From Acidimicrobiales bacterium (GTDB lineage Bacteria; Actinomycetota; Acidimicrobiia; Acidimicrobiales; SZUA-35): 32,491 bases of DNA. The position numbers and the translations under genes were made by a program. The notes below the pieces were generated by a model. The model saw only the letters and a list, made by a program, of their open reading frames with translations, was not told where the DNA came from and did no database searches. Positions 1 to 32,491 of the stretch are shown here, one piece after another (the first letter of the stretch is position 1; each line of letters starts with the position of its first letter). The stretch lies in contig JAHDFR010000046.1 of NCBI GenBank assembly GCA_020628065.1, forward strand, positions 1-32,491, read 5' to 3'.

Positions 1-938
1 ACCTGGCTGCCGCGGGAGAACTCAGAGAGGTCTCGGTGAACTAGTGCGTTGGCGATCGCCTCCCTCAGCGCGATCGGAGGGTATTCCCATCGGTCGCTTG
101 ATCGCATACCACTACTCGTATGGCGCCTTGCCATGTTCTTTCTGAGAACGTCTTCACTTTGATCGAGAATTGATCCAATGGAACCATCGATATCTCGGCT
201 ATCGAGGAACCGAACTCCCTCCAGCTCGCTGCCGTCTGCCTTGGCAAAGGAGACGAAAGTCGCGTTGACCTGTGGTAAATGTTGTTGGGGATATCGACCA
301 AGAGCGAGTAGCCCTGCAACAGTCAATAAACCAGACTCGTCGGTAACACGCATTCGTCGGAGCAAACCTGCATCGTCCTCGTCGCGCAGTTGCGGTGGCC
401 CTTCAGCCCTCACTAGCGACACGAAGCTGGCAAGCAAGTTCGGGTCAAGATCCTCGACCGAGGTGTCGGGTACAGGGCGACAGTCGTAGTCCGGTGCACC
501 TCCGCGTTCCTTGATGACCTGCAGTTCGAAGCCGTGGAGCTTTCGATCCTGATCGTGAACTCGGATGTAAGCTTCGCCTGACGGCGTGTAGACCGGCTTC
601 CGGTCGGCCTCTGGAATACTGCACACAACTACCTCGGCACCTTCGAAGTCCAGACAGGTGATCTCCGGATGAACGACAGGTTGCATACGAGTACAAAGTT
701 GGCTCAAGCTGTGGACTGACGCCCTCGCATCTGGCACCCCCGTCGCTGCGAAGCCGGACTCTTGATCTACACCAAGCAGAACGATGCCGCCAGAGGCGTT
801 TGAGAAGGCCGATATCGAGCGGGAAACCTTCTCGGTTGGAAATCCCCCACCTGCCTTCTTCGCTTCTATGTGCTGGCTGTCGTCGTTCAGCGAGCGGAGT
901 TCGTCGACGATCGATGAGAGTTCTTCAAGGTCCGTCAT
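1..938 (-). CDS. AlbA_2 / RecG-like ATP-binding transcriptional regulator-type protein (3' end beyond window)
   Basis: An open frame of 312 complete codons runs from ATG at 938 down to the left edge, so the protein is truncated at its C-terminus here. Residues about 14-145 look like an AlbA_2 (Schlafen/divergent AAA-type) putative DNA-binding domain: 'HIEAKKAGG' near 23-31, 'SISAFSNASGGIVLLGV' near 41-57 and 'KPVYTPSGEAYIRVHDQ' near 114-130. The last visible part, 'PPIALREAIANALVHRDLS' around 287-305, is the start of the GHKL-type ATPase domain (HATPase_c_4) common in this family. Such proteins are usually annotated as putative transcriptional regulators or, misleadingly, RecG-like helicases; the exact role is generally unknown. 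An in-frame TAA lies nine bases upstream of ATG 938, so no earlier start is possible. There is no clear Shine-Dalgarno. A direct repeat lies just upstream (959-990). Confidence 0.8.
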   Translation of the reverse strand, partial: MTDLEELSSIVDELRSLNDDSQHIEAKKAGGGFPTEKVSRSISAFSNASGGIVLLGVDQESGFAATGVPDARASVHSLSQLCTRMQPVVHPEITCLDFEGAEVVVCSIPEADRKPVYTPSGEAYIRVHDQDRKLHGFELQVIKERGGAPDYDCRPVPDTSVEDLDPNLLASFVSLVRAEGPPQLRDEDDAGLLRRMRVTDESGLLTVAGLLALGRYPQQHLPQVNATFVSFAKADGSELEGVRFLDSRDIDGSIGSILDQSEDVLRKNMARRHTSSGMRSSDRWEYPPIALREAIANALVHRDLSEFSRGSQ

Positions 939-958
939 GTAGCAACATTACTATCTCG

Positions 959-990
959 CCCGGGTCATTTGTGTTTTGTCCCGGGTCATT
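959..990 (-). promoter_or_regulatory. Direct repeat AATGACCCGGG x2, candidate operator
   Basis: On the minus strand AATGACCCGGG occurs twice (959-969 and 980-990), identical over 11 bases and offset by 21 bp, i.e. two helical turns. It lies 20-50 bases upstream of the AlbA_2 gene start. A -10-like TAGTAAT sits between the repeats and the ATG, so a protein bound here would cover the -35 zone. Binding and regulator identity are inferred; autoregulation by the downstream protein is one possibility. Confidence 0.4.
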
Positions 991-1036
991 GTGGTTTGGA
1001 CCTTTTGGGTCTGTCGATTAGCGCAGATCTGATCGG

Positions 1037-2542
1037 CTATCGACCGTTGGGGACGAAGATGAATTGTTCCATGGTCGCAGTGGGTCCGAAACCTCGACGG
1101 TAGAGGAGCTCCTCTATGCGGTCGAAGAGAACGATGCTGCCACCGACGGGCAGTGCCATCCAGCGGCCGTCGGGCGACAACGCGGCGAATGGACGGCCCA
1201 CAGGGCCGGGGGTGAAGTCGAGGGACAGCGGATCCAAAGCGGTGAGGCGTCGTCCGTTCTCCACGTCGTAGTAGGCGGATCCGCTGGTCCCCGGTCCGGT
1301 GATGATTACCACTGTGGCATCGCCGTCCACTTCATCGATGGACAGCAGCGGTCGATCGGTTCCGGCCCCTTGCCTGTTCGACGGTCCCACAATCTCGGAA
1401 GCCGTTGGAAGCGCTCGCTCCACCTGCTGGCCCGACGATCGCTCGAGCCACTGAGTCAGACAGGCGCCCGGTTCGGGGCAACTGCGGGCCACGACGTAGT
1501 TCACGCCGAGAAGCAGCGCCTCTCCGTCGGCCAGCTTCCGGTAGCTGTTCCCGCCAGCTTCGAACAGGCCACCGCTATCGAGAGCGGCGAGCCCATAGCG
1601 GGCTCGATGTGGGGTTTGTGGGCGAGGGTCCACCGCCAACGAGGTGGCGGCGAATCGGCCGGTGCCGATGTCGATCTCGTACAGCTGGGTTCCCAACCTG
1701 CCTGTTCCCTCGTCGGGGCGCAGGAAGTCGACCAGCAGGGTGTTTGGCTCCCTCACGGCGGCGCCCACCAGATTACGGACCGATACGGCCCGGTCTGTGG
1801 CCTCCACCTCCGGCACGGCGAAGATCATTCGTCCCGTCGTCGCCAGATTATCGACCGGTAGAGCCACAAAACCTCGCTCGGGATCGAACGCAACGAGCTC
1901 AGCACCCAGCAGTCCGACCGGGTCGATGTCGATGGGGTGGCGGGTCAACTCGCCGGTATCCAGGTCGATGTCGAATAGTTGGCCGTCGCTGCTGGCCAGT
2001 AGTCGGTATCCGACGTCCTCGTTCTCCAGCAGTGGACCGACCAGTGACAGGTTGACAAACACGTCGGAACTGAACTCGCCGTCGAAGAAGTCGGTGGCTT
2101 CGGGTGAGTTGTCGGTGTCGCTTGCTGTGTTCGGTTCGTTGTTGCCGGGGGCGATGGCTTGGCCTGTTGGCCCGACCGGTTCCATCTCGTCCGTGCTCGG
2201 ACTGGAGGTACCGGCTGACGCCTCGGGAGTCGACTGTCCCTGGGCTGTCCAGGCTCCCACTGCCAGGACGAGCCCGGCCATGGCGGCGGCCGCAATCAAC
2301 CCTCGGCTGCTGACGGATCGGTGCCGTGTCGCCAGTGAAGTGCTGGTGGCGGCTTCCACGTCCGGTTCTGCTCGGGGCGACGACTTTCCCGGTGACAGGA
2401 ACAGGTCAACGGCGTCAGACTGCTTCACCACCGGCAGTCCGCAGGTTGGGCAGAAGGCCGCGTCGTCGGGAAGCACCGTGGTACAGCCGGGGCAGTCTTC
2501 CATGCAGGCCAGCGTAGTTGGGGTGTTCTGCTCGCTCAGCAT
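1037..2542 (-). CDS. Zinc-ribbon, single-transmembrane protein with large extracytoplasmic domain
   Basis: The predicted 501-residue protein starts with a short zinc ribbon: CPGC at 17-20 and CPTCG at 31-35 give four Cys ligands. A polar linker follows, then one hydrophobic helix at about 82-99, then a Ser/Thr/Glu-rich stretch to about 150. The remaining 350 residues are probably outside the membrane and contain repeated strand-turn patterns such as 'LLASSDGQLFDIDLDTGEL' and 'ALSPDGRWMALPVGGSIVLFD', suggestive of a beta-propeller. I cannot assign a function. The topology (cytoplasmic zinc ribbon, helix, outer sensor-like domain) is frequent in actinobacterial proteins of unknown role. The start is uncertain: ATG 2542 gives 13 extra residues before a second Met (2503) that immediately precedes the ribbon, and neither has a good ribosome-binding site. 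It is divergent from padR with about 156 bases between. Confidence 0.7.
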   Translation of the reverse strand: MLSEQNTPTTLACMEDCPGCTTVLPDDAAFCPTCGLPVVKQSDAVDLFLSPGKSSPRAEPDVEAATSTSLATRHRSVSSRGLIAAAAMAGLVLAVGAWTAQGQSTPEASAGTSSPSTDEMEPVGPTGQAIAPGNNEPNTASDTDNSPEATDFFDGEFSSDVFVNLSLVGPLLENEDVGYRLLASSDGQLFDIDLDTGELTRHPIDIDPVGLLGAELVAFDPERGFVALPVDNLATTGRMIFAVPEVEATDRAVSVRNLVGAAVREPNTLLVDFLRPDEGTGRLGTQLYEIDIGTGRFAATSLAVDPRPQTPHRARYGLAALDSGGLFEAGGNSYRKLADGEALLLGVNYVVARSCPEPGACLTQWLERSSGQQVERALPTASEIVGPSNRQGAGTDRPLLSIDEVDGDATVVIITGPGTSGSAYYDVENGRRLTALDPLSLDFTPGPVGRPFAALSPDGRWMALPVGGSIVLFDRIEELLYRRGFGPTATMEQFIFVPNGR

Positions 2543-2663
2543 TCAACGGGCGACCGCATGGTTGGTTCACCATGGCGACGAGCGCCTTGGTTCATTGGAC
2601 TTACTTGCACCGCTGTGTTCTAAACACTGTTAGCTTCTCTACACAGTTAGTTAGCAAATTAAG

Positions 2664-2692
2664 TTGACTACTTAAGATAGCTATGTAATAAT
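2664..2692 (+). promoter_or_regulatory. Candidate leaderless promoter of the padR-nfeD-flotillin operon
   Basis: TTGACT (2664-2669) resembles a -35 box. TAATAA (2686-2691) resembles a -10 box with a 16-base spacer. Transcription would begin six or seven bases later, at or next to the padR ATG (2699), predicting a leaderless mRNA, which is common in actinobacteria; no Shine-Dalgarno is present. The surrounding stretch 2600-2700 is much more A+T-rich than the rest of the window. It also holds an imperfect direct repeat CACTGTTAG/CACAGTTAG (2625-2633, 2642-2650) that could be an operator. Confidence 0.55.
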
Positions 2693-2698
2693 CTACCC

Positions 2699-3040
2699 AT
2701 GGTACTTAGTTCTGAAAGTCACCATGCCCAGATCATGCGAGGTGTGCTCGATATGTGTGTCTTGGCGTGCCTGGTCGATGAGCCGTCGTACGGCTATGAG
2801 TTGATGCAGCGGTTGGAGGACGCAGGTCTGCCGGCGGGTAGCGAAGCCAGCATTTACCTTCTGCTGAAGCGGCTGAAGAAGAATGAGCTGGCTACCACCG
2901 AACTAGTGGACTCCGACAGCGGCCCGGCCCGCAAGGTCTATCACGCCACAGACCTCGGCAAAGAGGTGTTGGCCGAGTGGATCGAGGACTATCAGCAGGT
3001 GGCGCGAGGGGTCGAGAAGGTTCTCGGCCAACTGGCCTAG
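2699..3040 (+). CDS. PadR-family transcriptional regulator
   Basis: This 113-residue protein fits the small PadR subfamily: an N-terminal winged helix-turn-helix ('VLACLVDEPSYGYELMQRL' around 21-39, 'ASIYLLLKRLKKNELATTEL' around 50-69, wing 'GPARKVYHATDLGKE') and a short C-terminal dimerisation helix. PadR proteins are usually repressors that respond to small molecules or membrane and cell-wall stress. It is the first gene of an apparent operon with nfeD (76-base gap) and flotillin, so it probably controls this membrane module and itself. The ligand cannot be read from the sequence. The start at 2699 is supported by the leaderless promoter just upstream. Confidence 0.88.
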   Translation: MVLSSESHHAQIMRGVLDMCVLACLVDEPSYGYELMQRLEDAGLPAGSEASIYLLLKRLKKNELATTELVDSDSGPARKVYHATDLGKEVLAEWIEDYQQVARGVEKVLGQLA

Positions 3041-3061
3041 CACCGCCGTGACAACGAACAT

Positions 3062-3087
3062 CACCAGAGAACGACACCAGAGAATGA
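3062..3087 (+). repeat. 13-bp tandem repeat in the padR-nfeD gap
   Basis: CACCAGAGAACGA (3062-3074) is followed directly by CACCAGAGAATGA (3075-3087), one mismatch. It lies between padR and the nfeD ribosome-binding site (GGGAG near 3105-3110). No function is assigned. Confidence 0.6.
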
Positions 3088-3116
3088 CACTGGAAGGGAA
3101 CTAGCGGGAGATACCC

Positions 3117-3944
3117 ATGGATTGGATTTATCTAGCATCAGCCATCTTTGGTGGGTCATTTCTGATCCCCATGGTGCTCGGCGGTCTTGCATCCGACGCC
3201 GACTTTGACACCGACTTTGATACCGACACCGGTGCCGACTTCGACGCTGGTGGTGACCTGGCACTCGAAGCAGGTTCGGTTGACGTAAGTGGAGACGTCG
3301 ACCTTGACGGCGGGACCGATTTCGATGTCGACCACGGGCACCACATCGGAGACAGCATCGGTTCCGGCTTCAGCGCCGCCGACGCCATCGTCGGAAGCCT
3401 GCTGTCATTCCGATCAGTGGTGTTCTTCGCCGCCTTCTTCGGCGTAACGGGACTGTTGCTCGGCTTCCTCGGTTACAGCTTCCTGGTAACCCTCATCACC
3501 GCTTTGGTATTGGGAGCTGTCGCCGCGGTGACCAACTCAGCCGTCTTCGGTCTGCTGAAGGCCAGCGAGAGCAGCTCGCAAGTGAGTGAACGAAGCTTTC
3601 TCGGTCGGCGGGGCGTCGTCACCGTGCCTGTCAACGGCAGTCAGCGTGGCCGCATTCGCATCGATCTCGGCGACCAGCCGCAGTACCTGGTGGCTGCCGC
3701 GCTATCCGATGATGACAGCTTCGAGGCCGGCCACCCGGTGACTGTCGTGCAGTTGGAAAACAGCATTGCTCTGGTGGTGTCGCTCAAAAAGGAGCTCGAC
3801 GCCCTGGACGGAGAGTTAGGCGGCGAGTTGGACGGACACCGCGCTCAGCTTCCGCCGTCAGTTTCGCCGGCGAGTTCACCGGCAAATCCGCAAACAGAAA
3901 TCGAAAGTCAAGACCCAGAACAATCCCAGAAAGAGGAGGGTTGA
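3117..3944 (+). CDS. NfeD-like membrane protein with Asp-rich loop
   Basis: This 275-residue protein has an N-terminal hydrophobic segment (about 4-25), a very acidic loop (27-72), two close hydrophobic segments (about 98-118 and 121-147), then a soluble domain (about 155-225, 'GRRGVVTVPV..GRIRIDLGD') that matches the OB-fold of NfeD/YuaF proteins. The C-terminal 45 residues are polar and probably disordered. NfeD proteins are coded beside flotillin/SPFH genes and act with them in membrane microdomains; that partner follows here after seven bases. The acidic loop repeats Asp-x-Asp units and includes 'DVDLDGGTDFD' (60-70), reminiscent of EF-hand-like calcium loops, unusual for the family. AGGAGG near 3934-3939, inside the last codons, serves the flotillin gene. 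Confidence 0.85.
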   Translation: MDWIYLASAIFGGSFLIPMVLGGLASDADFDTDFDTDTGADFDAGGDLALEAGSVDVSGDVDLDGGTDFDVDHGHHIGDSIGSGFSAADAIVGSLLSFRSVVFFAAFFGVTGLLLGFLGYSFLVTLITALVLGAVAAVTNSAVFGLLKASESSSQVSERSFLGRRGVVTVPVNGSQRGRIRIDLGDQPQYLVAAALSDDDSFEAGHPVTVVQLENSIALVVSLKKELDALDGELGGELDGHRAQLPPSVSPASSPANPQTEIESQDPEQSQKEEG

Positions 3945-3951
3945 GTAAGAC

Positions 3952-5289
3952 ATGGAATTCATAGTTGTTGTAGCCGTACTCCTGGTGGTGATCTTCATGG
4001 CGGTGGCGGCGGCCATTCGCAGCCTGATCATCATTTGTCCCCCGAACCAGGTGGCGGTCGTATCCGGCCGAACCCGAGTGTTGTCCGACGGCCGCAAGGT
4101 TGGCTATCGGGTCATCAAGGGTGGTCGCACCATTCGGATCCCGCTGTTGGAAAAAGTGGAGTACATGACCCTCAACACCATTCCAATTGAGGTCTCCGTC
4201 GCCAACGCCTACTCCAAGGGTGCTATTCCCTTGGACGTTCAGGGCGTGGCCAACATCAAGGTGTCGAGTCGTGAAGGCATCCTCGAGAACTCGGTGGAAC
4301 GCTTCCTCGGCCGCCCGGCGGAATACATCCAGCAGATTGCCAAGGAGAACCTCGAGGCCAACCTTCGTGGGGTGCTGGCGACCCTCACCCCCGAGGAGGT
4401 CAACGAGGACCGGCTGAAGTTTGCCCAAGTCCTGATCGAAGAAGCCGACGATGACATCCGAACCCTCGGCCTCGAACTCGACGTGCTGAAGATTCAGAAC
4501 GTGACCGACCAGGCCGGGTACCTTGAGGCCGTCGGTCGTCGTCGAACCGCCAATGTGTTGCGTGAAGCCCGTGAGAGCGAGGCCGGGCAGACAGCTGAAG
4601 CCGAAGAGGCCGAAGCTACCGGTCGTCAGCGGGCGGAGCTGGCCCGGGTCCAGGCCGACCTGGCCATCGCCGAGGAACGCAACAAGCTGCGGGTTCGCCA
4701 AGCCGAGCTTGAATCTGAAGCCCAGTCGTCGGAGAAGCGAGCCGATGTGGCCGCCGAGCTGGCCCGAGTTGAAGCCGAGCAGCAGCTGGAACATGAGCGC
4801 ATCGAGTTGCAGAAGCGCCGACTGGCGGCTGATGTCCTCGAACCGGCCAAGGCCAAGTTGCAAGCCATGCAAATGGAAGCCCAGGGTCGAGCTGCTCGCA
4901 TCATCGAGGATGGAAAGGCCGAGGTCGAAGTGTTCCAGCGCCTCAGCAGCGAGTACGCCAACGCTGGCGACGACGCCCGAGACATCCTCATGTTGAAGAT
5001 GCTGCCCGATTTGGTTGAACTGATCACCGAGACGGTCAACGGCATTGACATCGATAAGGTCACAGTCATCGACAACGGCTCCGGCGACGGCGGTGTCGGC
5101 GGCGTGGCCCGCCAGATGCCGGCCGCCGTGGTTTCGATTGCCGAGCAGATCGAGACCGCAACCGGTGTGAACATCCTCGAAGCAGTGGCCCGTCGCCAGG
5201 TTGAGTTGGCAGGCGGTGATGAGCCTACCGAGCTGATCGCCAATGGCTCCGCCGAGCTGCCGACGCTGGAGACAGCCGACGACGCCTAG
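3952..5289 (+). CDS. Flotillin-like SPFH-domain protein
   Basis: This 445-residue protein has an N-terminal hydrophobic segment (3-28), an SPFH/PHB domain (about 30-200, 'PPNQVAVVSGR', 'ANIKVSS', 'IQNVTDQAGYLEAVGRRR') and a long Glu/Ala-rich coiled coil (about 205-335), as in FloA/FloT/YuaG. A further mixed alpha/beta tail ends in an acidic stretch. Flotillins oligomerise on the inner face of the membrane and organise microdomains with the NfeD partner. The gene begins seven bases after the nfeD stop with an AGGAGG about a dozen bases upstream, so the pair is co-translated. The coiled-coil codons create a long open frame on the opposite strand, which is an artefact. A terminator-like hairpin follows at 5332-5361. 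Confidence 0.92.
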   Translation: MEFIVVVAVLLVVIFMAVAAAIRSLIIICPPNQVAVVSGRTRVLSDGRKVGYRVIKGGRTIRIPLLEKVEYMTLNTIPIEVSVANAYSKGAIPLDVQGVANIKVSSREGILENSVERFLGRPAEYIQQIAKENLEANLRGVLATLTPEEVNEDRLKFAQVLIEEADDDIRTLGLELDVLKIQNVTDQAGYLEAVGRRRTANVLREARESEAGQTAEAEEAEATGRQRAELARVQADLAIAEERNKLRVRQAELESEAQSSEKRADVAAELARVEAEQQLEHERIELQKRRLAADVLEPAKAKLQAMQMEAQGRAARIIEDGKAEVEVFQRLSSEYANAGDDARDILMLKMLPDLVELITETVNGIDIDKVTVIDNGSGDGGVGGVARQMPAAVVSIAEQIETATGVNILEAVARRQVELAGGDEPTELIANGSAELPTLETADDA

Positions 5290-5331
5290 TCGGATCACTC
5301 GTCAACAACAGCATCAAAGTGACAGAGCGGA

Positions 5332-5361
5332 GGCCCGCAGTCCGGTTCCGGGTTGCGGGCC
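5332..5361 (+). terminator. GC-rich hairpin after the flotillin gene
   Basis: GGCCCGCAGTCCG (5332-5344) pairs with CGGGTTGCGGGCC (5349-5361) over 13 bp with two G-T wobbles and a 4-base loop. No T-tract follows. It separates the flotillin operon from the amidase gene and argues against the upstream TTG (5353) as the amidase start. Confidence 0.55.
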
Positions 5362-5388
5362 CCACCGCGTCCGGGGCATGGTTTCCAC

Positions 5389-6876
5389 ATGCCGCTAGAG
5401 GTAGACATCACGATGGTCGGCGCGGCCGCCCAAGCAGACGCCGTAGCCGACGGCAGCATTTCTTCGACGGAGTTGCTCCAGTCCGTCCTGGCCAGGGTTG
5501 ATCGTTTCAACCCGGAGGTCAATGCGGTCATCTTCACCCGGCTGGATGAGGCATCGTCCAGGGCGGCTGAGGCTGATTCAGCTACTGCCCGCGGGGAGTC
5601 ATGGGGTCCTCTGCATGGGGTTCCCATGACGATCAAGGAGCCGTGGGATTGGGTGGGCTCACCATCAACGTCGGGCCATCCGCACCTGGTTGATTGGCGC
5701 CCCGAGGTCAACTGCCCGGTTACCCAACGGCTACTGGACGCCGGTGCTGTCATCTACGGCAAGACCAACATCCCGGTGGGTATGGCCGACTGGCAGACGT
5801 TCAATCCCGTCTACGGGACAACCAACAATCCGTGGGATCCGGCCAGGGTGCCCGGTGGCTCATCCGGCGGGGCGGCTGTGGCACTGGCCACCGGCATGAC
5901 GTCACTGGAGGTTGGCAGTGACATCGGGGCGTCCATTCGCAACCCGGCCCACTACTGCGGTGTGTTCGGACACAAACCGACCTTTGGCATCATCCCTACC
6001 GCCGGACACGGCAGCCCGGGCGATCCGAGCGAAATCGACATCGGCGTGGCCGGGCCAATGGCTCGCTTCGCCAGCGACCTTGAGTTGGGTCTCGACGTCA
6101 TCGCCGGGCCGAACTCCCTTGACGCCGTCGGATGGCGCCTTGATCTGCCTCCCGCCCGGTGGCGGCGTCCGCAAGACATCCGAGCGGCCGTAATGCTCGA
6201 AAGCCCGTGCGTTGAACAGGACGGCGAACTGACCGATCAACTGACGGCAACCGTCGAGGCACTCTCCGAGCTCGGCGTTCAAATCGACTTCGACGCCCGA
6301 CCGGCTCTTGACGTCAGCCAAAGTTTCGAGACCTATCTGATGCTGTTGCGGTCAGCCACCGGAACCGAGGTGACGCAAGACGAGTTCAAACAGTACCGAT
6401 CTCAGGGAGAGCGTTTCGCCACCGCCGATCGATATCGGGGTCGAGGCGGCGACTACCGGGCGCTGGTGGGTCACGCTGTGACCATGTCTCACCATGAGTG
6501 GGCCGCCCATCACCGGGCCAGAGAGCATCAGCGGCTGGCCTGGGCCGAGTTTTTCACCCACTATGACGTCATGTTGTGTCCAACGGCGGCCTCGGCTGCC
6601 TATCCCCACGACCAGATGGGGGAGCGAGCCGATCGGACGATCACCGTGAACGGTGGCGAGCAATCGACGATTGATCAGCTCTTCTGGGCCGGATGGTCGT
6701 GTGGCGTCTACCTGCCGGCTTCGGTCGCTCCTGCCGGATTAACCGCCTCCGGCCTTCCTTGCGGCCTCCAAATCATCGCCGGTCACTTGCGGGATCGTGA
6801 AGCCATCGCCTTCGCTCGGCTCATGGAGCGTGAACTGGGCGGCTTCGCCGTGCCGCCGGGCTACGACAAGTTTTAG
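5389..6876 (+). CDS. Amidase-signature family hydrolase
   Basis: From ATG 5389 the protein has 495 residues, normal for the family. The Ser-cisSer-Lys triad is visible: Lys83 in 'PMTIKEPWD', the Gly/Ser motif 'PGGSSGG' (155-161, cis-Ser 158 or 159), and nucleophile Ser182 in 'GSDIGASIRNPA'. These enzymes hydrolyse carboxamides and range from GatA through indole-acetamide, aryl-acylamide and nylon-oligomer hydrolases to FAAH-like enzymes. No gatC or gatB is nearby and the C-terminal half is not GatA-like, so a catabolic amidase is more likely; the substrate is unknown. The frame is open back to TTG 5353, but that lies in a hairpin. ATG 5413 is also possible. It converges on the HAD gene with 22 bases between. 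Confidence 0.88.
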   Translation: MPLEVDITMVGAAAQADAVADGSISSTELLQSVLARVDRFNPEVNAVIFTRLDEASSRAAEADSATARGESWGPLHGVPMTIKEPWDWVGSPSTSGHPHLVDWRPEVNCPVTQRLLDAGAVIYGKTNIPVGMADWQTFNPVYGTTNNPWDPARVPGGSSGGAAVALATGMTSLEVGSDIGASIRNPAHYCGVFGHKPTFGIIPTAGHGSPGDPSEIDIGVAGPMARFASDLELGLDVIAGPNSLDAVGWRLDLPPARWRRPQDIRAAVMLESPCVEQDGELTDQLTATVEALSELGVQIDFDARPALDVSQSFETYLMLLRSATGTEVTQDEFKQYRSQGERFATADRYRGRGGDYRALVGHAVTMSHHEWAAHHRAREHQRLAWAEFFTHYDVMLCPTAASAAYPHDQMGERADRTITVNGGEQSTIDQLFWAGWSCGVYLPASVAPAGLTASGLPCGLQIIAGHLRDREAIAFARLMERELGGFAVPPGYDKF

Positions 6877-6898
6877 TCGGAGTCGGTTAATCGGAGGC

Positions 6899-7696
6899 CT
6901 AAGAGCCCTCGAGTGGCTTCGGCGCCAGTAGGTCGGCAATATGGTCCGCTTGAAGGTCGGCCAGGCTCTGTAAGACTGCGTCACAGAAGCCGAAGCGCAC
7001 CGATCCGTACTCGGCCGGGTCGGGGACGGCTATCACCGACATGCCGGCTGATTTGGCCGAAATGGCGCCGGTGACGGTGTCTTCGAAGGCCACGCACTTC
7101 CGGGGCGGCACGCCGAGCTTGGATGCCGTCGACAGATAGGGCTCCGGGTGAGGCTTCCCGTACACGTTGTCGGCCGCCGAGTGAGTGACTTCGAATCGTT
7201 CCGACAAACCAAGGCTGTCGACCACCGAGTGAATCATTGACAGGTCTGATGATGAACACAACGCCACCCGCATCCCCAGATGTTCAACCAGCGACAGGGC
7301 GTGTTCCACCCCGGGTAGCGCCTCGGCGCCGGCCACCAGCTCGACAACCCGATCGATCACCTGCTGGGCGACTTCGTCAGTCGATGGGGTTGGTGGTTGG
7401 TCCTGGCTCCATGGACTCCACTCAAACCACATCTGAGCCACGTCTCGCATGCGCACACCCATGGTGCGATCAAAGTGGCTGTCGGTCAGATTGAGTCCGA
7501 GCTCAGCCGACTTCTCCCTTTCGGCCACCCGCCAAAGCGATTCGGATTCAAGCAGGAGCCCGTCCATATCGAAGATGGCGGCTACTCCCTGTAGCTCTCG
7601 GAGCCGATTGACAGGGGTGGGGGCGTTTGTCATGGAGACCTGTGTCCTGGAGAACTGAGTCATGGAGAACTGTGGGTTGAGAGGGCCGGCGCCCAT
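6899..7696 (-). CDS. HAD-superfamily sugar phosphatase (HxpB / 2-deoxyglucose-6-phosphatase-like)
   Basis: A subfamily IA HAD hydrolase. Motif I 'IFDMDGLLLES' carries nucleophile Asp43 and acid/base Asp45, motif II is 'ALCSSSD', motif III is 'YGKPHPEPYL', and motif IV is 'VAFEDTVTG'. The helical cap with 'MGVRMRDVAQMWFE' resembles E. coli YniC/HxpB, which dephosphorylates hexitol and deoxy-sugar phosphates; beta-phosphoglucomutase is a less likely alternative. The start is uncertain. From ATG 7696 the protein has 265 residues, but the first 22 include a 5-residue repeat (QFSMT/QFSRT/QVSMT) not expected in the family. ATG 7633 gives a 244-residue protein closer to typical length, with a weak AGGACA upstream. 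Confidence 0.85.
   Translation of the reverse strand: MGAGPLNPQFSMTQFSRTQVSMTNAPTPVNRLRELQGVAAIFDMDGLLLESESLWRVAEREKSAELGLNLTDSHFDRTMGVRMRDVAQMWFEWSPWSQDQPPTPSTDEVAQQVIDRVVELVAGAEALPGVEHALSLVEHLGMRVALCSSSDLSMIHSVVDSLGLSERFEVTHSAADNVYGKPHPEPYLSTASKLGVPPRKCVAFEDTVTGAISAKSAGMSVIAVPDPAEYGSVRFGFCDAVLQSLADLQADHIADLLAPKPLEGS
7631..7675 (-). repeat. 15-bp tandem repeat, three units, at the HAD gene start
   Basis: Three 15-base units (7631-7645, 7646-7660, 7661-7675) share the core TGGAGAACTG on the plus strand, with a few mismatches. On the coding strand they give QFSMT/QFSRT/QVSMT. The length is a multiple of three, so copy-number change would keep the frame and move alternative ATG codons. Confidence 0.7.
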
Positions 7697-7771
7697 AGAG
7701 AGAAAGCTGATGAAGAAAGAAGTTCTGAGGAATTTGTATCAACCCGGCGCTTCGCTCGTCTGATCAAGCGA

Positions 7772-7805
7772 GGCCACCGGCAAGCGGAGGGATTTGTCGG
7801 TGGCC
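7772..7805 (-). terminator. Hairpin between cpdA-like and HAD genes
   Basis: GGCCACCGGCAAG (7772-7784) pairs with TTTGTCGGTGGCC (7793-7805): 13 bp with two wobbles and an 8-base loop. It lies downstream of the phosphodiesterase gene and upstream of the HAD gene on the minus strand. No T-tract is seen. Confidence 0.45.
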
Positions 7806-7880
7806 AGCCTTCTTCGACACAACCCTCACAAGCAACCGGCGAGCGGCTCGCCGATCAACAACCAGGCAGCAGAATCGTAC

Positions 7881-8750
7881 CTAATCTGCGGCGGAATGGT
7901 CATCAGCCCACGAAGGATCGATGGGCTGATGACCTGTGTCGAAGTGTCTGACGTGGCTCACACAGCGGAAGCCGCCTACGCTGTAGGTGTCAGGCTCGAA
8001 TCGGTGAAGGTGATAACCCGGATCGTCGAGAACCAGCCGAACCGGTGCGTTGTCATCGAAGTCGAGTTCTACGTGCTGCACGGTCGACACTGCTGTTGAG
8101 GTCACCACACCACCCACGGTGGTGGTTATTGATCGGTGCAAATGGCCGCAAAGAATGCGGACAATGTTGGCGTCCGAGCCGGCCACCATGGCGGCGAAGC
8201 GGTCGTTGCCGTCCAGCCCGTTCTTGTCCATCCAATGGATCCCGGCGGCAAACGGAGGGTGATGCATGGCGATAACCACTGGTTTGGTTCCGGCGTTGGC
8301 AAGCTGTTCGGCCAGCCAGGCGGAGCGCTCATCATCGAACACGCCTCCATGCTCGATGTCGGCCATAGACAGTTCTGCCCGGCCGGGCTGGTTGACCATG
8401 GTGTCCAGTCCGAGAATCCGGAATGGTCCTACGTCGACCGTCCAACTGAGGTTTGTCTCCGAGGCCCATGGCATGTCGAAGTGTCGGGCGAAGGTGTCTT
8501 TGCGATCGTGGTTGCCGACAAGCGGCAGAAGAGGAATCTCCAGCGGGTCAAGAAGATCGGCCAGAGCATCCATCTCGGATTCGGTGCCGGTATCGACGAG
8601 ATCTCCGGTGGCTACGACCACGTCGGGAGTGACCGTCTCGGCGTTAAGGCGTTCAACGGCCATGGCGAGGCGCTCGTTGTTGTCAACGTAGCGTTCACCG
8701 TCATAGTCGGCTGCAACAACATGGGTGTCACTCAGTTGCGCAAGCAGCAT
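7881..8750 (-). CDS. CpdA/GpdQ-type calcineurin-like phosphodiesterase
   Basis: This 289-residue metallophosphoesterase carries all class III motifs: 'LSDTH' (Asp8, His10), 'GDLVD' (Asp50), 'GNHD' (Asn80, His81), 'AMHHPP' (His163) and 'GHLH' (His203, His205). The 'LVGNHDRKDTF' and 'MHHPPFAAGIHWMD' segments resemble 3',5'-cyclic AMP phosphodiesterase CpdA/Rv0805 and glycerophosphodiesterase GpdQ, so it probably cleaves cyclic nucleotides or phosphodiesters with a dinuclear metal centre in the cytoplasm. It starts six bases after the stop of the membrane-anchored gene at 8757-9239, so the two are co-transcribed. The last 18 codons overlap a perfect 13-bp inverted repeat (7898-7934). Confidence 0.87.
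   Translation of the reverse strand: MLLAQLSDTHVVAADYDGERYVDNNERLAMAVERLNAETVTPDVVVATGDLVDTGTESEMDALADLLDPLEIPLLPLVGNHDRKDTFARHFDMPWASETNLSWTVDVGPFRILGLDTMVNQPGRAELSMADIEHGGVFDDERSAWLAEQLANAGTKPVVIAMHHPPFAAGIHWMDKNGLDGNDRFAAMVAGSDANIVRILCGHLHRSITTTVGGVVTSTAVSTVQHVELDFDDNAPVRLVLDDPGYHLHRFEPDTYSVGGFRCVSHVRHFDTGHQPIDPSWADDHSAAD
7898..7934 (-). repeat. Perfect 13-bp inverted repeat inside the 3' end of the phosphodiesterase gene
   Basis: GGTCATCAGCCCA (7898-7910) and TGGGCTGATGACC (7922-7934) are perfect reverse complements with an 11-base loop, ending 17 bases before the end of the coding sequence. It could be a coding-embedded terminator, an mRNA-end stabiliser or a protein-binding site. No T-tract follows. 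Confidence 0.6.
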
Positions 8751-8756
8751 GGTTGG

Positions 8757-9239
8757 CTACGACCTTGTCCGGTTGAGGTTTATCTGCAGGTTTCCGTCTT
8801 CGTCCACGGTGGTCCCGTATTGGGTAAGTCCTGCACCGTCAGCCGGGTACTCGTCCCCTGAACAGGAGTCGACGAAGATCTCTTCAACCTTCTGCCATTC
8901 AAGCACGCAGTCGCGCACCGATGTTAAAGGACGGGCTGGAAAGGCATGCCAGCCCTCGTTCGGTGACGATCCAACATGGTTGACGATGATGTCCCGGTCA
9001 CCGTTGGCGACGTCCGGGAGCAGCAATGGTTCGGACTCGTTGATGAACTCCGCCAGCTCGACCGCGTTGCCCAGCGAGAACACCGGCTCTCCCAGCTGTA
9101 TCGGGACCTCACTCCCTGAACCGCCCAATTGCCCCAGGCGGGTGATGAGGAACAGCACGGCGACCAGCGCTCCGATACCACCAAGCGCAACCAGAATCGC
9201 CTGTCTGGCGTTAGTTTGTGACCGCTCGGCAACCGGCAT
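8757..9239 (-). CDS. Membrane-anchored protein, possible degenerate Rieske-like fold
   Basis: This 160-residue protein has a short basic N-terminus, one transmembrane helix (about 13-34) and an outer domain. I do not recognise it firmly. The pattern 'PLLLPDVANG', then 'GWHAFPARPL', then 'CVLEWQKVEEIFVDSCSGDEYPADG', then 'LTQYGTTVDEDGNLQINL' follows the strand order of Rieske domains, where the second cluster loop is followed by a similar 'L..Y...VD.DG.L.I' ending. However, the CxH and CxxH cluster ligands are absent; only Cys111 and Cys126 remain, perhaps as a disulphide. If the fold call is right, the iron-sulphur site is lost. It is the first gene of a pair with the phosphodiesterase. Confidence 0.6.
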   Translation of the reverse strand: MPVAERSQTNARQAILVALGGIGALVAVLFLITRLGQLGGSGSEVPIQLGEPVFSLGNAVELAEFINESEPLLLPDVANGDRDIIVNHVGSSPNEGWHAFPARPLTSVRDCVLEWQKVEEIFVDSCSGDEYPADGAGLTQYGTTVDEDGNLQINLNRTRS

Positions 9240-9568
9240 GTGCTATGACCCCGTCTTCTTGTCCGTGATCAGATCTGGCACTGTTGCAACATCGCTGCGA
9301 CGTCGCGGGCGGTCTGACCCTGGTAGAACGATTTTATTGGGTGAATTGTCTGGGCATGCCGTCTGGATGACGTGACATCTGTCGGAGACGCACCCGGGAT
9401 ACGCAGGAGGTAAGCAAGGGATACGTGGGGATACCGAGCGATTCCCAAGCGGATACAGCATCGATACTCACCGATTCGCCTTGATCGGCGCCTAGGATCG
9501 CACGAGACATCCCCATCACCTTTCACCGTCACTTTTCACGGTTGCAGACCCCCAAGTTGGAGCTTCAG
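9240..9568. other. Intergenic region between the divergent 9239 gene and sucC
   Basis: No coding sequence is supported in these 329 bases; short open frames on both strands have no recognisable protein character. The region holds the GATAC motif array (9396-9467). GGAG at 9559-9562 is the sucC ribosome-binding site. Confidence 0.6.
9396..9467 (+). promoter_or_regulatory. Five-copy GATAC array upstream of sucCD, candidate operator cluster
   Basis: GATAC occurs at 9398, 9420, 9430, 9452 and 9463 on one strand, the first three as GGGATAC. Spacings are 22, 10, 22 and 11 bases, i.e. close to one or two helical turns, so all copies face the same side of the DNA. The array lies 102-173 bases before the sucC start and also upstream of the divergent gene. 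Cooperative binding by a regulator is inferred; no known regulator is recognised. Confidence 0.45.
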
Positions 9569-10708
9569 ATGGATTTACTTGAGTACCAAGGCAAGCAGTT
9601 CTTCGCCCAGTACGGCATTCCCGTCTCGGATGGTGAAGCCACTGACAACGTCGATGACGCTGTGGCCATCGCCGACCGGGTCGGCTACCCGGTGGTTATC
9701 AAAGCCCAGGTGCATACTGGGGGCCGGGGCAAGGCCGGCGGTGTGAAGCTGGCGGAGAACGCCGAGGAAGCCCGCACTCACGCTTCCAACATCCTTGGGC
9801 TCGACATCAAAGGCCACGTGGTCAAAACCATCTGGGTTGAGCTGGCGTCTGATATCGCCGAGGAGTACTACGCCAGCTTCACTCTGGACCGGTCGGCTAA
9901 AAAGCATCTAGGCATGCTGAGCGCTGAAGGTGGCGTCGAGATCGAAACCGTGGCCGAGGAGAATCCTGACGCCATCGCCAAGGTCCACATCGATCCGACT
10001 GTTGGCCTGACCGAAGATCAGTGTCGGTCCTGGGTCGAGGCGGCCAACCTGAATCCCCAGGCCAATGATGGGGCTGTCGACATTCTGATGAAGCTCTACA
10101 CCGCCTACGTGGAAGGTGACGCCGATTTGGTGGAGATCAACCCCCTGATTCTCAAACCAACCGGCGAGGTCCACGCCCTCGACGCCAAGGTGAGCCTCGA
10201 CGGCAACGCCACCTACGAGCACCCGGACTACAGCAAGTACGACGCCACCCAGCCCCGCGATGAGCGGGAGGAGGCGGCCCACGCCAAAGGTCTTCAATAC
10301 GTCGGACTTGAAGGTTCGGTCGGCGTCATCGCCAACGGCGCCGGTTTGGCCATGAGCACCGTCGACGTGATCAACCAGGTCGGCGGCAAACCGGCCAACT
10401 TTCTGGATATCGGAGGCGGGGCCAACGCCGATGTCATGTCCGGCGCGCTAGAGGTCATCAACAACGATCCGGCGGTGAAGGCCATCTTCATCAACATCTT
10501 CGGTGGTATCACTCGGGGCGAAGAGGTGGCCAACGGCATTATCGAAGCGATGAACAGGGTCAACATTGACTCTCCGATCGTCATCCGGCTCGACGGCACC
10601 AACGCCGACGAAGGACGAGCGATACTCCAACCCCATCTGAACGATTCACTGATGATGGAACCAACAATGCTCGATGCCGCCCGCAAAGCGGCTGAGTTGG
10701 CCGGCTGA
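9569..10708 (+). CDS. sucC: Succinyl-CoA ligase, beta subunit
   Basis: This 379-residue protein is close to the family length (E. coli 388). The N-terminal ATP-grasp domain shows 'MDLLEYQGKQFFAQYGIPV', 'PVVIKAQVHTGGRGKAGGV' and 'EINPL'. The C-terminal ligase domain has 'DIGGGA' and 'FINIFGGITRGEEVANGI'. It forms the active complex with SucD and makes ATP or GTP from succinyl-CoA in the TCA cycle; nucleotide preference is not judged here. ATG 9569 is chosen because GGAG lies six bases upstream and the protein begins as homologues do; an in-frame TTG at 9542 is unlikely. sucD follows after 32 bases. Confidence 0.96.
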   Translation: MDLLEYQGKQFFAQYGIPVSDGEATDNVDDAVAIADRVGYPVVIKAQVHTGGRGKAGGVKLAENAEEARTHASNILGLDIKGHVVKTIWVELASDIAEEYYASFTLDRSAKKHLGMLSAEGGVEIETVAEENPDAIAKVHIDPTVGLTEDQCRSWVEAANLNPQANDGAVDILMKLYTAYVEGDADLVEINPLILKPTGEVHALDAKVSLDGNATYEHPDYSKYDATQPRDEREEAAHAKGLQYVGLEGSVGVIANGAGLAMSTVDVINQVGGKPANFLDIGGGANADVMSGALEVINNDPAVKAIFINIFGGITRGEEVANGIIEAMNRVNIDSPIVIRLDGTNADEGRAILQPHLNDSLMMEPTMLDAARKAAELAG

Positions 10709-10740
10709 AAGACTCCCAGGGACTGTAAAGAAACGACATC

Positions 10741-11625
10741 ATGAGCATCTTCGTAGACGAAAACACCAAAGTTGTTTATCAGGGCCTCACCGGCTCACAG
10801 GGCCGCTACTACGGCCTGCTGAACGCCGAATACGGCACCCAGGTGGTGGCGGGAACCAACCCCAAGAAGGCCGGAACCGACGTTGAGGGCATTCCCATCT
10901 ACGCCACCGTGGCCGAGGCCATGGAAGCAACCGGTGCCACCGCCAGTTGCATCTTCATTCCGGCTCCCGGCGTCCAGAGCGCCGTGTTGGAAGCCGCTGA
11001 GGCCGGAATCGAGTTCATCGTGGCCATTACCGAAGGCGTGCCGGCCCACGACGAGGCCTACTTCTTCAACAAATTGCGCAACGACTTCCCGAACACCCGC
11101 CTGCTGGGTCCGAACTGCCCGGGCATCATCAGCCCCGGCAAATGCAACATCGGCATCACCGCCGGTCACATTGCCAAGCCTGGCGGGCCGGTGGGCATCG
11201 TCAGCCGATCGGGCACCCTCACCTATCAGGCTCTCTACGAGCTGAAGGAGAAAGGCATCGGTGTGACCACCTGCGTTGGCATCGGCGGCGATCCGGTGCC
11301 GGGTACCTCGTTCATCGATTGTCTGGCCGCCTTCGAGGCCGATCCCGAAACCAAAGCAGTCATGATGATTGGTGAAATAGGTGGTTCGGCTGAGGAGGAG
11401 GCTGCCGAGTTCATCAAGAACAACATGAGCAAGCCGGTCTCGTCCTACGTTGCCGGTGTGACTGCCCCTCCGGGCAAGAAGATGGGCCACGCCGGTGCGA
11501 TCGTCTCCGGCGGCAAGGGCACCGCTCAAGCCAAGATGGAGGCGCTGGCCGATGCCGGTGTAAAGGTTGGACAGAATCCGACCGAAGCCGGAGAGCTGAT
11601 GGCCGAGATCGTGGCCAACCTGTAG
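10741..11625 (+). CDS. sucD: Succinyl-CoA ligase, alpha subunit
   Basis: This 294-residue protein contains the CoA-binding Rossmann domain ('[12 protein letters not shown]', 'GTNPKKAG', '[11 protein letters not shown]') and the ligase domain. The catalytic phospho-histidine loop '[20 protein letters not shown]' is intact with His250. 'SRSGTLTYQ' and '[16 protein letters not shown]' are also typical. It pairs with SucC. The ribosome-binding site is weak (AAAGAAA), so expression probably depends on co-transcription with sucC. No clear hairpin is seen between its stop and the next gene 48 bases away. Confidence 0.96.
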
Positions 11626-11673
11626 CAATCTCCTCCTTCGAATACCTTTGACCAACAAAGTAGCATTCCAGTA

Positions 11674-12810
11674 ATGACTTCCCTCGGTCGACACCTTCGT
11701 TCCGGCGCGTCCCGGCACATCGCCTCGATCGTGATTTTGGCTTTGGCCGTCATCGCCGCCAGCTGCGGCGAGGCCGAGCGCCCGACACTCGTCGGACCAG
11801 AAGTTGCTCCGGCCGATCAACTGCGGCGAGACAATGGAGGCGTCGAGCAGGCGACCGGGACAACCGGCGTACTCGATCCGGCCACCGAGACGTCGACGTT
11901 CGCCGATTCGGGGAGCTCGTTTGCCGCTACCGGCAGTGACACCGATGATCCAACCTCGGCTGCAGCCGGCATTGAGGGCGCTGTCCGTCCGGCCGATGGG
12001 GGAGTAAGCGCCGTCTTCACGCCTACCGGAGTGCTGGCTGCTGTACTCGGGCAGACCGACGACGCCTACCTGATTCAGACACCCTGCGGATTTGAGGCGG
12101 CGGTGCCGCTGGGTCAAACGTTGACGTCGGTAGATGTGATGCTGGACCCCGGTCACGGCGGCGATGAGGAGGGAGCGGTGGCGGAGAGCGGTCTGACCGA
12201 GGCCTCCATCAATCTCCGCGTATCGCAACGAACAGCCGAGTTGTTGTCCCAGCGAGGCGTCTCCGTGGCCTTGACACGGACCGGCGACTATCGGGTGCCG
12301 ATCACTCAACGAGCGGCATTGTCCGACGCCCTCGGAGCCAAAGCCCTGGTGTCGATCCACCACAACACGCCCAGAGCGGCCGAGTCGACAATTCCCGGCA
12401 CGGAAGTGTATGTCCAAAGCACATCGCCCGACTCTCAGCGACTGGGCGGGCTGATGTACGAACGGGTTGTGGCCGACCTGGCCCAATTCGACGTTCCGTG
12501 GGTGGCCAGAACCGACGCCGGTGTGCTGACCGTGTTGAACGACGAGGGGGTTGACGCCTATGGCATCAATCGTCGACCGGCAACGCCCTCGGCCCTCATC
12601 GAGGTCGGCTATCTGGCCAACCCGGCTGAGGCGGCCCTCTTCGCAACCGATGAATACGTCGAAGTGGTGTCGGTCGCCCTCATGACGGGAATCGAGCGTT
12701 ATTTGCGCACCCAGGACCCCGGTTCGGGCTACGTGTCCACGCCGAGGTCCTTCAATCCAAGCGGGGCAACCGGCGGACAAAGCGACTGTGTCGACCCGGC
12801 GCTGAACTAG
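11674..12810 (+). CDS. N-acetylmuramoyl-L-alanine amidase (Amidase_3), probable lipoprotein
   Basis: A 378-residue secreted protein. The N-terminus has a positively charged region and hydrophobic core ending 'AVIAASC' with Cys31, a plausible though imperfect lipobox. A low-complexity linker (about 40-115) precedes the catalytic domain (about 153-345). Zinc ligands are His161 ('DPGHGG'), Glu176 ('LTEASIN') and His229 ('SIHHN'); the catalytic Glu310 is in 'ALIEVGYLANP'. The enzyme cleaves the amide bond between MurNAc and the stem peptide in cell-wall remodelling. The final 16 or so codons fall inside the first copy of a 116-bp tandem duplication, so a second, untranslated copy of its 3' end lies downstream. 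Confidence 0.9.
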   Translation: MTSLGRHLRSGASRHIASIVILALAVIAASCGEAERPTLVGPEVAPADQLRRDNGGVEQATGTTGVLDPATETSTFADSGSSFAATGSDTDDPTSAAAGIEGAVRPADGGVSAVFTPTGVLAAVLGQTDDAYLIQTPCGFEAAVPLGQTLTSVDVMLDPGHGGDEEGAVAESGLTEASINLRVSQRTAELLSQRGVSVALTRTGDYRVPITQRAALSDALGAKALVSIHHNTPRAAESTIPGTEVYVQSTSPDSQRLGGLMYERVVADLAQFDVPWVARTDAGVLTVLNDEGVDAYGINRRPATPSALIEVGYLANPAEAALFATDEYVEVVSVALMTGIERYLRTQDPGSGYVSTPRSFNPSGATGGQSDCVDPALN

Positions 12811-12993
12811 ACTCAACCAGTCGGGCGCGCCGTATCCGCTCGGTGGAGGATGCGAGGTTGGCATGAAAGCGCTGTTGCGGGGCAACCGGCGGACAAAGCG
12901 ACTGTGTCGACCCGGCGCTGAACTAGACTCAACCAGTCGGGCGCGCCGTATCCGCTCGGTGGAGGATGCGAGGTTGGCATGAAAGCGCTGTTG
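12761..12993 (+). repeat. Perfect 116-bp tandem duplication across the amidase-purH junction
   Basis: Bases 12761-12876 are repeated exactly at 12877-12992 (the match runs one base further, to 12993). The unit contains the last codons and stop of the amidase gene, the intergenic spacer, the GGAGGA ribosome-binding site and the first five codons of purH. Both copies appear identical base for base. It is either a recent duplication or an assembly error. Confidence 0.95.
12863..12982 (+). CDS. 39-codon upstream ORF created by the duplication
   Basis: The first copy of the purH start (ATG 12863, GGAGGA at 12845-12850) reads through the duplication junction into a different frame, because 116 is not a multiple of three. 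It gives MKALL followed by an Arg-rich sequence. Its TGA stop (12980-12982) overlaps the true purH ATG (12979) as ATGA. If translated it could couple to or compete with purH; the peptide itself is not expected to have a function. Confidence 0.4.
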   Translation: MKALLRGNRRTKRLCRPGAELDSTSRARRIRSVEDARLA

Positions 12994-14493
12994 TCCGTTT
13001 ACGAAAAGGCCGGGATTGTCGATCTGGCCTCCCAACTGCATGGCCTGGGGATCGACCTGATCTCGTCCGGTGGCACCGCCCAGGTCGTTGCAGAAGCAGG
13101 CATACCGGTAACCGACGTGGCTGATCTCACCGGTTTTGCCCCCATGCTCGGCCATCGAGTAGTCACGCTCCACCCGAGGGTGCATGGGGCGATCCTGGCT
13201 GACCGACGCAACACCGATCACCTTCGGGATCTCGAAGAGCATCAACTTGATCTCATCGACATCGTTGTCGGCAACCTCTACCCATTCTCGTCCGATCCGT
13301 CCATAGAACTGATCGACATCGGTGGTCCGGCCATGATCAGAGCGGCGGCCAAAAACCACGAGTACGTGACGGTGCTGGTCGACCCGGCTGACTACGGTGA
13401 CGTCCTGGACGAGTTGGCCCAGGCCGGATCCACATCGGCCGGGCTGCGGCGCCGGCTGGCGGCGAAAGCATTTGCTCACACCGCCGCCTATGACGCCGAG
13501 ATCGCCAACTGGTTCGCCGCGTCGGAGCCGGCTGACGGCGAGGGTGACTGGCCGAACAGCCATCACCTTTCGATGGAGAAGCTGCAGGATCTCCGCTACG
13601 GCGAAAATCCTCACCAAAGTGGGGCGCACTACCAGCCGGCCGGTAGGCCGAGCTGGTGGTCATCGGTCGAACAACTCGGGGGCTCGGACATGAGCTACCT
13701 GAACATCTTTGATGCCGACGCCGCCTGGTCACTGGCTCACGATCTGGGCGACGACCCGACGGTGGCCATCATCAAACACGCCAATCCATGCGGCGTGGCC
13801 ACGGCGAACGACTTGGCCACCGCCTACAGCCGGGCCTACGCCTGTGATCCCCGCTCGGCATTCGGTGGCATCGTGGCCTTCAACCATGTGGTGGACAGCG
13901 CAACGGTGGACGCTATGGAGGAGGCCGCTCAAGCCGACCTGGTCATCGCCCCGGGGTTTGGTCCCGGGGTGACGGAGCGAATAGCGGCCAAGCGGAAGTC
14001 GACCAGAGTTCTGCAGGCCGCACCTCCGGTACGTGACGGTCTCCAGCTGCGCACCCTGACCGACAGCTTCCTGTTGCAGAACGCAGCTTCTTTCGTCAAC
14101 GGCGCCGACGAGTGGACGGTGGTCACCGAACGACAGCCGACCGAGGCCGAAATGGTCGACGCCCGCTTCGCCTGGCGGATTTGCGGCCAAGTAAGTTCCA
14201 ACGCCATTGTTCTGGCCAAAGATCAGGTGGCTTGGGGTATAGGTGCCGGCCAACAGAATCGGGTTGAGTCAGGCCAGTTGGCTGCCACCAAGGCCGACGG
14301 GCGGGCTGAAGGCGGGGCCTGCGCCTCCGACGCCTTCTACCCGTTCCCCGACGGTGTCGAGGCGGCGGCCGATGCTGGTGTTGCCGTTGTCATCCAGCCG
14401 GGCGGATCGGTCAACGACTCGGATGTCATCGCCACCGCCAATCGTCTTGGTCTCGCTATGATCTTCACCGGCGAGCGCCAATTCAAGCACTGA
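12979..14493 (+). CDS. purH: Bifunctional AICAR transformylase / IMP cyclohydrolase
   Basis: This 504-residue protein performs the last two steps of purine synthesis. The N-terminal MGS-like IMP cyclohydrolase domain shows 'ALLSVYEKAGI', 'LISSGGTAQ' and 'TLHPRVHGAIL'. The AICAR transformylase domain shows 'LRYGENPHQ' (205-213) and 'IIKHANPCGVA' with the Lys266-His267 catalytic pair. The start is the second copy of a duplicated ATG; GGAGGA lies 12 bases upstream, and the protein begins where family members begin, so nothing is missing. folD, which interconverts one-carbon folates including the 10-formyl-THF used by PurH, follows 67 bases later. Confidence 0.96.
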   Translation: MKALLSVYEKAGIVDLASQLHGLGIDLISSGGTAQVVAEAGIPVTDVADLTGFAPMLGHRVVTLHPRVHGAILADRRNTDHLRDLEEHQLDLIDIVVGNLYPFSSDPSIELIDIGGPAMIRAAAKNHEYVTVLVDPADYGDVLDELAQAGSTSAGLRRRLAAKAFAHTAAYDAEIANWFAASEPADGEGDWPNSHHLSMEKLQDLRYGENPHQSGAHYQPAGRPSWWSSVEQLGGSDMSYLNIFDADAAWSLAHDLGDDPTVAIIKHANPCGVATANDLATAYSRAYACDPRSAFGGIVAFNHVVDSATVDAMEEAAQADLVIAPGFGPGVTERIAAKRKSTRVLQAAPPVRDGLQLRTLTDSFLLQNAASFVNGADEWTVVTERQPTEAEMVDARFAWRICGQVSSNAIVLAKDQVAWGIGAGQQNRVESGQLAATKADGRAEGGACASDAFYPFPDGVEAAADAGVAVVIQPGGSVNDSDVIATANRLGLAMIFTGERQFKH

Positions 14494-14560
14494 GACTGTT
14501 CTCGGGACGGATTGGTCTCGGCGCGGCGAATACATATCAACGGACGAAGTGGAGCCTGAA

Positions 14561-15421
14561 GTGAGCGCACAACTCTTGGCCGGCGGCCCGGTGGCCGAAG
14601 CCGTTCTGGGCGAAGTGAAGCAGCGAGTCGATGAAATGAAGGCTGCTGGTGTGACTCCCGGTCTCGGCACGATCCTGGTCGGTGACGACGGCCCTTCGGC
14701 CAGCTACGTCCGCAACAAGCATCGAACCTGCGAGCAGGTGGGTATTGCCTCCCACCATCATGAAATCTCGGCCGATGCCGGCCAGCAGACACTGCTCGAC
14801 GCAGTCCGTGACTTCAATGAGAACCCTGAGGTCGACGGGTACATCATTCAAAGCCCCGTCCCGGATGGTTTCGATTTCAACGAGTCGTTGGCGTTGATGG
14901 ATCCGGCCAAGGATGCCGACGGCCTGCACCCGATGAATCTCGGGCGTTTGGTTCTGCAGGAACCCGGTCCCGTGCCTTGCACCCCGGCCGGGATTCAAGC
15001 CATGTTCTTGCACTACGACATTGAGGTCGCCGGCAAGAATGTTGTGGTTGTCGGCCGGGGCCCTACTCTGGGGCGGCCGATGTCTTTGCTGATGGCCAAC
15101 AAGGGTGACGCCGCCAATGCGGCGGTAACCGTGGTCCACTCCCGGGTCCCCAACTTGGCCGACTACACCCGTAACGCCGATGTGGTCATCGGCGCTGTGG
15201 GCATTCCCAGCTTCATCACTCCCGACATGGTGCGACCGGGTGCTGTGGTGGTCAGCGGCGGCATCTCGTGGGAAGGCAAGAAGTTGTTGCCCGACGTGGA
15301 CGAGTCCGTTGGGGAGGTGGCGTCATGGATCACCCCTCGATTGGGTGGCGTCGGTCCGATGACCATCGCCATGTTGCTCCGCAACACTATTTGGGCGGCT
15401 GAAGCCCGCATGCCCGGCTGA
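14561..15421 (+). CDS. folD: Methylene-THF dehydrogenase / methenyl-THF cyclohydrolase
   Basis: From GTG 14561 the protein has 286 residues, matching E. coli FolD (288). Catalytic Tyr49 and Lys53 lie in 'SASYVRNKHRTCEQVG'. 'YIIQSPVPDGFD', 'DADGLHPMNLGRL', 'CTPAGIQAM' and the NADP loop 'VVGRGPTLGRPMSLLMANKGDAA' are all present. It interconverts 5,10-methylene-THF and 10-formyl-THF, feeding PurH. GTG 14561 is preferred over GTG 14549 because GGAG (14551-14554) is six bases upstream and the catalytic positions then align with E. coli numbering. It converges on the prepilin peptidase gene. Confidence 0.94.
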   Translation: MSAQLLAGGPVAEAVLGEVKQRVDEMKAAGVTPGLGTILVGDDGPSASYVRNKHRTCEQVGIASHHHEISADAGQQTLLDAVRDFNENPEVDGYIIQSPVPDGFDFNESLALMDPAKDADGLHPMNLGRLVLQEPGPVPCTPAGIQAMFLHYDIEVAGKNVVVVGRGPTLGRPMSLLMANKGDAANAAVTVVHSRVPNLADYTRNADVVIGAVGIPSFITPDMVRPGAVVVSGGISWEGKKLLPDVDESVGEVASWITPRLGGVGPMTIAMLLRNTIWAAEARMPG

Positions 15422-15454
15422 CGACGTCGCCAGCCTTGAAGGCCGTCGGCTCGA

Positions 15455-16015
15455 CTACCAGACTGCCACTCGTAAAAGGCCGGCAACCAAGCCGATCGAC
15501 ATGAACGGGCCGTAGGGAAGCCGATACTTTCGGCCCCGCCCGACGGCCAAGGCCACTGTGGCCGCCAACGCGCCGGTAAGGGCTGTGGCTACTGCTGCGC
15601 TTGCTACGGCCAGCCACCCGAACCAACCCAGCGTGGTAACCAGGGGAAAGACGTACTTCACGTCTCCCATGCCCATACCTCCAAGCAGGTTGGCCATGAA
15701 GAACACGGTGACCGCCCCCATGCCAAAGGCGATAGCGGTGGTTGATCGGCTGATGTCGCCAACCACCAACCCGGCACCCAGCACCCAGATCAGCACGGCG
15801 GCGGCCAGCGTTCCCACGATCGGGTTCGGTAACCGGTGAATGCGCAGATCGATGACTGACAGCCAGGTGGCCACAAGGACCAGTGCTCCAAGAGCAACGG
15901 CGGCTGCGGGAGCCGCCCTGTGACCGTAGGTCACCAACAGAGCGAGTGCAGCTCCTAGCAGCCACACGGCGCCGTTGACCGTGGCCGGAGTTCTTGATTG
16001 GGTGCTGGCCGCCAC
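15455..16015 (-). CDS. Prepilin peptidase, A24 family (TadV/CpaA-like, no methylase domain)
   Basis: This 186-residue protein has about six hydrophobic helices. The two aspartates of the GxGD-type protease are present: Asp56 in 'SVIDLRIHRLPN' and Asp118 in 'GGMGMGDVK'. The N-terminal cysteine-rich methyltransferase domain of PilD-type enzymes is absent, so it is the short form. Such enzymes cleave leader peptides of type IV pilins or Tad/Flp pilins; no pilus genes are in the window, so it must act on distant substrates. The start GTG at 16015 has no clear Shine-Dalgarno. Confidence 0.85.
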   Translation of the reverse strand: MAASTQSRTPATVNGAVWLLGAALALLVTYGHRAAPAAAVALGALVLVATWLSVIDLRIHRLPNPIVGTLAAAVLIWVLGAGLVVGDISRSTTAIAFGMGAVTVFFMANLLGGMGMGDVKYVFPLVTTLGWFGWLAVASAAVATALTGALAATVALAVGRGRKYRLPYGPFMSIGLVAGLLRVAVW

Positions 16016-16330
16016 CAGGTCAGACTAGCTGAGCCGAGCATGTCCCTGTGGCCTCGATCCACCAGCGTTCGGCACCCGGTGGCTCCCTTGCTGTCGTCGG
16101 TTCGGGCAAATTCGAAAACGGTCCAGGACCGCGCTGATAACCTGGCGTCGAGGTGCAATCAGCTGCCTGATCGGGGTGGCGCCGGTGCTGATTGCTGATT
16201 GCTGATTGATCTTTTTGCCGGTGAACGAGTGGCCGGTCAACCGATGGGATTGTGCCATGACGGCCGAAGTAGCTACGGCTGAAGCGGACAGGAGTCGGTC
16301 ACCGTCCAGGGTCTGCGCCTCATCCGTCAG
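16016..16330. other. Intergenic region before the ABC exporter operon
   Basis: No gene is supported. Small open frames here look like shadows. The region carries the TGCTGAT tandem repeat (16186-16206) and, at 16257, an ATG that begins a plausible N-terminus (MTAEVATAEADRSRS) in a different frame from the ABC gene. The in-frame sequence 16283-16330 reads 'SGQESVTVQGLRLIRQ', typical of ABC exporter N-termini but without a standard start codon. Confidence 0.5.
16186..16206 (+). repeat. Heptanucleotide TGCTGAT tandem repeat, three copies
   Basis: Three perfect copies of TGCTGAT (16186-16192, 16193-16199, 16200-16206) lie in the leader region of the ABC exporter operon. Short tandem repeats like this can change copy number by slippage and alter promoter or leader spacing. 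Confidence 0.75.
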
Positions 16331-18043
16331 TTGGCTGTTGCCCATCCTGTCCCGTTCACGGTGTCGTTGACCGGCGCCATGGTCTATGCCTTAGCCTCGG
16401 TCTTGACCACGGAAGTTCTTGGTGGTGTCACCGACAGCGTGATCCTGCCCACGTTCGAGGACGGGCCAAGGTCTGGTCGGGTGATCATGTGGGCGGCGCT
16501 GGCTCTGGCCGGAGTCGTCGTTTTTCGTTCCGCCGGGGTGGTTGTGCGCCGTTACTACGCCGGTGTCACGTCGGAACAGACCCAGGTGTCGTTTCATCGG
16601 CGGTTGCTTGACAAGTATCTTGAGTTGCCGTTGTCGTGGCATCAACGCCGACAAACCGGCCAACTTCTCGCTCATGTCGACAATGATGTGGAAAAGGTCG
16701 CTGAGCCGCTGCATCCTCTCCCGCTGTCGCTCGGCGCGGTTGGCATGGCAGTGTTCTCGGCTGCCTCGCTGCTGCTGGTCGACGTCATCTTGGCCGCGGT
16801 GGCCTTTGTCATCTTTCCCACGTTGTTCGGGCTGAATCGGCTCTACTCCAACATGGTCGAGGAACCGTCGGCTGCTGTTCAGGCGGGCGTCGGGGCCACG
16901 TCTGCCGTGGCCCACGAAAGCTTTGATGGGGCGCTCATCGTCAAAACGCTGGGTCGAGCCGGGCATGAACACACACGCTTTGCCGCTGCCGCCTACGCCT
17001 TGCGCCGTGATCAGATCAAGGTCGGTTACATTCGGGCCGTCTTCGAATCGACACTGGACGCCATCCCGTCGATCGGCGTCATTGTTGTTGTGCTGGTGGG
17101 GGCGTACCGGCTTGATGCTGGTGCCATCACCCGAGGTGACTTGGTGCAAGTCGCCGTGCTGTTTACCATCCTGGCGTTCCCGATGCGGGTGTTCGGCTAC
17201 TTTCTCGAGGGTATCCCACCAGCTGTTGTCGCTCGACGTCGCCTGGACAGCGTGCTGACCGAACAGTCACCGTCGCCTGCTCCGCTGATCGTTGGCAACC
17301 TGTTCAACGGCGACAAACCGTTGAAGGTGGTCGTCGACGATCTCAGTTTCGGCTACGGCGATCAGCCGGCCGTGCTACGGGATGTGAACTTCCACCTGGA
17401 CGCGGGCGAAGTGGTGGCGCTGGTCGGTTCGACCGGCTCCGGGAAGTCCACGCTGGCCATGCTGTTGGCCGGCCTGGTCCCGCCTTCCACCGGTTCGATA
17501 TCAGTCGGAGACAGAGAGCTGAGCGATTGGACGCCGACAACCAGAACCGAGGCGGTGGCCCTGGTGTTTCAGGAAGCCTTCCTGTTCGGTGCCAGTGTCG
17601 GCTCCAACATTGATATGGACGGCTCCGCCGGGCACGACGATGTTGTTCGGGCCGCTTCGGTGGCTCAAATCGATGACTTCATAACCGGACTACCCATGGG
17701 GTACGACACCATCGTCGGCGAGCGAGGCGTAACTCTTTCAGGTGGACAGCGTCAACGAGTTGCGCTGGCCAGAGCACTTGTCCGGAATCCGCGATTCCTG
17801 ATTCTCGATGACGCCACAAGCGCGGTTGATCCCAAAGTCGAGCAGCTGATCCTCGATGGTCTTCGGGCTGAACTGTCAACCACGACGCTCATCGTCGCTC
17901 AACGGGTGGCCACCATCGGCTTGGCCGACAGGGTGCTCTACCTATCCGGCGGGCGTATTCAGGCTCAGGGGTCCCATACGGACCTGCTTGATGTGCCCGG
18001 GTATCGGGACTTGGTCACGGCGTACGAAACGGCGACGACGTGA
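16331..18043 (+). CDS. ABC exporter half-transporter 1 (degenerate-site subunit)
   Basis: 570 residues from TTG 16331: a six-helix exporter membrane domain (about 1-310), then a nucleotide-binding domain (about 332-565). Walker A GSTGSGKST (366-374), Q-loop Gln414 and signature LSGGQ (469-473) are normal. The Walker B end is 'LILDDATSAVD', so the catalytic Glu is Asp494, and the H-loop reads 'IVAQRVATI', so the switch His is Gln524. This is the non-catalytic ATP-site subunit of a heterodimeric exporter, like TM287 or BmrC-type subunits. The true N-terminus is probably longer: the upstream frame encodes 'VQGLRLIRQ' but lacks a start, and ATG 16257 is out of frame. A one-base indel is suspected. 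Its stop overlaps the next gene's GTG. Confidence 0.88.
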   Translation: MAVAHPVPFTVSLTGAMVYALASVLTTEVLGGVTDSVILPTFEDGPRSGRVIMWAALALAGVVVFRSAGVVVRRYYAGVTSEQTQVSFHRRLLDKYLELPLSWHQRRQTGQLLAHVDNDVEKVAEPLHPLPLSLGAVGMAVFSAASLLLVDVILAAVAFVIFPTLFGLNRLYSNMVEEPSAAVQAGVGATSAVAHESFDGALIVKTLGRAGHEHTRFAAAAYALRRDQIKVGYIRAVFESTLDAIPSIGVIVVVLVGAYRLDAGAITRGDLVQVAVLFTILAFPMRVFGYFLEGIPPAVVARRRLDSVLTEQSPSPAPLIVGNLFNGDKPLKVVVDDLSFGYGDQPAVLRDVNFHLDAGEVVALVGSTGSGKSTLAMLLAGLVPPSTGSISVGDRELSDWTPTTRTEAVALVFQEAFLFGASVGSNIDMDGSAGHDDVVRAASVAQIDDFITGLPMGYDTIVGERGVTLSGGQRQRVALARALVRNPRFLILDDATSAVDPKVEQLILDGLRAELSTTTLIVAQRVATIGLADRVLYLSGGRIQAQGSHTDLLDVPGYRDLVTAYETATT

Positions 18044-19908
18044 CAACCAACGGTCAAGAGGCGACCGTGGACCCCAGCGGCTCGGCCGACTCGGGCGAGG
18101 CGGCTCTGTTCGATGTTCCGGGCGAGCTGCGAACCGTCGATCTTATTCGTCGCGGCCTGGCCGTCAGCCCGGAGATCAAACAGGGGCTGATCCCCACCGT
18201 CATGCTGGGAGTGGCGGTCGTGGCCAGCCGACTATCGGTTCCTGTCGTGGTTGAGCGGGCCATTGACGGAGGAATCGCCGGGGACAGGTCAGTCGACTTC
18301 GACTACATCTTTGGTATCGCCGCCGCCGCCGCTGTCGCCGTCGTCTTTGGTTGGGTGGCCGGTATCTGGGCGGAACGTCGCCTGGTTGAACGCTCGGCCA
18401 CCGCTATCGCCAACCTTCGGATCCGGACGTTTGACCGAATCCACGCCTTCTCGATGAGCGATCTCAATGAGAGCCGTCGCGGTGCCCTGGTGTCTCGGGT
18501 CACCAGTGATGCAGAACAGTTGACACGCTTCGCTCAATGGGGTCTGTTCGCCTTCAGCATCGAGCCAATGGTGCTGGTCGGGGTCCTGGTGGCAATGTCC
18601 CTCTACTCGTGGCAACTGACTGTGCTGGTGATCCTCATCTATCTGCCGGTGTGGCCGGTCTTTCGTTCACTGCAACGACAGCAGCTCAAGGTGTACGACG
18701 AGATGCGAGGCCGAGTCGGCGACATGCTGTCGTCGTTTTCCGAGACTCTTGGCGGCGCCGCTGCCATCAGGGCCTATGGCGCTGAGCGCCGCTTCGACGC
18801 CCAGGTTCGTCACGACATCGATGAGCGCTATCGCGTGCGACTGAAAGCCAACCGCTATTTCGCCGGCATGTTCGTCATGGGCGATCTGTTCAGCGCCGTC
18901 GCGTATGTGGTGATCCTGCTGGTCGGGCTGTGGCAGCGCCATACATGGGGTCTTGACGGCGGCGACCTGGTGGCCATCATGTTCCTGGTGTCGCTGTTGC
19001 AACAGCCGATCAGTGAGTTGTCGGAGGTCCTCGACCAAGCCCAAATCGCCGCTGCCTCCTGGGGAAAGATCCTTGGGGTCCTTGAACGCCCGATTGATGT
19101 GAGCGAGCCTGTCGACGGTTGTTTGCTGGAGCCGGGCCCGATTTCCATTGAGGTTCAGGACCTGGATTTCACCTATCGCGGGGGTGATCAGGCCCTGCGA
19201 GGGGTAACCGTCTCGATTCCTGCCGGTACGAATGTGGCCGTCGTGGGTCAAACCGGTTCGGGAAAGACCACTTTCGCCAAACTGCTGTGCCGCTTGGCCG
19301 ACCCAACCGCCGGATCCATCAAGGTCAACGGGGCTGAGCTTCGTGAGGTTGATGCCGAGTCCCGCATATCGGCTATCCGCATGGTGCCTCAAGACGGCTT
19401 CCTGTTTGACAGCACGATCGCTGACAACGTCCTGATGGGTTCCGACGAGCCGAGCGAAGCCTCGACCAACGGCCACCGGCATCGGCGAGACGCCCAGGTG
19501 AGGGAGGCCTTTGAGGTCTTGGGCCTGTCGTGGTGGCTGGACCGTCATCCGCCGACCGAGTCGGTGGGGCAGCGAGGAGAGAATCTATCGGTGGGCGAAC
19601 GACAGTTGGTGGCGCTCGCCCGGGCACAGCTGGCCGACCCCGGACTGCTGATACTGGATGAGGCGACCTCGGCGGTGGACCCGGAGATTGACGAGGCCCT
19701 CACCAATGCGCTACAGCGGCTCTCCACGGGGCGAACAATGTTGAGCGTGGCCCATCGACTGTCGACCGCCGAGGCTGCCGACCTGGTGTTGGTCTTTGAC
19801 CAAGGGCAACTGGTGGAGGCTGGTTCTCATAGCGACTTGGTGGCGGGCGGCGGCGTCTACAGCGAACTTCATCGGGCCTGGATCGGGAACACCCGAACCG
19901 CCCGCTAG
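18040..19908 (+). CDS. ABC exporter half-transporter 2 (catalytic-site Walker B subunit)
   Basis: 622 residues: an N-terminal cytoplasmic stretch (1-40), a six-helix membrane domain (about 48-345), and a nucleotide-binding domain (about 368-615). Walker A GQTGSGKTT (403-411), Q-loop Gln451, Walker B 'LLILDEATSAVD' with catalytic Glu541, and H-loop His572 ('VAHRLST') are intact. The signature is LSVGE (516-520) rather than LSGGQ. In a heterodimer that signature faces the degenerate Walker site of subunit 1, so all degenerate elements would fall in one ATP site. A His/Arg-rich insertion (479-486) precedes the signature. GTG 18040 overlaps the upstream stop (GTGA). The substrate is unknown; drugs, lipids or peptides are typical for this class. 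Confidence 0.92.
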   Translation: MTTNGQEATVDPSGSADSGEAALFDVPGELRTVDLIRRGLAVSPEIKQGLIPTVMLGVAVVASRLSVPVVVERAIDGGIAGDRSVDFDYIFGIAAAAAVAVVFGWVAGIWAERRLVERSATAIANLRIRTFDRIHAFSMSDLNESRRGALVSRVTSDAEQLTRFAQWGLFAFSIEPMVLVGVLVAMSLYSWQLTVLVILIYLPVWPVFRSLQRQQLKVYDEMRGRVGDMLSSFSETLGGAAAIRAYGAERRFDAQVRHDIDERYRVRLKANRYFAGMFVMGDLFSAVAYVVILLVGLWQRHTWGLDGGDLVAIMFLVSLLQQPISELSEVLDQAQIAAASWGKILGVLERPIDVSEPVDGCLLEPGPISIEVQDLDFTYRGGDQALRGVTVSIPAGTNVAVVGQTGSGKTTFAKLLCRLADPTAGSIKVNGAELREVDAESRISAIRMVPQDGFLFDSTIADNVLMGSDEPSEASTNGHRHRRDAQVREAFEVLGLSWWLDRHPPTESVGQRGENLSVGERQLVALARAQLADPGLLILDEATSAVDPEIDEALTNALQRLSTGRTMLSVAHRLSTAEAADLVLVFDQGQLVEAGSHSDLVAGGGVYSELHRAWIGNTRTAR

Positions 19909-19956
19909 ATTGCTGGCTGAGATTCCCTCCCTCTTTTCCCACCGCAGGAGTCAATC

Positions 19957-20949
19957 GTGTCAACCTCTCCAGCCCGCGTAACGGTTACCGGAGCCGCCGG
20001 TCAGATCGGCTACAGCCTGTTGTTCCGAATTGCTTCGGGTCAGCTGCTTGGTCCCGATCAGCCGGTTATTCTCCAGATGCTGGAGATCACCCCGGCGTTG
20101 GGAGCGCTCGAAGGCGTGGCCATGGAGCTTGACGACTGCGCCTTCCCGCTACTGGCCGGGATGGTCAAGACCGACAACGCCGATGTTGCCTTTGGGGACG
20201 CCGATTACGCCCTTCTAGTTGGAGCCATGCCCCGCAAGCAGGGTATGGAGCGGTCCGATCTGCTGCAGGCCAATGGCGGGATATTCGGTCCGCAGGGCAA
20301 AGCCATTAATGACTCGGCCAGTCGCGACATCAAGGTTCTGGTGGTCGGTAACCCGGCCAACACCAACGCCTTGATCGCCATGAACGCCGCCCCCGACATC
20401 AACCCGGCGCAGTTCAATGCCATGACCCGTCTGGATCACAATCGAGCGATGAGTCAGCTGGGCGCCAAGGTGGGTCGGTCGGTGAACGACATCAAGAAGA
20501 TGACCATCTGGGGTAATCACTCCAGTACCCAGTATCCGGATCTGTTCCACTGCGAGGTCGACGGTCAGAACGCGGCCGAGATGATCGGTGACCAGGCCTG
20601 GATCGAGAACGATTTCATTCCAACTGTGGCCAAGCGTGGCGCCGCCATCATCGAAGCCCGAGGTGCGTCGTCGGCGGCTTCGGCTGCCAACGCCGCCATC
20701 GACCACATGCACGACTGGGCCCTCGGCACTCCCAAGGGTGACTGGGTGTCAATGTCGGTGCCCTCCGATGGCTCCTACGGGGTCCCCGAGGGCATCATCT
20801 CCAGCTTCCCCTGCACCGTTACAGATGGTGTCTACTCGATTGTTCAGGGGCTCGACATCGATGACTTCAGCCGATCGCGGATTGATGCCTCAACCGCTGA
20901 GCTGGTGGAAGAGCGCGACACGGTTAAAGGCCTGGGCCTCATCAGCTAA
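19957..20949 (+). CDS. mdh: Malate dehydrogenase (NAD-dependent)
   Basis: This 330-residue protein begins at GTG 19957 with AGGAG seven bases upstream. The Rossmann motif is '[21 protein letters not shown]'. The substrate-binding arginines are Arg93 and Arg99 in '[13 protein letters not shown]', and the third lies in 'TRLDHNRA' with catalytic Asp160. The catalytic His188 is in '[11 protein letters not shown]'. The 'MPRKQGMER' loop is that of malate rather than lactate dehydrogenases. It oxidises malate to oxaloacetate in the TCA cycle, alongside sucCD and sdhCAB in this window. Its stop codon lies inside a 10-bp-stem hairpin (20942-20976). Confidence 0.96.
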
Positions 20950-20976
20950 GGCCTGATCGGCCGGCACCTTAGCTGA
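20942..20976. terminator. Bidirectional terminator-like hairpin overlapping the mdh stop codon
   Basis: TCAGCTAAGG (20942-20951) and CCTTAGCTGA (20967-20976) pair perfectly with a 15-base loop. The TAA of mdh (20947-20949) is inside the left arm. The stop of the convergent glycosylase gene is at 20988-20990. A second, self-complementary CGGCCGGC motif is present at 20958-20965 and 20981-20988. No T-tract follows on either strand. Confidence 0.6.
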
Positions 20977-20987
20977 GACTCGGCCGG

Positions 20988-21824
20988 CTATTTCAGAAAC
21001 TTGCTTGTGGTGTTGTCGGCCAGCAACTTACCGGCCGTCTGCTCAGTCGGGCAATAAAACACCGTGTAGCGTCGGTACTCGACGGTGCGCACCGTGTCGT
21101 CACAGTCAAAGCACGGTTCGCCCGACCGGTTGTGGACCTTCGAAGGGCGGTCGACGCTCTTGCCGATGTCGTCGAGTGTTCGCTCGTGGTCGGTGGCGGC
21201 GCTGACTACAGCACCGATGGCGGCGTGCAAGGCTGCCATGTCCTCACCCGTGAGCTTGGACGCGTTGGCGAAGGGGGAGAGGTTGGCCTCGTAGCAGATC
21301 TCGTTGGCCAACATGCGCCCGAGCCCGGCCAAGACCCGTTGATCCCGTAGAACCCCATGGAGGCGACGAGAATGGGATCCGAGAAGCTCGGTGAGCGCCT
21401 GCAGGTCAAGCGAGTCGGCCTCGGGTCCGAGGACGTTCAGCGGTTCGATGTCGGTAGGGTCGCCGTCGCTAACCCAAATGCCGGCCTTCCGTTCGGTGCC
21501 GGCCTCGGTAAACAACCATGCCTCATCACCGAAGACCCATCGGGCCAGGCCGAACTTGGGCTTGCGGCTTCGTTTCTCGTCCGGGCGTATCCGTCCACCC
21601 TGCATGAGATGCACGGTGTGCACATGGCCGTTGTCGAAGTTCATCAACAGGTACTTGCCCCGCCGGGTAACGTCAACGAGCGTGGCCCCTTTTGCCCCGT
21701 CCGGCGGAGGGTTGTACGTCTTCAGACTGGCGAAGTTGAGCAGCTCGAACGATGTGAGCTCCCGACCTCCCATAGACGTCGTCAACCGCTCGGCATGGGC
21801 CTGAACTTCAGGCATTTCCGGCAT
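20988..21824 (-). CDS. Formamidopyrimidine-DNA glycosylase / endonuclease VIII family protein with altered zinc finger
   Basis: From ATG 21824 the protein has 278 residues and begins 'MPEMPEVQ', giving the catalytic N-terminal Pro2 and Glu3. Lys57 ('RRGKYLL') matches the conserved beta-hairpin lysine of E. coli Fpg, and the H2TH element 'LAGLGRMLANEICYEANLSP' is present. The C-terminal zinc finger has Cys238, Cys241 and Cys258, but the fourth ligand position is Glu261 ('YCPTEQ' instead of 'YCPxCQ'). It should excise oxidised bases (beta/delta lyase). Whether it acts on 8-oxoguanine or oxidised pyrimidines cannot be told. The frame extends upstream to 21980, but that overlaps the SCP2 gene and is not used. 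It is last in the GTPase operon, ten bases after the SCP2 stop. Confidence 0.88.
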   Translation of the reverse strand: MPEMPEVQAHAERLTTSMGGRELTSFELLNFASLKTYNPPPDGAKGATLVDVTRRGKYLLMNFDNGHVHTVHLMQGGRIRPDEKRSRKPKFGLARWVFGDEAWLFTEAGTERKAGIWVSDGDPTDIEPLNVLGPEADSLDLQALTELLGSHSRRLHGVLRDQRVLAGLGRMLANEICYEANLSPFANASKLTGEDMAALHAAIGAVVSAATDHERTLDDIGKSVDRPSKVHNRSGEPCFDCDDTVRTVEYRRYTVFYCPTEQTAGKLLADNTTSKFLK

Positions 21825-21834
21825 GAATGAAAGA

Positions 21835-22251
21835 CTACTCGGAGTTCGAGAAGTCTGTTCTGCCTCGTAGCTCAGACAGGCGATCGTCGACCGCGGCCAG
21901 AGCTTCCTGATGGCCCAGCAGCCGGGTGGCGTCACCGCCAAGCTGAATATCACCATCGAGGAAGGCTCGTTGTGCGCCAAGATGACCCTGGGCTACCCCG
22001 GTGGCGACCGCCCACTCCATCGTCATCGAAACGTCTCCTGAGTGGTGTCCGTTGCCGGAGTCGGCTTCGTCGATCGCTCTGAAGCCCACTCGATCCGGTC
22101 CGAGGACGATTTGGTATCGGCATCTTCCTCGCGGACCACCGCTGATGTCCATGGTGACCACCAGCGGGCTGGTCAGCGGCGCCAGATCGGCGACGGCTTG
22201 ATCCGCTTCGGTCAACCACTCATCGGACAGGTACGGGATGGGCGTCGTCAT
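21835..22251 (-). CDS. SCP2 sterol-transfer-like domain protein
   Basis: This 138-residue protein is a single SCP2-like domain: 'YQIVLGPDRVGFRAIDEADS', 'DVSMTMEWAVATGVAQGHLGAQRAFLDGDIQLGGDATRLLGHQEALAAVDDRL' has the characteristic 'G.....A...G.I...GD...L' ending. SCP2 domains bind lipids in a hydrophobic pocket; bacterial single-domain versions are mostly of unknown role. Its ATG overlaps the GTPase B stop (ATGA, 22248-22251), implying translational coupling with a membrane-associated GTPase, and the glycosylase gene follows ten bases later. The lipid-related context suggests membrane lipid handling, but that is inference. Confidence 0.8.
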   Translation of the reverse strand: MTTPIPYLSDEWLTEADQAVADLAPLTSPLVVTMDISGGPRGRCRYQIVLGPDRVGFRAIDEADSGNGHHSGDVSMTMEWAVATGVAQGHLGAQRAFLDGDIQLGGDATRLLGHQEALAAVDDRLSELRGRTDFSNSE

Positions 22252-23900
22252 TCCCGGTCACCAGCGGCGACGGTAAGCAGCTTCTGTAGCTCCGTTCGCA
22301 CGTTGAGCTCCTCTTGCATTGGTTTGATGACCAGATCGTCCGTGATGTCCTGTACGGCTTGAGCGGCTGACGCACGAACGGTGGCCGCTCGACGCCGCGC
22401 CCCTACGGCGGCCAACCGTCGGGAGAACGCAGCCAGCACAAGACCGAGAACCAGTCCGCCGATGAGGAGCCCGGTGGGAATGGGCACCTGTGAGAGGAAA
22501 CCGACCGGGCCGAACAGGTCGTCGAACTCCGGGGTCGGGATGTCGGGGAGGCGTAGATACGCCCCGAAAGCCAGCAGCGCCAACCAGATGGCACCGGCTA
22601 TGGCCGAGACGGCCAATACGAGCTGCACGAGATTGACCAGCGTCCACCAACGAGGACTTCCGGAGTCGTGAATCCGTCTCACCGAACCACTGACGGCGTT
22701 GTCGATCTGATTGTTCAACGCCGCCTGGTTCGGCGTTCCGGCCTCCCGCACGACATCAACCCATTGTTCGGGTAGTTGATCGGTCACGGTTCCGACCGTC
22801 TGGCGGACGGCGTTTTCCGACCGGGCCAGCTGGACACCCGATATTTCCGGCAGCGAGGAACGGCCACCTGAACCCGGTCCGAGGTGCAAACGACCAAGTG
22901 GATGGGGACGAAGCCGTCTGACCCAGCGGGTGAACGGCCACCCCACTTTGGCTGCCGCGTCCCGGCGGTGCCCGGCGGCAACCGCGTCGGTCACAAATGA
23001 CAGCCCCGAGGCATCGACCAGCGCCGTGGCCAGGTCCTGGCCGACCTGCGGAGAGATGGCGACGTCACGGTTTTCGGTGCCGACCTCGGACAGCAGTTCG
23101 CTGGATACCGCTGTGCAGTCGGCTCCAAGCCGATCGGTCATGGCGGCCTTACGTTCGACCGCTTCAGCTAGAACTGCTCGGAGGTCGACTACGCCTTCAC
23201 CGCTGTTGGCTGACAGCTCGACGACCGGTGTGTCAGGCAGTCCGTCGGCGGCAAGTAGACGCCTGATGTCGGTGACGCATTGCTTGCGTTCGTCGTCGGT
23301 CAACATGTCGATCTTGTTCAACACCATCACGGTGACCGCCCCGTGACCGGACATCTCCCGCAGGTAGGTGTGCATGGCGTTATCGCCGTACTTCTCGGCG
23401 TCGGTTACCCATATCAGAAGATCGACGTGGCGGGCGATGCGTTCCATCTCGAGGCGATGGCTGACTTGGACCGAGTCGTGGTCGGGGACATCAAGCAGGA
23501 CCAGTCCGTCAAGCGGATCGAAGCCGGTCTCGTGATCGGTGTGGTGCTGGTCAACGTGATAGCGGTTTACGACCTCAAGCCAATCGAGAAGTTCGTGGGG
23601 CTCGTCATCGCCCCAGAAACAGGCCAGAGTGCTTGAGGTGGTCGGTCGGCGCACACCGGTGGTGGCGGCCTCAGTTCCGGCCAGAGCATTGGTCAACGAT
23701 GATTTGCCGCTGCCGGTGGCTCCTAGGAGGGCGGCGACGGTGTATGTGGTTCCGTGCCGCAGCCGTTCTCGTGCCTTGTCGACCAGGGCGCCGGCCGGAC
23801 CGGTTGTGTCCGGGTTGAGCCGATCTCCGGCCAGCTCCAGGGCAGAGTGCAGAGCTTCGATGCGCTGCGGAAGTTCAACCCTGTTGCGTCGCCGCAACAT
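22248..23900 (-). CDS. Dynamin-like / YfjP-type membrane GTPase B
   Basis: 550 residues. The N-terminal GTPase domain has G1 'GATGSGKSS' (60-68), a G2 Thr near 87-88, G3 'DVPDHDS' (137-143), G4 'NKID' (195-198) and a G5-like 'ELSANSGEG'. A helical middle region is followed by two membrane helices (about 423-447 and 474-493) and a short helical tail. This is the layout of the bacterial dynamin-related or YfjP-family GTPases found as adjacent pairs in actinobacteria. It starts with TGATG overlap (1 base) after GTPase A and ends with ATGA overlap into the SCP2 gene. All G motifs are intact, unlike GTPase A. Confidence 0.85.
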   Translation of the reverse strand: MLRRRNRVELPQRIEALHSALELAGDRLNPDTTGPAGALVDKARERLRHGTTYTVAALLGATGSGKSSLTNALAGTEAATTGVRRPTTSSTLACFWGDDEPHELLDWLEVVNRYHVDQHHTDHETGFDPLDGLVLLDVPDHDSVQVSHRLEMERIARHVDLLIWVTDAEKYGDNAMHTYLREMSGHGAVTVMVLNKIDMLTDDERKQCVTDIRRLLAADGLPDTPVVELSANSGEGVVDLRAVLAEAVERKAAMTDRLGADCTAVSSELLSEVGTENRDVAISPQVGQDLATALVDASGLSFVTDAVAAGHRRDAAAKVGWPFTRWVRRLRPHPLGRLHLGPGSGGRSSLPEISGVQLARSENAVRQTVGTVTDQLPEQWVDVVREAGTPNQAALNNQIDNAVSGSVRRIHDSGSPRWWTLVNLVQLVLAVSAIAGAIWLALLAFGAYLRLPDIPTPEFDDLFGPVGFLSQVPIPTGLLIGGLVLGLVLAAFSRRLAAVGARRRAATVRASAAQAVQDITDDLVIKPMQEELNVRTELQKLLTVAAGDRE

Positions 23901-25618
23901 CAGCGGACCTGCTCAAGGTCGGCCAGAGCCGCCTCAAGCTCGTGTACTGCTTCAGGCTCGCTGACGAGCCCGTCCAGCCGTTGGCGGAATCGGTCGGCGT
24001 CGGTCTGCAACAGATTATTCACCCGGTCTAGCAGCAGTTGGCGGGCATCGCTGGCCAGCTCACGCACTGCTTGTTCGCCGAACAGGGCGGTTAGCAACGT
24101 CTGTGAGACTCCGGCGGTTCCGGCCCCGATGGCCACCTCGCCACCTGTGAGGCCTCCGGTTTGGGCGAACAGCACGAGCATGAGAGCGATTCCAACGCTG
24201 TTGACCCCTAGGGCCAATATGCGGGCCGTGGTTCGTTTACCTTCACCTCGTTCGCTGACCAGGTTGAGGATGTCGCTCTGCCAACCTTCGACTTCAGCCC
24301 GAACTCGTTGTCTGTAGTCAGCCGACGCCTGTTCCAGGCTGCGGTCGTCCAGCAGCGCCTGCCGGCCACCGGGAAGGCCTTTCCAGGTTGTTACCGTCGA
24401 CGCCGCCGCCCGATCGGCGTGGTCGATCAACAACTGCTCGAGAGTCGAAGTGATCTCTCCCTGGACCTCTTGGGTCTGACCGGTTTGGCCTTTGGCGAAT
24501 GATGTCAGGCGGTCGCGGATCATTGAGATTCGACTTTGCACCGCTCGCATGAGTTCAGCCGTTCCGATGAGTTCCTGCCACCTCTCCAACACTTCGGAGC
24601 GAAGCATCGTTCCCGACCGGATGTCGGCGTCGAGGCGTTCGTAGGCCCCGGCGTACTGGTCTTCCATGGTGGCCCGAAGCTCGGTGACGGCGGCATTCTG
24701 CTGCTCGGCGGCGGCGATGACGTCTTTGGTTCGCTGAGGGATGCTTTCCATCGCCCCTTCGAGGGTTTGACGGACAACGTCTGCTCTGCGTTGCGCGTTG
24801 GTGGCCAGGTCGGTAAGCAACTCGCGGATGTGAGCTACGGCCGGCGGAGCCAAAAGCGTGGTGTCCACAGCCTGCTCCTCAACGGCGAACACCTGCACGT
24901 CGTTCAATCCGGCATCGATGAGCATTGACGTGAAGTGGCCGACGATCTCGTTGGTGGCCCCTGGAGGAATCCGGTTCACGATGCAGGCCAACGCCGTCCC
25001 TCGGTCCTTGGCCTGTTTCAGAAAGTCCCACGGAACAGCGTCGGCGTATCGGACGGCAGTGGTGGCGAACAGCCACAAATCGGCGGCGCTCAGTAGTTGA
25101 GCGGCCAACTCCCGGTTCGCTTCTTCCACAGAATCGATATCGGGAGCGTCGATGATGGCCAGTCCCGGTTTGAGCTCCTCTGTCGGGAGGACCCGCAGGA
25201 CCGTGCCGGTTGATGTGGCGCCCTGCGCTCCCGTGACACGCGCCAGTTCGGGGAGGACGTCGGGGCCGAGAAACCATGGTTCGTCGATCGGATTGCATAC
25301 CAGCAACGGTGCCCGTGTAGTGGGACGCAGAACGCCGGAGGGGGAGACTTCCTCACCCACAAGCGCGTTTGTGATGGTGGACTTACCCGAACCCGTCGAT
25401 CCGCCGAGAACAACAAGCAGTGGGGCGTCAAGGCGTTTGAATCGAGGAACCAGGTAGTCATCGATTTGATGGGCCAACTCATCTCGAGTTGACAGCGCGT
25501 CGGAGGCATCGCCGATCCGCAGTTCGAGCCCTGTTGAGCGCAGGGCTGATCCGAGCCGCTGGAGTGCCTCGATGGTCGGCATCGGACTCTTCATCTCATT
25601 AGAAGCGTAGCTGTTCAC
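23900..25618 (-). CDS. Dynamin-like membrane GTPase A (degenerate G4)
   Basis: 572 residues from GTG 25618; ATG 25594 or 25582 are possible alternative starts. G1 is 'GSTGSGKST' (73-81), G2 'RPTTRAP' near 98-104, and G3 'DAPDIDS' (157-163). G4 reads 'NRIP' (215-218) instead of N/TKxD, so guanine specificity may be weakened. A long helical region (about 275-455) follows, with a hydrophobic pair of helices at about 465-510 and a helical C-terminus. This resembles bacterial dynamin-like proteins, which remodel or stabilise membranes at division septa or under membrane stress. It leads a four-gene coupled operon; the paired arrangement suggests hetero-oligomers with GTPase B. Confidence 0.83.
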   Translation of the reverse strand: MNSYASNEMKSPMPTIEALQRLGSALRSTGLELRIGDASDALSTRDELAHQIDDYLVPRFKRLDAPLLVVLGGSTGSGKSTITNALVGEEVSPSGVLRPTTRAPLLVCNPIDEPWFLGPDVLPELARVTGAQGATSTGTVLRVLPTEELKPGLAIIDAPDIDSVEEANRELAAQLLSAADLWLFATTAVRYADAVPWDFLKQAKDRGTALACIVNRIPPGATNEIVGHFTSMLIDAGLNDVQVFAVEEQAVDTTLLAPPAVAHIRELLTDLATNAQRRADVVRQTLEGAMESIPQRTKDVIAAAEQQNAAVTELRATMEDQYAGAYERLDADIRSGTMLRSEVLERWQELIGTAELMRAVQSRISMIRDRLTSFAKGQTGQTQEVQGEITSTLEQLLIDHADRAAASTVTTWKGLPGGRQALLDDRSLEQASADYRQRVRAEVEGWQSDILNLVSERGEGKRTTARILALGVNSVGIALMLVLFAQTGGLTGGEVAIGAGTAGVSQTLLTALFGEQAVRELASDARQLLLDRVNNLLQTDADRFRQRLDGLVSEPEAVHELEAALADLEQVR

Positions 25619-25665
25619 TGTTTCCGAGGTGTAGATGGGGTTATGGCAGGTCGGTTTCTGATTGG

Positions 25666-25715
25666 CGACGACCAGCTAACATTGCGAAAAGGTTTACCGA
25701 CGTAGCTGGTTGTTG
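25666..25715. repeat. 13-bp inverted repeat, 24-base spacer
   Basis: CGACGACCAGCTA (25666-25678) pairs with TAGCTGGTTGTTG (25703-25715), 13 bp including two G-T wobbles; the inner eight bases ACCAGCTA/TAGCTGGT are perfect. It lies 48 bases upstream of the GTPase A start and could be an operator or a leader hairpin. Confidence 0.55.
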
Positions 25716-25825
25716 GTTCTCCCGATGCGGTATGGTGTTTTATTAGAGGCTCAAGCAATCACTTTGGTTGCAAAAAAGGATTGCAAAGATCTGATCGACT
25801 GAGGGTTGAAAAGTCGGTCCTGATC

Positions 25826-25869
25826 GCAGGTCGGCGGCTGTTCAGTCGCCCGGACGGCCGTCGACCTGC
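25826..25869. ncRNA. Stable 18-bp hairpin, candidate structured RNA or terminator
   Basis: GCAGGTCGGCGGCTGTTC (25826-25843) pairs with GGACGGCCGTCGACCTGC (25852-25869) with no mismatch (three G-T wobbles) and an 8-base loop. The right arm overlaps the start of the first 62-bp repeat. CCCGGACGGCC (25849-25859) can alternatively pair with GGCCGTCCGGG (25920-25930), so two exclusive folds are possible. Whether it is transcribed is unknown. Confidence 0.4.
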
Positions 25870-26026
25870 TCCGACCGCTTCAGTTTTGGAGTGGTTTGAG
25901 CCGTTTCCAGCCCCAAGATGGCCGTCCGGGTTCCCGGAAGCAACCCGCAGGGTTGCCGCCGTCAGACCTGCTCCGACCGCTTCAGTTTTGGAGTGGTTTG
26001 AGCCGTTTCCAGCCCCAAGATGGCCG
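25863..26026 (+). repeat. 62-bp direct repeat, two perfect copies, 102-bp offset
   Basis: Copy 1 is 25863-25924 and copy 2 is 25965-26026; both begin GACCTGCTCCGACC and end CCCCAAGATGGCCG. The flanking GCCGTC before each copy also matches apart from one inserted base. The offset is a multiple of three, so an open frame through both copies stays in phase. No transposase or terminal target duplication is visible. Confidence 0.9.
25940..25956. repeat. Short perfect hairpin between the two 62-bp repeats
   Basis: GCAACCC (25940-25946) and GGGTTGC (25950-25956) pair perfectly around a 3-base GCA loop. It sits in the 40-base spacer separating the direct repeats. Confidence 0.6.
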
Positions 26027-26069
26027 AGTCGTTTCCAGCCGCAGTAGGCGTCGGCGGTAGTCTGTTGCG

Positions 26070-26729
26070 GTGTCTGTTCCTGTGATCGAGGTTCATCGAA
26101 CGGTGCTGGACGGCGAACACGTGGTCGTCATCGCTCAGTTCGCGCTCTATCGCCATCGAGCTCAGGCAGGATTCTACGCCGTCGTGCAGGGCCGCTGTAC
26201 AGCTGGTCTGCCGACTGTCGTTGTCGCTGAAGATTTACCTATCGGCGATCGTTGGGAGTATCGGTCCTCCGGTTTGTGGGCAGAGCAGGTCCACGAGGCG
26301 CCAACAGACACTGACGCGCATTGGAGCTACGGTCTGGAAGCGTTCGCCATTCGCCTCGATGATCCGGCTGAGCTGCTCGGCCGCGGCTACGGCGACCGGT
26401 GCGCCCTCGGGTGGGAGCTCGACGTCTTTGTGCCCCTGGATTCCGGTGCCTCCCACACGGGTGATACCGGTTGCGCCAAGTCGGGTCGAGGCGAGGGGCT
26501 GCTGTTGTATGAGAACCTTGAGTTGGATATCAACGGTCCGGCCACTCGGTCAACCTGGACGCTTGACTCGGAACACGATATGGGGTCGGGGCTGTTACGT
26601 ACCGAAGTAGGCGGATTAGCAAAAAACGAAACCGGCCGGCGCCCCGAGGGGCTGCCGGCCAGTGTGATCATCCCAACGTTGTTGGGGGAGTGGGTTGTCG
26701 CTATCGCTGACCGGCCAGCCTTCGGTTGA
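26070..26729 (+). CDS. Protein of unknown function
   Basis: A 219-residue soluble protein from GTG 26070. I do not recognise the family. It is rich in charged and aromatic residues, for example '[14 protein letters not shown]', '[38 protein letters not shown]', and looks like a real coding sequence by composition; no signal peptide or membrane helix is visible. A TAGTCT six bases before the GTG could be a -10 box for a leaderless transcript. Its last 37 or so codons cover the intrinsic terminator of the convergent sdh operon (26621-26660), and it overlaps the sdhB 3' end by 29 bases. The natural stop may have been lost during evolution, giving a terminator-encoded tail. Confidence 0.6.
26621..26660 (-). 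terminator. Rho-independent terminator of the sdh operon
   Basis: On the minus strand, GGCCGGC (26660-26654) and its partner GCCGGCC (26640-26634), extended inward by GCCC/GGGC with one bulge, form a GC-rich hairpin of about 11 bp. It is followed by a T-rich tract containing T6 at 26626-26621. It begins 40 bases after the sdhB stop codon. It is the only textbook hairpin-plus-T-tract terminator I see in the window. Confidence 0.85.
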
Positions 26730-27474
26730 CCACCTTTGACTTGATGTAGTCCCGGTTCATGTAAGCGATGAAGTCCTGGCTGATCTCCTTGGGGCAGGCC
26801 TCGGAGCACTCACCGTGGTTGGTGCAGGAGCCGAAGAACTCTTCCATCGTCTCCACCATCGCTTCGGTCCGGCGGTAGCGCTCAGCCTGCCCCTGGGGGA
26901 GAGAGTTGAGATGCCAGATCTTGGCTGAGGTGAACAGCTGAGCAGCCGAGTTCGGGCAGGCGGCCACACAGGCGGCACAGCCGATGCAGGCGGCGGCGTC
27001 CATGGCCGAGTCCGCCACCTCTTTGGGGATGGGAATCTCGTTGGCGTCCGGTGCTGTGCCGGTCGGAGCGCTGATATAGCCCCCGGCCTCCACGATCTTG
27101 TCCAACGGAGATCGATCCACTACCAGATCACGAACGATGGGGAAGGCTGCTGCTCTCCACGGTTCGATGACGATGGTGTCCCCATCGTTGAACTTCCGCA
27201 TGTGGAGCTGGCAGGTGGCGGTGCCTTTTTCCTGGCCGTGGGCACGACCGTTGATCATCACACCACAGGTGCCGCAGATTCCTTCCCGGCAGTCATGAGG
27301 AAACTCGATCGGGGTGTGCCCTTCGGCGATAAGGCCTTCGTTGACGATGTCCAGCATCTCCAGGAAAGAGGCGTCGTCGGGGATTTCGTTGGCTTTGTAG
27401 ACCTCGAAGTGGCCGTTGGCCGCCGGGCCTTCCTGGCGCCAGACTTTCAGGGTTAGGTTCAGTCGGCGACTCAC
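26701..27474 (-). CDS. sdhB: Succinate dehydrogenase iron-sulphur subunit
   Basis: 257 residues with three cluster motifs: the [2Fe-2S] ligands Cys62, Cys67, Cys70 ('[10 protein letters not shown]') and Cys88; the [4Fe-4S] ligands Cys163, Cys166, Cys169 ('[12 protein letters not shown]') and Cys227; and the [3Fe-4S] ligands Cys173, Cys217 and Cys223 ('[14 protein letters not shown]'). It passes electrons from SdhA flavin to the quinone site at SdhC. GTG 27474 overlaps the sdhA stop by one base (TAGTG). Last gene of the sdhCAB operon, followed by the terminator at 26621-26660. Confidence 0.95.
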
Positions 27475-29402
27475 TATTTGTAGCTCCTCTGGGTCAGCTG
27501 AACCTCTTCAAAAGTCAGCTCTTCGACGTTCTTTACCTGGGGCGAGTCCTGCCCCTTCCATTCCCACGCCGAGACGTGGCTGAAATTCTCATCGTCCCGC
27601 TTGGCTTCGCCTTCGGGGGTCTGGTGTTCGGCCCGGAAGTGTCCACCGCAGGACTCTTCGCGGTCGAGGGCATCTCGGGCCATCAGTTCGCCCAGTTCGA
27701 AGAAGTCGGCCACCCGACCGGCCTTCTCCAGCGAACTGTTGAGTGATTCGTTGTTGCCGAGGACCCGGACATCGGCCCAGAACTCCTCTCGCAACGCGCT
27801 GATTTCACTGATGGCTTTCTCCAGGCCGTTCTTTTCCCGTTCCATTCCGATGTAGTCCCACACCAACTTGCCCAACTCCCGATGGAAGTGTTCAGGTGAG
27901 CGTGTTCCCCCAGTGGAAAGGAAGCGCTGGATCTGACCCTGGGCGTCGGCCTCTGTCTGGATGAAGGCCGGATCGTCGACCGATACCGGGTCCTCGCCCA
28001 GCATCGGAGCCAGATAGTCGCCAATGGTGTACGGCAGCACGAAGTAGCCGTCGGCCAGGCCCTGCATAAGCGCCGAGGCACCCAGTCGGTTGGCTCCATG
28101 GTCGGAGAAGTTGGCTTCGCCGGTGGCGAAACAACCGGGGATGGTGGTCATCAGGTTGTAGTCAACCCACACCCCACCCATGGTGTAGTGGGTGGCCGGA
28201 TAGATACGCATGGGGACCGAGTACGGGTCTTCACCGGTGATGCGTTCGTACATCTGGAACAGGTTGCCGTACCGTTCTTCGATCTTGTCTTTGCCGTCGC
28301 GAGCGACGGCGTCGCTGAAGTCGAGGAATACGCCGTTCTTGAGCGGACCGACACCAAGACCCTGGTCGACCACCGTCTTGGCGTTGCGGGAGGCCACGTC
28401 GCGGGGAACAAGGTTTCCGAACGACGGATACTTCTCTTCCAGGTAGTAGTAGCGCTCGCCTTCGGGAATGTCAGCAGCCCCTCTGGCGTCGTCGTGCCCT
28501 CGCGGCACCCAGATGCGCCCGTCATTGCGGAGCGACTCGGACATGAGCGTCAGCTTGGACTGGAACTCATCGGAGGCCGGAATGCATGTCGGGTGAATCT
28601 GCGTGTAGCACGGGTTGGCGAAGAACGCCCCTTTGCGGTGGGCCCGCCAGGCGGCGGTCACGTTGGAGGCCATGGCGTTGGTGCTGAGATAGAACACGTT
28701 GCCGTACCCGCCGGTGGCCAGGACCACGGCGTGACCGGAATGGGAGCTGATGTCGCCGGTGACCAGGTTCCGACACACGATGCCGACCGCCCGGCCGTCT
28801 TTGACCACGAGATCAAGCATCTCGGAGCGAGTGTGGATCTTGACCTTGCCCAGATGAACCTGACGCATCATCTGTTGGTAGGCCCCAAGCAGCAACTGCT
28901 GACCGGTTTGACCTCGGGCGTAGAAGGTGCGGGAGACCTGAGCGCCGCCGAAGGAGCGGTTGTCCAACAAGCCGCCGTATTCCCGGGCGAACGGAACGCC
29001 CTGAGCGGCCATCTGGTCGATGATGTCGACCGAGACCTGCGCCAACCGGTAGACGTTGGCCTCTCGGGACCGGTAGTCGCCGCCCTTGACGGTGTCGTAG
29101 AACAGCCGGTAGATGCTGTCCCCGTCGTTGCGGTAGTTCTTGGCGGCGTTGATGCCGCCCTGAGCGGCGATTGAGTGGGCTCGACGGGGTGTGTCGTGGA
29201 AGGTGAAGACCTCGACGTTGTAGCCAAGCTCGCCAAGGGTGGCGGCGGCGGAGGCGCCGGCCAGTCCACTTCCGACAACCAACACTTTGAACTTGCGTTT
29301 GTTGGCCGGATTGACGAGCTTGATGTCGAATTTGTGGTTGTCCCACTTGTCGGCGATGGCGCCTTCGGGGACCTTCGAATTGAGAACGGTTTGAGTGGTC
29401 AC
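27474..29402 (-). CDS. sdhA: Succinate dehydrogenase flavoprotein subunit
   Basis: 642 residues, the length of the longer SdhA/FrdA type used with five-helix cytochrome b subunits (mycobacterial Sdh1 SdhA is of similar size). The FAD-binding loop '[19 protein letters not shown]' is at 42-60 and the covalent-FAD histidine is His76 in '[15 protein letters not shown]'. Substrate-site elements 'HPTCIPAS' and '[32 protein letters not shown]' are present. It oxidises succinate to fumarate at the inner face of the membrane. GTG 29402 has AGGAG six bases upstream; the sdhC stop is nine bases away. Confidence 0.96.
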
Positions 29403-29411
29403 AACAGGCTC

Positions 29412-30224
29412 CTATCCAGCCGGCCCCAGCAGGGCGGGATCGAAATCGATGATGTTGAATAGCACCGCAATGGGGAAGCTGACGTTGCCCAGCAGAATGA
29501 CCACGGCGAGGCCGGTGGCGATGCCTCGGCGCAGTCCGTTGTACTGCGGGTTGTTGATGCCGAGCGACTGAAACATCGAGTAGACGCCGTGGTACAGGTG
29601 AACGGCCACCATGATGTTGGCCACGATGTAGATCAGAGCAATGGCCGGGTTCGATAGCGAGTTCACAACGTTGGACTGAACCGCACCGTGCTCCCACTCG
29701 GTGTTTGGAATCCAGCCCCAGGTCAAGTCGGCCAGGTGGAAGATCAGGTAGGCCAGCACGATGGTGCCGGTGTAGCGCATGGTTCGGGAAGCAAAGTTGG
29801 CGGCCAACCAGTCTCGCTTCGACTCGTAGGTCCGGTTCGAGCTGGCGTTCATCCGGGTGAGGCTGTACGCCGAGTGGATGTGCAATCCGAAAGCGGCCAG
29901 CAGCCCTAGTCGTAGCAGCCAGAGAACCACGCCGTGGGGGGCGAGGGGCACGAGCAGCTCGCGGAGGAACTCGGCGTAGATGTCGGCGTCGTAGATCATC
30001 TCGCCGTTGTGTTCCACCACGCCCAGGTACAGCTTCATGTTGCCGAGCATGTGAGCGATGACAAATCCGACCAGCATGAGGCCGGTGACGGCCATGACCC
30101 ACTTCTTACCTACCGCAGTCTGGTAGATGTTCAGCGGGAAGGGCAGATCCCTACCTTTGACTCGTAGGGGATTGTTGGCGCTCTTGGAACCTAGTGCTTG
30201 CCGATCGGCAGTAGGCGCTGCCAT
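29412..30224 (-). CDS. sdhC: Succinate dehydrogenase cytochrome b subunit (b558 type, five-helix)
   Basis: 270 residues with five membrane helices (about 42-60, 98-117, 152-170, 194-216, 230-258). Candidate haem ligands lie in the helices: His58 ('VIAHMLGN'), His115/His117, His163 and His209/His212 ('AVHLYHGVYS'). This single-subunit, probably di-haem anchor is the type in B. subtilis Sdh, Wolinella Frd and mycobacterial Sdh1, rather than the two-subunit SdhCD of E. coli. It anchors SdhAB and reduces the quinone. GGAGGT ends four bases before ATG 30224, a strong ribosome-binding site, so the operon has its own leader. First gene of sdhCAB. Confidence 0.92.
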   Translation of the reverse strand: MAAPTADRQALGSKSANNPLRVKGRDLPFPLNIYQTAVGKKWVMAVTGLMLVGFVIAHMLGNMKLYLGVVEHNGEMIYDADIYAEFLRELLVPLAPHGVVLWLLRLGLLAAFGLHIHSAYSLTRMNASSNRTYESKRDWLAANFASRTMRYTGTIVLAYLIFHLADLTWGWIPNTEWEHGAVQSNVVNSLSNPAIALIYIVANIMVAVHLYHGVYSMFQSLGINNPQYNGLRRGIATGLAVVILLGNVSFPIAVLFNIIDFDPALLGPAG

Positions 30225-30450
30225 AACGACCTCCGCATTCTATGAAAGAGTTGTGAGTCGGCGACAGGCGTAATCAAGCCGACAATCGTGACCATAGCGC
30301 CTCACATCGGCTGGTCGTGTGGTCGGATGACGGTTGTTACGTTACTTTTGCGGGGCTGGATGCGATCGTGGTCTGTGGGGTAGGGCAGGCTGGTGGTCGG
30401 GCGGGTCCGACGACTTCGGTCTTGCCCAACGGCCCTGGCTACGGCAGGTC

Positions 30451-32491
30451 CTAGAGCGACACCGGGATGTCGTAGATGCTTTCGGTGGTGGAACCGCCTT
30501 CGACTACTGCCAGGTGAACGGCCAGTTCCTCGATCCGTGGAACGGCGAAGCTCATGACGCCGACTTCGACGGCTCCGTCGGCCGGTGCATCCACTGTCCA
30601 TTGTTCTTCGGCTATCACCTGACCTTCGGGGGCTAGCGCCACAGCCGTCACCTCAACGGACTCAAGCCCGTAAAACAGGTCGTTCAGAAGATGGACAGGT
30701 AGATCGACGGTGCGTTGCGCCCTCACCGAGGCCGGCGGTTCTGCCAACACGGGCAGAACCGGTCTGTTGGCCAGGGCGGCGGCATAAAACGATGGTTTAG
30801 GTGAACGGTCGACGTGAACCAATCCGAAGCCGCCCCAGGGTTCGGCGTCGGCCAGAGCGGTCACCACGAATCCTCCGCTCGGATTGTACTTTTTCAGCCG
30901 AACCGCCTCGATCTGTCGCCTGATCAGCTCACGTTGATACTGCTGCGTCGCCACGGCCCACGATTGGAAGTCTTCGAAGTGGTGGGGATTGACGTATCGG
31001 CTGAGCGATCCGAATTCGGCGGTGATCCAATTGTCGTCTTCCGCCGCTGACGGCAAAGAAACAGTCTGGGCTCCGATGCCCGATGGGAAACTGGCCAGCC
31101 TGGGCCACCGTTGATAGACCGCGGCCGCGTCTTCTGACCGCCCGGTCCGCCAACCCAGCCAGAGGCGGCTGTCCGTGCTGGGATCCAACCGCGAGGGGAG
31201 GTGCCCGGATCGAGGGATCGCCGGCCTGGTCGGGTCGGCGGCCGCCAGCTCCCGGCCGACAATCGAGTCGAGAAACGAGCGATTCCAGCTGGGTAGCAGA
31301 TGACGCACGATCTGTCTGGCCGGGTCGGTGATCGAGTCCCCGCTTGGTCGGGCAACGGCTTCACCGTTCGGTTGACAGTGCCCACCCCAAACGAACACCG
31401 ACGGGTGATGGCCGACTGCATCAACCGCCTCCCTGATCAATGCCTTCACCGACCGTTGCGTCTTGGACGAGTACCCGCCGATGAGCGGGAGATCCTGCCA
31501 TACGAGAAGGCCAAGTTCGTCGGCCAGGTCAAGCAGCTGAGGCGGCGCCAGATGGGCCACGGGGCGAATGGCGTTGAACCCGGCCTGCATGGCAAGGTCA
31601 AGATCACGGCGCAGGTCGTCAACGCTCATGGTGGCCAGGTGTGGATGCGCCGGTCCGTAGGCCAGGCACTTGATGAACATGCGCTGGTCGTTGATTTGCC
31701 ACAGCATGTCGTCGGTCGAAACCGTCCGCAGGCCGGTGCGCCAAGTTACCTGATCGGAAACCGCATGGCGTGTTCCCGGCATCTCGACGCTCAAGTCGAC
31801 CTGATACAGGGGCTGGTCGCCGAGAGGCGTGGGCCACCAGAGCTTCGGGTCCTGGATGGGGACGGTCCACTCGATCCGGTTCTCACCTTTCGCCAGCGGC
31901 TGACTTCGTAGAGTAAACGGGGGTGAACCGGAAGATTTGGCGCTGTCGGAGCCACTTTGGTCGGTCTCGGCGACCACGGCTCGCAGCTGGACCTCCGTGG
32001 CTTCTTTGCTGTCGAGGACCAGCCGCAGGGAGACGGCGGCCTCTTCGCTACCGGCCCGGGTGCACAGCAAACGAGCGTGCCGTATCGCCACCGGGCCGGT
32101 CACGTCGATGGCCACCGGCTGCCAGAGGCCCCCTGGGTTGATCGGTGGCGCCAGAGGGCCGACCTGAAGCGACCCGGTTAATGCCGTTTTGTCTCTTGGG
32201 CCGTCGTCAGTCGCCTCGACCATCGAGAGCCTGGGCTCCGGGGGCCGGCACCGCACGTCCAGGGCGACGAGATGCTCTCGGCCGGCTCTCAACAACTCGG
32301 TGACTTCGAACTGTTGGCTGGCAAAGTAGCCGATGGTGTCGCCCAAGTATTTTCCGTCGAGCCATACTTCGGCCTCGCTCATCACCCCGTCAAGCCGAAG
32401 CCAGTAGCGAGACGAGTTGTTGTTGTTGTGGTTGTTGTCGCTGCCGTCGTCACTCAGGTTTGCATTGTTCACGGCTCCGGCAGGTAGAGCG
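30451..32491 (-). CDS. Glycoside hydrolase family 2-like protein, acid/base residue missing (5' end beyond window)
   Basis: The frame is open to the right edge, so the N-terminus is missing. The visible 680 residues carry the GH2 sugar-binding domain ('LDGVMSEAEVWLDGKYLGDTIGYFASQQFEVT'), an immunoglobulin-like domain ('DPKLWWPTPLGDQPLY'), and the TIM barrel ('FIKCLAYGP', 'GFNAIRPVAH', 'DELGLLVWQDLPL'). At the acid/base strand the family has W-C-G-H/N-N-E, but here it is 'HPSVFVWGGHCQP' (Cys at codon 31377-31375, Gln at 31374-31372). The nucleophile-type Glu in 'ITAEFG' is kept. It may be inactive, or use another donor. Near the visible 5' end is an Asn-rich insertion coded by GTT-like triplets on the plus strand (about 32415-32440). 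It resembles beta-mannosidase or beta-galactosidase-type GH2 proteins; the substrate is unknown. Confidence 0.82.
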   Translation of the reverse strand, partial: ALPAGAVNNANLSDDGSDNNHNNNNSSRYWLRLDGVMSEAEVWLDGKYLGDTIGYFASQQFEVTELLRAGREHLVALDVRCRPPEPRLSMVEATDDGPRDKTALTGSLQVGPLAPPINPGGLWQPVAIDVTGPVAIRHARLLCTRAGSEEAAVSLRLVLDSKEATEVQLRAVVAETDQSGSDSAKSSGSPPFTLRSQPLAKGENRIEWTVPIQDPKLWWPTPLGDQPLYQVDLSVEMPGTRHAVSDQVTWRTGLRTVSTDDMLWQINDQRMFIKCLAYGPAHPHLATMSVDDLRRDLDLAMQAGFNAIRPVAHLAPPQLLDLADELGLLVWQDLPLIGGYSSKTQRSVKALIREAVDAVGHHPSVFVWGGHCQPNGEAVARPSGDSITDPARQIVRHLLPSWNRSFLDSIVGRELAAADPTRPAIPRSGHLPSRLDPSTDSRLWLGWRTGRSEDAAAVYQRWPRLASFPSGIGAQTVSLPSAAEDDNWITAEFGSLSRYVNPHHFEDFQSWAVATQQYQRELIRRQIEAVRLKKYNPSGGFVVTALADAEPWGGFGLVHVDRSPKPSFYAAALANRPVLPVLAEPPASVRAQRTVDLPVHLLNDLFYGLESVEVTAVALAPEGQVIAEEQWTVDAPADGAVEVGVMSFAVPRIEELAVHLAVVEGGSTTESIYDIPVSL

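Follow-up and report, generated by a model that had tools for sequence, protein, structure and literature searches.

What occupies the bases between a GTPase gene and its divergent neighbour, here called q, a region with no evident gene of its own and a striking density of repeats and potential hairpins? The window, by which we mean the whole stretch of 32,491 nucleotides that was analysed, is one of the 432 contigs of a draft genome of 5.43 Mb (G000). An initial annotation of positions 25619–26069 listed a 13-bp inverted repeat, an 18-bp hairpin, a 62-bp direct repeat, a 7-bp hairpin and an alternative pairing, all of which are present, and offered a regulatory RNA, an attenuator or a REP-like element as explanations. 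The features of the locus are as follows.

23900–25618, − strand: dynamin-family GTPase gene (Pfam PF00350), divergent neighbour, its frame starting at 25618
25666–25678 and 25703–25715, no strand applicable: 13-bp inverted repeat with two G-U pairs
25781–26047, + strand: mechanically derived frame of 88 amino acids with a TTG start, not conserved
25793–25800 and 25812–25819, + strand: P1 helix, GATCGACT with AGTCGGTC, variable loop, moderate support
25826–25869, + strand: P2 hairpin, 18 pairs between the arms 25826–25843 and 25852–25869
25844–25851, + strand: loop of P2, AGTCGCCC, identical in all 15 rows of alignment A4 (below) and in both hairpins of genus g4
25863–25924, + strand: first copy of the 62-bp direct repeat, starting within the 3' arm of P2
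25938–25957, − strand: REP-like palindrome GGCAACCCTGCGGGTTGCTT between the repeat copies, the 7-bp hairpin of the initial annotation
25965–26026, + strand: second, perfect copy of the 62-bp repeat at an offset of 102, with a second 3' arm
26058–26063, + strand: TAGTCT, 6 bases 5' of the q GTG, a possible −10 box for a leaderless q transcript
26070–26729, + strand: gene q, 219 amino acids, GTG start at 26070
26701–27474, − strand: iron-sulfur protein gene (Pfam PF13085 and PF13183), convergent neighbour, which from its domain set we take to be succinate dehydrogenase B-like

A hairpin with an invariant loop, kept by selection on + strand pairing

The RNA fold of either strand of the region beats 100 of 100 shuffles, with z values of −4.66 for the + strand and −2.76 for the − strand. 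When the region was compared with 60 relatives by BLAST, 15 gave matches (16 of 61 genomes when G000 is included); in 12 of the 15 the match spans all or part of 25787–25884, and in the other three it is solely a 23-nt palindrome. A structure-scoring model of 13 sequences (R1) was used on the 39 genomes of the family, and two copies that it found, one from G017 and the other from bin G002 (the second copy of that bin), were added by MAFFT alignment on sequence, the result being alignment A4 and model R2, which hold 15 copies from 14 genomes. R2 scores the window's hairpin, one of its own rows, at 77.8 bits.

In A4, 98.1% of the 270 stem cells are paired, 9 of the 18 pairs have changed on both sides and none of 500 shuffles attains any of the five measures used; when the alignment is slid by one to three columns, pairing falls to 31–51%. 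Much of the double change stems from the two added copies: the first 13 sequences alone show it in 3 of 18 pairs, a count matched by 212 of 500 shuffles, and their paired percentage and covariation score are matched by none of 500. The stem cells of A4 that are not Watson-Crick comprise 47 G-U pairs and five mismatches (three G-G, one T-T and one C-C), with no A-C. Read from the opposite strand, each G-U pair would be an A-C mismatch; selection therefore acts on the + strand as RNA. This pattern of substitution shows that selection on + strand pairing has maintained a long hairpin whose exposed 8-nt loop does not vary, and 25826–25869 almost certainly specifies a real conserved RNA. The initial annotation had named, as the outcome that would speak against it, an untranscribed region with neither conserved structure nor other copies; covariance modelling across relatives finds the hairpin structure conserved and other copies in existence. 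Its proposal of a regulatory RNA holds for the hairpin at 25826–25869 only, where structure, covariation, the invariant loop and the strand-specific G-U pairs support the RNA, which presumably regulates.

The variation across the hairpin follows the pairing, and from a reading of the alignments the region was judged non-coding. The 88-amino acid frame was rejected as a kept peptide because the P1-to-hairpin spacings of the nine g1 copies with P1 (g1 includes G000) differ by numbers that are not multiples of three. A conserved peptide read from the q frame was likewise rejected: in several genomes this frame runs through the hairpin without a stop, yet which frame is read varies from genome to genome. 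The P1 sequence is retained 5' of P2 in 9 of the 11 copies that g1 has at the q locus, including the window's; its pairing as a stem is not clearly above shuffles and is less well supported than that of P2. P1 was rejected for genomes without the g1 sequence, in which such stems are mostly no better than shuffles (of 200 shuffles, the observed stem is reached by 1 in G001, 17 in G010, 22 in G013, 89 in G017 and 124 in G023).

The Rfam models gave three sub-threshold matches in 25400–26300 up to an E value of 5, the best at 17.6 bits against a cut-off of 80, and all three are spurious. Among the papers listed in a search of the open-access literature, none deals with the P2 motif. The P2 hairpin is a new structured RNA family, in a class, the Acidimicrobiia, whose small RNAs seem little studied.

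The young repeats around the hairpin

The exact 62-bp repeat is beyond chance. As a functional unit it was rejected, being found as such in the window only; G007 has an exact 24-nt counterpart at an offset of 81, and exact repeats close to the hairpin reach at most 11 in the 13 remaining copies tested. Copies of the repeat region elsewhere in its own genome, which the initial annotation thought worth seeking, did not appear, BLAST of G000 returning solely the locus itself. The repeat is best described, from these comparisons, as a recent local partial tandem duplication of the 3' arm of P2. The two offsets, 102 and 81, are 21 bases apart, which is about the length of the REP-like palindrome; of the two units, only the window's contains that palindrome. 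A 13-base pairing between the duplicated 3' arm and the 5' arm is available in G007; a comparable pairing in the window, read by eye from the sequence, would be 7 + 6 with a bulged base. The 13-bp inverted repeat was rejected as a conserved element, the best pairing left in G007, the closest relative, being 7.

The palindrome GGCAACCCTGCGGGTTGC of the window's unit recurs as GGCAACCCTNCGGGTTGC on contig C197 of G000. At up to one mismatch there are five copies in G000 (one here and four on C197), and the palindrome occurs in 11 of the 39 family genomes; a reversed-pattern control gave 0 in all genomes. Positions 25938–25957 thus hold a dispersed REP-like palindrome, similar in its dispersal to REP and other short palindromic repeats. 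The conserved P2 hairpin differs from these in having been found once in G000 and is distinct from the palindrome, so that the term REP-like, as first proposed for the locus, is right for the 7-bp hairpin and wrong for the main one, which has a single place in the genome. The conspicuous structure of the locus is, on this evidence, a young duplication plus a REP-like insertion atop an older RNA: the perfect repeat draws the eye to the youngest part, and the likely functional part is the hairpin that the repeat copied.

We note some further features of the palindrome. GGCAACCCTNCGGGTTGC, noted in the window, L113 at 890–1290, L114 and L115, is in several places followed by a second small hairpin of the type TTCGAGTT...GGCGAA. 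The copies on C197 are clustered and lie immediately before a GTPase gene, presumably LepA-like to judge from its sequence. G013 (L115) has four 18-bp copies head-to-tail. In G035 (L015, near 1501) a copy lies at the break-off point of a frame which, named by eye from its motifs, we take to be an integrase-type transposase.

That the whole 450 bp forms one attenuator with two exclusive folds is hardly credible. The alternative pairing is real in the window, where 25849–25862 and 25917–25930 are 93% complementary and form 14 uninterrupted pairs counting G-U; it extends over at least 9 bases in only 3 of the 15 copies (14 in the window, 10 in G004 and 9 in G007), the surrounding repeats are local, and 25560–26110 holds no terminator-like site. 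Nor was a promoter recognised upstream of the hairpin, and no T-run follows the window's stem.

Occurrence at the q locus and away from it

The exact pattern of the element matched 14 stretches in the contig collection, 13 of them in metagenome-assembled genomes titled Acidimicrobiales, Acidimicrobiia, Acidimicrobiaceae or, once, "uncultured actinobacterium", and one in Methylobacterium. The last (L098) was rejected as a chance match inside a coding frame, presumably that of an alanyl-tRNA synthetase. Viral contigs gave no exact-pattern match. The R2 search found strong matches (57–78 bits) in 14 of the 39 family genomes, namely 11 of 12 in genus g1, both genomes of g3 and the single genome of g7, and in 13 of the 14 the strong match is at one place. 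The g1 exception, G009, has no match for the GTPase, q or iron-sulfur gene either, so its locus is probably unassembled. Searches of 397 genomes of the order and 395 of the class, in which filters are stricter because of the size, gave no further strong match.

Each of the 14 loci found in genera g1, g3 and g7 has the hairpin directly 5' of q and on the same strand. The divergent GTPase gene adjoins it in 13; in G017 the GTPase gene is on another contig, and RNA, q and iron-sulfur gene are still together. Sixteen q loci were read in sibling genera, and none of them has the loop AGTCGCCC in the 420 bases 5' of the q match. In eight of these (G030, G012, G024, G014, G018, G061, G019 and G026, from five genera) the GTPase gene is divergent right beside q, as in the window.

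Both g4 genomes contain a hairpin with the same loop, AGTCGCCC, on a related stem, GGYCGGYGG...CCGCCGGCC, and in both it follows a PfkB-family gene and stands ahead of a convergent EAL-domain gene; in G024 a T-rich tail follows. The same-loop hairpin is absent from the g4 genomes' own q loci. With 13–14 pairs and weak R2 matches (28–30 bits), the g4 hairpins are shorter and weaker, and they could therefore have converged on this form. In bin G002 the second copy comes after a DUF397 gene, and an alpha/beta hydrolase gene is found about 760 bases downstream; the frame between copy and hydrolase gene has no Pfam match. This bin has a listed contamination of 8%. The tetranucleotide composition of the second-copy contig correlates with that of the bin's q contig at r 0.92, and since several other g1 genomes reach 0.85–0.94, composition identifies the second copy's owner as a relative of g1, no more. 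An RNA confined to the q locus was rejected on account of the same-loop hairpins among the weak family matches in g4, and because hairpins occur away from q in g4 and bin G002, service as a leader of q is unlikely to be the whole story.

Most of the other weak matches (L048, L049, L050, L052, L053, L054, L055 and L056, and L118, L119, L033, L034, L044 and L047) lack the loop. L051 (G248) has it and was rejected, as it lies inside long frames and its stem is poor beside the loop. In G004, L046 (contig C223, about 1515–1558, − strand) has the same loop on a 10-pair stem inside a possible gene frame, and may be a member or a chance occurrence. The same choice applies to L120/L123 in G060, from another family of the order, in which a hairpin of 11 pairs with the AGTCGCCC loop lies in an apparently convergent intergenic gap. 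A survey of the loop against ten control octamers gave a biased contrast, as the DNA surveyed was mostly chosen because it matched.

Two explanations need no regulatory RNA. A DNA-level element, that is, a cruciform or single-strand hairpin serving as the site of a DNA-binding protein or mobile element, would suit locations that differ between genera and the second copy in bin G002. We consider it improbable, since the 47 G-U pairs and lack of A-C indicate a constraint on one strand, a strong match is found at one place per genome in 13 of 14, and no viral contig matches the exact pattern. Somewhat less improbable, and still unlikely, is a specialised terminator or a processing hairpin bound by a nuclease or RNA-binding protein, with no regulatory role of its own. 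The GC-rich stem, the T-rich tails of some members and the position between convergent genes in g4 agree with such a role; the 15 identical loops on a covarying stem do not, as ordinary terminators are not known to keep one loop sequence. Moreover, the window region has no terminator-like site and the upstream neighbour is divergent at 13 of 14 q loci, which also argues against it.

Among known systems, the 6C RNA (Rfam RF01066) and the mycobacterial sRNA B11 are similar in that they too come from actinobacteria, form stable hairpins and expose a loop bearing C. The 6C RNA has two hairpins whose loops carry runs of about six C, whereas here there is one main hairpin and its loop, AGTCGCCC, has three C in a row; the 6C model gave no match in 25400–26300 up to an E value of 5. 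The locus also resembles the orphan RNA motifs of comparative genomics, such as those in PMC2864571 and PMC6429828, in having a conserved, covarying intergenic structure with no assigned function. It differs from them in that same-loop hairpins occur at two or more unrelated loci of a single family, so that the P2 motif would not mark one gene.

Gene q and the possible action of the RNA

The q product has no Pfam or NCBIfam match, and among 14 aligned q orthologues there is no credible Pfam match (best E 0.049). The q family evolves fast, with a conserved stretch WSYGLEAF; the relatives' products are 32–61% identical to the window's, whereas the hairpin loop is invariant. The AlphaFold2 model of q is beta-rich (mean pLDDT 82.2), and its best Foldseek match is 25-phosphosteroid lyase (E 9e-4, TM 0.46 by query, 16% identity), with weaker matches to kievitone hydratase and Diels-Alderase-like enzymes. 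That the modelled protein binds lipids or isoprenoids would be a guess.

A TANNNT box 6–8 bases before the start is described in PMC3160421 as a signature of leaderless genes in Actinobacteria. Such a box precedes an in-frame start at 10 of the 16 RNA-free q loci and at 3 of the 14 RNA-bearing ones (G000, G007 and G004), a contrast with a Fisher p of 0.03 that is uncorrected for relatedness; control spacings yield 0–2 in either set. The difference suggests that q's own leaderless promoter is often lost where the RNA is present, and that q is possibly reached by read-through. We give the contrast moderate weight because the genomes are related and their start codons uncertain. There is no sign of a conserved promoter 5' of the hairpin, where 25 forward sites were found against 30.6 expected in shuffles, hence no excess over shuffles, and 15 on the reverse strand.

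These observations bear on whether the hairpin acts in cis, in the 5' untranslated region of the q mRNA, where a protein or ligand would set q expression. This is possible and we think it rather unlikely. It agrees with the position of the hairpin, directly 5' of q on q's strand at all 14 loci in g1, g3 and g7, with the retention of RNA, q and iron-sulfur gene in G017, where the GTPase gene is on another contig, with the −10 box contrast, and with G013, in which only about 18 bases separate the stem from the assumed q start, with no visible room for a promoter. Against it are the g4 hairpins and the second copy in bin G002, which have the loop but no neighbouring q, a distance from stem to assumed q start that ranges from 18 to 198, and the −10-like box right before q in the window's own genome. 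There is also no conserved second fold and no conserved complement of the loop near the start: masking of the start codon gave no fold common to the genomes, and pairing of the loop with nearby stretches gave best runs of 4–7 at scattered places. Of an attenuator or riboswitch one would expect the same downstream gene in every member; here q follows at 14 loci, and neither the two g4 loci nor the second copy in bin G002 have it.

We favour, tentatively and with somewhat less than even confidence, a free-standing small RNA that acts through its loop over a leader of q. A small structured RNA, free-standing itself or the stable 3' end of a free-standing one, would be made from the + strand at about 25790–25872, and the hairpin would protect or end the transcript. 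The exposed loop, AGUCGCCC in the RNA, would do the work, either by pairing with GGGCGACU-like segments of target RNAs or as the binding site of a protein, and the site beside q in three genera would be a common inherited location, perhaps with read-through into q. This reading is consistent with the covarying stem and invariant loop, the one-strand G-U pairs and the same-loop hairpins away from q; with the leaderless-type −10 box that stands between the hairpin and a possible q start in G000, G007 and G004; and with the T-rich tail after the stem in G024, G010, G006, G001 and G017. Weighing against a free-standing small RNA, all 14 loci in g1, g3 and g7 precede q in its direction, which fits a leader equally, the window has no recognisable upstream promoter and no T-run, the g4 hairpins are possibly convergent, and bin G002 is listed with 8% contamination. 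A bolder version, which we regard as doubtful, is a relocating small-RNA gene: one family would keep a regulatory RNA at different sites in different genera, its loop controlling many mRNAs that carry GGGCGACU-like stretches, and if so all but the fold and the 8-nt loop would be free to change. The clean structural signature and invariant loop make the hairpin a direct target for experimental and genomic work.

Two minor observations concern the start of q. In G003 and G008 (L022 and L025) the likely q GTG lies in the loop of a strong hairpin. In G004 (L023) a 10-bp exact partner of the loop-side 3' arm of P2, GATGTCCGGG, lies downstream near the q start.
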